Assembly (NCBI GenBank): GCA_018902385.1
Contig: JABSSW010000065.1
Span: 84,144-148,143, forward strand
Origin: Physcia stellaris
Lineage: Eukaryota; Ascomycota; Lecanoromycetes; Caliciales; Physciaceae
DNA length: 64,000 bases
Reading direction: 5' to 3'
In this document: piece by piece, positions 1 to 64,000 of the stretch
How positions within the stretch are numbered: position 1 is the first letter of the stretch
Layout of the letters: each line of letters starts with the position of its first letter
The notes under the pieces: generated by a model
The model's input: the letters and a program-made list of their open reading frames with translations, nothing else
The model's database searches: none
Told to the model about the DNA's origin: nothing
Position numbers and translations under genes: made by a program

Positions 1-635
1 CATCGAAATTTGGTGATTGATGTTCTTAGAGCCATATGCGACCGCACGTGATTTTTACCTAAAAGGAAAGCCAGAAACAAGTCAGAAACAGCCGTGTTTC
101 GAGGCGCACGTTTGGGGTCCCTGGTAGGGCCAAGTTTTAGCGCTGCATTGTCCGTCAGCCTGCATCGAGGGAACCTCGAAAAACGTGGGGTGCAGCAGCT
201 TATCTGTCCAGCCAACAACCACACAAAGGCTCACCTTCGCCCACTGCTTCTACCAGGACTAGGGTATCCCCATCCATATCTAGAGGCATCTGACATTCTC
301 TCTTGCAAACGGTATACTTGTGCCTGAAACCTAGGAAGATCGACGTGAGAAGACGCTTGGAAGGTGTAATACCAATCATCCTGCGCACAGCATCTGCAAT
401 ACAACGTCAGCTCTCGGAACAACTAGGGATATCGAGGGTGAATCCGGATCACTCGTCACGACGTCCTCGCTACTTACTCCTGCGAGTGCTGCGCATACAT
501 AAGTCACGCCTATCTTCAGCTACAATCCATTGCAGAGCTTTTTCTGAGAGGCGCGCAAGAATCGGAACCACCTCCACTGCAGCTCGCTTCGCACCGAGCC
601 TGCGAACAGGGCCAGGACTCGCAACTGGTTCGTCC
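1..635. other. Upstream region of the kinase gene, no gene seen
   Basis: No coding region is supported here. A frame open from about 303 runs into the kinase frame, but it has no ATG before 636, so this stretch is read as promoter and 5' leader. An upstream exon cannot be excluded. Confidence 0.5.
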
Positions 636-2708
636 ATGGCCTATGATTTGCAGGCTCAACCCGAAACCCTGGAAAGTGCTATCTCTGTATCATCCCCCAC
701 AACTGGAACTCCTCCCTTCAGCCGCGATAACGCACACGATGACTCGTTTGGACATGGGGAGGATAAGGAGACTGATAACGTCGGTCAAATCAACAGACAG
801 GCCGCAGCCTTACCGATAAGTCCTGCAGACGCCCCTTGGACGGCTCACGATGAGCCTGAGGATCATGCTTCTACGCCGGCCATTGATGTGCCTCTTGCAA
901 ATGGATACAAGAATCAGGACTACCTCTCCGAGAAGGCTCCGTATTTCGAGTCTAGATATACAGAAGGATCACCCTTGGAGCAGTTCTTGCGGAATCGACG
1001 ACCCTCGATCACGTTTCACCCAGAGGTTAAGACAGATACTGGAGATCTTCACACCTTGGCCAATCCATTACCAAAGCTAGAGATCAACCACAAGTGGAGA
1101 AGCAGATCCCCGTTACCGGAAACAAACATACCTGCACACGGATCGCCATTGTCGAAGACGTACTGTGAACAAGGGCCTACGAGCTTTGACGCTTTAAGCA
1201 AAGATTCCCCACCGTCACTTCCTGAAAAGAGCAACCCTTCTCCGAAGAGGCGAATATCGGGAAATCGGTCACCGTTTCCTCTGCTACAATCGTCTGTTGA
1301 GCGTCTTCCGAGCCCAAAAGAGCACCCGGAATTTGAAGGAGGTGCATCTCTGACCTCGGACTCTACCGTATCTTACGGCATCTCCGAGGCCCAGACGCCT
1401 ACCGACCACACAATGGACTGTGTTGTGTCTCCTGTTTCCACCTTCGCCCCCTTCCATCATCCTGTTTCTCTGGAAGAATCGAGTGCATGGCCAAAACCTA
1501 GACGGCAGGTTTCCAACGGCGGGGCACAAAGCTACACAATTGATCGCAAGCTTAGCATGCGATCTACTCGATCGCGGCGTTCCACATCCGCGTCTCAAAA
1601 GTCACCAGCTAGCGCGTTCCTCTCACGATTTGCCCTTAAGGAAAGCGAGGAGCTACCGCCAGAGCCTGATAGCGAAGGGCAAGAAGTTGGAGAATACGTG
1701 CTTGGTCGACAGATCGGCTTTGGTGGATTTAGCTTGGTACGAGAAGCATACACCATCGAAGGGGACGAGCGGGTCCTACGAGCTGTTAAAATCGTCCGCC
1801 GCCAAATCCTTAACAAAGATGACGCAGAAAACGATCAGTTCCAGGCCAAATTCGAGCACGAAGTGCGCCTTTGGCGATGTTTGGGCCACCGGCACATCCT
1901 CCCCTTAATAGCCGTCTACAATACCCCCTTCGCAACCTTCTGCTTCACGAAACTCAACACGGGCGGCACTCTTTTTGATCTCATTCGCCGTAACCGCAAA
2001 GGCCTCTCTTCCGATCTCGCTCGCCGCTACGCCTACCAGCTCGCCTCCGCCATCCGCTACCTCCACGAAGACATGCGCATCGTGCACCGCGACATTAAGC
2101 TCGAGAATTGCCTCCTCGATCTCTCCACTCCCAACGCCGAGGAAGAAGGCGGAAACCTTCTACTCTGCGATTTCGGTCTCGCGGAATTCATAAGCCGCAC
2201 CCCCGCTCGCCGCGCCTCACCCTCTCCATCCGCAGACTCCTCACCCTACGGCACTCCTCCCACCACACTTAACGACAACCACGATGCAGACCTCACCCAG
2301 AGACATCACATTGGCCCCTCCCAGTTCTCCACCTCAGTAGCCGGCTCCCTGCAGTATGCAGCTCCCGAACTCATCGCCTCGCCCGCAGGCCTCCTCTCCA
2401 CCGCTGTCGATATCTGGGCTTTTGGCGTCGTGATCTATGCCTTGTTAGTGGGGGATCTGCCCTTCCAACATACCTTCCAGCCGAAAGTGCAGATGATGAT
2501 CCAAGCCGGAGAGTGGGATGTGCAGGCGTTGAGGACGGCAAAAGGGGCCAGTGAGCAGGGGAGGGAGGACGAGGTTGAAGATGTGGTGGCGGGGTGTTTG
2601 TGTATGAATAGCGAGGAGAGGTGGACCGTTGGGGAAGTGTTGGGATGTGGGTGGTTGGAAGGCTGTCAGGAGGTTGTGGAGGAGGAGGGGAGAGGGTGGA
2701 AATTGTGA
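636..2708 (+). CDS. Serine/threonine protein kinase
   Basis: Single-exon gene of 690 residues, started at the first in-frame ATG. Residues 1 to about 350 are a low-complexity Ser/Pro-rich region, probably disordered and regulatory. The kinase domain spans roughly 352-685. The glycine loop reads GRQIGFGGFSLV, the ATP lysine sits in RAVKIVRR, the catalytic loop is HRDIKLENCLL near residue 482, and the metal motif is DFGLAEF near 509. A Ser/Pro-rich insert of about 50 residues separates DFG from AGSLQYAAPEL, so the activation segment is longer than usual. The C lobe carries DIWAFGVVIYALLVGDLPF. All catalytic residues are present, so an active kinase is expected. The layout (long N-terminal extension, CAMK-like catalytic loop) resembles fungal nutrient and stress kinases, but I cannot name the orthologue, and the substrate is unknown. 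Confidence 0.9.
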   Translation: MAYDLQAQPETLESAISVSSPTTGTPPFSRDNAHDDSFGHGEDKETDNVGQINRQAAALPISPADAPWTAHDEPEDHASTPAIDVPLANGYKNQDYLSEKAPYFESRYTEGSPLEQFLRNRRPSITFHPEVKTDTGDLHTLANPLPKLEINHKWRSRSPLPETNIPAHGSPLSKTYCEQGPTSFDALSKDSPPSLPEKSNPSPKRRISGNRSPFPLLQSSVERLPSPKEHPEFEGGASLTSDSTVSYGISEAQTPTDHTMDCVVSPVSTFAPFHHPVSLEESSAWPKPRRQVSNGGAQSYTIDRKLSMRSTRSRRSTSASQKSPASAFLSRFALKESEELPPEPDSEGQEVGEYVLGRQIGFGGFSLVREAYTIEGDERVLRAVKIVRRQILNKDDAENDQFQAKFEHEVRLWRCLGHRHILPLIAVYNTPFATFCFTKLNTGGTLFDLIRRNRKGLSSDLARRYAYQLASAIRYLHEDMRIVHRDIKLENCLLDLSTPNAEEEGGNLLLCDFGLAEFISRTPARRASPSPSADSSPYGTPPTTLNDNHDADLTQRHHIGPSQFSTSVAGSLQYAAPELIASPAGLLSTAVDIWAFGVVIYALLVGDLPFQHTFQPKVQMMIQAGEWDVQALRTAKGASEQGREDEVEDVVAGCLCMNSEERWTVGEVLGCGWLEGCQEVVEEEGRGWKL

Positions 2709-3362
2709 TTTTTTTTTTTTGGTTTTCGTCGCTAGTTTTTTGAGGGGTTTGGATGGGAGGGGTTTTTGGCATATATATGGTTATGATTATATGTGTATGA
2801 TAGGATACCCCTTACTCGTGTGGATAGAGGCTCTGGAACATTGGATATAGATATATTTCGTTGTCGACGACGCTTATCGCTTTATAGATATTCTTTGGAA
2901 AGAATTGAATTATCTATTTGGAACCAATCGTCATCAGTCGTCCTTTTTCACTTATGCATCGGGGCATTGGTTTTGGCAGAAGGCAGCGTGACTGCACAAA
3001 CATAATCTTCGCAGAAGATCTACAGCTAGGAGCCCCTTTGTCTAGATCCTTACTCGAGACCAAGAATTGGATAGAAAGGGTTTAGGACGATTGCGTCTGA
3101 AGAGCACGTGTAGAAGAGACCAAGGGGCTTGAGGAGGGACAATGAAGTAGGCTTGAAATTGGAGCCAAACACGAACTGGCTCATGTTATTTTCGATTCTG
3201 GAAAGTTCCAACTCTGAAGTTTGCCTTGTCTAAGCAGATATGTGAGTTCCGCACCATGCAGACACATCGAGCTCAAGCTCAAGCCCAGCACGAACGCCCA
3301 TCATCCACCATATCGAACCTCCACTCCAACTCAGGCCCCTCGCTCGCCGTCAATTGACAGTT
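2709..3362. other. Convergent 3' intergenic region
   Basis: Lies between the 3' ends of the kinase gene and RPS29. It holds a T-run right after the kinase stop (about 2708-2720) and otherwise nothing recognised; both genes' 3' UTRs are expected here. Confidence 0.5.
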
Positions 3363-3916
3363 CTATCGGTGCTAAATAGCCATACACGTCAGCAATCGAT
3401 TCAATGTCCTCGAATGGCCGTTCAATTCCGCTTGCTCCCCCTCTCTCTCTCCTCGCTATTCCAAATTGATTGGCTCATGCCTGCTATTTTGCTACCTCAC
3501 AAACCATCGCTATCCCCACTCCATTCTTACATGCCTCCCAATTTCAAGCTCCAACCAATAGAGTCCCGCGCCCGATCCCCCATCCCCCAGGTGTGCAGAA
3601 GAAAAGACCAAACTCACCTTCGTGAACCCAATATCCTGACTCTTCTCCCTAAAGCACTGACGGCAGATATTGAGGCCGTATTTCCGGATCAGGCCCGCTT
3701 TGTGGGTGCATACGCGGCTAATTCCCAGACCTCTCGTTTAGCTTTTCCTTTCTAATCCCCCACGAGAAGCGGTATTGGGGGAGGGGCGGGCGATATTGTA
3801 GGGAGGACGGGAGAAAAGATGTAGAGATAAAAACGAGAAGATGGGATTACATACCAAGATCGAGCGCCCTTCCCGTAGCCTCGCGGGCGCGAGTACCAGA
3901 CTGATTCGTGAGACAT
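3363..3916 (-). CDS. RPS29: 40S ribosomal protein S29 (uS14)
   Basis: Component of the small ribosomal subunit head; binds 18S rRNA through a zinc ribbon. Three exons on the minus strand, 3855-3916, 3618-3717 and 3363-3371, give exactly 56 residues, the usual length of this protein. The start is [17 protein letters not shown]. The two zinc knuckles are CRVC and CRQC, followed by [14 protein letters not shown]. Splice ends are GT-AG; the first intron splits a Cys codon of the first knuckle. The second intron is 246 nt, long for this window, and the last exon encodes only His-Arg-stop. Intron length and a tiny terminal exon are common in ribosomal protein genes. The upstream gap to the OBAP gene probably holds its promoter. 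Confidence 0.92.
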
Positions 3917-4715
3917 GATTGTGGTTTATGGACTGGTGCCGAGGTGAAGTCTGAGATACAGATGTGATTAGTCTAGTGGATAGGATGGCAAAGGATCAGT
4001 GTCTGAGCTTACTAGGTGTGCGTTCGGGGGCTCTAGGTGTGCTGATAGTGAGGGAGAAAGTAGGACTTCGTACGTTGATGATTGAGGTTCCGAGAGGTGG
4101 TGGGTGCCAAGACTTTGATATTGCAAGCGAGGGGCTAGTGCTAGCGCTGTTTTCTGGGGAAGCTTGGGAAGGAAATCTTGGATGCACTCGGCGGTACTGC
4201 TGTCGAGAACAATCAAGCACAACGGCTGTGATTCTCCCCTAGCTTCATTCGCTCTGGCATGCTCGACTTATCATCAAGATGCCTGCCAGAGCCGCATTGG
4301 CTGGAGATTATAGTTTGATCCAGTATCAGCAACTCTACGTCGTGGTCCAGATGAATATCAATGGCATCAGTGTGATTTTGAAGGCCCGCAAGAGCCTATC
4401 TAGGCAGAGCGCGTCGCAGCATAGCGGATGTTGTCTTGTAAGACCACACAAGACAACCACAGGTGAGTGCAGAAGCTTCTAAAATTGCTAGAGCTTGCCG
4501 TCGTCACCTTTTAGGATGAGCAAGTGTGGACAGGGAAGCGAGATTGATGTCTATCTTGCATCTACGATGACAAGATTCCTTTAGCCTCCGTTCGACTCTT
4601 CACTGAGCTCGACGTCTAGCTTTAGGCTTGATAGAGGGGAGTTTGAGGGTACAATTACAACTACAGGCTTCTTCGAAGCAGTGACTTCGGGCATTCGCAT
4701 TCGAGGATCCCGAGA
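3917..4715. other. RPS29 upstream region
   Basis: Separates the RPS29 start from the 3' end of the OBAP gene; both genes are on the minus strand. Short open frames occur on both strands, but none resembles a known protein. It is best read as the RPS29 promoter and leader. Confidence 0.4.
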
Positions 4716-5581
4716 TTACTTGCCACCGCCAGACTTCCACATCATGTCTGCATCTGCGTCACTGTGAGCAGCTGCTCCACCAAGTCCTGGAGTATGTCAG
4801 ATAAACATACCTGTATGTATCTCAGGCTCTTCAATATACTCTCGCTTCCCCGCCTTCTGCTCAGAACTAATCCCGAAGCGACTATCTCTCTCCTTTATCA
4901 GCTCTTTCAGGCCTTCTTGCTGACCGTCCTTTGTAAAACTCATCATCAATTCAGGCCCTCCCAACGGTAACTTATCTCCTCTATCTACCTGCCAAAAGTG
5001 GTAGGTTTTTCCATAAAGCCCGATTACCTGCTCCATCTCTTTCGTCTCTGCCGCTTCCCAAACGCCTGTGGGCAGACCGTCGGGGCCGGGCATGATGAGC
5101 ATACCGCTTTTGACCTCGAAGACGTGGCTATGCCAGAGCTTGCGCTCCTCGGCGTCAAGTGTTTTGTAGAGGGCCGTGCTGATCATGTATTCAATGCCGA
5201 TGATTCGTGCATTGGATTCAGGTGAGTCGTAGATGAGGCACTGGCGGACGTCTTGGGAAATGAGCGTTGAATTACCTGGAAAGGTGCCGGGATTGCAGCA
5301 ACGTACCCTCATTCAGGTGGGCGCAGTAGTGATTTGCCTCAACACAGCGCGAGGCATCGGAAGCGTACACGTGAAAAGCATTCAAATGAGCACATAGTGC
5401 TTTTACGGGACCGAAACTCTGTGGGGAATCAATCTATCAGCTTCACGCTCGATATGTGGAGCGAAGAAAGCGACGAAAGGTAAGTAACCTGTCCTGCTGC
5501 GGCTCCAGTCTCTAGAACTTTACTTTCCGTGGAAAGAGGAGTGCCTTTGGCCGCGTTGGTTTCTGTCTTTGAGGGATCCAT
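4716..5581 (-). CDS. OBAP/DUF1264 family protein
   Basis: Minus-strand gene with four exons, 5489-5581, 5307-5418, 4811-5251 and 4716-4753, coding for 227 residues. The family signature is clear: [38 protein letters not shown], then [29 protein letters not shown] and the C-terminal [12 protein letters not shown]. Plant members are oil-body-associated proteins; fungal and bacterial members are mostly uncharacterised, so the biochemical role is unknown, with a link to lipid droplets only inferred. The second intron (56 nt) splits the Asp codon of NEDVRQ, which fixes the splice sites. The last exon was chosen because it restores a plausible end in the correct phase; it is the least certain part. 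Confidence 0.85.
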
Positions 5582-6078
5582 TGAGAGCTTGACGTGGAAA
5601 GTGCAACGGAAGCACTGAACTCGAGGTGCCGACAGTCGCTATAAGTTGCAAAGATATCTTATTTGTTTGAGCAACAGCCCGGCTAAGTGGTCGTGGAGGT
5701 GCTCTGAAAAATTCGTCTAGCCTCTGAATGACGATGATATGCAAGATCGTGCCAATTTTGAACGCAGGTAAGTAAAAAGCTGTTGAGTACGAAAGTAGTG
5801 CTTGTGAAGAAGAGCATTGCCCAAAATTTATTGAAACAAGAAGGATTGACGTCATATGAGATCACAGGATAAGAGCAGGTTGCAGGATTTTCAATTGCTG
5901 GATGTGGTTAACGTTTGCTGTCGCTGATGAATGATTGTATTGGAGTAGGGTACCTAGTCTACATCGATTTCAAATGCGTGCTTTCTGGATCGAAGGCCTA
6001 TGATAAGCATGACGGATCAGTTGCTCCCCTCTTCGGGTCAAATCTATAATGTACACAAGAATCAAGAGTTTACTAGAT
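5582..6078. other. Intergenic region, no gene seen
   Basis: Lies between the OBAP gene start and the glyoxalase II stop, both on the minus strand. It is expected to hold the OBAP promoter. No motif or RNA gene was recognised. Confidence 0.4.
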
Positions 6079-7304
6079 TCACCCAGCGTTTTTCATCTCT
6101 CTCAATTTCCCCATGACATCTATAGGGTCTGATACCCCTGTGAAATCCTTGACCAGTCGGTCCTACATAGAGCTGTCAGCTTCGTCCGAATCACACGGAA
6201 TATAACCAAGCACTCACTTGCAGTCTCATGAAGACATTGTATTTCTGGAATGAGTTAGTATAGCTGTGTTATCACTGGGCATACGATAGCCCAGATAACC
6301 CACCTTTTCGTCGCCGATTGTTTTCTTTCCCTGCGTCTCCTTGTTGTTATCTGCAAATGCCGCTAGGTCTTTCACGTCCTCGGAATTCTCCAGCACCTTG
6401 AGGAGGAATTTGACATTTGCCTTGGTGTACTCATGACCCGGCTGTGCTAATTAGTAATGCCAGAGGTTCAGAGCTTATGGTAGACCTTACGTAAACCCTA
6501 GTATCATGTGGTAGTCCAGCCAAGACTGAGTTCAAGGCTTTGTCCATCTCCGCAGGTGTTCCTTCGAAGAATCTACCGCATCCTTGGAGATCTCGTTAGG
6601 CTTATGATTGTGGCTATTGAAAGCAATGATAAAGTACCTCCTATGAAAAGTGTGTCGCCCGTGAAGACCACTCGCTCATCGCCGTCTTCCATAAACCAGC
6701 AGATAGAGTCTTGAGTATGGCAAGGAGTATGCAACGCTGTCACTTTGATATTCTGTCCAATCTTGAAAGTCTCCTCATGTCCCGGAGTCTTCGTTACCGC
6801 CTGGCAGTCTTTGCCGCCAATCACGGAAAGGTCTTTGAAATGGGTACACTATCATCCGTCAGTGTACGCTGATGAGCGGAGAACGTTTAATTATACTATC
6901 TCAGAATTGCCGCCTGAATGATCCCAATGGCTGGCCAGCTCTCAGCATCTCTGATGTTTTCTTATTCCCCGACCGGGCTTACTGATGAGTGTTTACGATA
7001 GCGGTCAAGTTGATCTCCTTCGCATCAATTTGGGGTTTCAGGACAGGAATGACTCTGCAAGCATATGAGCACGATGTGCCGTGTTTGGAGGGTCGGAATT
7101 AATGTCAAAAGTTACTCTTCAGGATGTGCAGGGTCTATGATGACTGCGTCTTTGGTTTTCGACTTGTCGTCAACGACGAGATATGCGTAATTATTGCTCG
7201 TCCCAACCCCTGATCATCGATTGTTCGTGAGCAGACATCCCTCTGTGGTGGTTCGATGGTAAAACTGATTGATACTCACACATGGGAATGCTTTGAATAT
7301 GCAT
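6079..7304 (-). CDS. GLO2: Hydroxyacylglutathione hydrolase (glyoxalase II)
   Basis: Hydrolyses S-D-lactoylglutathione to D-lactate and glutathione, the second step of methylglyoxal removal. Nine exons (7280-7304, 7116-7209, 6983-7054, 6897-6930, 6638-6848, 6491-6582, 6304-6441, 6218-6244, 6079-6162) give 258 residues, the usual family length. The metallo-beta-lactamase signature reads [12 protein letters not shown], followed by the metal His in [12 protein letters not shown], the bridging Asp in [17 protein letters not shown], and the PGHEY motif. Substrate-binding residues YNVFMR lie near the C-terminus. An in-frame TAG seven codons upstream supports this ATG; no mitochondrial leader is visible, so the cytosolic form is likely. 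Exons of 25, 27 and 34 nt are unusually small. The divergent neighbour is dihydroxyacetone kinase, which acts on a methylglyoxal precursor. Confidence 0.93.
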
Positions 7305-7669
7305 CGCGCGGCTGGCAGCAAGCTACCGATCTATCAGTCGTTGGGACTGCAACGCTTCAGGGATGACAGTACACTTGCTGTTAATGTCTTGACTGTTCTT
7401 CGTTGCAGTGTCCGTGAGAAAGCTGTCTTTATCATTGATAACTATGTTTATCGAGAGTTGTAGCAAAATAACGAGGTCGACGTCAGCTGTGCTAAGTGTC
7501 CGCATAGGGCCCCTTATACCCGGAGCGGGGTACGAATAGCTGCGATCAAGCTGCGATTCGCTCCACAGCTGTCGCTATGGGCTGAAATCATTGCAATGTC
7601 GCTGAGATGGGCATTGGATATTCACTCATCTCGTAGCTCGACGGCCAGATATTGTGCCAAGCCAGCAAG

Positions 7670-9569
7670 ATGTCTGGTATGACCTCTCTGACGCTGGCTT
7701 CACGGAGCCACCGCTAATCACAGCATACCATCCAGCGGCCAAACACTTTCTGAATGATCCGACCCAGGCCGTCTTGACTTCGCTCCATTCAACCACGCTT
7801 ACAAATCCTTCTGTACTGTGTGATGAAGATAATAAGATCGTCTATCGGCACCCTTCTTCCATTTCCAATCCAAGCAATGTCGCGGTCATTTGCGGCGGCG
7901 GCTCTGGCCATGAACCAGGTTTCGCTGGATTCGTGGGTGACGGGCTCCTGACTGCCTGCGTCGCTGGTACCATTTTTGCATCTCCAAGCGCTCAGCAAGT
8001 GCGAACTTGCCTGTTGCATAGATTACCGCCCAGCGCTCAAGGAGCTTTGGCTGTGGTCACCAACTATACCGGCGATGTCTTGAACTTCGGTATGGCGGTC
8101 GAAAAAGCAAGAGCAGTGGGAAAGAAAGTGGAGATGGTGATTGTGGGTGACGATGTTGGCGTAGGTAGGGCCAAAAGTGGAAAGGTGGGAAGAAGAGGCC
8201 TCTCTGGCACTGCTCTCGTTGCCAAACTTTGCAGCGCTCTGGCAGCGCAGGGCGCAGATCTTGATGAATGTGCAGGCGTTGGCAGGCTAGCGGTCGCGAA
8301 CTTGGTCAGCGTCGGAGCAAGTTTAAGCAGGGTTCACGTGCCTGGAAGAAGCATGGAGGAAGCCAAAGAAGAGGAGGAGAGATTAGGTCCAGGGCTTGTA
8401 GAGCTGGGGATGGGCATACATAACGAGCCAGGGTGTGAGAAATTGAAGACTGACCTTCCAGGTTTAGTGAAGAAGATGCTGGCGCAATTGCTCGACCCAG
8501 GTGATACGGACAGAGCGTATGTGAAGATAGGAAAGAAAGAAGATTTATTGCTTCTAATCAATAATTTCGGAGGAACAAGCAACCTCGAACTCGGTGCGGT
8601 GACAACGGAGATATGTGCTCAACTGAGGACAGATTACGAGTTGAGACCAAAGAGAGTCCTTACTGGCAACTTCTTTGGAAGCTTGGATGGCCCCGGCTTC
8701 ACAATCACGATCTTGAAATTGGTAGATACAGGCCTCGGGTCTGGAAAGTCAATGTTGGAATTGATCGATGCACCCGCTGAGGCTGTTGGATGGCCAGTGT
8801 CTATCAAACCGGAGACCTGGGACAATGATTATGGCGAGACGACCCATGAGGGAAATGAGAAAGATGAGGGGCCACAAGCATCAAATCTAAGAGGTGCGCG
8901 CAAAAATCCATACCATAGAAGCTGGAAGGGGCACTGATCTATCTTGCTCTAGTAAATCCGGCGACCATGCGAAAAGCATTGGAGTCGGGTCTCAAGCGAG
9001 TGATTGCAGCAGAAGCGGATGTAACCAGGTTTGATACCATCGTTGGTGACGGTGACTGCGGTGTGGGCCTAAAGCGAGGTGCCGAAGGACTACTTAGGAT
9101 GCTAGAAGGCGACAACCTATCCGACGACGCTGTGGTGAACATGGCGCGCGTAGTGCCTATCATTGAGACTACCATGGATGGCACGTCCGGCGCTCTCTAT
9201 GCGATCTTCCTAAATTCCTTAGCCCACCATCTAAGACAGCAAAGCGGTCCATCGCCAGCTCCGACAACGCCAGATCTTTGGGCGAAAGCGTTGTCCTTGT
9301 CCTTGGAAGCTCTCGAGAAGTACACACCAGCTCAGCCAGGTGACCGAACCTTGATGGATGCACTATGCCCGTTCATAGAAAATCTGAAATCATCAGGCGA
9401 TACCAGGGGGGCTGCCGAAGCCGCGAAGAAGGGAGCCGACAGTACGAAAGGGATGAAACCAAAATTAGGGAGAACTGTATATGTAGGCGGAAAAGGGTGG
9501 GAGGACGTTCCAGATCCTGGTGCTTATGGTCTGAGTGAATTTCTTACAGGTCTCGCCGAAGGCATGTAA
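7670..9569 (+). CDS. DAK: Dihydroxyacetone kinase
   Basis: Phosphorylates dihydroxyacetone (and glyceraldehyde) with ATP in glycerol catabolism and detoxification. Three exons, 7670-7676, 7724-8893 and 8953-9569, give 597 residues, normal for the ATP-dependent single-chain enzyme. The first exon is only seven bases (ATG TCT G), after which the protein reads SAYHPAAKHFLNDPTQ. The DhaK domain carries GGGSGHEPGFAG near residue 58 and the substrate-binding His in GMGIHNEPG near 232. The DhaL domain begins after the second intron with MRKALESG and has the nucleotide/Mg motif GDGDCGVGLKRGAEG near 425 and TMDGTSGALY. A conserved join at LRVNPATM fixes the second intron. The gene is divergent from glyoxalase II with about 365 bp between starts, so a shared control region is possible. 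Confidence 0.93.
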
Positions 9570-9646
9570 CCACATACGAGGTGTTCTTTGAGAGTGACAA
9601 AACATGTCCTCCACTTCATAAAAACCACTTTTACCAATCGGCTGTA

Positions 9647-10245
9647 TCAACTGAGCAATACCAGAATGACTGAGTCACCTCTTAAAAACCTGTGATAACC
9701 GTGAATTAGCGTAGCCTCTCCCTCTCCGGAATGTTCAACATCAAAGATAGAATATGAACGCACATCTTGCTAATGAATCTATCTTTGTTGACTGGCCTTC
9801 CCTTCTTGCCTCCTGATATCCTTGGGGTTTCCGTCCACATCTCCTTGACGTTCTCCAAAACCATATTACAGTGCCGGTCGAAGGCTTTGACTCTTGCCAA
9901 GAGTTTGCGATTGTTGCGACAAGAGATGAGAACTTGAGTATGTGAACGAACGGCAGTTTGGAGAATTGACAGAGGGCCGGAGGTGAACTCATGTTCTTCA
10001 AGTAAAGCGATCTCGTACTCTCTGTAAGCATTTTGGATAGCGTCAGCTTGACAGACCCCGTAGGCAGCAGCGCAAGGGATTGAATGTGGGCGGCAGCTCA
10101 GAAGCTCATAGGAAATGGTGTAGACCTACGTGAGATCTGATCGAGGCTTGCTCAAGAGGTCTCTGTTCCGGAATTAGCTTTGAGGAAAGGAGTGACGTCA
10201 GCAGACAACTAGATGAGTCACTAACTGTATCTTTGAATCGGCCAT
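9647..10245 (-). CDS. SMD2: Small nuclear ribonucleoprotein Sm D2
   Basis: Core Sm protein of the U1, U2, U4 and U5 snRNP rings. Four exons, 10226-10245, 10130-10162, 9764-10021 and 9647-9689, encode 117 residues, the expected size. The protein starts [20 protein letters not shown]. The Sm1 motif region reads [20 protein letters not shown], then [15 protein letters not shown], the lysine-rich D2 loop [12 protein letters not shown], and Sm2 [17 protein letters not shown]. All phases agree across the three introns. It ends 78 bp beyond the stop of the dihydroxyacetone kinase gene (convergent) and is divergent from SPT21. It belongs to the same machinery as the U1 snRNA gene at 19.4 kb and MFAP1 at 19.8 kb. 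Confidence 0.95.
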
Positions 10246-10766
10246 GACTATAAGTAGCGAGGGCGCCCTTTGTTGCGGTGCTAGCAGGTCTACTCCTTCA
10301 GTAAAGGCTACCTTGAAGCCCAGGGCCTGAATTGCTCTGGAAGTGTTTTTAGAGCTAGTGGTGAACGTAGCCGATTGGTGGATCTCGCTGAGTAAGTCAC
10401 ATTTAACCCCGCCAAACGCCGTTCCTAAGTCGCGTATTTTGAGGCGCGAGCTGTGAGGTGAGGTACTACTTTGCTACTTGCAGATACACTGCTCTTAATA
10501 CATTTATCCAAATGCTTCTTTCTTCCTCTATTGTCTTATACTTCTCTTCACTGTAGAATAATCTCCGATCCACAATGACAAACGATTAATTGTCTCTTCC
10601 CAGACCATCGGCCTGTGGAATACACTCGTCTCTATTACGCCAGTCGCGACCTTTCCACATACAACCTACTTCAAAACCTCAAACAGTCAGTCATTAGCTG
10701 ATCAAGCTCTTGGCTATCAATGTTCTACTTTCAGCACAGCTTCTCAAGCACAACGTATGGCATGTA
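10246..10766. promoter_or_regulatory. Divergent promoter region of SMD2 and SPT21
   Basis: The 521 bp between the SMD2 start and the SPT21 start must serve both genes. A pyrimidine-rich stretch around 10500-10560 lies before the SPT21 start. No specific binding site was recognised. Confidence 0.45.
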
Positions 10767-13700
10767 ATGTCTTCACCTTTCACCATGCCTGGCTACGGCG
10801 TTCCAGATCGCGGAGCTGCTTCTTCCCCAGCTTTGGCTCCTCGGCCCATACAACCTGCTCAGCCGCCAATCCAAGGTCAAGATGGAGTGAACGTTCGGTC
10901 AATGAGATGTAAGTGTTACACCAATGTCATGTTTACCGTGTTTCCCGGCTTAGCGTCTGCTTCGAACAGTGAAAGTGCTATACACCTTCGACGATCAAAA
11001 CAAAACCAATTGCTTGGCTAGGTGGCCACAACCTCTCGACATTCGGACAGCCTACCTTGACGAGAGCCAACAGATTGGCGTCATTGAGCTGAAAACGTGC
11101 CTTAAGGCTATCGTATCGGCAAGTCCAGAAATCGTTGCCAGACTAGGTCAAGATTACACCGTCTATGCGTACGATTATTCGGAGTATGAAACCCCTCTAG
11201 TTGGCCAAGGGATGCTTTCCTGGATACTGGCTTCTTCTTCATCGACACCGTCGGCACCTGCGCATCAATCAAAAACTATGGTTACTGGACGCGTGTGTAA
11301 GGTGCTTGGGCTTTTCGGAGGTGCTTCACAAGATACGCTGGAAGTGAAACTTCGATTGGTGCCCGTTCCGACTTGCCTACAGAGCGAATACGTTGAGAAC
11401 ATGAAAAAGTACTCAGACTTAAGTAAAACCATGCCTAATGGCTTTGATTACGGCGCTTGGACTTCATTCCTTCAGGCAAATCCTGCTATCCAACAACTAG
11501 CTAACGGAAGTGGAAGCCAGACTCCCACTATTGTAGCGAACCAAAAGGAAGGCGTAGGCATCGAACATGTTCAGCGATTGCTATCTCAAGGCTCTACTTC
11601 CTTTCAGTCGAGAGATTTGCCTTTGGGCCTGCATGTGCCAACTACTGCTGGGGCGAATGTGGGTGGACAGCCTTTTCGACCCTCAAGTCCAGCGATGAGC
11701 GTTCAATCGGCCACAGCACCTGAAAAGAAGAAGCGGGGACGTCCCCCAAAGAACGGGACGAAACCAAATGGTAGCAACATTGTCGGGCAGCGGAAACCAG
11801 CCGTTAGAAAAGAGACGGTTGAGAGTGGTTATGGAAGTAATGATGACCGTCTGGAAGAGCCGTCGAGAAAGAGAGCAAAGGTCACCAAAGCCGATGTGCC
11901 AGATACTGGTGCATTTGCACAACAACCGGAGTCTCTAAGGGTCGCAGCGAGCACAGCAGCTTCTCTTCGTATGCATCAACCAAGCGCAATCAGACCGTCA
12001 GCTAATTTAGCCAACTCGCTTGAGGCTCCCCCTCGAGTGCCTACGCCTATTGCAAACCCTCTAACCCAACCGAGAAGGCCAGCACTACCGACTGCTCGTA
12101 GTAGTCTTCGTCAGGAATCAGTGGTCATCAACGAATCGACATATGAATCACCCTATGCACCCTCAGAGAATGGTACGAAGCCACCCGAGTCAGCCGCGAC
12201 CTCTCCAGAAGCCAGCCGGGCTGATAGCCTGGGAGACACGCCAGCAGATATCACCTCGTCTCCTCCAGTCTACCGAGGCACATCTACTGCTCCCTCCAGC
12301 CCGAGGCTTCCTGTGCTCCCTCGAGAAATCGATTCTGGCTTTATGAGTGGCTCCCTTGACGACTTGTTTGGCGAAGACGAACTACGCCCGGTAGACGAAG
12401 AGGACCTTGAGATTGTCTCACAGTACTGCAAACGCTCGGATTTTCCAGCTGCACCCACAATCCCAACAGAACCTGTAGATCTACCTAAAGCACCATCCCA
12501 GTGTGCAGAATCGACGCAAGCAGATGAAAAGGCAAAAGCCATCTCAAGGCAGTCGGCAAGGAGCGCAGTGGGTTTGGGAAGAACAGCGTCTTCCGGGAAT
12601 CTCCCTCGGCCATCAGCTGCCGCTAGTGATCCAGTACGGCCGTCAAAGCTTCACCGTTCCCAATCCTGGGCAGGCCACCAATTACCACATCCCACCTCTG
12701 ATGTATCCATACCAGACGATAATGACAATCTTAAAGTGTCAACCAAGCGGGCTCGCAGAGATAGTGGGGCAGAGGCGCAGAGTAAGAAAGAAAAGATTCA
12801 GAGTAGGCTTAAAACAGCAATTGCAGCCGGAGATGTTCCACCATATTGCGATAACTGTGGAGCGATTGAGACGCCTACCTGGAGGAAAGCATGGGCGAAA
12901 ACTCACAGCGGGACGCCAGAGTATGTCCGTTTATCCGACGAAGAGGGTGGCATTATTGCTTGGCAGAATTTACAGACAGACGAGAATGGGACAGTTTGTC
13001 TTTACCGTATCTTCAAGAAGTCTTTGCTGAGTGGTGACGAGGGTTTCACCGCGATCCTCTTATGCAATCGTGAGTACCTTCCAGACATCATGTTATATGA
13101 GCTAACGCCTGTTTAAGCTTGTGGTCTGTTCCTCCACAAACGAAAATGCATGCGCCCCAAAGAGAATTGGGAGAAGGCACAGAAGGATGCCGATAGGAGG
13201 CGTAAGAGGTCGAGCCAGAAGAAAGCGGAAAGGGGTTCAATTCCCAATCATCGTGGTAGCGATGCCTCTCAAGGTCTTGGGGATGGCCAATCCAACGCTC
13301 CGTCTCCGGCGCCGGGGCCCACGGACGGTGCTGCAGAAGAGAATGCTAATTCACTGTCTCCTCAATTACCAGTCTTTCGGAAACCTAGAGCCTTGAGTGT
13401 ACAATTGAGCCCGGTGACGAGGGAGAATAATCATCCTGAGGCCTCTGCAGTCCTCGCGTTACAGAGGGCCATACAATCATCTCCTGCACGACTCAACGGT
13501 ACCCAAAGTGCCCCAATAGACGTTGAGCAGCTCACTCCTAAGCCGACGAGGAGACTGCTGTTCCCTTCGCCACCAAAGGTCGATACAACGAAGGTAACGG
13601 GTGTGGGTACCCTACCTCCAGCTAGGAACTTAAACTCTGTGGGCTCTCATCACCAAGATTCCTTGAGTTCAGCCTGTCAAGACACCAATGATAAGGAGAA

Positions 13701-14331
13701 CCAACCACCACCTCCTGAGGAAGATGGCCCTATTTTGGATGGTCTATTTGAAGATGGAGGACTGAACCAACGTCCGACAACTCCAACTCCCACCAATAAA
13801 TCTCAAGACAGCGGTACGTTCAAGACGCCGAAAAACAACGTTACGCCTCATCGCCTTCCGCCTACGACCGGCGACTTCTTCTCGTCAACTGCAAAAGCGA
13901 TTTTACAGCATCCAATTACCCCAAAACGCAATGCTAGATCATCTAGTAGCCAACCTCTTGGTGAAATTACCCCCTTCACCGCCCACCTAAACCAGCTGTT
14001 CTCTGAAGCCAATGGAAGTCCGTCAGCTGACTTCGACTTCCCCTCTCTTCCATCATTACACAACACCCCTGGTCGTATGGGCAATGATTACAGCTTCGGT
14101 GACTTCGACTCACAGGACTTTTTCAGCACTGATGCACCAATGCCGAGCAGTCCCCCTGTGTGGTTCGGAGTTTACGAAGACCCTGATGAAGAGGAGACGA
14201 ACGGATTACTCACTGACTATCAGGGGCCAGAAGATGAAGGAATGACTAACACTTCAAAGCAGCTCCGAACAGCAGATTTAGCGATTGACGAGCATGGACG
14301 AGCGAGTGTAGATACTGGAGCGATGGCATAG
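10767..14331 (+). CDS. SPT21: SPT21/Ams2-type transcription regulator with GATA-like zinc finger
   Basis: Likely regulator of histone gene transcription, acting in the nucleus. Three exons, 10767-10908, 10970-13069 and 13118-14331, give 1151 residues. The N-terminal domain common to SPT21 and Ams2 starts at LKVLYTFDDQNKTNCLARW and runs to about residue 170. A basic AT-hook-like KKRGRPPKNG sits near 250. The zinc finger has CDNCGAIETPTWRKAW near residue 675 and CNPCGLFLHKRKCMRPKENW near 748; the second Cys pair is split by the intron at 13070-13117, which confirms the splice. The long loop between Cys pairs is typical of this family. The rest is Ser/Pro-rich and disordered. Start: two in-frame ATGs lie at 10767 and 10785; the first was chosen. 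Confidence 0.88.
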
Positions 14332-14692
14332 TGTAAAGAACGGTCTTGATGAGAAAAGACTTGACAATAGATGAAAAGACTATAAGCGTTCTTTCCTCTT
14401 TTATGCATAGCCAGGCCTGTAGGATAGATACCCTTAGAAGTTATGAAGGTGCTTCAAGTTTGAGCGGGTAGAGCCTCTTGCCCTGGGTGTAAACGTATCA
14501 GAAATTCACCGTACTCGCAATATCTTTTGTGCGTACTTCTTTTAATGTTTGTCACTGATCCGCCGGGTATAGCCTCGACCTGAGACATTTCACATTCCTA
14601 TTCTCATCGTATCTTCGAAACCCTCTCTTACATGACACTGGACATCCAGAAGCATTGAGTATCATAAGACATCCACTTCGACGAGCGCTCGT
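14332..14692. other. Convergent 3' intergenic region
   Basis: Between the SPT21 stop and the RFA3 stop, holding both 3' UTRs. Nothing else recognised. Confidence 0.45.
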
Positions 14693-15151
14693 TCACTCAT
14701 TGCTTTCGTAGAATATCTCTTTGTATCGGTGTGTTGCATCCACCACGGCATCAACAGCCTTGAAGTCTGTCACGAGGGATCATGTCAGTATAGCATTCAA
14801 GAGAGCTTGCATCACCATCGAACTACGTACCGATGCCTGTGCCAAAGTCGGTAGCTTGGAACACTCTGATACTAAGGTCTTGTTGAACCTTGCCCACGAC
14901 CTCGACTGCATTGTTGGGCGCTAGATGACAGTCCTATCAACATACATGTAGTCAGCAATCCCAGCCTCCCAACACTGAGTGTGAGAACAGATTCCACATA
15001 CACGGTTCAGATGAACGTTTATGGAGCCATTGGCGTCAATGAGAGCGGTTTCGCCCCGCAGCGAGACGACTTTACCGAGGATGCGCACAGTCTGGTTCAT
15101 AAACCTCTCGAGGTATTGAGCGTTGATGCGGGGAGTGGCCTCTGTCGCCAT
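14693..15151 (-). CDS. RFA3: Replication protein A 14 kDa subunit
   Basis: Smallest subunit of the single-strand DNA-binding complex RPA, used in replication and repair. Three exons, 15004-15151, 14831-14920 and 14693-14766, encode 103 residues. The OB-fold starts ATPRINAQYLERFMNQTVRI, continues GKVVSLRGETALIDANGSIN, then NNAVEVVGKVQQDLSIRVFQ and ATDFGTGIDFKAVDAVVDAT, ending HRYKEIFYESNE. These are the family's conserved strands, and the phases agree. The acceptor of exon 2 (after CTAG at 14921) gives a Pro-Pro join; a slightly different acceptor would change only two residues. Confidence 0.9.
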
Positions 15152-16093
15152 TTTGACGGATCCTGGACGGACTGCTGAAGATCACGAAAGAGTGATAGAG
15201 GGGTGCTTGAATCCCATGCATTCTAACGCGAAAGCTTTGGAGGATCGCGCGATCACGTGCTCTGACTAATGTGACAGCCCAGACATGATTTTATCCACGA
15301 CCTTGTGGAACATGTTTTGTTGTCACCTCTTTACTTTCTTTTCGCATAGTCTCTTGGATATCTACAGCCCTCCATGCAAACACGAATGATAACGGCTTAC
15401 GGTATACAGATCAGCCTGAGGGGAGTCGCAAGAGCAGCGGTCTGGCTGGAGTTATCGAAAAGGGACTTGTCCAACCGAGACACTTCAATCCACAGATCAC
15501 TACGGAGTACCGACCAGCCACCGTTAAATCCTACTGACATCAATTGATCGTCATGCTGCCAACATACCATACTTTTCCGAGCCCCGCTGGAAGTCCCGGC
15601 GGGGGTGGACTTGCAGGCGGATTCTGACCTTCCTTTTCTGGCATCTGGTGACATGCTTCACATCCTATATCGTACAGCAAACTCCATGACCCAGCTGGAA
15701 ATCTTATCATGATATTAGCAAACTCACTTTTCGATATGCCGAGCAGCTGTTACCCCACTTTATCCGCCCACAAACAATGCAGGGAAGTAGTCAGGTATAC
15801 TGCAGGCCCTGCTCCCCCAGGACATTGTTACGAAAAGGGCAGGTACTGCGACCGAGGCTCGTCACACTCTTCGCTGGTGCAGGGGAGTTCGTGCCTGCCC
15901 CGGCAGCACAATCAGTAATGGGTGTAATTAGTGGTTACGCATTGTCTTTGGACCTCTGGAGGATTGTAGGTTCGGACGTAGCAGGAAGCTTTGGTGTTCT
16001 CTTATATCCTTCCTTCTTCCCCTCCCACCGTCCCAAGTATTCCTCGTTGGCCCTCTCTTTTTGAATCGTAAGTCAAAGGCCTTGCTCTTCGGA
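15152..16093. other. Divergent intergenic region
   Basis: The 942 bp between the RFA3 start and the carboxypeptidase start. An open frame on the minus strand (15397-15654) has no recognisable homology or codon logic. A pyrimidine-rich tract at about 16000-16060 precedes the carboxypeptidase gene, as is common before fungal starts. Confidence 0.4.
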
Positions 16094-17916
16094 ATGTCTC
16101 GAGTTTACACTTTCGTCACACTGACGCTTAGCGTGTTCTCATTTCCTTCATCTAGTCATGCTCTTCCCAAGCTTGGTAACAGACAAGTTCCTGCAAATGC
16201 CACAGGCGTGACTACGATCACTGCACCCAGTGGAGCCCAAATCAGATACAAAGAGCCCGGAAAAGCTGGTGTTTGTGAAACAACACCGGGCGTAAATTCC
16301 TACTCAGGCTATATCGACCTTGCCCCAGACGCGCATACCTTCTTTTGGTTTTTCGAAGCCCGTCATGACCCGGCGAATGCACCTCTCACACTCTGGCTGA
16401 ACGGCGGGCCCGGAAGTGACTCGCTCATCGGGCTGTTCCAAGGTAGGCATCGTGAATGAGGATGCTACGGATAGTGCGATATTGACTGAAGCCTAGAGCT
16501 TGGACCCTGCAACGTGACCGAGAACCTGACTACGCAAGTCAACCCATATTCATGGAGCGAAGCTTCGAACATGCTCTTCCTTTCACAGCCGCTGGGGGTA
16601 GGGTTTTCTTATTCGGAAGAGGAGCTTGGCAGTCTCAATCCATTTACTGGAGAACAAGAAAATTCAAGCTATGGCATTTCTGGGCGATATCCAGTTATCA
16701 ATGCGTCTCTCTTGGACACGACAGACCTTGCTGCAGTAGCAGCGTGGCACGTTCTGCAGGGTTTTCTAAGTGCTCTTCCACAGTTGGATGCTGGAGCCGG
16801 AGCGCCACTGAACAAGACCTTCAACTTGTGGACCGAATCCTATGGTGGACACTATGGCCCTGCTTTCTCTAATTACTTCTACGAGCAGAACCAGATGATC
16901 GCCAACGGGACGGCAAACGGAACCCACCTCAATTTCGAAACCCTAGGACTTATAAATGCTATCATTGACGAGTACATCCAAGCGCCCTTCTACCCCGAGT
17001 TTGCCGTCAATAATACATACGGGATTAAAGCCGTCAACGACACCGTGTACGACTTCATGAAGTTCGCATGTTACGCAGAAGATTTTGGATGTTTAGCCCA
17101 AGTGGACCTCTGCCGTCAGGTCAACCGATCCACAACTGTGGGACAACTCATCTGCGAACAAGCTACGGATCAATGCAGGACAAACGTCGAAGGTCCTTAC
17201 TACACCTACGGTGGGCGCGGTGTCTATGATATTCGCCATCCTTATGATGATCCAACCCCGCCAACGTATTTCGAGGATTACCTGAACCTTGCCCCGGTGC
17301 AAAACGCCGTTGGTGTGAACCTCAACTACACCGAAAGCAATGCCGATGTGTACTATGCCTTCTCGATCACTGGAGATTTCGTCTATCCGACATATATTCA
17401 GGATCTTGAGATGGTCATTGACAACGGCGTCCGCGTCAGCTTGATCTACGGTGATGCTGACTACATATGCAACTGGTTTGGAGGGCAAGCGGTTTCTCTA
17501 GCTGTGAACCACACCAATAAAGAGGCGTTCGCTGCAGCTGAATATGCTCCTTTCGTTGTCGACGGAGTAGAATACGGTGAAGTCAGACAAGTTAAAGGTT
17601 ACAGCTTCACCCGGATGTACGAGGCAGGTCACGAAGTGTAAGTTTTAATCTACTATAGCATACAAGTGGTTTTACTAATCTACTTCCCAGGCCGTTCTAC
17701 CAGCCCATAGCAGCACTGGCCTTGTTTGAACGAGCACTCGGAAATTTGGATATTGCTACAGGCACTTCGACAGTTGATGACTCATATGGCACGACTGGTG
17801 AAGCGTCTGCAACCCATACCGAGAGTTTCGTACCACTGCCAACTACGAGTGCTGCAGCGAGCGGAACAGCTAGCGGCATTGATGTGCCTGCATCAGCTTC
17901 GACTGGAACCTATTGA
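16094..17916 (+). CDS. Secreted serine carboxypeptidase (S10 family)
   Basis: Removes C-terminal residues from peptides, probably extracellular or vacuolar. Three exons, 16094-16442, 16497-17637 and 17691-17916, give 571 residues. A signal peptide covers about residues 1-24 ([17 protein letters not shown], then a polar cleavage region). Family motifs: [19 protein letters not shown] for substrate binding, the nucleophile Ser in [11 protein letters not shown] near residue 231, the acid Asp in [10 protein letters not shown] near 435, and the His in YEAGHEVPFYQP near 492, split by the second intron. Many N-glycosylation sequons (NVT, NLT, NAS, NGT, NYT) are present. The C-terminal 60 residues are Ser/Thr/Ala-rich and may be O-glycosylated. 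The variant GGPGSDS in place of GGPGSSS is common in fungal members. Confidence 0.92.
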
Positions 17917-18239
17917 ATACCAAACAGATGTAAAAGTAATACGCCGCATACTTGAAGATCCTAGGCTTAGCAAAGTATAACGCTTGGAATGTATATAGTT
18001 TGAAATCAAGACAAAATTATATTCAAGCTTCAAGTCCTCTTGTTAGCAGGCCTATTGAACGCTACAAACAGTATTGGCTGAAGCTAATTGGATGATCCGT
18101 TGAAAAAGGATTAAGAAACATCGGCCATGTCATCTGGCCCAAGCTATCTCCTCCATGTATCAAGGTTTTTACAGCAATATCAGGGTATCAAGAGCAATTC
18201 CACGAAACATCAAATCCCCTCGGCTCCAGCACCGATTAA
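17917..18239. other. Convergent 3' intergenic region
   Basis: Between the stop of the carboxypeptidase gene and the stop of the Alb1-like gene. No further signal seen. Confidence 0.4.
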
Positions 18240-18926
18240 TCACAACTCCTCCTCGTCTTCTCCAGCAACTCCTGGCACTAGCCCAATTGCCTCGTTGCCA
18301 TCTCCATTCCTAACCTCAGCACTAATACCCGCCATCCGAATCTCCCTATCAACTTCATCCCCCATCTCCTCTTCATCACTACTCGCTCCACCCTCCCCAT
18401 TTCTCATCCCCTCCCCCTTCCCCCGTACATCCTCCCACCCCTCCTTCGCCAGCTCCTCCCCCTTCACAGGTATCACCCTCCTCTTCGCCTTCCCCCTCTC
18501 CCCCACCCCAACCTCAGCAGCCTCAGCATTAACATCCTCCCACCCCCTCCTCCTCTCCCTCCTCGCGCCCCCGCGCCGTCGACTCCCCTCCACCTTTTTC
18601 ACGACTCGCTCCCCGAACGCCTCGGCTTTGGAGATCGCTTGCAGGCGCCGGATGCGCTGCTGGCGTTTCAGGGGCTTGGATTTGGGGTTTTTGGGTTTGG
18701 TTATTGAGCCCGAGAGGACTGTGGAGGTCGTTTTGGGTAGATGGGGGAGGAAGGAAGGTGCTTGGATGTCGATGTGGATGTGGTGGGGAGAGGTGGGGAG
18801 GGCATGCGGCGGGAGGAGCGGGAGTTGGGTTTTCCTTTGGGGGTTTGGTCAGTTTGGAGGAGCTGGGGTGGGGGTGGAAAGGTAGATACCGTTTGTGGTG
18901 TGCTTTTTCTTTGCGACTTTTGCCAT
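18240..18926 (-). CDS. Probable Alb1-like pre-60S biogenesis factor, frame break near N-terminus
   Basis: Highly basic and acidic nuclear-type protein. The start MAKVAKKKHTTN is followed by an intron and a basic NSRSSRRMPSP segment that resembles the SRAARR motif of Alb1, the shuttling factor of the Arx1-containing pre-60S particle. The main body reads TTSTVLSGSITKPKNPK, then KPLKRQQRIRRLQAISKAEA and RRERRRGWEDVNAEAAEVG, and ends in an acidic tail GEDEEEL. The N-terminal segment and the body lie in different frames (-1), with no donor site between them to explain it; C-rich homopolymers around 18795-18825 are the likely place of a missing base. The resemblance to Alb1 is based on the basic coiled segment and the WE(D/E)(V/L)N motif, so the name is tentative. 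The N-terminal exon structure is unresolved. Confidence 0.5.
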
Positions 18927-19399
18927 TTTTGAATTGTGGGGGGGTGCTGAGGACTGCTCGTTTGGGTTGGAATGGGTGAAGGGGTACTTTTGCTGATGGC
19001 GAGATTGAGTTCAGTGGTGGATTAGGATTTGGGTGGACTTCGGAGAGGTAGCGTTTTGTGGGTTCGAGATTTTGTGGGAGCTTGATGTGGGTCTGGTATT
19101 TAGCACCAGGACCGAAATTCAATTATCGACGATAGCAGATCAGATTATCGAGCATTGTTTCGGCTTAGGACGGGCCTTTTTGTGCGGTGTATAAGGAATG
19201 GCAATGATACTTAAAGGTTCGTCGACCGGCTGGATGAACTTAAAGGGCTCTCAACTCTCAAGAGCTAAATAGTAATAGCGACATAAACATGAAATAACAA
19301 GGCCTGAAGATTCTACATAGCTATCCCATGACTACATGTATTCCCGCTCTCTTCTCTATCCTCGGAATCTTCCAACCGAAAATCTCTTCTCCAGGCTAT

Positions 19400-19565
19400 C
19401 GCTCAAGGCGCGAGCATGATGAAAAAGTATTGCGGACCATCAAAAATTGCGCCAGCGAAGTACCCGAAGGTAATTCGATAACTCTTGCCTCCGCGATGTG
19501 CAATGCAGGGCTCGAATCATAGCAGACCGTCTTTTTGATCACGGTTGCTCCAACAAGGTAAGTAT
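19400..19565 (-). ncRNA. U1 spliceosomal snRNA
   Basis: Read on the minus strand from 19565: the 5' end ATACTTACC is the exact 5' splice site recognition sequence. Stem-loop 1 is ACCGT, loop GATCAAAAAG, ACGGT, matching the U1-70K loop consensus closely. Stem-loop 2 has the U1A-type loop ATTGCACATC. Stem-loop 3 has a TTCG tetraloop (TACC TTCG GGTA). The Sm site is GCAATTTTTGATGG at about 19436-19449. A short hairpin GCTC/GAGC follows at 19401-19415. The 3' end is approximate. A TATA-like TATATAAA lies about 35 bp upstream of the 5' end (19600-19607). No protein frame fits this region. Confidence 0.88.
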
Positions 19566-19599
19566 GAAGAAGGAAAATTGAGTAGTGGGGAGAAGAGGC

Positions 19600-19607
19600 T
19601 TTATATA
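19600..19607 (-). promoter_or_regulatory. TATA-like element of the U1 snRNA gene
   Basis: TATATAAA on the minus strand, about 35 bp before the first base of the U1 RNA, at the spacing expected for an snRNA core promoter. Confidence 0.55.
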
Positions 19608-19809
19608 TTGCGGGAGAGTGCCGGGTAGCTGTGGTGAAGCTAGGGATCGCGCTAAGGTACTTCGATTTTTGAGCTTGTCTCTGGTTAGCATCTTCAGTGA
19701 ATCTCTACAGATTTAATTTGAATACTCCGCACGAACCTTCCATGTGCTGTTGTTGAACTATAGAAACCATGACTCCACAGTAGTACATAAAAACGATCAT
19801 CTATCTACC

Positions 19810-21363
19810 ATGGCGTCCAAGCGGATGACCGCAAACCCCATAAAACCAGCTCGCTACCGCCCCGGCAAACCCGTCGCCGAGGAACACTCTTCATCCGAAG
19901 AAGAAGATGACGATTCTCAAGAAGAAGACATTGAACAGACCGCCCCTCCTCCCTCAGCACCCCCACCAAAAGCAAGCTCCTTCCCCTCAGAAGCAACCCG
20001 CATAGCCAGCAACCTCAAAAAAGTCGATCTAAATGAACGGCGCAAGCAAGCTGCCGCAGAAGAGGCCGCGAGATTAGAAGCTGAGAAAGCTGCGCGCGCA
20101 AAGGAGGAAGAAGGTTTCGTGACCGAGGAAAGTGAAGAGGAGGAGGGCAGTGGAGATGAAGAAGAGGGAAGTGAGAGCGGGAGTGAGGAGAGCAGCAGTG
20201 AGGATGAGGCGCCAAAGGTTCTTTTGCGGCCTACGTTTATCAAGAAGGGCCAACGTAAAGAGGACGTTGTAGCTGCGTCAGCCGCAAAGGACGAGGAGCA
20301 AGCCTGGGCGGAAGACGAGGCACGCCGGAAAGAGAAAGCTAATTCCCTTGTCCAAGCGCAATTGGAGAAGAACGCTGCTGCGAAAGCTGCGGGCAAGAAG
20401 TATTGGGATGACGATGAGGACGAGGAAGCCGATCAAGTCGACGACACCGATGGCCTTGATCCAGAGACGGAGCGAGCTGCTTGGAAGCTTCGTGAGCTGA
20501 AGCGGGTGAAGAGAGGTCGCGAAGCCATTGAAGTTGCGGAGAAGGAGCGCGAGGAAGTCGAGCGCCGGCGGAACCTAAGCAAGGAGGAGAGGGAGGCTGA
20601 GGACGCCGAGCATCTAGAGCGACAAAAAGAGGAGAGGGAGGGTAAGGGCAAGATGGGCTTCATGCAAAAGTATTTTCACAAGGGCGCTTTCTTCCAAGAC
20701 GATGCGAAGGCTGAAGGGCTGGATCGAAGAGATATCATGGGCAGTCGGTATCAGGATGATGTGGTCAATCGGGAGCTGCTGCCACAGTACATGCAGATTC
20801 GAGACATGACGAAGCTGGGTAGGAAGGGCAGAACGAAGTACAAAGACCTGAAAACCGAGGATACAGGTCGCTGGGGCTCTTTCGAGCGAAAAGGCCCACG
20901 CAATGCAGACGGGACCATCGACGAGAGATTTCAACCCGAAAGAAATAGCGGAAGAGAAGGACCGTCTGGTGCAAACACCATGCCGGTTGGTGAGAGACGC
21001 AAGGCGCCGGAGGGGGCTCCGGAGGGACCCAAAGGACGTGATATAGAACCTGGGCGAAGACCAGAAGATCGAGACCATAGAGATTCGTACACGCCTAACC
21101 GGGAAGCAGAGCGAAGAAGAGACGATAGAGATCGAAGGGATTCGTATGACGCAGGTCGAGACGGTCGATCTCGATATTCAGATGACAGAAGAAGCCGACG
21201 CAGCCCCCGAAGACGATCATATTCCCGCTCGTACTCAAGATCAAGGTCACCGTCACCGCGGAGAGACCGGTATCGAGACGACAGAAGCCGGCGGAAACGG
21301 AGCCCTTCTCCATACCATGACCGCTACGCATCCGATAAAAGGCGGAGGGTAGATACCAGATAA
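19810..21363 (+). CDS. MFAP1-family spliceosomal protein with RS-like tail
   Basis: Microfibrillar-associated protein 1 homologue, a component of the spliceosomal B complex. Single exon, 517 residues, started at MASKRMTANPIKPARYRPGK. Residues 1-160 contain acidic stretches; 85-300 are charged and likely coiled-coil (AARLEAEKAARAKEE, ERKKEREEVERRR type). The conserved C-terminal domain includes MGFMQKYFHKGAFFQDD, then RRDIMGSRYQDDVVNRELLP, and TKLGRKGRTKYKDLKTEDTG. After this comes an extension of about 130 residues rich in Arg, Asp and Ser with RSRSPSPRR and RRSPRRRSYSRSYSRSRSP, an RS-like tail that ends KRRRVDTR. Many MFAP1 proteins stop soon after the conserved domain, so the tail is a notable addition, fitting a splicing role. 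Confidence 0.93.
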   Translation: MASKRMTANPIKPARYRPGKPVAEEHSSSEEEDDDSQEEDIEQTAPPPSAPPPKASSFPSEATRIASNLKKVDLNERRKQAAAEEAARLEAEKAARAKEEEGFVTEESEEEEGSGDEEEGSESGSEESSSEDEAPKVLLRPTFIKKGQRKEDVVAASAAKDEEQAWAEDEARRKEKANSLVQAQLEKNAAAKAAGKKYWDDDEDEEADQVDDTDGLDPETERAAWKLRELKRVKRGREAIEVAEKEREEVERRRNLSKEEREAEDAEHLERQKEEREGKGKMGFMQKYFHKGAFFQDDAKAEGLDRRDIMGSRYQDDVVNRELLPQYMQIRDMTKLGRKGRTKYKDLKTEDTGRWGSFERKGPRNADGTIDERFQPERNSGREGPSGANTMPVGERRKAPEGAPEGPKGRDIEPGRRPEDRDHRDSYTPNREAERRRDDRDRRDSYDAGRDGRSRYSDDRRSRRSPRRRSYSRSYSRSRSPSPRRDRYRDDRSRRKRSPSPYHDRYASDKRRRVDTR

Positions 21364-21503
21364 TACTCCCAATAAAAGCCTTCAAATCCATTCCATTCCC
21401 AGCTCCTCGCTATGCAAGTGATACCAACGCCTTTCAATGCCACCGTCCCTTAAACCCCATCCCACACCCTTCTCCCCAGCCCTTCTCCCCACTTGTCCCC
21501 TCC

Positions 21504-22348
21504 TCACCCAGCAACCAATTTCTCCCTCTCCACAACCCCCTCCTCAAACCGAATCAAAAACACCGTCTTCCCAGGCCACATTTCCTCCCCAGCGCCCTTC
21601 CCCCTCCACCCGCCCCCTCCCCACTAACCCAATGCGCACTGACCCCAGCGCCCATACCACACCCCCTACAAACCCCCTCAACAATACCCGCCACGAACGC
21701 CGCGCAATTCAACTGGCTCATCTCCTTCGGCACGCTGATGTACTGGTTCACCAGCGGCTCGTTGTCCGTGATCATGTACTCGTTCTCGCTGGCCGCGGAG
21801 GCGGAGTGCTCGATTGCGTCCGCGGGCCGCCCGAAGAGGTGCGTCCAGAGCGGGCGCGCGATGAAGTTCAGGAGGGGGATGATGCGCGTGGGACGCGTGG
21901 GGAGGGAGCTGGAGGAGCTGGTTGTTGTTGGGGCGGAGCGGTGGAGGAGGAGGGGGAGGAGGCGTTGGCCGAGGGGGTAGCCGAGGGTGGAGAGTCTGGT
22001 GGTGGGGGTTGGTCAGCTTTCTTTGTATCAGTGGATGATTGAATGCATGGCTGAGCTGGTGGGGTTTTCCCGAGATGAGATTGGGGACGAAGGGGGGGGG
22101 TACCGCTTCTCGAGGTCTTGGATCCCGGTTACTCGCTTCTGCGCGTAGGATACGATTTCTGCGAAGAGGTAGGCGAAGCTGGCTCGACTCAGCTCGGCGG
22201 TGCGGGTGCGGTTGAGGTTTCGGTCATAGATGGTTTTGCGGTTTGAGGGGGTGCGGAGGCCGGGTTGGGGGGTGCTCCGTTGGGGGGCTTGAGATGGAGG
22301 CGCCCCGGGGAAGGGAGTGGTGGGCCTCGCGCCTGCATTGGAGGTCAT
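21504..22348 (-). CDS. TRS31: TRAPP complex subunit Trs31 (TRAPPC5), apparent frame break near C-terminus
   Basis: Bet3-family core subunit of the TRAPP tethering complexes in ER-Golgi traffic. Exon 1 is 22104-22348, exon 2 starts at 21995. The protein has a Pro-rich N-terminus, then TIYDRNLNRTRTAELSRASF and AYLFAEIVSYAQKRVTGIQD, RLSTLGYPLGQRLLPLLLHR, a long central part with RPLWTHLFGRPADAIEHS, and NEPLVNQYISVPKEMSQLNC, AAFVAGIVEGVC, SAHW. The conserved end MWPGKTVFLIRFEEGVVERE lies in the -1 frame and stops at 21504. Between SAHW and this end is a purine-rich G-run tract (about 21594-21624). It is either a missing base or an intron of only 32 nt (GTTAGT to AAG), shorter than any other in the window. 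The identity is secure; the join is not. Confidence 0.85.
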
Positions 22349-22650
22349 CGCTGTAGCATCTGACGGAGGATAGAGCGTTCTTTTGTGACTTGAACCTGAG
22401 AGTGATGGGCTCGAACATGAGGGTTATCGTAGGGTTGAAGAACATCATTCGAAATGTGGGAAGCCGAAGTCGTAAAGTGAGAGATACATGTCTCTGTGTG
22501 GAAGAAGTTCGCCACTCGCGAGACAGCTTCGATAGCTGATTCAAGCAAAGCCTTCGTGTGAACCTTTTGTATTCATGGGCAGTGTTTTTTGAGCTACATG
22601 GGATTGCCTCTACAACTCCATCATGTCTACGTTCTCAGGCCAAACAATGT
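22349..22650. other. Intergenic region, no gene seen
   Basis: The 302 bp between the TRS31 start and the NAD kinase stop, both minus strand. It should hold the TRS31 promoter and the NAD kinase 3' UTR. Confidence 0.4.
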
Positions 22651-24457
22651 CTACTGGTCCTTCGACCACTCCTTGAAACCTTTCTGCCTTTGCCTCGAAT
22701 TCCAGTTCAGCTTTTGAGAAATGGAGCTAACCCAGTCCTCGCTCCTCCTCCCTTGGGGCATGATGTTCGCGAAGGGATAGCGGGATGCTGAGATAGTTAC
22801 ATAGTCTCCAGGACATAGCTCGACCCTACACCTTATATTAGCATCCACGAAAAGCGAAAGTTGAAGCTAGTCTCATGCCTTTCTCGCCCGTCGAAGCTTG
22901 CCCAACAAGACGTCCGAGCATCATAGGGTACTCCGATCCGAAGAACGATGGTGTCTGGGAGGATGATGGGTCTGAATGATAGGGTGTGCGCGCAGATGGC
23001 AGTGACTAGAATCACTGGGTTTTCTGGATGGCAGAGTGAGCCCCCTGCCGCGAGATTGTATGCAGTGGATCCGGTTGGGGTTGCCACGCAAATGCCGTCT
23101 GCTTGGACCGTGGTGAAATGTTCATCATCGCCGAAGACTTCGATTGAGGACATTGCTGAGTTGCGGTTAGTGGCTGCAAAATGTGCAATTTGAATACTCA
23201 TGCATACTAGGATTCGGGCCCCGATCAACCACAATATCATTGAGGATCTCGTAAGTCCCATCAGGTTTATGCGTAAAGCCATCAGCATGTTCTTCGCCAA
23301 CCAACTCATCTACCAAATTCCTCCCGTCACTTCGATCCCGGTCCTTAGACCTCATCACGGTACCTTCGAAACGAAGTCGTAAGCTGACTACTATGCCATC
23401 TCTGAATGCGTTTGTCAGGGTGTCCCGGAAGTCTCCATAATCGAATTTAGTCAGGAAGCCTAATGAGCCGAGAGATAGAGAGAGGACAGGTGGAACGATC
23501 CTCTGGAAGAGCCAACTGGCGTAGAGAAGTGTGCCATCGCCTCCAAGCTGCGTGGTGTTAGCTTAGCCGTTGATTGCACCTTTGCGCGCATACAGTTATA
23601 GCAAAATCAAATGTATGTGGATGCTTTGCGCAAAGCTCATTATCCCAGTACTTTAGTCTACCTTCTCGCGAGGGCTCGTGTGCCACAAGCCCTGGCGCAT
23701 CGAACTTTTTATTGCGTTCTAGAGTGTTCTCGACATATCTAACGGTGGTTAGAGGACTGTGAGAAAACCACGACTCGAAGAGTGCTCACACAATATAAGG
23801 AGTGTCTCGTTCCTTCGACAATAACCAATCCACAAGCTCCCTTGTGAGGTCAATGAGAGTTTCGTCATGGGCTTTGGTCAAGACAAAGACGGTCTTAACG
23901 CGGAGCTTCAGCTTGAGGTTGCCTAGTCTCTTTGAAAGATCACGTATATCTGAACGCATGTCTAGCAGTTGCCTCTTAGTGAGCAGGCGCGAGTGCACGC
24001 TCGTATCTGGGCTTAAAGGGCTTTTGTCTTCCTTCTTGTCTTCACTGATGTCCTTCAGTTCGGAAATAACACTCCGCCCAGCTTTCCGACTTTCGAGAAA
24101 TTGATGCAAGAAACACGATGTAGTTCGCTCCTTTTTGGAACTGCTTCCGAGCTGAGTGTCATCGCTGGTCACCAAGGAGGCTCTCCGGCGATGCAGGTTA
24201 TCGGTGTCGAAGACTACCTGCTCCAATGGCTCAGCGCGAGAGCCGAGACTTGGATGAACGTTCAACCTCGAGGGCGTGTTGATACTCTGACTCACTGGCG
24301 CTTGAGTCTCTGCGTCCCTACCATCGGTGTCAGTCCTGAAGTCCCAATATTCTATGCTGTTGGAGAGACCTACATCGCCTCTAGACTCAGGATGTTGTCC
24401 ATCAACAAGGATCTTGGAATCAGCCTGCTGCTGCCCGTCCTCGTCTTTTAATGCCAT
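22651..24457 (-). CDS. NAD(+) kinase (Utr1-like)
   Basis: Phosphorylates NAD(H) to NADP(H). Five exons, 23790-24457, 23594-23738, 23208-23547, 22879-23155 and 22651-22825, give 534 residues with consistent phases. Residues 1 to about 150 are an unconserved leader; the family's N-terminal helices start at [20 protein letters not shown]. The catalytic GGDG motif is in [16 protein letters not shown], followed by [32 protein letters not shown], the NE/D-type motif [16 protein letters not shown], and a C-terminal [14 protein letters not shown]. The last intron (22826-22878, 53 nt) must use a GC donor: only AG-GCATGA restores [12 protein letters not shown], and it has a GCTAAT branch site. Start at the first ATG in frame after an upstream stretch without obvious signal; a longer N-terminus is possible. 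Confidence 0.9.
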
Positions 24458-27400
24458 GACGCAAGCTTGAACGACGCAAGGATATGATTGTGGAATTTGA
24501 CCTTGTAAGATGGTCAAATGCTCTCAGCTTTCCCACTAGCTTTGCAGCCAGTCGAAGACCAGGTCTCGCAAGTTTACAGGCACTCACGGAATGATTGAGT
24601 TGATGTTCATTCCGCACGCCTGAGCCATGCCATTGAAAGCGCGCGAAGGGCCATTCACTGAGGACTTCATCATGTTGTACCATTCCTCATGTAAGGCACC
24701 CCACGGTTGATGGCGTAACGTTCCATTACATTGCTCGTCACGACGGTATCTCGGACCGAATTTTCCGCTCTCAGGGAGTCGGATCAGTCAAGCTGGTCGA
24801 GATGGAAGCTAACCTAACACTCACTGGAGTACGGATTGATTGGTACGTAAGTACGTGTTCCAGCTCATTGATCTAGGGAGGAGCGTACTGCGGAGGGGAA
24901 ACAAATTTGACAAAGAGAGCCAAGTTGTCGTGTCTGCTGTAGCCATCCGAGTACCATACGAGTAAAAGCGAACTAGCTATCCCCATCGAAGGTCAAGATC
25001 ATCACATCAATAGGTGGCTTCATCAGTATCATTATTGGGCTTCATAAGCAACCAGGTATAACATCCATTGTTCTTCCCAACAATCACAGATCATCATCAA
25101 TCGGCGGACCCCTATTCGCATATGAACGGGCGAATAGGGGCGCCGATTTAAAGAGATTCACGCAATATCTATCAATGACTCGAAGAAAAAACGGAAATCG
25201 GCAGCAGCCCAAAACCACAATCGGACTCAAGGATTAACGGGAATAGATGGATGCTGTTGAGACACTATCAGAATAATACATATTTTCACAACTTGTAAGC
25301 CAGATGCGTCATGAGGTCGCAAATAGTAGGACCGTTATGTCCTCAATGATGCTGTCTCAGAGTACTGAAAGATCACGCTCCGGCCATCGTTCCCTTGACT
25401 CGGATTGTAGCTTGATTGAAACCCGAAGAGAGACGTATTCCAAGATATGGGGCAGCTCTCGGTGACCATGCGAAGATTTGACCAGGCTATATCCATTGTG
25501 CAATGCGGTATATAGGCGTTTTCCCCCGTGTGGATCGAGGAGCGAAGAGAGATCATCAATATCGCTATAACAGTCACAAGCGTCGTTGGCAATGTTAATC
25601 AAAAGTTGCAGCAATGACCTTCGGAGCCGGAACCATCAAAGCACAATTCAGCTTCGGCTGAGGCCCCACCATAACTTAGGAAGAGTACAGGGCGCATTCT
25701 TCCCACCACCAATTGCGAACAAGCACAAGTAATGTTGGGTCTGTCAGCTCATACCCTGATCCGGAAGATCAGATCATCGAGACCGTCCCGTCATCCATCT
25801 GACTGCAGGAAAATTGTCATCAATAGTGGCGAGGATTATCGTGAGACTGCTGTAGCGACTGCACATGATAAGGGACAAAGGCTTGAGCGGCTATTGGTTC
25901 TGCTAACCTGTCTTCAATCATAACCCTGGCTCTTTTCGTCTTACGCAGGTGCTGACGCAACTACGAAGTCTCGACATCTTCCGAATAATGCAGATGATCA
26001 AGTCTTGCATCGAACTGATGCGCAGTGCTGCGAATCAACCTAGAGATTACTCCGTACAGAAGAAAAAGAGAACAGGGTTATCCGTATTGGGAAGAGAGAA
26101 AATTTTCCGAACGCAGGGTGAGACAAGAAATTGAACACTCACGTGAGATCAACTAAGTGGACTTGCAATGCTCGGTCCTAATCAATACAGTCTACAAGCC
26201 ATGGTCATTGTCGGCTCTGATGTTGCACACAAAACGAAGACCAATCTACCAAGAATGCAAACAGCAATTTCTCGAGGCTCCATATGCCTCTGATCATCGG
26301 GACAGAACACGAGCATGTTGCGGCTAGAGGTCGTTAATGAAAGGCTAGAAAATTTGTACATCGATCTTGCTGTTCCTCCCCACGGCTCGCCTCGGATAAA
26401 GTAAAAAGGGGAGCGAGAAGTACGTATGTACCTGTCGCCTTCATCGTCCAAAACGTTCGCTTGCAGTAGCGCCTCAAGTAGATCGTGTGTGTCATCGATG
26501 TTGTCGGACTAACGGGGCAGCATAGTCGCACAGAGTGTTTGCTTGTGTCAGCCACTAAAATATTAGTGGCAAGATGGTTGAGTTTATAATCTCAAGCCTT
26601 ACGATGGATCGTTGAGACCCTGTGTCCCATGCATGCCACTTGGGGCGTTGACTACTATGCATGCAAGATACCTTGTTCTGATGTGTGGGCTGACACACGT
26701 CGCTAATACAGCTCTGGCATGTCAGCACTGAGGTGTATAGGATTTGATTAGCACCACCCTTAGCACCTCTGTGGCCAAGATGCGAGGTCGGTAAGGGCTC
26801 GCCCAGTTGGAGGATTGTCAAATAACGTCCATTTGCTTCCGATGTGATTCATTATCCCTCACGCTCCCGCTAGAAAGGAGGCTTCGTGCCTGCACCAAGG
26901 AAGACTGCTGTAAGCCCCAGACGTCTAAATCATGGTGGCCAAGGATTGCTGCAGGCGAAGGAGCTACCTTAGGCTCCTGTTAAAGTCGTCACTCATTCTA
27001 TTGGCTTACAATAAAGCTTCAGTGGCGAGGAAACGCTTTGGCTTCCCTACGAGACCGCGTCAGCGCAGTCTCCGTACTTGCTGAATTTGAAATCTGTGCC
27101 TCTTTGCTTTTTACTGTCGCAGTAATACGAATGTCAATAATATCCCACGAGAGCGTTCGCGTTCGTATTATGCGAGCGCCGTATCACACCTCTTGAAGGT
27201 ATTGCCTCGAATCAATCTGATGATGAACCTTAAGGTGGGCTCTAAGCATAATCAAGCAAAGCTAGATCTCGCTCCATGTGCGTTGATAGCCTTGTGAACT
27301 TCGGAAAAATACCAACCTGGCAAGCCTCCAGTTGGCATGCGCTTGGACCTATTAGGACTACCTTAGGCCTTTCGGAATCGCAGGATCGCGGGGAACAGGC

Positions 27401-29258
27401 TCAATGATTGGGTATCGTAAAAGGCCTAGATGCATCTGGCTCCCATTGCATCGGGTGCGCGCGAATTCAATGGAAGATGCTGACTGGCGAGTCGACAGGG
27501 TGCGAAATATGCATAGAATGACGCATCTCCCACGGCGCATCGCGACTGTATCAGACTAAGACTTGATATTTCCCCATGCAGGAAGGCGTCTTTTGACTTT
27601 CCAGAGTAGACCGAATAGGCGACAACCTCGCTCAATTGCTCTTAGGAGCTGCAGCAGGGACATCCGTTTCTCTGCTTTGCTTCTTTGGAACCTCTGGAGT
27701 GGGGTGCCGTATCAGGTCATGCGTCAGCGTGTGGCCTCCTACACCACTACCCTACAGTCGTGGACCCGACAAATGATACATCCGCCATCAATCACGATCT
27801 GCTGTCGATATAGGCATGTCGATCTTTTCGCTTTGAGCCCGCTAGCGGTCTGCACGTGCCAGCTGCCAACCGTCAGTGATTCGAGGATCTTTTCGAGACG
27901 AAGGGCGGCTTTGATCTAGTACTAGTGACAAGGCCACGGCTTGGATGGCCTATTCTGCTATTCAACATTTGTTCCAATCAACGTAATCACCGGTGGCATC
28001 TGAGTTCGGCGTGGTTGAGCATGCAATCAGCTTCCGTGTCGAGCCACAAATCACAACCCATGATACTAAAATAATGCATGCACATCGCCTGAGGCGCCGA
28101 GTTTTGTTTTTGCGGAGAGGCGTCGTGTGGTACCGTGATCTGACTTTACATGACTCATCCAGTGTCCTTTGTTGCGCACAGTGCAACAATGACCTCCAAA
28201 CTTCAGCGGATTGCAATGCGAAGACGTGTGGTTGTGTTCGTGTTGTGACTTTACTGGCTGACTTGTAGGGACAACCTGAGATTCGGGCCAATGCCGGATG
28301 ATCAAGCACGGCACGGGCTGATGGTGGATGGACTCCGTCCAACAGCTTAGACATCATCACCGAGAAGCGCCGTATTTGCTTCAAGCTGACAAGGCGACGC
28401 AATGATAATGCTCGACGATCAGCGTGGAAGGACCAGTCATGGGCGAGATTGGAATTTGTGTGGCCAGGCGGCACTTAGGGCGAGGGAGTTCTAGAGGATA
28501 CATACCCATGACCCTACCTAGGTACCTTTTACCTAGTACTGACTCTCGGAGTAGGGGAGGTTGTTGGCCAGCAAGGCATATGGTTATGGGCCTTGACCGC
28601 TCCTTGGACTCTTCGAGCCGGTCAAATTACCGGTGCGGGACTACAGATCTGGTGGCAGGCAGCATTCACATTGGCTGTATTCGTACCGTGCAATATTCAC
28701 TAAATTCGGTGTGCCACTAACGGCTCCCGCTTTTCAGGCTTGGATGGATCATGGAGGATGTTTTACATCTCTTCTGCACCACACAACCCCCCCCCCACTC
28801 CTGCCAAACCCAAAACCCATATCGCGATGGGGGCATGCAACCGCGGGTCTAACCCTCGCATGGAACCGGCCAAGAGCAGGGATCTCCTCGCTAACTTCAT
28901 TGGCTTCACCTGCGACGCTTCCCATTATTTCCTATTTCGATCATCCCGGATCGTAATCAACCACCTTTGCATTCCCGCCGGTTCTTCTGCCGTGGCCTGG
29001 CATGGAGCCTTCATCTAAATGCGTCGGCTTGCTTTATACGGTGGTAGTCTTCTATCATCCCTTCCTTCATCAATGAATCGCTGTCTCAGCCGCGTAAGCT
29101 GCTACGAGCCCCATCTTTTTGTCTTGGAAGAATGCGCCTAGGCATCTAGGTATCATATGCGCTGCTCCCGGGGCTTTGTTCCAAGCTAATCACTCGCAGT
29201 TTTATATCCTCAACGGCTATCCGTCAACAATCTGCGCTTGGGTCCGAGAACCAGAGTC
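24458..29258. other. Gene-poor region of 4.8 kb
   Basis: No frame in this stretch has recognisable homology, and open frames are short and overlap on opposite strands. It contains a strong imperfect palindrome at 25100-25147 and, near its right end, the palindromic motif TACCTAGGTAC at about 28514-28524 and a C-run at about 28789. The right 800 bp probably form the promoter and leader of the gene at 29259. I see no transposon ends or tandem repeats. Decayed repeats or non-coding transcripts cannot be excluded. Confidence 0.4.
25100..25147. repeat. Near-perfect palindrome (hairpin)
   Basis: The arms 25100-25119 and 25130-25147 are reverse complements (ATCGGCG + CCCCTATTCGC) except for a two-base bulge, around a 10-nt loop. 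No promoter or terminator role is known; it could be the relic of a small inverted-repeat element. Confidence 0.6.
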
Positions 29259-30424
29259 ATGAACACAACCAATCTCGATATTTCTTGTGAAGATCCCAAG
29301 CAACGGATCTCAAGGCCTCAGTTTCAGCGCCGGTCATTTGGGCTTTCTCAAGCTTCCTCGCCAGGGAGCAAACGAGGTTCGATGAGGATCAGCAAGCCTT
29401 GTGGCGTCGCGGTCAGTCCCCACAATATCCAGAGAAGGAGGACGACAGCGTCACATCCGATACGAGCCAGCCAGACTGTTTCCCAGGCTGGTACGCCTTA
29501 TGGCCGGTCCACTACTGCAAACACAATATCGTCTCAGAGACCGATGAGTTGGCATCCAGGTTCGCGGCTGCATCAGGAACCGACCACTGTACCTCTCTCG
29601 ACTGAATCCAAATTGGGTAACACAATCGCTGAATTTGAGACTCTTGCGGTTTCTGGTCCAATACCGCCGGTCTTCGAAGAGCCCGTAACTATGGGGCACA
29701 TATCGACACCATCGGGGATGTTTTCGACCAATTGGCGACAGGATACAGCAGTTGGGATTATCTACCCATTGATCCTAATGCTCCCTATCCTTCGTATGGG
29801 AACCTCAATATGTCGAGCGCCAATCAGTATTACATACCCACACAATATGACTGTTTCCACGGACAAGCTGGCTATCAAACCACGGAGTTCATGGATGCAC
29901 ACTCAATCTCTCAGGTTTATCAAACGCCCACGGCCATGGAGATGTTGCCTATACAATATGCTGCACATACACCGTCCGATATAGGGCTAGGGTATCCGCC
30001 AAAAATTGCTACTAAGAAAAGTAGAGAGCTCGTGGGTATGGGACTATACGATGATAAGAATGGTAGCATGGATTCACCAGTCGATGCGATGGGTGCCCAA
30101 AGCCGCAATATATACACCGACCCCAATCGTTCTTCAATGGGCAAGGGATTAAAGCTTGAAGAGACATGGCAGCCTCCAGGCAGTGGATCAACAGAAGAAG
30201 CCGAGGACTATTCAAGCGACGAAGCCGAAGAAGATCTACCCGTCGCACCACCTTCGCAACAAACGCAGCCGCAGGTATTCTCCGATTACAAAGATCTCTC
30301 AAACCAGTCATTCTTCTTTGAAAGCGATGATCAGTACAGCAACTATTTGGCCATGGAGCAGGCGATGCAGTTCTGCAAGCCGAAAGCGCCCGATCCCTCC
30401 TCTGGTAATTTTTTGTGGTTATAA
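29259..30424 (+). CDS. Lineage-specific protein of unknown function, frame switch inside
   Basis: I do not recognise a characterised family. The first part, from ATG 29259, is Ser/Thr/Arg-rich (ISRPQFQRRSFGLSQASSPG). The second part, in the -1 frame and open to 30424, is a Tyr/Pro/Ser-rich protein, for example PNAPYPSYGNLNMSSANQY, then a more conserved-looking C-terminal block ELVGMGLYDDKN, KGLKLEETWQPPGS, an acidic patch DYSSDEAEEDLPVA, and QSFFFESDDQYSNYLAMEQA. The KGLKLEE(T/S)(W/F)QPP block is a pattern I associate with uncharacterised proteins of filamentous ascomycetes. The switch of frame lies between about 29640 and 29780 and may be an intron (a weak 86-nt candidate, GTCCAA...CAG, keeps phase) or a base error. 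The promoter side is unusually long. Disordered nuclear or regulatory protein is only a guess. Confidence 0.55.
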
Positions 30425-31490
30425 TATGCTTCTTCCGGGTTTTAATTCGTCTATTTCTGAGCGTTCCAGCGTTGTGTAGGGAAAGCGAGGAGTCAAGGCA
30501 TAGACTAGACTGATCTGGAATCAGACCGTGTCTTAGAACATATGGAGCAATCCAGTCACAATATATGTAGATAGTCGAAACAATAATCATCCAGATGTCG
30601 AATCGAAGTACGTAATTGCGGTCAGCAAATATCTTTCACCTTGATCTGTGCTGCTTAGTGAACTTGGGTCCGTCTTGAAACATGCCTCCAAGAGTGATTG
30701 CTTTGTATTACTTTCTTACTCAACAATCAGACCTGATGGCCTTCGTTCTAGTAATCCTGATACCGAATTTTAGGTAGATGAAAGCCGCAAGCAAATGATT
30801 ATCAGTAGCTAGTCCCTGGCAATGCTCCATTCCAAGCAACCTCTTGGCTCTCAGCACTCGACTATAACGGAAGAGGAAATGATAAGCGGTGTTTGGAGAT
30901 CGATTAATCCCTGCCGTTCGCTTAGATAGCTGGAAATCACAACGTCGTCCCATGAGTTGAGACTCCTCCGCCTTTCGCATTCGTCATCCTTCCTCGTCTG
31001 ATTCGTAAAGGTGAGGACTTTTCTTGTGGATCGCAGAACCAAGATGGTTTATGTGTCTTTTACGTAGTGACTTGCCTTGAAAGCGATCCAGTGCTTTGAG
31101 ATCCCTCATCGGTAACATTTGAGGCTCAGGATGAGAAGGACCATCCTGTTATAACCGCTGTATGTACTTCGTTCCAATTATGTCATGATTCTTTGTCAAG
31201 GGGCATGTAGAGATGCTTTTGTGGGACTATTGTCCTGATTTTTTCGATGGAATGGATGTCTTGGTGGTTAAAAAGAGAAGCCTTACTTACTGCAATGAAT
31301 TGGCTAGTGGCAGTGTCCAAACGATCTAAACACTTGAAGAAAGAAGGTAAACTCAGATAAATTTTCCTTGGAGTAATGATGGCCTGTTGCGCTGAAATGC
31401 TGTGGTGCGCAATTTGTCTGTCCTGACGATATTTTGATGAAACTTTTTAAGGGTATATATAATTGGACTGGACAAAGTGTGGGTATAGAG
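30425..31490. other. Intergenic region before the Pol III candidate
   Basis: No protein gene recognised. Contains a TATA-like GGTATATATAAT at about 31452-31463 that serves the candidate RNA gene starting at 31491. Confidence 0.4.
31452..31463 (+). promoter_or_regulatory. TATA-like element upstream of the Pol III candidate
   Basis: GGTATATATAAT about 30 bp before the first base of the candidate RNA at 31491, the spacing seen in TATA-containing RNA polymerase III genes of fungi. Confidence 0.4.
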
Positions 31491-31759
31491 GTTCGGGTGG
31501 TCGAGTGGTATGCTGGGCGCTGCCATCGACCTACGCTTTAATGCAGCCCGCTTAAACCCCCTCGCCTGCTATCGAGTCGCACAATGGAATGGTCACTGTG
31601 AAGCATGCCCTTCGGGGTATGGATGATCACACTTCCCGGCGTGAGGCTACGCGCAAAATCCCCCCCCCGGGGGCTTTCGTAAGACCGTTGGGTCTGAGCT
31701 TTTGCCAATTTAGATTTTCGAAATCCGAAATGTCTGGGGTTCAAGTCCACGCATGAACA
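31491..31759 (+). ncRNA. Candidate RNA polymerase III gene with tRNA-like ends
   Basis: An A-box match TGGTCGAGTGG lies at 31498-31508, identical to Ser/Leu tRNA genes, and a perfect B-box GGTTCAAGTCC at 31738-31748. The first seven bases (GTTCGGG) and 31752-31758 (CATGAAC) can pair at six of seven positions as an acceptor stem, and a T-arm forms around the B-box. A TATA-like site lies upstream and a T-run terminator (about 31772-31779) downstream. The distance between boxes is about 240 bp, far too long for a tRNA unless it has an intron of about 190 nt. The interior includes an imperfect GCTGC/GCAGC hairpin and a CCCCCCCCCGGGGG stretch. It does not match U6, SRP, RNase P or MRP motifs that I know. 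A tRNA-derived or novel Pol III RNA, or a chance arrangement, all remain possible. Confidence 0.38.
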
Positions 31760-32525
31760 TTGCAATTTCTCAGCTTTCTTTTTTTGAACTCCTTTTCACC
31801 GGAGTCTTATATTCTCTTAAGAGATGTTAAATTAGAAATCTGCGCAGATGGCACGGAAGCACCTGACTACGAACTATATGGAGCTATGGAGCTCGCCCCT
31901 CTTCCATTTGCAAGAAGGTCCGTTTTGACCGCAGATAAGATACAGGGGCTAATCGGAGCATGGACCAAACACAGATTCTCACTACACACAATGCCACTAC
32001 ATCCTAGCAGAGCGAACACTGAGGAATTTGAGCAAAGGCCCAAAGTAATCAAACTTACTCAGACTGGAATCATTCTGCCGACGATGAGCTGTAGTCTTTG
32101 AACCGCTCTGCGCTGCCACGAATGGCTTGCCCCGTGTGCTTTTTCCGTGGTCGATTGGCTATCTCCCCGCTCAACTTGTTGCTATCCCGACTTCGCAAAT
32201 CAATTCGAATCCGCTGATTTGCCGATATCAAGCATTTCGGTCTCGCCATTTTCTCGTGCAGTGTGTTGATATCTCGACTCTAGAAACATATCTCTAGATC
32301 CGAGGTCCTCGAACCCCTTTCGTTCTTCTCATCGCTCAAAGTGTTGCTTTCCCAACTCCGGGCTCATACCTCTGCTTTTTGACGGAGACCTCTCGCTGAA
32401 TCATCATTGTGAGAGCGCTGATTGCCCAACTTCTAGCGCAGCGCGGCCTAAAACTCACCATAATCCGGACTACGATTTATTACAGAAGACTTGTCCACAG
32501 TTTTCCAGAAAACCCTGAGCCAGAT
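31760..32525. other. Region upstream of LAS1
   Basis: No gene recognised. It holds the T-run after the Pol III candidate and four loosely related copies of a motif like TTGCTATCCCGACTTC at about 32180, 32268, 32344 and 32421, spaced 76-88 bp. It probably contains the LAS1 promoter. Confidence 0.35.
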
Positions 32526-34038
32526 ATGTATGTCCCGGTTCGCGATATGATAACGCCTTGGCGTAATGATGAGGAACTATCAAAAGTCCAGCGTCAACTT
32601 TTTACAGGGAGGAGGGAAGGCGAGCCCGACGAGCGTGAGGAAGCGTGCAAGTTGGTAACTCATCCCCATGAAGGACAGGACAGGGCTAGTATCTGATATC
32701 ATACTCAACTAGGTCGCGGTATGGCGGATTCGTGGACATCTGCCACACGCAATAGATGCAACAGCATCCTTGACGGAAGCCACTCTTATAGACGAGCGCG
32801 GTACTCTGAGCAACGTCGCAATGCGTCATCTTTATGTGGGTGCATTCTGTCGGTAAGTGTGCGCCTCATCCTTACCTCCCATGTACAAACACTGACTGAT
32901 TAGATTTGTCACCGGTCTACTAGATGATGACAAGCGCTTGCATCGGGATGCCCGCCGAGGGCCTCGCCGGCAAAGATTGTCTATGTTCGAGCGGGCGAAA
33001 CAGCTCAAACTCCCCGCATCGTTGGTCGACCTCCGGCATCAGGCGACTCACGAAGAGCTACCTAGCATGCCTGCGCTCAGACAGTATGTAAAACAAGCAC
33101 TGGACTGGATCTGGAACGACTTTTGGCGCCATCAATGCCCTCCCAACTATACCATGCGCAAAACCACAAATGCCAAAGACTTGAGAAGTGAAGTGGAGCA
33201 CTATCACAAGGTCGCGGTCACTGACATAGGACTGCATGGTGAACCGGTACGTCTTCCCTGCCTATCATCCCCACCTTCGCTATCCCTTGACTCGGAAGAC
33301 AGGACTAGTTACACGATCCTCGGTCGATTATGGGATTGCTGACTCTCGAATGCATGACAGGCACTGAATGATGAATCGGCTAAGACTTGTCTCAATTTGG
33401 TGCGGCTGTGCAAGGGGGACGAAGTAATTCTTAATGAATTATCCATGATCATGATCGAATGGGGCTTCATGGTACAAGATTCAAGCTTCAATGATCTCGG
33501 CAAGCCTATCGATGACACATTTCTTCTCTGGGATCCTCTCATCAAGAAGCTCTGCACGCATCAACAACCGTTTTTCAAGGCACTTACAGATCAGATGTCC
33601 ATCCAGCTCGCTCTACCGTCTGGCCCTATGGACATCAGCCTAGATCGCTACCGCGAGGTCATCACTATGTGGCTTGAGCACCTATTGGCAACTAAACAGT
33701 ATGTACCCATCATCAAGCGAGCCAAATATGACATCAACCACATACTGTCTACGTGCGTCAACTGCCAGAACTACTGGCTGGTGCAGCTTGCGCGCCGCAT
33801 TATAGCCGCACCTGGATACGAGGCTACCAAAAAGAATTACCGAGTACGAGTAGAAAACGCAGTTCCTCATTTGGCTGCTGGCCCAAACCCCGGTACCTTG
33901 CTCAGTACGAATATGGGAATGGGCGATTCTGCAGAGGGCAGAGTAGGGAAAACCAAGGTGAACAAGGAGGAGCTTTACCCAGGGTTTTGGCAGCCTTGCA
34001 ATCCCAAACTGTGGCGACCGGGAATTCACGAGATGTAA
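32526..34038 (+). CDS. LAS1: Las1, HEPN endoribonuclease of pre-rRNA ITS2 processing
   Basis: Cuts ITS2 in the pre-60S particle together with Grc3. Four exons, 32526-32654, 32713-32852, 32904-33246 and 33361-34038, give 429 residues. The N-terminal Las1 domain reads MITPWRNDEELSKVQRQLF, VWRIRGHLPHAIDATASLT, RHLYVGAFCRFVTGLLD, and LPASLVDLRHQATHEELPSM; RHQATH near residue 133 is the RX4H active motif of HEPN RNases. Then YVKQALDWIWNDFW. The C-terminal part is less conserved and ends ELYPGFWQPCNPKLWRPG. Two in-frame ATGs exist (32526 and 32547); the first was used. The stop codon at 34036-34038 lies one base from the TA target site of the outer MITE, so the 3' UTR must run into the element. Confidence 0.9.
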
Positions 34039-34041
34039 ATA

Positions 34042-34831
34042 CAGTAGACCTTCGATACAGGGAGTGGGAATTTCGAAGCCGCGAACTCCTTATAACCCGA
34101 CACTCCTTATAAGCCGTGTCTGCGAAAGTCAGGGTTAAGCTGTAACCCTATGTTTGATAGTGAAACCCTAATAAAATCCTACAGTAGACCTTCGATACAG
34201 GGAGTGGGAATTTCGAAGCCGCGAACTCCTTATAACCCGACACTCCTTATAAGCCGTGTCTGCGAAAGTCAGGGTTAAGCTGTAACTCTATGTTTGATAG
34301 TGAAACCCTAATGAAATCCTAATAATTTTTGACGAAATCTGACAAAACCTATCATAACCCTAATAAAATCTCAAAAAGCCACGCCAAAATCGCGTAATTT
34401 TGATGAATTTTGGTGATTTCTTAGTAGTATTATAAGGAATTTTGCCAAATTTATCGAAGTACTCTCTGTAGACCGAAACTCCGATGCATACATCAAAAAT
34501 CAGAATTTCGACGTTTAACACTTTTTGTAACTCGATACTCCTTGTAACCCGACTCCCTATAACGAAGGTCTACTGTAATAATCTTTGACGAAATCTGACA
34601 AAACCTATCATAACCCTAATAAAATCTCAAAAAGCCACGCCAAAATCGCGTAATTTTGATGAATTTTGGTGATTTCTTAGTAGTATTATAAGGAGTTTTG
34701 CCAAATTTATCGGAGTACTCTCTGTAGGCCGAAATTCCGATGCATACATCAAAAATCAGAATTTCGACGTCTAACACTTTTTGTAACCCGATACTCTTTG
34801 TAACCCGACTCCCTATAACGAAGGTCTACCG
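34042..34831. mobile_element. Outer 394-bp MITE, split by a second copy
   Basis: Outer copy of a non-autonomous DNA element. Left part 34042-34181 (140 bp) and right part 34578-34831 (254 bp) add up to 394 bp. The terminal inverted repeats begin CAGTAGACCTTCG and end with its complement (CGAAGGTCTACCG), about 25 bp with mismatches, and the copy is flanked by TA at 34040-34041 and 34832-34833. TA target sites with CAGTA-type ends point to the pogo/Tc1-mariner superfamily. There is no transposase frame. The inner copy sits at a TA inside this one. Confidence 0.88.
34182..34575. mobile_element. Inner 394-bp MITE, nested in an identical-family copy
   Basis: Complete copy, 394 bp, with the same ends as the outer copy (CAGTAGACCTTCG ... 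CGAAGGTCTACTG), flanked by duplicated TA at 34180-34181 and 34576-34577. Aligned to the outer copy it differs at about 11 of 394 positions, all transitions by my reading. It inserted after the outer one. Confidence 0.9.
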
Positions 34832-34833
34832 TA

Positions 34834-35519
34834 GCTCTCTGACAGACACCAAGCAATGAAGATTGTTTTTCGACGGTTACCCGATGCAACCAGGTGTACT
34901 CGTGATTGGTTATCAATCAGGCTTTGCATTTTGCATTGTCTTCCGGCTGTGTGGCCGTTGGTACACGAAGTGAACAAGCATGACTTTTACACCCATCCAT
35001 TATTGCACCCCAGCAAAGAGTGAGGCTCTTAAGAATGTCCCTTTTCGACCCTCTTTGTCATGGCTTCTCACTCTAACGTCCTGTCCGGAAGTCTGCGGTT
35101 GCTATGATAAGACGAGAGTTGCCTAAGCATCCATTGCTCTTGACTATTCACTTGTACAGTAGTATCTCTCGAAGAATCCTTGATTGACTGGAGTTTGGTA
35201 CTCGGTACCTCGTATCTTGGATGGGGAGTGGTCCTTGGGGCTGAAACGCGACTGATGATTGATTGGCTCTAGATGAGACAACACCCCCACCAGTTCTTGG
35301 CCATCTTTCACATGCAAATCACCTTCATTTGGATTTTTCAACACCGAGAGACTTAGCGGAAGAGAGGAGGCGGAAAATGAAGCAACGCCACCTCTCTCCC
35401 TCATGTTCCGCCTTACCACAACCAGACCAGCCAGAAAGAAGTGTGGGCGGGGTCCGAGTGGGCGCACGGTAAAAGTGCAAAGCTTCTAGGCCTTCTGTGG
35501 GCGGTACAGTACAAAAAGT
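34834..35519. promoter_or_regulatory. SNF4 upstream region
   Basis: No gene found. The 686 bp between the MITE and the SNF4 start include a G-rich GTGGGCGGGGTCCG at about 35442-35455, a C2H2-repressor-like or GC-box-like site. No experimental meaning is claimed. Confidence 0.35.
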
Positions 35520-36920
35520 ATGGCTAGTCCTGGTCACGAGGCTGCTTTCGTTCAACCGGCTTCCTTTCTCAGACCCCGAGGCACCTCGCAACCAATGACT
35601 CCAGCGGTCCCAGAGAGCGCCCTGGAGCGTGATCAACGCATTGGCCTGGTGAGTCGCTCAACCTGCCCATGTAACGCCGTGTCCAACATCCATCACCTCT
35701 CCTCTTATGCGCCTTGACAAGCCCACCAATCAATCGCGCATCCCTCGCTGACGTAAGACTGCACCCACAGCAACGCATTCGCGAATTCCTCAAAGTCCGC
35801 ACCAGCTACGATGTGCTACCACTGAGTTTCCGATTGATCATCCTCGACACCTCCTTGCTCGTCAAAAAGAGTCTCAGCATCTTGATCCAGAATGGTAGGG
35901 CTGCCCTTGTCAGTGGTCACGGCCGAGAGCTAACCTGCCCTTCTTCCAGGCATCGTTTCGGCGCCCCTCTGGGATTCGAAGACCTCGACATATGCCGGCT
36001 TACTTACGACTGCAGACTACATCAATCTCATCCAATACTACTGGCAGAATCCTGAGGCGGTAAATCGCATCGATCAATTCAAGCTTAACAGACTGAGAGG
36101 TGACATCCCTGCGACGACAGTCCTGGACATGGATCGTTGATTAACTCGGATCCAGATATCGAGAAAGCTATTGGTGTAGCACCACTGGAGACGATTTCGA
36201 TACATCCTCAACGTCCGCTCTACGAAGCATGTCGTCGCATGCTCGAGTCTCGGGCTCGTCGCATTCCTCTTGTAGACATCGACGACGAGACTAGACGTGC
36301 CATGGTTGTTAGCGTGGTCACCCAGTACCGTATCTTGAAATTCGTTGCTGTCAACGTCGGAGAGACCCAATTACTCCGGAAGCCTTTGAAGCACCTCAAG
36401 CTTGGCACCTACAAAAACCTTGAAACGGCCAACATGGAGACGCCGGTCTTCGATATCATTCACCAGCTTGTCAACTGCAACATCTCCGCCGTTCCCATCC
36501 TCAACAGTGATGGTGGGTGCGAGTCCTTCCACGTCGTGAGACTATTTGGCTAATTCGCTAGGGGTCGTGACCAACGTCTTCGAGGCTGTAGACATTATTA
36601 CCTTGATCAAAGGTAATAATTACGATGAATTGAATCTTGACGTTGGCGAAGCGCTCAAGAAGCGAGCTGATGTACGCCTTGCCAATACTTGATTTTGATG
36701 ATGTCAAACTGATAATATGCATCAGGACTTTCCGGGAATCTACACATGCTCAATCAACGATCGCTTAGATATCATCTTCGACACGATAAGAAAGTCGAGG
36801 GTTCATCGACTTATCGTCATTGATGATGAGAGCCGATTAGTTGGTATTCTGAGTTTGAGCGACATCTTGGAGTATATTCTACTCGAGGGCGAATCTGAGG
36901 ACGGTAAGCTAGAGCAGTAG
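35520..36920 (+). CDS. SNF4: AMPK gamma subunit (Snf4)
   Basis: Nucleotide-sensing regulatory subunit of the SNF1/AMPK kinase. Six exons, 35520-35648, 35771-35894, 35950-36099, 36156-36512, 36562-36671 and 36726-36920, give 354 residues, the usual size. Four CBS repeats are seen: CBS1 from IREFLKVRTSYDVLPLSFR through GIVSAPLWDSKTSTYAGL, CBS2 around ISIHPQRPLYEACRRMLESR with RRIPLVDIDDETRRAMVVSV, CBS3 with METPVFDIIHQLVNCNISAV and GVVTNVFEAVDIITL, and CBS4 from CSINDRLDIIFDTIRKSRVH to RLVGILSLSDILEYILL. All intron phases agree. It is a conserved housekeeping gene with nothing odd beyond a first intron of 122 nt. Confidence 0.95.
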
Positions 36921-37421
36921 ATGTGAAAGCGTTCGTGGCATTGCATGGTGTTCTATATCCCCAGCTCATGCTACTTGGGAAGGTTTGGATCACCCTACGT
37001 TTGCATAAAACAAACATGAAAAGGATAACTTAGGGTTCCTATTGGAGCTCTTCCATATGACTAAGTAGATATTGTCAGGTCAGATTCACCTGAATCTTCA
37101 AAGATGCTGGTATTGTTTCCAGAAAATCTATTATTATTATCGATCCTTTTTGAACCCGGTTCAAGATTGTCAATCACTGAACATCCATTTAGTCATCAGC
37201 TTGTGGATATCAACACCGGTATCATAAGTACGATGATGTCGTCGCCCGGTTCCATTCACCAACTCACAGGCCGGAAGAGCTTTTCCAAAACGTGGGCGCC
37301 TTATTTCACACAACTCAGTTGGCAAGAGCTTTCCACGACAAACCCCCATCCTTCTCCATTGTTCACCTCTCCAACTCTTGCTTTTGCTTCTACAACATGC
37401 ATTTTACTTCTCAGTATCACT
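36921..37421. other. Intergenic region, RhoGAP leader
   Basis: No gene recognised. The last 100 bp are pyrimidine-rich and end at the chosen RhoGAP start. In-frame ATGs further upstream exist, so the true start could be earlier. Confidence 0.4.
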
Positions 37422-40400
37422 ATGAAGCTGTCAAAGAGCTTTGCTAGACTGACTCCAGGTACTCATAAGACAGAAGTCCAACACGACAGGTCGCTCCAAA
37501 GAAAGAGATCGTCATTAGACAACCTGATCATCCCACGCCGAACTCGTTTACCATCAAGCAAAGTCAGCCAAGTGGAGCCTATCGACCTTCAAATCGCCAT
37601 GAATCTGCTCAGCGCTCAAGCCCATGCGCTTCCTGCAACCCGATCATCTACTGCAGCTTCGATCAACGAAGGGACGCGAGAATCTTGCGACGTGTCTATC
37701 ACAGAGAGTGATGAACCGCAGACGCTGTCGCAAAGCTCGGGATCTTTCTGGTTCAGAAGCGACACGAGGAACGGATCGTATGCAGGGGATGAGCAGCATC
37801 TCAACACTGGCGAAGATCACCACTCCACTCTTGCCACGAGGAAGCAAAGCAGCAGCTCCAGTAGTGAGCGCTGGGAACACCGTCGTCTCGGAATGACCTA
37901 CGATGGTCCAAACGACTTCGTTAGCGATGAGTCTTCTTTGACATCTCTCACATTGCCATCTATCAACGATTCGGCCATCGATGTCCTCCGAGCCGGAGCT
38001 GCTGAGTCTGCGGAGAAGTATAACACTTTGGCTGCGGTCCATGGACTCTCTCGGTCCAATGTAATACATGATCATGGTTAGTTCCCTACTGTGAATGCTT
38101 CGTGATTGCTGACACCTCTGCAGTCAGAAAAGAAATCCACAGGATTACCGAGACGCAACCTCCTAAGCAATCGCATCTGAGCATCTTTAAGAATCTTGTT
38201 ACAACCAAGGGCCACCATAAGAAAACTCCGCGGCGGACTACCTCTTCACAAAGCTTAAAGGCTAAGAGACCTTGGTCAATGTCCAAGGGACGAATGGAGG
38301 GCGAAATTTTCCAATGCACAAGCTTGGAAGAATTATTTCGGCTCGGCGGGTGCAGCACACTGAAGCTACCTGCCAACTTCTCACCCATCGAGACTCTTGC
38401 AATCCCCCTTTCCATGGCAGCAACAGCTAGAAACATTGTCGAAAATGGTGAGTTGTTCTCTCCAAAGAAGCTTGTGAGATCTATTGAGATAATCATTGAT
38501 AGGACCCGCGATACTTGGTATTTTCCGGGAGGGTGGCGCTGTACTCTCCATACACAAATTATGCGACTATTACAACAACCTATATCAATCCCATGCCTCT
38601 GCGGAAGATTCCAGTCGAGTTCAATACACTATCGGAGCGAATGACTTGCCATCAGGCATCTCTTGTACTATACAAGACGTTGCAAGTGTATTCAAGAAAG
38701 TCGTCCTGAACCTTCCTGGTGGCTTGTTAGGATCTCTAGAATTATTGGAAACTCTCGGCGAAATAGCACGACTCTTTCAGGAAGACGCCGAGCGGTCCAA
38801 GCCCAAAGCCAGCAAGCTTAGAGCCCGATTAATAGCCCTTGCGCTTTCATGCGTGAGCTCAGACGAACGCTTCTCGGTGATATGTGCAACTCTAGGCCTG
38901 TTCACCTGGCTTGGACACGCCAAAGAAATCTCGATGGACGGTGCTAATATGAGTTACGAGAGTCTGAGCACAATCCTTTCGCCTCTTCTAGTAGGCGATG
39001 AGCTTAACATAGAGAGGGAAGGCAGACGAGCAGCGTCTATCGATCTTCAACCTGATAATCTTGGATTCTTGAATCTACTCCCGGGCGACTCCGCGGCCAT
39101 TGCACGAGCTCATCAAAACACCCAAGACGGAGCAAAGATTGCGCTTATGCTGCTTTTGGAATGGAAAGGAGTTGTCAAACACCTTCGGTGTTTAGCTGCT
39201 AGTGCTGCCACGGCTTTGCGGGAGAAGGAGGAAGAGGAGCGACTTGCAAACGCGGAGAGTATGTACACACTAGGCCCTCCACGCGGGTTCGCCCACGGAA
39301 GCCAGCCATCAGATGGTTCCGCTGGACCTGCCATATTGGGACCAAAATCGAGGGATAAGAAAGGCTTCTCGCAGCCTTTCAAGGCTATCGCATCATCCAG
39401 CAGCAGCACCAGTCGGACACCAAAGAGATCATCAATACCAAGCAGTTGGAGTGTCACATCGCTTGCTCTGGGTCCGAAGCAATTAGCACCACGCCTAGGA
39501 TTTGTACATTTACCTGACGGTACAGGTGGATTCGTTAATGTCCCGGCAATCCACAGGGCTAATGACGCCAAAAATACGATGGGACGCACTACGCCTCTCA
39601 AAAAGGCTGCGAAATCGGACCCACTAGTTTTTACTAGCTTAGAACTAGGGTCAAGTTATAGTATTCCAGCACAACAGCGGCAAGAACGCATTCCTAGTGA
39701 TCCTGTTCTACCGCATCCTTCGGTTAAAGAGGCACAACAACAGCAACGGGATGACCGGCTGTACGGGGTTGAAAATCAGCACTTTACAGATTTACATAAA
39801 AATCCGCAAGAAGGCTCGACTTATAAAACGCCCGACCAGCCGGAAGTTAGCTACTACGATGAAGACTACAACACTGAAGATCGTATCAGCGACTACGTTG
39901 CACTTCAGCCGACGGAGCCTTCACACTCCGAACGCAGTAAGGTCGACGAGCATGAGGAAGAAGAGGGTTATTGGCGGAGCCAATCAGTTCTACAAACCTT
40001 TGAAAAGCTACAAGAGATCAAGGCCGATGTAGCTAGATGTAAAGACTACCAGCAACAGCCTACCGCTTCCACTTTCCATGCCTCAAACCCAGCTGAGAGC
40101 AAATTTAGAGCTCGAGATTCTGACGGGACGCTTATGAGTCGGAATAATCATTCAGCTCAAAGCTCTCTCGACATAGCGGAGTTTGCTCGCGCGCATCACT
40201 TTGCAGCCTTTGGGAGTGTGAACAATCGCCATCAAGCTCCTACTTGTGGCTCGACTCTCAGAACTAGCAGTGGCTTCCGCGAGCCAACGGTCAAAAAAGT
40301 CTCAAGTCTTCATGTCACTAATCATGCTGATTCCGAAATTGGAGCAATAGGTACTGACGTGCAGTCAATGGGACGCCAGTCTCAAGACAGCGAGCGGCCC

Positions 40401-42206
40401 CATAGTAGTCACAGTCGATCACAAACCACCAACTCAGTTGCCGGTTCCCAGAGTGGTAGTGTCCGTCAACTTGCTCAGCGCTTCGATCAGCCCTTGCAAG
40501 GACATTATGTCCCCGACTGGGCAAAACCAAAGTCGGGTGCACCACTTGAGCCCAAACATGTCACCTCAAAGCCTGCGGCCAGAGAGGAGCCTTTCCTGAC
40601 CATCAATCCTGAGTCTAATCTGAGCCCGCCCTTTGTCCAGGATCCCAGCGATATGACAACCCCGCGGGTTCGTACGAAATCCATGATTCCCAAGCCTCTC
40701 AGCGATGTTGGGCGCCCTCGAAAGAAGGGTGAGCGGCGTGATTCCAGGTCGCCTAGTCCAGTGAAGATTCCGACACCTGTTACCGCAGTGCGACAGAGAC
40801 CTCCCCACTTCAACATCTTCACTGACGATCCTCATGAAGTAATGATGACAGGTGCTCTGGACCCATTCGATATTCGCATACGAGAACCTTTCTCACCCAC
40901 ACAAGGGTCGAGTCCTTTGATCTATCCCGGAGATCCACCTTTGGCGCGTATGGTGAAGAGCTCGACGGGTCTCACTAAATCAGTGACCACACCCATCATT
41001 TCATCTCGGTCTTCAATGGTGAACAGCAATCAAGAGACCAGTGACAGCTTCCGCTTACGTCCAATTAGCATTGACAGTAATCTATTATTCGCTCATAAAG
41101 ATACTGACAGTCAGCCCTCGCGCCGACGCCACAGTGCCTTTCAGAACGGCGACGAATATTCCCCTTCTGCTTATTCAACCCAGTCCGGAGAAATGAGCAG
41201 TAACGCCTCACGACGAGTACCAAAATCGATGACCACCGGCAACATTAGCCTACTATTCCAGGAAAACGAACGTCTCCGGAACGAAAATGAGCGTCAGACT
41301 AAGATGCTCGAGGATTACCGACGTAAAGAGAAAGAAGCTGAAGAGTCAAAGCGACATTCCGAGCTCAGAATCCGCCAAAAGACCGACACCGAAGATACAG
41401 AAGATGCTATCAGAACCCTCAAAATCCTCAAAGTGAAATACGACGAATGGACCCTGGTCCGCGAAGCCCGGATGCTACAGTATCAGCACATATTTCACGG
41501 AGGCCGAGAAGTCAACCTCTCCGTCGCTTCTTTCACAACACAAGAACTGATCGACGGATCTGGATGGGATGTCGAGAGCCAAGGCCCATACCCCAAACCT
41601 CCGAACAAGGCAGACCAGGAAATGGAAATCGAAGCTAAATTCTTCGTCAAGGGACTGTCGCCGTACTATATCTGCGACACCAAGGCAGAGGAAATACAGG
41701 AGAGGAAGAACCTGGCGCCGTGGATCAAGATGGCGCTTGGGAAGCGACAGCGTGCGAGGGAAGACGCGGGAATCGTGTTCGATGAGGAGGAGGAGTTGGA
41801 GGCGTTCAAAGAGAAGATGGAGAACGTGAAGGAGTGGGATCGGCAGCGGCAGATCAAGAAGCGGGAGTCGGAGGAGTGGTGGGAGCGGCTGACTCCCGCG
41901 GAGAAGAAGAGGTTCGCCGCTCGCTACACACGGTCTACCTTCCGACCCCGACCCGGCGACGAGGAACCGCTAGACGGAATATCAGAGGAAGAGAGGAATA
42001 GACGCGTCAAGCAGAAATTCGAGAAGCTGCTCGTTGATGAGTTTGGCGCTGATGAGGCGGCTGGGACGAAGAGGAAGTGGTTCGGTATGCGGAAGGGGAG
42101 TGGCGCTAAGTGTGGTGGTGGTGAGAGTCCGGAGGAGAGGAAAACTGGCAGCGGGAGGGTTAGGGGCATGGCGAAGCTGTTTGGTGGTGGTGGACGGGGG
42201 AGCTAG
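37422..42206 (+). CDS. Large RhoGAP-domain protein
   Basis: Predicted GTPase-activating protein for a Rho-family GTPase. Three exons, 37422-38076, 38124-38447 and 38503-42206, give 1560 residues. A Ser-rich N-terminus (to about residue 220) precedes the RhoGAP fold: LEELFRLGGCSTLKLPANF and SMAATARNIVENGPAILGIF, with the arginine finger in GIFREGGA near residue 335, then DVASVFKKVVLNLPGGLLGS and LFTWLGHAKEISMDGANMSY, SLSTILSPLLVG. A long disordered Ser/Pro/Gln region follows (about 560-1250). Near 1250-1330 is a coiled coil (ISLLFQENERLRNENERQTK). The C-terminal 250 residues form a charged, Trp-containing block (APWIKMALGKRQRAREDAG, SEEWWERLTPAEKKRF). Start chosen because the preceding 80 bp look like leader. 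Confidence 0.85.
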
Positions 42207-43326
42207 ATTTGTCTTCATCCTTCATCCCTTATCCCCTATCTTCTTTACTTCGAAACGGAAAGAGTGGGAGATTGGGGGAATTAGACCCGCGGTTAACATG
42301 GTTTAGGAGACTGGGAGATGAAAAGCTTGGGTAAACAGTACACAGAGATGGGGTGGGGGATGGATATAGCGAGGCCCCCCTCCCCCCCCCCACAATTCGG
42401 CGGTCAGCGGGAGCGAGAGCATGGTTTATTTGATATCATTTGATAGCGTTTTTAGATATACTCCTTCCCCCTCCCCCACGTAAGTGGCTTTGCTGTTCTT
42501 CTTCTTGTGGGGGTTGTTACAGGCGGTTATAAAAGCTACTTTGGGTTTTTATTTATAGGCTCGATAGGATAGCGGGGTTTCATGTTCTGATGCCTTCTTC
42601 TTTTCTCCGTCTCCCCCTATATACACACACGCGTCTCTGGATCTGAGAGAGACTCCTTTCTTTGTTTTTTTTGGGGGGAGGGGAGGGACTAGCTTCGAGG
42701 ATTACATTACCCTCGAAAGGTGATTAGCCTTACATCCTTACTCTTGCTGACCGGATACAAATCTGGATATCTATATATAATTCCTTTCCCTCTCCCTCTT
42801 CTATCTATCAACCATATCTCAGGCACCCTCATCACCCAAAGACCCTCGTTTTCTACCCCACCCCCCGGCGGCGAAGTATATATACGTAGGATAGGCAATT
42901 ACTGGACGCTCGATTACCTAGCGGGGGTTATGTATGTATTTCCTGGGGGGTTTGGAATATTATGTATCGAGAGGTTTCGCGATGGGGATTTGCTCTGTTT
43001 GATTGTTTTGGGTGGATGGGTGTGTTGAGATGGGAGATGAGGAGAGGATGAGGGACAAAATCTTTTGTGTAAAGGTACGGAGTGCGTCTTCGAAATCGAA
43101 GATTAAAGTTTTCTACTCAAAGCTGCTGTAAAGGCCCAAACAAAGAAATCCCTCCCATATCTAAGCTACGTAGCCATCTCGACAGCGAGCAAAATATGAA
43201 CCATGAATGCGTAGCGCTTGACGCGACGTACCAAAAGAAAAGAGACATATCGCATCCTCCTCCCCCTTACCTCCCAACCAAAGATGTAAAGATGTTGCGG
43301 TCTCCTCTTAAGATATATATAGCTTA
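42207..43326. other. Convergent 3' intergenic region
   Basis: The 1.1 kb between the RhoGAP and NHA1 stops. It holds two C-runs (about 42377-42391), T-rich and pyrimidine-rich tracts, and no recognisable gene. Long 3' UTRs are the simplest reading. Confidence 0.45.
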
Positions 43327-46300
43327 CTACCTACCCCTCGCCCCCGCTCCCTTTCTCACGCCGACGCCCTCGCCCCATTGCACCCTCCCAATGCTCGTAG
43401 CGGGGCTATCAGCAAACCGGATACCGGGGCTCCTCACACTCGTTGGCGACTTGCCCGGTTCTTCCACGGGCACGTGTCCCTCGCTAGGTTTCCTCTCCGT
43501 GTTGTCATCGTCGCTATCGCTCTGGGGTGACCCTTCTTCAGGGTCCGGTTCCCCAAGCGCGGCTAGACGGCGACGTTTCTCGGCTGCGGTTTCGCCGCCT
43601 TCGTCGGCGGGTTTGGCGGTGCGGCCCATGGGTGAGCGGGACGTGGACGAGGTGGTTACTGAGAGCCTTGGCTGTGTGTGGTGAGGTGGGACACGGGCTG
43701 TGCCATCGTCATCACTGTCTAGTCGTTGGAGTCTTGTCTGATGTCGGGGCGGTATACGTTCGGTGCCGTCATCGTCGCTGTCTTTGCGTTGAAGCGTGGC
43801 TTGGCGGCGACGTCGGGCAGCGGCAGACTCGGGTTGGTTCATGGTGTACTTTCCAAGGGTATCCGGGACGGAGTGGAAAGGGATGTCATTGTTGTTGCTG
43901 TCGACGAGGGCGAGGCCTTCTTTGCCTTGGGGTCGGTCTTCGTTGGTGCCAACTTTCTGAATCTCGGCGGTTTCACCGGGCTCTTCTTGATGAGTTGGAA
44001 GATCTCTCTGCGTATTGATGGGGCTAGGGAAGGGGAAGCGTGCTGAGCCTGATGAGCTTCCTCGGCCCGGGGCCTCGGGTCGCGGTTGGCTGGGATGTCC
44101 AGCGTCTTTGGCAGCTTCTGCGTGGACTTGTTGCTTAACGTGATGAGGGGCGTCGCTGTCTTCTACGGCTTCGATGCGAGCCTTGGGGTCTAGCTGCCGC
44201 ATGGACGTGATGAAGTCTTGCTTGCTCATACGACGACCGCCGGAATCGCCAACAGTAAAGCGGATATGATCATCGTCAGGATCATCAGGCTCCGGCGCCG
44301 TCGAGAATTTCCGTCGCCATCGAGGAGGTTCTTTTTTCTCGGGCTGAGTGCTACCTTCAGCAGCTGGAGTTTCTCGGGGACCTGGTTCCTTGCCCCCGAT
44401 TCCGGCCCACGTCCCCATTCGCTTTAGTCCCTGTCGAACGGCTTGAACGTCACCGCTCTTAGGACCATTTTGGTAACCCCCTCGAGCTCCCCGATTGTGT
44501 GAATGCGGTATATCGTACTTCTTGACGACTTCACCATCCTCATCCTCAACAATGATAGTATTGCCAAATTGATAAGCATGGGCTGGACCACGCTTCTGCT
44601 CCGCATGAGGTTTGCCCCGTGAAGGGCCAGCATCGCCCTTATCCTTCGGCTTCTTCCAATCTTCCCAACGATGCTTCAACTTGTTCAAAGCTCTGGCTGG
44701 ATGCTCGACATCTTGGGCCAGGGCGTGTTCCATCTCGTCGCCCTCATTCCTTTCGTGAGGGTGGTACTTGCCTTTAGCATGCTCTCCGCTCGTTTCGGCC
44801 TCCAACTTCTTTTCCTCATCTACCACAATCTGCCTCTTCTCTTCTTCTGTCTTTCCACTGGCGTCAGTAACACTTAAAATGTTACCTTCTTCGTCTTCCA
44901 CGACTAGATCATTGCCTTCTTCAAAGGCTTCGACCGTGGGCTCTTCAACCTTCTGCGGTCGATGAGATTTCGACTCTTTCCTCTTTTCGTCTCTGTCCTC
45001 CATCTCAAGTTGGTCAGGTGGCTCCCCTTCGGCAGGACTTTCAGGTGAGGACGTGCTCTTCTCATTCAACGTATCCGATACGCTGTCTTCGGCGTTGAGG
45101 TCATCACGTTTCCTCTGAGGGCGGATTGCAGATTCACTGATTGGTCCACCGGGACCCATGCCTGAATCCCATTTGCTCTTCCGCCGCGACATCCCTCGTC
45201 TGCCTTCGATGGGAGTGTCTTCCTCTTTTTGCCTGCGAAGGAAACCACCAGGCACGCCAACAGGGGGAAGTGTTCCAGGCGGAAATTCTGGCATTTTCTC
45301 ATCGATGGAGTCAACGCTGAAGTCGCTTTTTGCCTTTGACATGGACCTCGAAGTTGACTGGATTCTTGGTAATCGATTCATCCAAGAAGGACCTTCCTCA
45401 CCCCTTGAGTGTATGACATTGTGAGCGTTAACGTATTGATTCGTTTTCCGAGTGTGAAGACGGCAATCGAAGACCCGTGAACTAGGATTGAGGTGATGAC
45501 GAGGAAGGTAGTCAATGGCCAAATCACCTGAACAACCATATAGTTGTGTTCTGTGGGATCAGTTGGAAGCACCGCGAGCGGCACCGTAGTATCGGACTCA
45601 AGTTCCGCTCGTGCTAAGATAGCTGCAAAAATAGCACCGACCCCTATGGGTCCGAAGTGGCCAGCAAAGAGTGCTTCTCGCCACGTCTTCACGTCTGGTA
45701 TCAGAGGCTTCAGCGCCATCACGATGGGGATGCGTCTGAAGAAAATGACAAAAATAGCAATGACCACGAGCCTCCAAGGAGTCAGCCCGATCTCAGGGGC
45801 ATTGTACTGTCCCCAGGGTATTATTGATCCAAGATAGACGAAATATGCTAGATTGAGGAGCAAATCAATGACATTAGATACGTGCGATTCTTCCGTTTTA
45901 TGGGTAAACCAGCCGTCGTTACTAAAGCCAACTCCGGCAGCAAAGCCAACGAGCAAATCATCAGTCCCTAACATGGCTCCTGTGCCGGCACAGAACAGTG
46001 CCAAGGTGAAGTAAAATACAAGAAAGCTTTCTCGATCAATCAACCCCTGTCTGTCAGCCCACTTGATAGCATGTCTTCCGGCGTAACCGATGAGAACGCC
46101 ATAGATGCAGCCGAAAACGCACTCGTACAGGATTGTATTACAGAACCAATGGAGGGCGACTTCGTTCGTGTGCGGCCGATAATGAATTAAATAGAAAGAA
46201 AGATAGATAAATGGGAAAGCCATACCATCATTGCAGCCAGATTCGGCGGAAAGTAGATCTCGGAGATGCTTTGGAACTCGTTTTGCGAACTTCCCTTTTC

Positions 46301-46757
46301 CAACGACTGATGAGGCCAGGACTGGATCTGTAGCCGTCACGCAGGCCGCGCACATCAAGCTTTCGAGCCAGGTCAGCGGTACGACCATCCACCAAATGAA
46401 CAAGCTTGTAATGAGCCAACCGAAGGTCATGACTGGTACAAGCAGGAAAATCACAGATTTCCAATGTCTCTCCATGTACGCCTTGGGCAACTCAACGCCT
46501 ACGGCAAAGCACTGCACTACCAGTACAATACGCGAGCACTCCAGAGTGATCTGGTCCACGTTGCCCCATGACGACGGGTCAAAGAGGTTGGCAGCGTGCG
46601 GACCAAATATGATGCCGCATATGGTGGCTACAGTGGCTTCACCAATGTACATCTTCTCCTTGACGAAGAGGGAGACCAGCATGAACAGGCTGGTAAAGCC
46701 TCCGAGGATCAAATAAGCCCAGTGGGGCTTATTGACCGACAATTGCTCCCACGCCAT
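43327..46757 (-). CDS. NHA1: Plasma membrane Na+/H+ antiporter, apparent -1 frame break before the tail
   Basis: Exports Na+ (and K+) in exchange for H+. The membrane part starts MAWEQLSVNKPHWAYLILGG and has about 12 helices; the cation-binding motif is in LLSAESGCNDGMAFPFIYLS, with GTDDLLVGFAAGVGFSNDGW and GHFGPIGVGAIFAAILARAE downstream. It ends the first frame at about 45404 with GKRINTLTLTMSYTQG. The hydrophilic tail, typical of fungal Nha1, begins EEGPSWMNRLPRIQSTSRSM and runs in the -1 frame to GVRKGAGARGR at 43327; it is acidic, Ser/Pro-rich and about 690 residues. The break falls at a run of four G (45401-45404 on the reverse strand), and one extra G would join the two parts as TQGGEEGPSWMNRLPR. 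Either one base is missing or the reading shifts there. Confidence 0.88.
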
Positions 46758-47854
46758 CTTGCCTATTCACTGTCCGGGCTTCTTTATATACAACAGAGCT
46801 ATGCGATGTCCAAGATCTCGCTCAGTGCCACTCTGTCAAGGCCCAATGCCCCAGTCGTTCGTTTCCTTAGCAAAGACTTCGTGTGCCGGGCGTGGAATCA
46901 TACGGTGACCGGTGCCGCCCAGACGCCAGCTCCCAGATTTTAAAAGAGGCGTGTTGATGGAATCTAGGGTGAAAGACAGATGTAGTAGGCGGTCGCGTGC
47001 TCGAGTCGAGGGCAAATAGGGTTTCCGCCGCGGAGGGTTGCGAAAATGGGGTCGAGGGAGGGTGAAGTGGGTGAAGGGGTTTAGCGTTCGGCGAGGGAGG
47101 GTAACACGTTCACACCTTAGGTGACGACAGCATTCATTCGGCGGTGGAGATTCATGCTCAACATGACTACTATACTATGGTAGCAGAAGTGGAAGAAAGG
47201 ATATGGCGGGGCGGGGGCAGGCTGAAGAAGTTTTGTGTTCATACGCCAAGGGTTTATCTCGCATCTACTTAAATTTCTTGGTGAGCTTTGGCACTTGGCA
47301 GACGCTCAATTGGCAAGGGTCCCCGGTAACTTCCCCCACAGTGGACAGTGGCCCACACGGATTACGCCCAATGAGCCCCACTTGGCCGCCATTGTGTCTC
47401 GGTCATTGGCTGCCGATAGCTATCCATCCACCGTGCATCGCAGCGAAGACGCCAAGAAGTTTCCAAGAATCGTCAAGCGTCATGTGTCTCCAACGGCTTC
47501 CCAATCACGAGGCTCTTCGGATGGCTTGCGTCAATGAGAATGAGGAGATATGCTTATTCCTAGCAGAAGTTGAATGCTTACTGCAACAGGGTTCCTAGAA
47601 GATGAGAGGTCGTGGTCACATATTTATCCCCACACGATATGGAATTCGGCATAGAACGTATGGAGAATCTTTGATACCATTCAGACCGAGTACATTCACG
47701 ATATCTCATATGGTCATCCAATGCTTACCTATTTTCTTCCTCACCGCTTTCTTGTCAGATGAATTCCGAGGCATGTTCAGGGCAAATGACAGTGCCGCTC
47801 TACAAGAAATGTGGTCGTTCTTATGTACACTTGGACAAATTGTAGAGAAACAGC
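46758..47854. other. NHA1 upstream region
   Basis: The 1.1 kb between the NHA1 start and the 3' end of the 3-hydroxyisobutyryl-CoA hydrolase gene, both minus strand. Open frames on the plus strand have no homology. It should hold the NHA1 promoter. Nothing else recognised. Confidence 0.4.
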
Positions 47855-49445
47855 TTACGCCATGCTGGGTTGTTTCCAAACCAATCGCCCGTCCCTCTCT
47901 ACTGAGCACCTCCTCGCCAGCACGTCCTCCACCTTCTCTTTTACCCCGGCTTTCCCCCCGCGCCCCTTCGTGAATACCCTCATGAATTCCTTGTTCCTTT
48001 TCCACTCGCGGCTCTCGTCCTTCACTACCTTCTCGACTTCCTCTTCTCTGGGCAGCGCCAAGTTGCCATGTGGATATTCCCGGTAAGGCAGAGCGTCACT
48101 GAGCAACTTCATACGTTCGCCCTCTTCCCTAAACAGGGCACCGATGTCGGCATCTTTTACCTCCTCCAACGTAGGTGGATCCCACGTTGGCTTCGATGCA
48201 GGCTTATGGATCAGTTTCGCCGAGACTCCATTAACGAAATCTGGATGAGCCATGAATTTGCCAGCGATACTGTATTCACGCTGAAATGTATTGGCAATAT
48301 CCCAAGCTTTACCGATACGCATTTGCCGAAGAGCAACTTTTAAACTCGTTGGCGACTTCTCATTGATCGTCGAAATGGTGGTCTCAGCCCACTCGCGCAG
48401 GGATCCGTCGGTGTTCTCTTTCGTCTCTTTACGCAGGGCATTTAGGATCTCCTCGACGGTGTTGTACCGGAAGCATCGGTCCACCGCTTCCCTCATCGCA
48501 CCTTTGAAAAGCGCAGGCTCATTATAGGGTACACCGGAGCTAAATTCCTCGATCGTGTTATCAATGCTTTGCCATCTCTGCTCCTGAGAGTCATAGTCCT
48601 TAAAAACAAGCTCGCCAAGCCGAGCGGTGAGGGAGGAGAGAGCGCTGGAATGGATATAATGAGTCGCAACACCGGTCCAATAAGCCTGTACTCCCTTTAG
48701 TTGTGCGCTTGTCAACGCCAAATAGGTTCCTATGTAGCCCTCTAGTCGGGGTAAGAAGAAGCTTCCACCGACGTCCGGAAAGAACCCTATGCTTGTTTCC
48801 GGCATTCCGAAAACCGTTCTCTCTGTAGCAATACGAAAAGGGGCATGGACACTGAGGCCGACGCCCCCACCCATCGTGATCCCATCCATGTACGCTATAT
48901 ATGGCTTTGGATATGTTGCAATAAGGTGATCGAGCTGGTATTCGAGCTGAAAGTAGGCTTTCGAGGCCTCAATGCCTTCAGGACTTGAATTCTGCTTTGC
49001 GAGAGCTGCGACGTCACCTCCTGCACAGAACGCGCGATCACCATTCCCTGCAATGATGATCATTTGGGCCAACTCCGAATTCTCCCATTCTTTGAGTCTT
49101 GGTATAATCTTGCGCGCCATTGAAGCGTTGAGAGAGTTGAGTTTTCGAGGGCGGTTCAGTTCAATGGTGCGGACGCCGTATATGGAATTAAAGACGACAT
49201 CGTCAGGATCATCTGCGGGTTGCTCTTTTGGTATGTCTGACATCTAAGCTTACGTTAGATCTGTAGCATTGGAAGTTTTATGATAATACCTTTCTGGCTT
49301 GAGATGAGAAATTTGGGTGTTGTATCTTCGCTTTAAGAGGCATGATCACGGGCCGAGAGCGCGAAAGTCTGCCTAGAGGTAACTGCAGTGATGTCCAGCT
49401 AGGTCGTAGGAACATCAGCGGGAAGATAGAGGCCGTTTGAGACAT
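47855..49445 (-). CDS. 3-hydroxyisobutyryl-CoA hydrolase, mitochondrial
   Basis: Valine catabolism enzyme releasing 3-hydroxyisobutyrate; crotonase (enoyl-CoA hydratase) fold. Two exons, 49290-49445 and 47855-49243, joined by a 46-nt intron, give 514 residues. Exon 1 is a basic, Ser-rich presequence (MSQTASIFPLMFLRPSWTSL) typical of mitochondrial targeting. Core motifs: IYGVRTIELNRPRKLNSLNA, the oxyanion hole AGNGDRAFCAGGDVAALAK, TYPKPYIAYMDGITMGGGVG, and the catalytic region FGMPETSIGFFPDVGGSFFL with the Glu and Asp expected for the hydrolase branch. A second ATG at the start of exon 2 would give a form without a presequence. The C-terminal 80 residues are a charged extension (VRVFTKGRGGKAGVKEK type) that varies in the family. 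Confidence 0.93.
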
Positions 49446-50191
49446 GTTGTGTACGAGGTAAGATGCTCGCTCAATGAGAAGCTTTCATTTCATGAACCTC
49501 GGCATTTGCTCCGGACCTCCGGCTGAGCTCGAAAATCGAATGCCAAGAAAAGAGCATCTCACCAATTGGCTTCTCTCACTAGTCTCAATTATCCCTTCTA
49601 TCGCTAAAGTACTTCGACTAACATACTTTGAGCTCCTCTAATTACCTTTCGTTGACATAGTTCATTCAGTTAACTGTCCATTTGTCTTTTGCAAGTCTCT
49701 TCTCATTCTCCAAGCTTAAGATTTGAGAACGCGTGAAAAAGCTGCGATGATTCTGACCACCTACAAGCGTTAATAGTTGACTCTATCATTTTCGCGACCC
49801 GGGCAATATGCCTTCTTTAGGTACATAAGATATCAACCAAAGAGCTATCCTTGGAGCCTTGCTACTCCAGGGCCTGGTACAAAGTAGTGCGAATATCCAC
49901 GGCTATAACCTTACATTTCGATGCTTACCCGACCTTGGACGAAATCAAAAGATGATGTTTTCTTCGTTTCACACCCATATCTTTATACCACGAACGGCTA
50001 TGCGTCTTGCCATTATCAGAACATCAGTGGCGATGCGTGAGTAGGACATGCATTGGAGAGCATTGTGCACCTTCCAAGGTAAAAAAACTGTTGGGACTCA
50101 CGAGAATCGATAGACATCTCATACCAGCTTCTTTATATTCATTATTTTGCGTAGATCTTCTGAAAAGAGCTGTAAAGCCCAAAGTAGTCCA
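49446..50191. other. Intergenic region, no gene seen
   Basis: Between the hydrolase start and the 3' end of the FAD oxidoreductase gene, both minus strand. Pyrimidine-rich tracts occur at about 49570-49700. No coding or RNA feature is supported. Confidence 0.4.
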
Positions 50192-51459
50192 TTAGTCTGG
50201 AATGCCGAAATTGTCCATGTTCAGGTCTGTAGGTACGCCTAGAATTAGTTGGCTCATCAAAGCACCGCTGCCCATGCCATGTAAAAGCCCATGCCTGTCA
50301 TGCCCGTATAGGAGGTACACGCCAGTGTTCGGATTTCCAGCCACCGTCGCTGAACTCCTATGAATCGAATCACCGCAAAGCTTGTCCAACGGAACGCTGG
50401 AGATAATTGGAGTTTTACGTGACATCGTGGGCCTGTACGTGCGACCCGTGCTAGATGCCGACTTTGAATTAACAACGAAACGACATGCTAGGCTCTGGAG
50501 TTTCGATACTGCGTCGCTATCAGGAGGTGCATCATCGTCGACATCTGTGATGGGCGTCGATATATCATTCAGACCACTCAGCCATATCTTACCGTCTCCT
50601 CTACTTACGAACTCCACAGAGTTTCCAGCCCCATCGTTGAAGAAGACCTGCGCCACAGCATCTGATCCAGACGCAGTAGGATCATTTATGACAACCCAAT
50701 TCGAAGAACTTGTCGATGGCTCGAAATGATAGTTGGATTTGGGGAATAGCGTCTTAAAGAGCGTAGGGGTCCACGGACCGGTTGCCAGAACAACCTCCTG
50801 ACATCTCAGCTTAACAGTGGTACCGTTACGGAGAATATAAGCAGATTCAATTACGCCGTCGCTCGATAAGTCAAGCTTGACGAGGCGCGAGAGATTGTAG
50901 AATTCCACCTTCAGGGTACTGCATTCGCTAGCGAGCCATTGCCCTAATTTGTTCGGATCCCTGGACAGTCTCAGTCACTGACAGACGATACAATCAGGGC
51001 ATCCTCGACTTACAGTGCTGCTGCCTGGCCTTCTCCCGGGACCTCGTCAACATGCCAGCCTTCGGGAACATCTAGCCAGATTGGGACCTGTCCACCAGAG
51101 GGCGAAGTTCCCGGTTTTAGTTTCAGTATCGAGTGATCATGAATTCCGCAGGTCCTTTCGAACTCGGGATCCACTTGGGTCAGACGTTTGTATATATTGA
51201 AGGAATATTCTGCAATTTCCCGCAGGTCGCCACTTATCCATCGATAGGCCACAATTCCAGAATTGCGGCCAGAGCAGGCACCGAACACATCTTTTCGAGT
51301 GTCAATAATTATAATCCTTCGTTCTCGCACATCGTTTGATTGTCGCTTGGCAAGCTGGTATGCTGTAGCTAAGCCACAGATCCCAGCGCCAACGATCAAA
51401 GTTATATGCTCTGTCTCATGTGAAGTGGGTATGAAGGCGGCAGCATCTGAATTATCCAT
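50192..51459 (-). CDS. FAD-dependent oxidoreductase (DAO family)
   Basis: Two exons, 51014-51459 and 50192-50960, give 404 residues. The FAD-binding dinucleotide fold is ITLIVGAGICGLATAYQLAK near residues 20-40, then FGACSGRNSGIVAYRWISGD, a substrate-domain segment, and a second nucleotide/substrate block CQEVVLATGPWTPTLFKTLF. The C-terminal motif NPNTGVYLLYGHDRHGLLHG is the glycine-rich end of this family and closes with the short ILGVPTDLNMDNFGIPD. The length matches fungal Tda3-like and other small DAO oxidases. The substrate is unknown. The gene is divergent from the MFS transporter at 52452 with 992 bp between starts, so they may be controlled together. Confidence 0.85.
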
Positions 51460-52451
51460 GTTACTTCATCCACAGTCCCAACTATTAAGCAGAAGAAATA
51501 GAATCTTGAAAAGTAGATCAATCTGAGTGCACTCCTATATCGGCGACCGAAGAGAGTCGAATGGTTGCAGACTACGAAGTAGGAGGAGGGCATTAAAATC
51601 CAACAGCAAAGAAATGGGTACAAAGGACGGGACGGCCGAAAATATAGACTCTATACTTACTGACGAGGCTTCGTCGAGGCCCATCACCCACTTGAGCCTA
51701 ACCTGTACAACAAATAGGCTTTGAAAGCACAAGTACTTTACCTTACGAGTATGCAGCTTCGTACGATCATAGCCGTCACAGATACGCCGAAGTTTTACTA
51801 GGCTACTTTAGTAGTCGGTATTGGGCACCTCGTGGAGGTGCGCGAGAATTGGTCGCACATTCTTGATTCCAGGGGTCATCAAGCGGTTCTCCCTGATAAG
51901 TACACCTTCTCGTTGTTTTTTGGACATAAAGATGCTTCGGAACATCCTTGATACGTAGCTACCCCTTCAATTCAGGGGAGGATCGATCTCGTCCGGAGCG
52001 GAACCGAGCACCAAAAACAACAATGAGAACATACCGTAACCCGATTAAGGAAATGACGTCGATATCAAAGGTATCTTTCATGTCGCATATCTTTCATCCA
52101 TAGACACCAAAAGTGCTACCGTGAATTCACTAGCACTCGCCATATCGCGGCGCTCAGTCTTGACCGGAGCGAATAAAAAGATTTGTAGACAGCCAGAGGC
52201 ACGAGCGCACCATTCTCCTAGTGGTAATCTCAGGGTTAGGGTCTCAATTGGAGTGAGCTTGGACAGGCGAGATACTAGACTGATCAACTTCTCCGAATAT
52301 CTCTCTTTCTGTACTGATGATGCACCAATATCCAGGTCCAGTAGATCATACTGCTTCGAGCCTTTTCCAAAAACAAGATAGAGTGACTGAGAAATGAGTC
52401 CACAGGCACTGACACCTGAACATCCGAAGAGATCGACATTCCACTCTGTCG
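51460..52451. promoter_or_regulatory. Divergent control region of the oxidoreductase and the transporter
   Basis: The 992 bp between the two starts hold no supported gene. Several short open frames exist. A possible upstream ATG for the transporter (52394) is out of frame with it. No specific site recognised. Confidence 0.35.
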
Positions 52452-54236
52452 ATGGGAATCTCTGTAGCGTCTACGAGTACTGGTGACAGCTCTCTACTCC
52501 GCTCTCGAGCAAGTTCAATAGAAAAAGCAGAAATTCTAAATCGTCGTCTACTGGTGATAATCTTCACATTACACTTTCTGATTAACTTCACATGGTATTT
52601 TCTCGAGGTGCCAAACGTACGATTATTGGAATACGCAGTATGTCAACAGTATTACAAATGGCAAACCCAGGGTGTTACTATATACCCCAAAGCAGTGGAC
52701 GAAGATCTTTGCAAGGTGGAAGCCATCCAAGACAAGGTCGCTCTTTTGGTTGGAGTAAAGATATCGCTGGAGGCTACGTCAAGTGTGTTGTCATCGTTGC
52801 TACATCGACTTTGAGCGTTTGCTAATGTTCTGATAGGTCTGTTCACAGCGCTGTTCTACAGCTTCATCGCTGACAGGTTCGGACGGAGATTTGTCTTGCT
52901 ACTGGGCTTTGCGGGAGAGCTATTTGCACTACTATGGATCATATCCATTTGTTCGTGGCCCCATGCAGATAATGATCCCCACCTTTTTTGACATGTCGTA
53001 GGCTACTATAATCACATCTTTCCCACCGCTTTGGTCTGGCTCTCTGCCTTGATCCTTCTCATCGGCGGAGGTCAGCCCGTCATAGCTGGATTTCTTCTCA
53101 CCTTGCTTACAGAGGCTGTTGAACCATCCAAGAAGTGAGTTATCATGTCTGCCTCGTCTAGAACCGTGCACGAATCATCATCTCTAGAATCCACTTTCTA
53201 TATGCCATGCACATGACCAGTTTACTGGGCGGAGCCTTGGCAGCGCCGCTGGCGGCACTGTCAATGAGTCGAAGCTTGTGGCTTCCATTCGCTTTGGCGT
53301 TGGTGTCATGCCTGATACAGCTCGGAATTGCCTTCGCAATTACAGAAAACGAGCGAAACAGCCCAGTGCCCGAAAATTCGCCCTCCCGTTCGGATTCTAT
53401 CGACGGGGACGAGGCGGAACCTTTATTGTCCATCATCCCAAATATTCAGGAACATCAAGCAAAGCCTTCGCTGGACTTCAGGTCTGCGAAAGAAAAGCTT
53501 CTGAAGCTTTTGTCTGTCCCACAGATTGTGATATGTCTGGTAATATTTCCGCTCAAACGAGCCGGGTTCCAAAGTCAACCGTTCATATACCAATATGCTT
53601 CCGAACGTTTCAAGTTAAAACTTCAACAGACACCTTGGTTTGGGGCAGCCCGCTCGGGGTCTTCTGTCATTGTTGTTGGGGCTGTGCTGCCTATACTGAC
53701 CAATATCCTGCGCAAGACAGGCCTCCAACAGAACGCTATCGACCTAGGGGTTCTTCGGGGAACTGCGCTGGTACTGACCATGACTTCCTTTGGGATTTGG
53801 GCAGCTTCAAACACCACGCTTTACAGTCTTGGTGAGCCGTCCCTCACTGAACAAGGTATTCGGGCTAATGTGAGGGAAGCTGTCGTTTTGATCGGCTTTG
53901 GAGAGGGTCTTGAGCCAGCCCTCCTAGGTCACTCCAGTTCTCTCATCGACAAAACCCAGAGTTCTCAGCTGTTTTCAGCTATTGTATCCATGGAATCTTT
54001 TTCGAGGATTATTGCTGCTTCTGTTATGGCAAAGCTGTATTCCGTAAACAGGGACAGTGATGGGAAACCAACAGGTCTTCCGTTCCTCTTCTCATCTGTA
54101 AGTTTACGGAATGTTCCAAAACCCGGTATGATCACTCCTGATTACTCGCCAGGGTCTTTTTGCCTGTGGTGTACTACTATCTTGCTTTCTTAGCTCTAAG
54201 AAACCACTTGAAGACGGGGCAGTAGCCGATTTCTAA
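52452..54236 (+). CDS. MFS transporter
   Basis: Membrane transporter with 12 predicted helices. Five exons, 52452-52782, 52837-52950, 53002-53134, 53188-54097 and 54153-54236, give 523 residues. TM1 is RLLVIIFTLHFLINFTWYFL, followed by NVRLLEYAVCQQYY, a pattern seen in fungal MFS proteins of unknown substrate. The MFS signature is GLFTALFYSFIADRFGRRFV in loop 2-3. Later helices: TALVWLSALILLIGGGQPVI, FALALVSCLIQLGIAFAI, then a cytosolic loop rich in Ser, Glu and Asp, and six more helices ending LFACGVLLSCFLSS. Phases agree across four introns; the branch site GCTAAT is seen in intron 1. It is divergent from the FAD oxidoreductase; the two could form a uptake/metabolism pair, which is inference. 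Confidence 0.85.
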
Positions 54237-54403
54237 ATATAGACAGCGGCCTTTCAACTATGTTCGAGTTAATTGCATACTAATATGTTCCTTATCGTAA
54301 CCAATATCGATACATCAGGATATGAACAAAGAGACGGAAGAAATGAATCTCCATAGCTGCCACTAAGCTATGAGCTTGACGGTCTATTTAGACCAAAATA
54401 CGA

Positions 54404-57400
54404 CTAGGTCCTCGAAATCGGAGACCCTAGGATGTCCCTGTACACTCTTCTCCCCGCATAGCTGCGATAAAGATCAAAGCTTTGCTCCAAAGCAGCTTGT
54501 CCCTTCTCGGGATCTTGAAGCTTCACAAGCAAATTTCCTTTCAAAAAGTATGCACGTGCTTTCTCAGGCGTATATTCCGGACGATCTCCGTATATTTTCA
54601 GAGCTTGATCCAACAAAGTCCTACGGACACCAATTAGTCACTCGATCCAGGCAAGGTGATAAACCACTCACAAAGCGGCATCATTCTGTTGCAGCCGGAT
54701 GTAGTGATCCGCCACTTTGTAACATAGTGCGGCCGTGCGGTGATGGTTGTTGCCGACCGTGGACTTGTACTGAATCAGAGCCCTTTGATGGTAAGCGAAG
54801 CTCTCGTCGATAGATCCTTGGGATCCCTTCACGTTTCCCAGAGCGTGGAGAAATCTTCCTGTGCTAGATGTGAACCCTGTCAGCAGTTCCTGCTACCGCG
54901 TGGATATGTCTCCGCCTCACATAAAAGAGACACGGTCATCAACCCCAAAAGCAGCCTCTCGATCTGCCAGACCCTCGGAGAGTGTTTGCGTTGCTTCCGA
55001 ATAACGGCCCGTGAGCCAGTACGCCAGGCCAAGGTTCACCATGGGAAACGATTTCATAGTCTTGGTGAAGTTGGCAAGTCCCTTTGTTATGTCTATTGAA
55101 CGCAGGAAGCAATCTTTGCCTTCTTGCCATCGCCTGTTCATCATGTATGCCACGCCGAGCTCGTTCCAGGATACAGCAAGGCTTTGAGTTTTCTCTTCAG
55201 CTCCTGCGTTCACAGCTGCTGACATGGTTGAGTTGTAGGCCTTAAAACGCAAAAGTGCCTCCGCTGGTTTGTTGGTCACAGTCGCAGCGCAGCCGCTGTG
55301 ATGATATACATCCGCTAGCAATTCGTCAACTCGGCTAGCTATAGGTGCCGTTTTCGAGTCGGATGCGGCGGAGGCCGTCGGATCAGCCTTTAGCGACGAA
55401 ACAAAATCTTCTGCTAATCCATAGAAAGCTTCCGATTCAGCAGGATGGCCGCGCTCTAGATGGTACCTATGTCAAGAGTCAGTGCTCAATATCTCAAGGA
55501 CCTCACTAGAAGATCGTACCAGCCAGCATCGTTCAGAAGTCTAGCCAGTTGGTACCTGGATTCGTGGTCTCCGGTCGTGGGCTTGAAGCGACTCGAGTGT
55601 GTTCGAAGTCGAAGGACGTGTGGAAACAATTCTTCGCAAACTGCCCAGCGCGCAACACCATGCTGCCAATTGGAACTCTCGAACGGCCATACAGAGCAAA
55701 GTAGGCCAACAGCAGCGGCAAATGTAGCACGGAAACTTTCATTAGACATCTTACTTCTTGCTGTATCTTGGACAAGACGATGGATGGTGAGCTTCTTTTC
55801 CGTCACGTCTCGTGTGACCAAGGATGAGCGGAACAGCTCAGACCTTGCTCTCTGATACGCGGCTGAAGTTTGAGGGTATCCTTGTAGAGTCACAAGCTGA
55901 GGAGCTTGAGTCAAGATTCTCTCCTGTATCCCATCAGGATCGAGTAAAGATAATATGTTTAGAAGTACAGCTCCATCATTGAGGCTTTCAATAGCCCAAG
56001 CTGACGCTATTGTATGCTCATATCCAGTCCTACGGCTCGGATGTTCTAGTCGGAGACTCAGAAGCTCCGCGCGACTCTCTTCCTCCTCGTATGTGCTAAG
56101 AAACTCGGCGAAAGTCAAGTCAAGACGTGTGATCACTCCAGCCATTTGAGTAATAGCTAGCGGAAACCCGCCGAGATGGTCAGCAACGCTCACAGAAGAA
56201 GCTTCGTCATCCGAGTGAGATTTCCGACCAGTCAATTTCAGCAACAGTTCAGCGCTTTCCCCATGGTTGAATGGTTGTAAATCGATTCCAACCATTGTTG
56301 AGAATCCATTTTTCTTCGCTAGAGGGTCACGGCTTGTGAGCAGGACGCAGCCTGGTCCATCAGGTGGCCAGAATTCAGTCAGCAGCTCAGGATCATCGAC
56401 ATTGTCGAATACGATCAGCCATGCAGCCGACTCGGACTTACTCCTATCAAGATCTTGGTAGGATTTCCGAGGATCTGCCAACCATCCTTTGACTGTCTCG
56501 CGCGTAAGAACTTGGTCTTTGGCATCTACAGAGTTTTCCGGGACAAGCCCCATCTCGACTGCTACATGACTGAAGCCGTCGGCGAGCTTTTCAGCTCGAT
56601 CCGCATATACCCAGAAAATTGCATCAAATCGGTCTTTGCGAGATGATACATATTCAATAGCTGTCTGAGTCTTGCCGATACCTCCAGGCCCACAAATAGC
56701 ATAGGCACGAAGACTGTTCCTTGGCCCAAATGCGTCGACGGAATCACTAGAGGGCTGGAAAAACACCTGGTCTATAGCTTGAAGAACGTCGCTTCGACCA
56801 TAGAAGTCACGGTTGCGACTGAAAGGAACGATATGACACGGAAGCCTTGGGTCTTTTCTTGATGATGAAAAATTAGACACACTGGGAATGATCTCGAAAG
56901 CATTCGATTCGGAGGATCCAGCAGTCGCTTGTTGTGTGGTTTGGGTAGAGAAACTTTGATGTTTGGTGACGGGCGGTTTGTCACCGACCGAAAGGAGACG
57001 TGCATTCTTCTTGGATAACGAGGTCTCGCTTGTACGACTTCGTACACTTAGTTGGTCGAGAGCGGACGGGGCTTCGTCTACGATCCCCTTAATTTCTTGC
57101 AAAAGAGAGATGTAAAGACCTCACCTACACTTAGGTGAACCGCGCTCAATACGGGACCGAGCGATCTCCGTATTCATTTTGACGAAAGAACAGATCCTTT
57201 CAAATGCTTTGCTAGAGATCTGAATGTTGCACAAATTCCTGTGATCTTTTTCGAACCCAATCGATTCCTCATCGATTGTGTTTGAGTGTACTGAGGTGAT
57301 CCCCACGAGCTGTAGAAAATTGAACCATGTCAGCTAAAGATAGATGTATCACAAATATTGGCTGAGGCTTGAAACACTTGCGAAGGCCAGTAAGGAAATG

Positions 57401-58444
57401 TATATTGCAGTGAAAAGGCAACAGCAACTTTGGGCTGCAGCTGAGGATCAGTCGCGTCACAGAAAAGTGAACACCGAAAGAAAGCCAATAAGAATGGATC
57501 ACAATAGCATCTTTAAAACAATGAGCGACTGACTACATGTATCTTCAGTATGAAAGAAGGAAAGCGAGGTTAGCTCAACAGAACTCACAATCAGTTTTTC
57601 AGTTGAGAAGAGGGTGTATCGAATCTTCGTTGGTTGAGTTTCGTATACTGCGAGTACTGGTACAGCACTCATAGATTGCTCAAATCGTAGTGACACATTG
57701 CCGAGCATTCGTGCATTACCTTGACCAATTTGACCCTTCTTTCTAACGGCCCTTGCTGGTCGTATGGCGTACATTGCATTCTGCCAGATATGCTCTTCTT
57801 CCGAGATTGAATGCGGCGTACCGAGAAAGATCAAGCCAGCCAAAGCACGGTTCAGCCTCTTGAACTGAGAACTTGTCTCGTTTGCTTTACACAAACCCTG
57901 GATAGTTTAGAGTGAAATGTCAAACTGGCTTAGTGCGCAGAGACGAACATGCTTGACAAGAATTCCTCCTAGGCTATGAGATATTATAATCAGAGGGCAA
58001 GGTGAAAGCTGAGCATAATATCAGATGCTTTCTGATCCCCAAGGGTTAATTCTCGACTACCTTCTCTGATGCTGACAGCTCGAGCAGGTCAACTGCAAAC
58101 GTATTACCCTTGTCGACGAGACCTTGCCAAGAGAAATTATCCGAATAGATCTGGCCGTGGTCGTACGCATACACAACGAGATCTGAACCAACGTTGCCCT
58201 TTATCTTTTCGAGCCAAAGATGGCCATTGCTATCGGTCCATCTTTCTGGGATCGGAGTACCAATACCAGGCACTACAACAACCCTATAGCTTTGTCATTA
58301 CGTACTACTCACGACTGCAACAACGTCTACTCCCTCACAAGCTCTGGTGATGAGCACGTACAGAATTCTGGGCTCGGGACCGCCAGCAATCTTCTTGAAT
58401 GGTCCATCTTTGGGAGAGCCTCGTGAACCGCTTGCTAGAGCCAT
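54404..58444 (-). CDS. NLR-type receptor: SesB-like hydrolase, NB-ARC, TPR
   Basis: Fungal STAND protein of nine or more exons. N-terminal exons carry an alpha/beta-hydrolase (SesB-like) domain: GIGTPIPERWTDSNGHLWLE, the nucleophile in IIISHSLGGILVKH, and the His in GFEKDHRNLCNI. Next is NB-ARC: Walker A CGPGGIGKTQTAIEYV, Walker B AAWLIVFDNVDD, GCVLLTSRDP, and GGFPLAITQMAG. A winged-helix-like part leads to TPR-type repeats: GWYHLERGHPAESEAFYGLA, SWNELGVAYMMNRRWQEGKD, NLGLAYWLTGRYSEATQTLS, TGRFLHALGNVKGSQGSIDE, NNHHRTAALCYKVADHYIRL, and LLDQALKIYGDRPEYTPEKA. Splice joins within the TPR part keep phase. Such proteins act in self/non-self recognition or programmed death in fungi; this is inferred. 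The junction between MALASGSRG (58444) and GIGTP is unresolved, so the start is uncertain. A 45-nt intron with a weak GTTCAC donor joins the hydrolase to NB-ARC. Confidence 0.85.
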
Positions 58445-59362
58445 GACGATGGAATTATATGTGTGTTAATAGGTCATCAGGTGAGCTAGAGGTGTCAAGC
58501 GTGCAGCGCAAAGAACTTCCATTGTTTCACACGTTCTCATCTCCTGGTGCGTGCTATTATTGTGCCCAACACTGGCTGACCAGCTTGATCTCGATTAGTC
58601 AAGCTCTATTCACGAGTAGAGTCCATTTGTATCAGGGATTCGTAAAACTTTTGTAGCGACACGAAAAGAAAAGAAGAAAATCCTGGATCCACGTGATTCA
58701 TTGCTTATGCTTGCGTATTGTAAAGAGGACGCCATATTTGGGTGGCCCTCGTAAGGTAGTAAGATATGTACAATAGTTTGTAACGTGCAAGTGAAAACAT
58801 AGTACCTTAGGATACCGTGCGGGGTCAACCATTTTTCGTAGATAAGGTACTTTGGTCCTTTTGTTAAGGCTTGGTAACCTTGAAGGATGCTTCTGGCCAT
58901 TCTCCAGGGGCCTTCGAGCCCTCTAACCGAACGGGCAGCCAAGCAGTAAAAGGACTCGGCTCGGGTTGCCCTGCAGCGCGCCATCATACCTGCTCTGCTT
59001 CAGGCGAGGATTTTCTTGAGCAGGGAGAACGTGAGATGACAGCCTTTAATCCTATATTAGGATTGAACGTTTCGATTCATGTAGTTGTCACAATTTGCGG
59101 CGTTACTGAGCGAGTAGTTCTATTCTACTTGGCCAACTGGATCTTCAATATGTGACATCACCAAATTTTTCGGTGACTGTTGTTACGGCCTCTACCTTCA
59201 TTCTATGGGCAACATTGCTATTAGCCATGCCAAAACTTTTCAAACTTTTCTGGAGGGAAAAGATAGCAGTGAAAGTTCAGGGAGCAGTCTCGTCAACATG
59301 GCAGATGTTCAGTAGTAGTTCGACGACCACACTCAGAAGTTCGACGATCAGGGATTCGATGT
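58445..59362. other. Intergenic region, no supported gene
   Basis: Between the NLR start and the amidohydrolase stop. Two plus-strand open frames (58871-59155 and 59152-59421) lack homology; the second has one hydrophobic stretch and overlaps the 3' end of the amidohydrolase gene on the other strand. Probably non-coding. Confidence 0.4.
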
Positions 59363-60655
59363 CTATCCCAGGAATGAAAGAACGGCTGTGGCTACTGCGT
59401 CGACACCTATACGCAGTGTAGGCTGTATGACTGGCGCAAACTTAGGACTATGATTGTGAGGTATCAGTTCGGGCATCCCACGCGCCATTGCATCGTCCCA
59501 TGTCGCGCGATCTGTGCCTCCAAGAAACCATACAGCATAAGGTATATTCTTAGATATGGCTAGATTGGGCAGGTCCTCACTTGCAATCTTCCTTTCCTGG
59601 TAGTGGACTTTGTCGCCAAAGGTGTTCTTCCAATTGGCAAGTATTTTGTCGACCACGCCAGAATCGTTGTCGGTTAATGGGAAGCTACCTGCTGCCGTTA
59701 TCTCGGGCTCTTTCTCTACGCCTGACGCCTCGCATTCGGCTTTTATTATTTGCTTTACAGCAGAGATGACCTTATCTCGCACTTCAGTATCGTAGCTCCT
59801 GATATTTAACTTAAGGTCAGCATGGTCTGGAATAGTGTTTGCGCTCTCGCCGGCATGAATGCTGCCACATGTGACAACAGCAATGTCCGACGGTGAGATT
59901 ACCCTGCTAACAATACTTTGCAAACGGACGATGATGTAACCAGCAATGATAATCGGATCAATACAGAATTCAGGCTGCGCTCCGTGTCCGCCCCGTCCAT
60001 ATATTCTGACGTCAAGTGAGTCAGCAGCTGCTTGAATTGGTCCAGAGCGAATAGAGAGAGTCCCGGTCCTTTGGTGGTCGACATGCTGGAAGAGTATGAA
60101 GTCTGGGACGGGAATCTTTTCATACAAGGCGTCATCAATCATTGCTTGCGCGCCAGCACCTGTTTCCTCGTCAGGTTGGAACAGACTGATAAGAGTGCCA
60201 CTCCAGTTCTTGGTAGCAGATTTGAACAGTGTGGTGACAGCCAGTAGACACGCTATGTGCAAGTCATGCCCACATGCGTGCATCACTGGTACCTCCAGCC
60301 CTTCATCGTTTTTCTGACAGATATGGCTGGCGTAGGGTAATGATGTCTGCTCAAGTACCGGTAACGCATCCAGCTCACTTCGAACCAGCACAGTAGGTCC
60401 GGGACCATTTCTCAGAATGCCGACAACGCCGTGACCACCAATGCCGCTAGTGACGTCCAATTCGAGCGCTTTGAGCCGCTCCACCACAATTGATGCGGTT
60501 CGAGTCTCTTGGCGGCCGAGCTCAGGGTGCTGGTGTAAATCCTTGTAAAGTTCTTCGAATGGTCCCAAGTCGGGACGATGGCGGTCGACAATGTCCATGA
60601 TCGATAATGCGTGAGGTGGCTTGGTCTGGTCAGGATATGTGAGGGTTATCAGCAT
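59363..60655 (-). CDS. M20-family metal-dependent amidohydrolase
   Basis: Probably cleaves an N-acyl or peptide-like amide; related to hippurate hydrolases and IAA-amino-acid hydrolases. Single exon, 430 residues from ATG 60655 (60598, MDIVDRHRPDLGPFEELYK, is an alternative start). Motifs: DLHQHPELGRQETRTA, the first metal-site region LVRSELDALPVLEQT, the metal-binding VMHACGHDLHIACLLAV, LISLFQPDEETGAGAQAM with the catalytic Glu pair, the dimer-domain signature YGRGGHGAQPE, and a C-terminal metal His in PELIPHNHSPKFAP. No signal peptide. Its function with the CmcJ-like gene 1.3 kb away is unknown; both could act on one small molecule. Confidence 0.88.
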   Translation of the reverse strand: MLITLTYPDQTKPPHALSIMDIVDRHRPDLGPFEELYKDLHQHPELGRQETRTASIVVERLKALELDVTSGIGGHGVVGILRNGPGPTVLVRSELDALPVLEQTSLPYASHICQKNDEGLEVPVMHACGHDLHIACLLAVTTLFKSATKNWSGTLISLFQPDEETGAGAQAMIDDALYEKIPVPDFILFQHVDHQRTGTLSIRSGPIQAAADSLDVRIYGRGGHGAQPEFCIDPIIIAGYIIVRLQSIVSRVISPSDIAVVTCGSIHAGESANTIPDHADLKLNIRSYDTEVRDKVISAVKQIIKAECEASGVEKEPEITAAGSFPLTDNDSGVVDKILANWKNTFGDKVHYQERKIASEDLPNLAISKNIPYAVWFLGGTDRATWDDAMARGMPELIPHNHSPKFAPVIQPTLRIGVDAVATAVLSFLG

Positions 60656-61131
60656 CTTCCTGGCGCTCTTGGACTTTAGATACCGATTGCACCTCCGCCT
60701 GGATTCAGGGCTAGGTAGTTGTATGTACACCCGGGTGCAGAAAGCTGCGGAATGGTTAGCATCGAAAAAGGTACATGTACTTTAGCTTCCCGTTTGGTTG
60801 ACATTGGTGTGACGTGGCAGCAGGACTGCACTAATCGCGGGGTAAGAAATCGCGGGGCACTTACCCCGCGATTAAGGCGGTCCAGCACGATTAGTACCCA
60901 GGTCTTGTCGAACAACCATAAGGACTGTAAACATTCAAGCGACGACAAGAGTTCAGACTAGGTTCCGCAGAGCCGTGCAGAGTATCTATAAGTCAGGTAT
61001 CAGGGGCGTGAATACCGTGTATCCAGGTGGAAGACACAATACAGGTATACGGAACCAATTGAGACACCTGTTTTGAACCCCATGCTAACATCGTAAGAGA
61101 CTCATCAACCTAAACCCCTTGACCCGACACG
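60656..61131. other. Intergenic region with a strong inverted repeat
   Basis: Holds the inverted repeat at 60830-60895, described separately. No gene recognised otherwise. It is upstream of the amidohydrolase (minus) and of the small frame at 61132 (plus). Confidence 0.4.
60830..60895. repeat. Nested inverted repeat
   Basis: Perfect 15-bp arms 60832-60846 (TAATCGCGGGGTAAG) and 60860-60874 with a 13-nt loop that contains a third copy of ATCGCGGGG, and outer arms ACTAATCG (60830-60837) and CGATTAGT (60888-60895). It would make a very stable hairpin. It may be a minute inverted-repeat element or a regulatory structure between the amidohydrolase and its neighbours. Confidence 0.65.
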
Positions 61132-61353
61132 ATGGTTGCTGTCACCGCCAGCAAACTCAACAGCAAGCCTCAAGCGCAGCCATGGAAGGCCAATTGGCCC
61201 CACCAAACAGAGCAACAGCCGCTACAGCAGATGTATGGATCATATAAGAAAGGGGAGAAGATGATGTTTGCTGGTAATGGAGGCGGAAGTGGTAAAACGG
61301 AGATCCAGTACGACTCGGGCGACAAAGCTACGGATGAGGGGCAGAAGGCTTGA
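61132..61353 (+). CDS. Small protein, function unknown
   Basis: Open frame of 73 residues starting MVAVTASKLNSKPQ, hydrophilic, Gln/Gly/Lys-rich, with KKGEKMMFAGNGGGSGKTEI and ending DSGDKATDEGQKA. The Gly-rich run does not match a Walker A spacing. No homologue recognised. Its base composition and the ATG context (ACACGATGG) make it plausible but unproven; a chance frame is possible. Confidence 0.35.
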   Translation: MVAVTASKLNSKPQAQPWKANWPHQTEQQPLQQMYGSYKKGEKMMFAGNGGGSGKTEIQYDSGDKATDEGQKA

Positions 61354-61929
61354 ATAATAGTATTACCTTCTACAACACATGAGCCGGCGAGGGAAGGTCT
61401 ACTGGCATAAGCATTATTGGAAGGCACAGAGAATGTAAACTTTGATCTAGTCAGATGGCGCAGAACCATTCCGTTGTCTGAGCTGCTTTTAATTCTCATG
61501 AAACTGCAACAGTCGAGGACATTCTCTGAAGTAGAATAAAGTGCGATGAACCTGGTACGAGATGCAGTGGCAATGACTATTCACAAGAACTGCTCCTGGC
61601 TATGTACAGGCTAGACAACGAGGTAACTTTGGAGAGGGGTACCTGCTCTAGCAGTGTCGTTGGTGCTACAGGCCGCTCTCGGCACCACCTTGCTATGATA
61701 GCACCTACTGCGATCCGTCACATTATTGCACTACGCGATCCACTTCCGAGCTTCCTTCTATCATTGATTTCGTGTAGGCAACGACACTAGACTAAACGTT
61801 GGAAGGCTTTCAACACATTTCTGAGTATTCTCTCATTGTATGTCTTCTTCCAAGCTTCATCTACGCTCCACTGTCCTTCTCGCATATCCGTCTCCGTAAA
61901 GCTAATCAATATCAGGCCGCGACCCAGAC
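61354..61929. other. Intergenic region, no gene seen
   Basis: Between the small frame and the CmcJ-like gene. A short open frame (61602-61790) has no recognisable homology. Expected to hold the promoter of the CmcJ-like gene. Confidence 0.35.
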
Positions 61930-63004
61930 ATGCATGATCTTGTAACGACAACCATGAATTTCCTTGAAGAAAGCGACATATTCTGCACAGAGAAGCCTTA
62001 TATCCTTGCTTTCGACCCTCCTGAGGGAACCCCGAAGTCGAACATGACGTTTCGTGAGCACGATGATGTCTTGGTTGAAAATATACGAGGCCGGGAGCGT
62101 GATATGATCTTCGAGGAGACTGGTAGTGCCATTCTGGACATGAAGACTGAGATGAAGCGTGAAGATTTTGATGACGAAAAAAAGGTCAAACAGATCTATT
62201 TGAGGGAAGTTGGGGAGAGGTTACAAGCATTCTTGGGAGCTACGAGGGTGCAGATCTACGAGCATCTGGTGCGGTCGCGAATCGTTAACAAATCGACTCT
62301 CCTTCCAAACGTACACTGATTGTGATAGCTACGCAAAACCGAAACATCGTTTCCTATCTCTACGGGCGGACCTTATAAATATGACCAACCAACCACGATT
62401 GCTCATATTGGTCCGATACCGATCATCCTCTATTCTATATCAATTGGCTGACGCCTTTAGATACTACTCCTGAATGGACGACAAGTTTGATCGAAGAGAT
62501 TTGTGGAGCTAGCGCTAGTGAGCTCTTAAAGGGTCGAGTCCAGGCTATCAAGTAAGCGCGTCTGGAGCGACAAAGTAGTCGCTCTCTACTCACCACGCTG
62601 TCAGTGTTTGGAAACCGTTACGAGGTCCAGTCCGTGATTGGCCTCTTGCAGTCTGTGATCGTTCCACTGTCGACGCGGCAAAGGATGTCAAAGCGGCAGA
62701 CCTTGTATTTGCAAGACACGCGGTAGAGAATTGCCAGATCCATTACTCAAGCTGCCATAAATGGTACTATCTCAGTGACCAACAGCCGGACGAGGCATGG
62801 GTATTTCTCCAGTCGGATTCTGCTGACACAGGGAGATCTGGTAAGCACAAGCAAGTCATCGGAGAGTTGAGTATTTAGCTGAGCCTGATTGAAGGTGTCC
62901 CTCACTCGTCATTTCGATTGCCTGAAAGAGGCGAAGTTGGAGAACCACGAGAGTCCATTGAAGTCCGAGCATTGGTTTACTATGAGAAAATACCGGAAAA
63001 GTAA
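61930..63004 (+). CDS. CmcJ-like oxygenase
   Basis: Member of the fungal CmcJ/AsaB-like family found in secondary metabolite clusters. Five exons, 61930-62268, 62329-62410, 62461-62551, 62605-62840 and 62895-63004, give 285 residues with consistent phases. Key segments: DLVTTTMNFLEESDIF, KPYILAFDPPEGTPKSNMTF, HDDVLVENIRGRERDMIFEE, FDDEKKVKQIYLREVGERLQ, FLGATRVQIYEHL, PYKYDQPTTIAHIDTTPEWT with the likely metal residues His and Asp, INVWKPLRGPVRDWPLAVCD, NCQIHYSSCHKWYYLSDQQP with a further His, DEAWVFLQSDSADTG, and GVPHSSFRLPERGEVGEPRE, ESIEVRALVYYEK. Some relatives are Fe(II)/2-oxoglutarate dioxygenases; the substrate here is unknown. No cofactor-binding residue is missing. Confidence 0.88.
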
Positions 63005-63389
63005 ATGTCGCGAGGTTCGCCTTGTGGTAGACTGAGCTCAGCCGCAGTTCTATCGTACTAAACTAGTAAGCCGCTGCAGAATGCTGATCTCCTACTATTT
63101 CACTGCCACCCTGTGGCGTTCCTCATTGCGGCACTGCTAGCACACTATTCGCAGCCTTCCTCTTTACTCGTACAGATGGGGTTTGACTAAGTTGAGATTA
63201 GTTTAGCGCGAGGTCGATTTTCAAGGCTGCCATCTCTACCATGGGCCTCGTGGGGGAGATGGAATTGGTCTGCGGACGCCATATGAAAGCCAACAATGTC
63301 CATTTCGGGTGAGCCGTGTAACGATGGCCGCCGGATGGTACTGGTACTTTGTCGATCAAAAGGTACTGTGAGAGCGGCATTGCGATGAC
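63005..63389. other. Intergenic region, no gene seen
   Basis: The 385 bp between the CmcJ-like stop and the next start. No feature recognised beyond short chance frames. Confidence 0.35.
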
Positions 63390-64000
63390 ATGAATGCCTC
63401 TTCACCACTACCAAGGCAACATATGTCGCGCTTACTGCCCGAGGTCTCTATCAGCAAACCGCAGGACGAAGTGCAAGTATCGCAGCAAAACGATAACCGA
63501 AAGCTGTGTAAGTTCCCCGGTTTCGAGAGGTTTTCGGTGCTCATGATAGTGAATGGTCATAGTGACCCCACAGGCTTATGCAGAAGCTGTCAGTGAACAT
63601 GCCAAACAAGCGACAGAAGTTTCGCTTTATCCAGGCCAGAACTTTGAGAACCTTGCACGCTACCTGCTACGACCCTTCGAATCAACTGCCTCCAAAAATC
63701 CCTTTCAAGCACAAGCGCATCTAGCAGGTTTCCAACCAACACTGTATAGTTTTTATGCCTCGAAACCTAAGCGACGCATGGTACTTACCACATTAGAAGA
63801 CCTTTCACGAGGAAGGGAAATTCAGTCGCAGGATAATGAAGCTAACTCGTCCTCGATTCTGTTTGTGCGCGGACAACCGTCTGCTTTATGGCTGGCTGCG
63901 CTTGGAGCTACCTATCACATCGACCCAGAATACTATCAGAGGCATCTAGACTTTCGTTCTACGTTAGGAAGGCTGAACCACTTCTCCCTTCCTTCTCTGC
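63390..64000 (+). CDS. CorA-like membrane protein, 5' part only
   Basis: Starts at 63390 and runs off the window end. Exon 1 is 63390-63507 (MNASSPLPRQHMSRLLPEVS), exon 2 begins at 63563; the join gives RKLLTPQAYAEAVSEHAKQ in phase. Then GQNFENLARYLLRPFEST, PTLYSFYASKPKRRM, SSSILFVRGQPSALWLAALG, and TYHIDPEYYQRHLDFRSTLG. The FVRGQPS(A/P)xWL block followed by YHIDPE(Y/F)xxRHLDF is a pattern of large fungal proteins with CorA-like C-terminal helices. The membrane part is outside the window, so transport is inferred only from family resemblance. Confidence 0.65.

What the first reader, a model, noticed from the sequence alone, without database searches (positions are those of the whole stretch)
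34042..34831. A MITE nested inside another copy of itself, both 394 bp, each with intact TA duplications
The order left-left-right-right of two sequence blocks is explained exactly by insertion of one 394-bp element at a TA inside a second element of equal length (140 + 254 bp). Both have CAGTAGACCTTCG-type ends and TA flanks, pointing to the pogo/Tc1-mariner superfamily. The inner insertion gives a clear order of events. About 11 of 394 positions differ between the copies, and every difference I see is a transition, which fits cytosine deamination such as repeat-induced point mutation, though the sites are not confined to CpA.
Basis: partly seen in the sequence, partly recalled or inferred. 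Interest (0 to 1): 0.72.

Follow-up and report, generated by a model that had tools for sequence, protein, structure and literature searches.

The report
Self-nested fungal MITE, lightly mutated
A short fungal jumping-gene remnant jumped into a copy of itself just after a housekeeping gene; its few later changes resemble a genome-defence mutation process in this fungus that hits C before C or T rather than the textbook C before A.

Summary
Window 34182-34575 is a 394-bp element inserted at a TA inside a second 394-bp copy (34042-34179 + 34576-34831). Both have TA duplications; 11 of 394 positions differ, all transitions.

Relatives in the same 44-Mb assembly fix the family: a 393-bp sibling on C10, three 2.5-kb elements (C14, C6, C29) with related ends, TA flanks and a DDE_1 (pogo-type) transposase broken by stops, and a fourth (C22) with the MITE's own ends, split by three inserts. 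So this is a pogo-type MITE nested in its sibling, an ordinary kind of event.

Less ordinary is the mutation process. Long copies are hypermutated C-to-T at CpC and CpT and nearly spared at CpA and CpG (C14 to C29: 40/40, 125/160, 25/303, 10/298). In C14 the change stops at the element. It works like RIP with an inverted context preference. Nine of the 11 MITE differences are in that context, and nesting made adjacent 256-bp repeats long enough to trigger RIP in Neurospora. That RIP touched this nest is only weakly supported (p about 0.05).

The parts
34040..34041 (.). TA target-site duplication, left of outer copy
34042..34181 (+). Outer MITE, left 140 bp (last two bases are the TA used by the inner insertion)
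   Evidence: 98.6% to inner
34182..34575 (+). Inner MITE, complete, 394 bp, ends CAGTAGACCTTCG...CGAAGGTCTACTG
   Evidence: 83% full-length match to C10:461624-462016
34576..34577 (.). Second TA of the inner insertion's target duplication
34578..34831 (+). Outer MITE, right 254 bp; adjacent direct repeat of the inner right part (256 bp counting TA)
34832..34833 (.). TA target-site duplication, right of outer copy
32896..34038 (+). Host gene upstream: Las1-domain ORF (32896-33342) and the following long ORF (33397-34038); its stop codon ends 3 bp before the outer MITE. That both ORFs belong to one gene is inferred
   Evidence: Pfam PF04031 E 1.4e-21 on the first ORF, no Pfam family on the second; ORFs
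36104..36917 (+). Next gene downstream: two ORFs with CBS domains (AMPK-gamma-like by recall)
   Evidence: Pfam PF00571 in both ORFs

Best explanation
A 394-bp non-autonomous pogo-type element sat at a TA just 3' of a LAS1-like gene. A second, nearly identical copy was then inserted, by TA-targeted cut-and-paste transposition with transposase supplied in trans, at the TA at positions 139-140 of the first. Shown: the structure, TA duplications, shared ends, a sibling, and DDE_1-bearing long relatives. Inferred: transposase in trans, and that the donor was a nearby or sister-chromatid copy, because a random landing in so small a family is very unlikely. Afterwards the nest, now holding adjacent 256-bp direct repeats, was possibly touched lightly by the same repeat-directed C-to-T process that has stripped CpC and CpT from longer repeats of this genome, a RIP-like process with an unusual CpC/CpT preference. 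That the long repeats examined are hit this way is shown; that it made the changes in this MITE pair is only suggested.
For: Structure and TA. Sibling of 393 bp with TA flanks. Long relatives C14, C6, C29 (2494, 2479, 2472 bp) with TA flanks and DDE_1 inside. The C22 element's right-terminal 40 bp equal the inner MITE's, and its left end agrees for 25 bp; it is split by inserts with direct repeats of 173, 363 and 136 bp at 89-90%. TA on both sides in 8 of 9 elements with both ends located (inner, outer, C10, C21, C14, C6, C29, C22; not C59, whose right end is degenerate). Chance of landing in a given sibling about 1.8e-5 per insertion. Mutation process. MITE pair: 9 of 11 differences at CpC/CpT against 25 of 56 in the background shared with C10, Fisher p 0.045. 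In Neurospora 155 bp of closely positioned homology triggers RIP and 220 bp gives substantial RIP (PMC4858203, passages).
Against: The family is small here (counts are lower bounds). The stretch of the MITE at about 110-216 has no match in the long copies at the sensitivity (C14 and C22 match from 263 on, C6 from 217 on), so a simple internal deletion of these is not shown. CpC is not depleted in either MITE copy (32 and 38 sites; about 29 and 31 expected, by hand). Two of 11 differences go the other way (132 A to G in inner, 393 T to C in outer). Polarisation of 106, 276 and 351 is ambiguous or rests on few copies. The transition excess alone is not significant (p 0.10), nor is the left/right skew of changes (1 vs 8, p 0.07). 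No intact transposase with these ends was seen.
Confidence: 0.88

Rival explanations
1. Tandem or recombination-based duplication made the left-left-right-right order.
For: The direct repeats are exactly adjacent.
Against: A tandem duplication repeats one unit, it does not give left-left-right-right; all junctions fall at TIR ends with duplicated TA; independent single copies with related ends and TA exist.
Confidence: 0.03
2. Assembly artefact: two alleles or loci wrongly joined.
For: G000 is a draft of 147 contigs; no reads were available.
Against: The two copies differ at 11 sites and each has its own TA pair; a mis-join would not place a whole element at a TA inside another.
Confidence: 0.03
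3. The 11 differences are ordinary drift (or divergence of the donor before it jumped), with no RIP.
For: The dispersed 393-bp copy C10 keeps 45 CpC sites and GC 0.425, and both nested copies keep normal CpC; the transition excess alone gives p 0.10; two changes are in the non-RIP direction; MITEs are less affected by RIP in Zymoseptoria (PMC9970103, abstract and passages).
Against: CpC/CpT share 9 of 11 vs 25 of 56 background, p 0.045; 9 of 9 C-to-T changes, counting three weakly polarised ones, at CpC/CpT, p 0.0036.
Confidence: 0.4
4. The C-to-T process at CpC/CpT is UV dipyrimidine damage or an APOBEC-like deaminase, not RIP.
For: CpC and CpT are dipyrimidines (UV signature recalled).
Against: TpC followed by A or G is not depleted (TCA 1.87, TCG 4.75 observed/expected) and hardly mutated from C14 to C29 (TCA 16/164, TCG 7/170). 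In C14 the loss stops at the element: flanks have 112 and 134 CC+GG per kb, the inner 2 kb has 2.
Confidence: 0.03

Closest known systems
Nested MITEs of the same family in maize and rice (Jiang and Wessler 2001) and carrot DcSto
   Same: A short TIR element inserted in another member of its own family; PMC3695323 (passages) says this was common for maize and rice MITEs and reports a probable DcSto-in-DcSto case and a complete DcSto2 in DcSto1
   Different: Here the family is small (two near-identical copies found, one inside the other) and the host mutates repeats; the 2001 paper itself was not held
Fungal pogo-type (Tc1/mariner) elements with DDE_1 transposase
   Same: TA target, short TIRs starting CAGT (CAAT in mutated copies), DDE_1 in the long copies
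   Different: All four long relatives found with such ends have in-frame stops; the one stop-free DDE_1 frame, on C12, lies in an element with other ends
Repeat-induced point mutation (RIP), Neurospora type
   Same: C-to-T change that ends with the repeat (C14), weaker at the repeat's ends, RID-like methylase loci present
   Different: Context is CpC and CpT, not CpA; the Neurospora order is given as CpA>CpT>CpG>CpC (PMC5496416, passage)
CpT-type C-to-T signatures in Magnaporthe, Botrytis, Sclerotinia
   Same: CpT as a target
   Different: There CpA is also a signature (PMC4352252, passages); here CpA is nearly spared and CpC is the strongest target

Membership tests
MITE | Short, non-coding, with terminal inverted repeats | tested here: met
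   394 bp, 29-30-nt arms 86-90% complementary; no ORF of 150 aa or more in it, longest stop-to-stop frames inside the nest 60-69 aa
MITE | Target-site duplication | tested here: met
   TA on both sides of both copies
MITE | Moderate to high copy number (typical, not strictly defining) | tested here: inconclusive
   Two copies at 97%, one full-length sibling at 83%, fragments; the tool calls its counts lower bounds and the assembly is a draft
MITE | Shares ends with a transposase-bearing element | tested here: met
   C22 element: right 40 bp identical, left 25 bp identical; its transposase is broken
pogo-type Tc1/mariner | TA target | tested here: met
   8 of 9 elements with both ends located
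pogo-type Tc1/mariner | DDE_1 transposase in the long relatives | tested here: met
   PF03184 over cut-off inside the C14, C6, C29 and C22 elements
pogo-type Tc1/mariner | Catalytic triad spacing and N-terminal HTH/CENPB domain | not tested
   Frames are broken; not read through
RIP | C-to-T change confined to repeated DNA | tested here: met
   Boundary seen in C14 only: interior 2 CC+GG in 2 kb, flanks 112 and 134 per kb; at C6 and C29 the flanks are depleted too (30, 0, 0, 0), so no test there. LTR-like pairs: 71 transitions, 0 transversions
RIP | CpA preference | tested here: not met
   CpA 25/303 and 9/304, CpC 40/40 and 39/40; hence 'RIP-like'
RIP | RID-type methylase gene | tested here: met
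   Two PF00145 loci with EQT (C5) and EET (C6) in place of ENV, as described for Masc1/Rid; the C6 match is crossed by two TGA, intron or damage not told
RIP | Acts before meiosis in the sexual cycle | not testable with these tools
   Needs crosses

The most novel reading that the evidence does not exclude
This fungus runs a RIP system whose enzyme targets C before a pyrimidine (CpC above CpT, CpA and CpG spared), so standard RIP indices do not see it; and self-nesting is a trap that turns a MITE too short and sparse for RIP into adjacent direct repeats that RIP can see.
Probability: 0.35. Interest if true: 0.72.

Novelty: new variant of a known kind. Interest (0 to 1): 0.5.

Why it matters
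The nest alone is a textbook event. The mutation context is not: a 2025 survey describes RIP-like defences as sharing a CpA preference (PMC12543289, passage), and the usual indices (TpA/ApT, CpA+TpG over ApC+GpT) read as unRIPed here (0.39-0.44 and 1.26-1.49 in C14, C6 and C29). If RID-type enzymes can differ this much in target choice, this genome, with an EQT-type and an EET-type RID-like locus, is a place to ask what sets the context. The nest gives a natural test of the length rule for RIP: the dispersed 0.4-kb copy on C10 keeps its CpC, while nesting creates adjacent repeats of 140 and 256 bp, one below and one above the shortest length (155 bp) reported to trigger RIP in Neurospora.

Tried and rejected
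Idea that the 118-bp multi-copy match to C14 positions 150-270 was 5S rRNA: rejected. Rfam gave no match up to E 0.05 in eight loci, one of them (L053) with that stretch, and the match lies in a repeated element of at least 2.36 kb. The search for the end CAGTAGACCTTCGWTA with 2 mismatches gave 44 hits against 58 for the reversed control, so at that tolerance it is uninformative; only ends with homology or a partner were used. C80:48274 (one mismatch) had no homology. C12, the only stop-free of 10 DDE_1 hits, was considered as helper and rejected on its ends. UV damage rejected. DNA folding of the MITE (z -4.2) was not used; it mostly reflects the TIRs. Rfam found nothing in the window at gathering scores. 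Paper searches for self-inserted MITEs with the terms and for 'CC dinucleotide' gave nothing. I saw no report of CpC-first RIP with CpA spared in searches; this covers only the open library, and of the papers listed there I read passages of some only. Clutterbuck 2011, an older survey (recalled), was not looked up; I met it only as a citation in passages of PMC4352252 and PMC8959702.

Full report
Observation. The inner element is window 34182-34575 (394 bp). The outer element is 34042-34179 plus 34576-34831 (394 bp once one TA is removed). TA lies on both sides of both. The repeat finder sees two adjacent pairs: 140 bp at 99% and 256 bp at 96%. There are 11 differences in 394, all transitions.

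Genome and family. The window is C65:84144-148143 of an unnamed 44.0-Mb assembly in 147 contigs; that it is a filamentous ascomycete is my inference from size and the RID-like loci. The inner MITE finds itself, the two outer halves, a 393-bp full-length sibling on C10 (83%) and partial matches on C22, C6, C59, C29 and C21 (counts are lower bounds). Locating ends shows complete longer elements with TA on both sides: C14 2494 bp, C6 2479 bp, C29 2472 bp, and a 1222-bp element on C21. C59 has a TA only at its left end. A DDE_1 search gave 10 hits; one lies in each of the C6, C29 and C22 elements and two in C14. The C22 element has the MITE's own ends. Its pieces 1-372, 376-1514, 1511-2090 and 2153-2494 are spread over 25.6 kb by three inserts of 8.4, 7.1 and 7.7 kb, with direct repeats of 136, 363 and 173 bp at 89-90%; these look like LTR retroelements, not tested further. 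So the MITE belongs to a pogo-type family whose four long members found are all broken. The one stop-free DDE_1 frame (C12) sits in an element with different ends. The MITE's middle is shared with C10, C59 (68-244) and, at 67%, C21 (1-279); the long copies match it only from 217 (C6) or 263 (C14, C22) on, so the origin of about 110-216 is open.

How the nest arose. All junctions are TIR ends or TA, so transposition is the only economical reading. With TA density counted, a random insertion hits a given sibling with probability about 1.8e-5. In a family with two near-identical copies this points to local or sister-chromatid hopping, or to a formerly larger family; these cannot be told apart here, and the locus was picked for its nest. 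The outer copy starts 3 bp after the stop of an ORF that follows a Las1-domain ORF, so it probably sits in the 3' end of a LAS1-like gene, with CBS-domain ORFs beyond.

The mutation process in long repeats. From C14 to C29, C-to-T changes per available site are CpC 40/40, CpT 125/160, CpA 25/303, CpG 10/298; from C14 to C6 they are 39/40, 90/163, 9/304, 5/298. The 5' neighbour has little effect. Three LTR-like pairs show 71 transitions and no transversions: CpT 55, CpC 13, CpA 3, CpG 0. In held windows under 30% GC (61 windows) observed/expected is CC 0.02, CT 0.25, CA 1.30, CG 3.23; in windows over 46% GC (189) it is 0.97, 1.07, 1.07, 0.89. Of 17 sources, 11 have AT-rich windows (under 35% GC; three of the 11 have only one such window); CC is 0.06 or less in 9 of the 11, the exceptions being L034 (0.56) and L037 (0.23), and CA is above 1.1 in all 11. 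These loci were fetched around transposon hits and are not a random sample. In C14 the change stops at the element: flanks have 112 and 134 CC+GG per kb, the inner 2 kb has 2, and each 250-bp end keeps 20-21; at C6 and C29 the flanks are depleted as well, so they do not test the boundary. A repeat-bounded pattern, strongest inside the repeat, is what RIP does. Stops in the broken transposase frames fit too: over the 9 stop-bearing of 10 DDE_1 hits the listing gives 44 TGA, 3 TAA, 0 TAG (the two C14 hits overlap slightly, and some hits are other families). TGG becomes TGA by CpC change on the other strand, while CpA change would also make TAA and TAG (reasoning from the code). Against: the more diverged C22 pieces compared with C14 show CpT (0.51-0.57) well above CpA and CpG in the two interior pieces, but in the left-end piece CpC (6/20), CpG (10/34) and CpT (8/37) are alike.

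Enzymes. Three loci carry a C5 DNA methylase domain, one of them as two matches. C5 has EQT and C6 has EET in place of ENV, the mark of Masc1/Rid enzymes (PMC6709928, passages); the pieces compared are 40% identical over 167 aa. The C6 match is crossed by two TGA, which may be introns or damage. C3 has ENV and is DIM-2-like by recall only. Only 1.1-1.2 kb of each was read.

Did RIP act on the nest? Polarised with C10 and fragments, C-to-T changes at CpC/CpT are: inner 146, 258, 276, 291, 334, 351 and perhaps 106; outer 298, 360. Opposite: inner 132 (A to G) and outer 393 (T to C). CpC/CpT make 9 of 11 private differences, against 25 of 56 that both copies share versus C10 (p 0.045). All 9 C-to-T changes are at CpC/CpT where 53.5% of sites are (p 0.0036), but 106, 276 and 351 are weakly polarised; the six firm ones would give about 0.02 by hand. 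The right part (adjacent 256-bp repeats) holds 8, the left (140 bp) 1 (p 0.07); transitions against transversions give p 0.10 (all). In Neurospora 155 bp of close homology suffices and 220 bp is substantial (PMC4858203, passages), so right above and left below is the expected direction. But both copies keep normal CpC numbers, so any RIP was slight. I hold this at about one in two.

Known and new. Same-family nesting of MITEs is known in plants (PMC3695323, passages). Weaker RIP on MITEs is known in Zymoseptoria (PMC9970103, abstract and passages; ten MITE families without dinucleotide bias in PMC4522978, passages). CpT signatures are known together with CpA (PMC4352252; PMC2621366; passages). 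PMC7882544 (passage) reports CpT as the dominant form in alignment-based analyses of RIP-capable control fungi, so CpT alone would not be new. PMC8959702 (passage) mentions CpC-to-TpT double changes beside classical CpA change in Monilinia. A 2025 survey says RIP-like defences share a CpA preference, and its main text has no 'CpC' or 'CpT' (PMC12543289, passages). I found no report of CpC-first RIP with CpA spared; unheld papers may have one.

Noticed in passing
G000 C14:105125-107618, C6:981757-984235, C29:39818-42289 (L036, L025, L026): C-to-T hypermutation of repeats at CpC and CpT with CpA and CpG nearly spared; it stops at the element in C14 (C6 and C29 lie in depleted surroundings). A RIP-like process with inverted context that standard RIP indices miss.
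   Followed up: yes
G000 C22:460774-486409 (L065-L067): A 2.5-kb pogo-type element with the MITE's own ends, split by three inserts of 7.1-8.4 kb with LTR-like direct repeats.
   Followed up: partly
L051, L053-L064 (e.g. C98:22981, C53:312433): A repeated element of at least 2.36 kb: 12 of 13 other loci compared match L054 over about 2.4 kb at 94.8-96.0% (L052 does not); GC 0.44 in L054; 10 of 13 copies begin CAAGTAGGCCCGG; shares 118 bp (73%) with the pogo element at 150-270. Kind unknown.
   Followed up: partly
G000 C5:498855-499792, C6:791557-792528, C3:340323-341498 (L070, L069, L071): Two RID-like methylase loci (EQT and EET; the second crossed by two TGA) and one ENV-type methylase in one genome.
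   Followed up: partly
G000 C12, L033:2722-5193: Element with 44-nt inverted ends and a stop-free DDE_1 frame (493 aa open frame), of another pogo-type subfamily.
   Followed up: partly
window 34182-34575, about positions 110-216 of the MITE: Stretch of the MITE without a match in the long copies at the sensitivity, though C10, C59 and C21 share it; it holds ACCCTAAT-type motifs. Origin unexplained.
   Followed up: no
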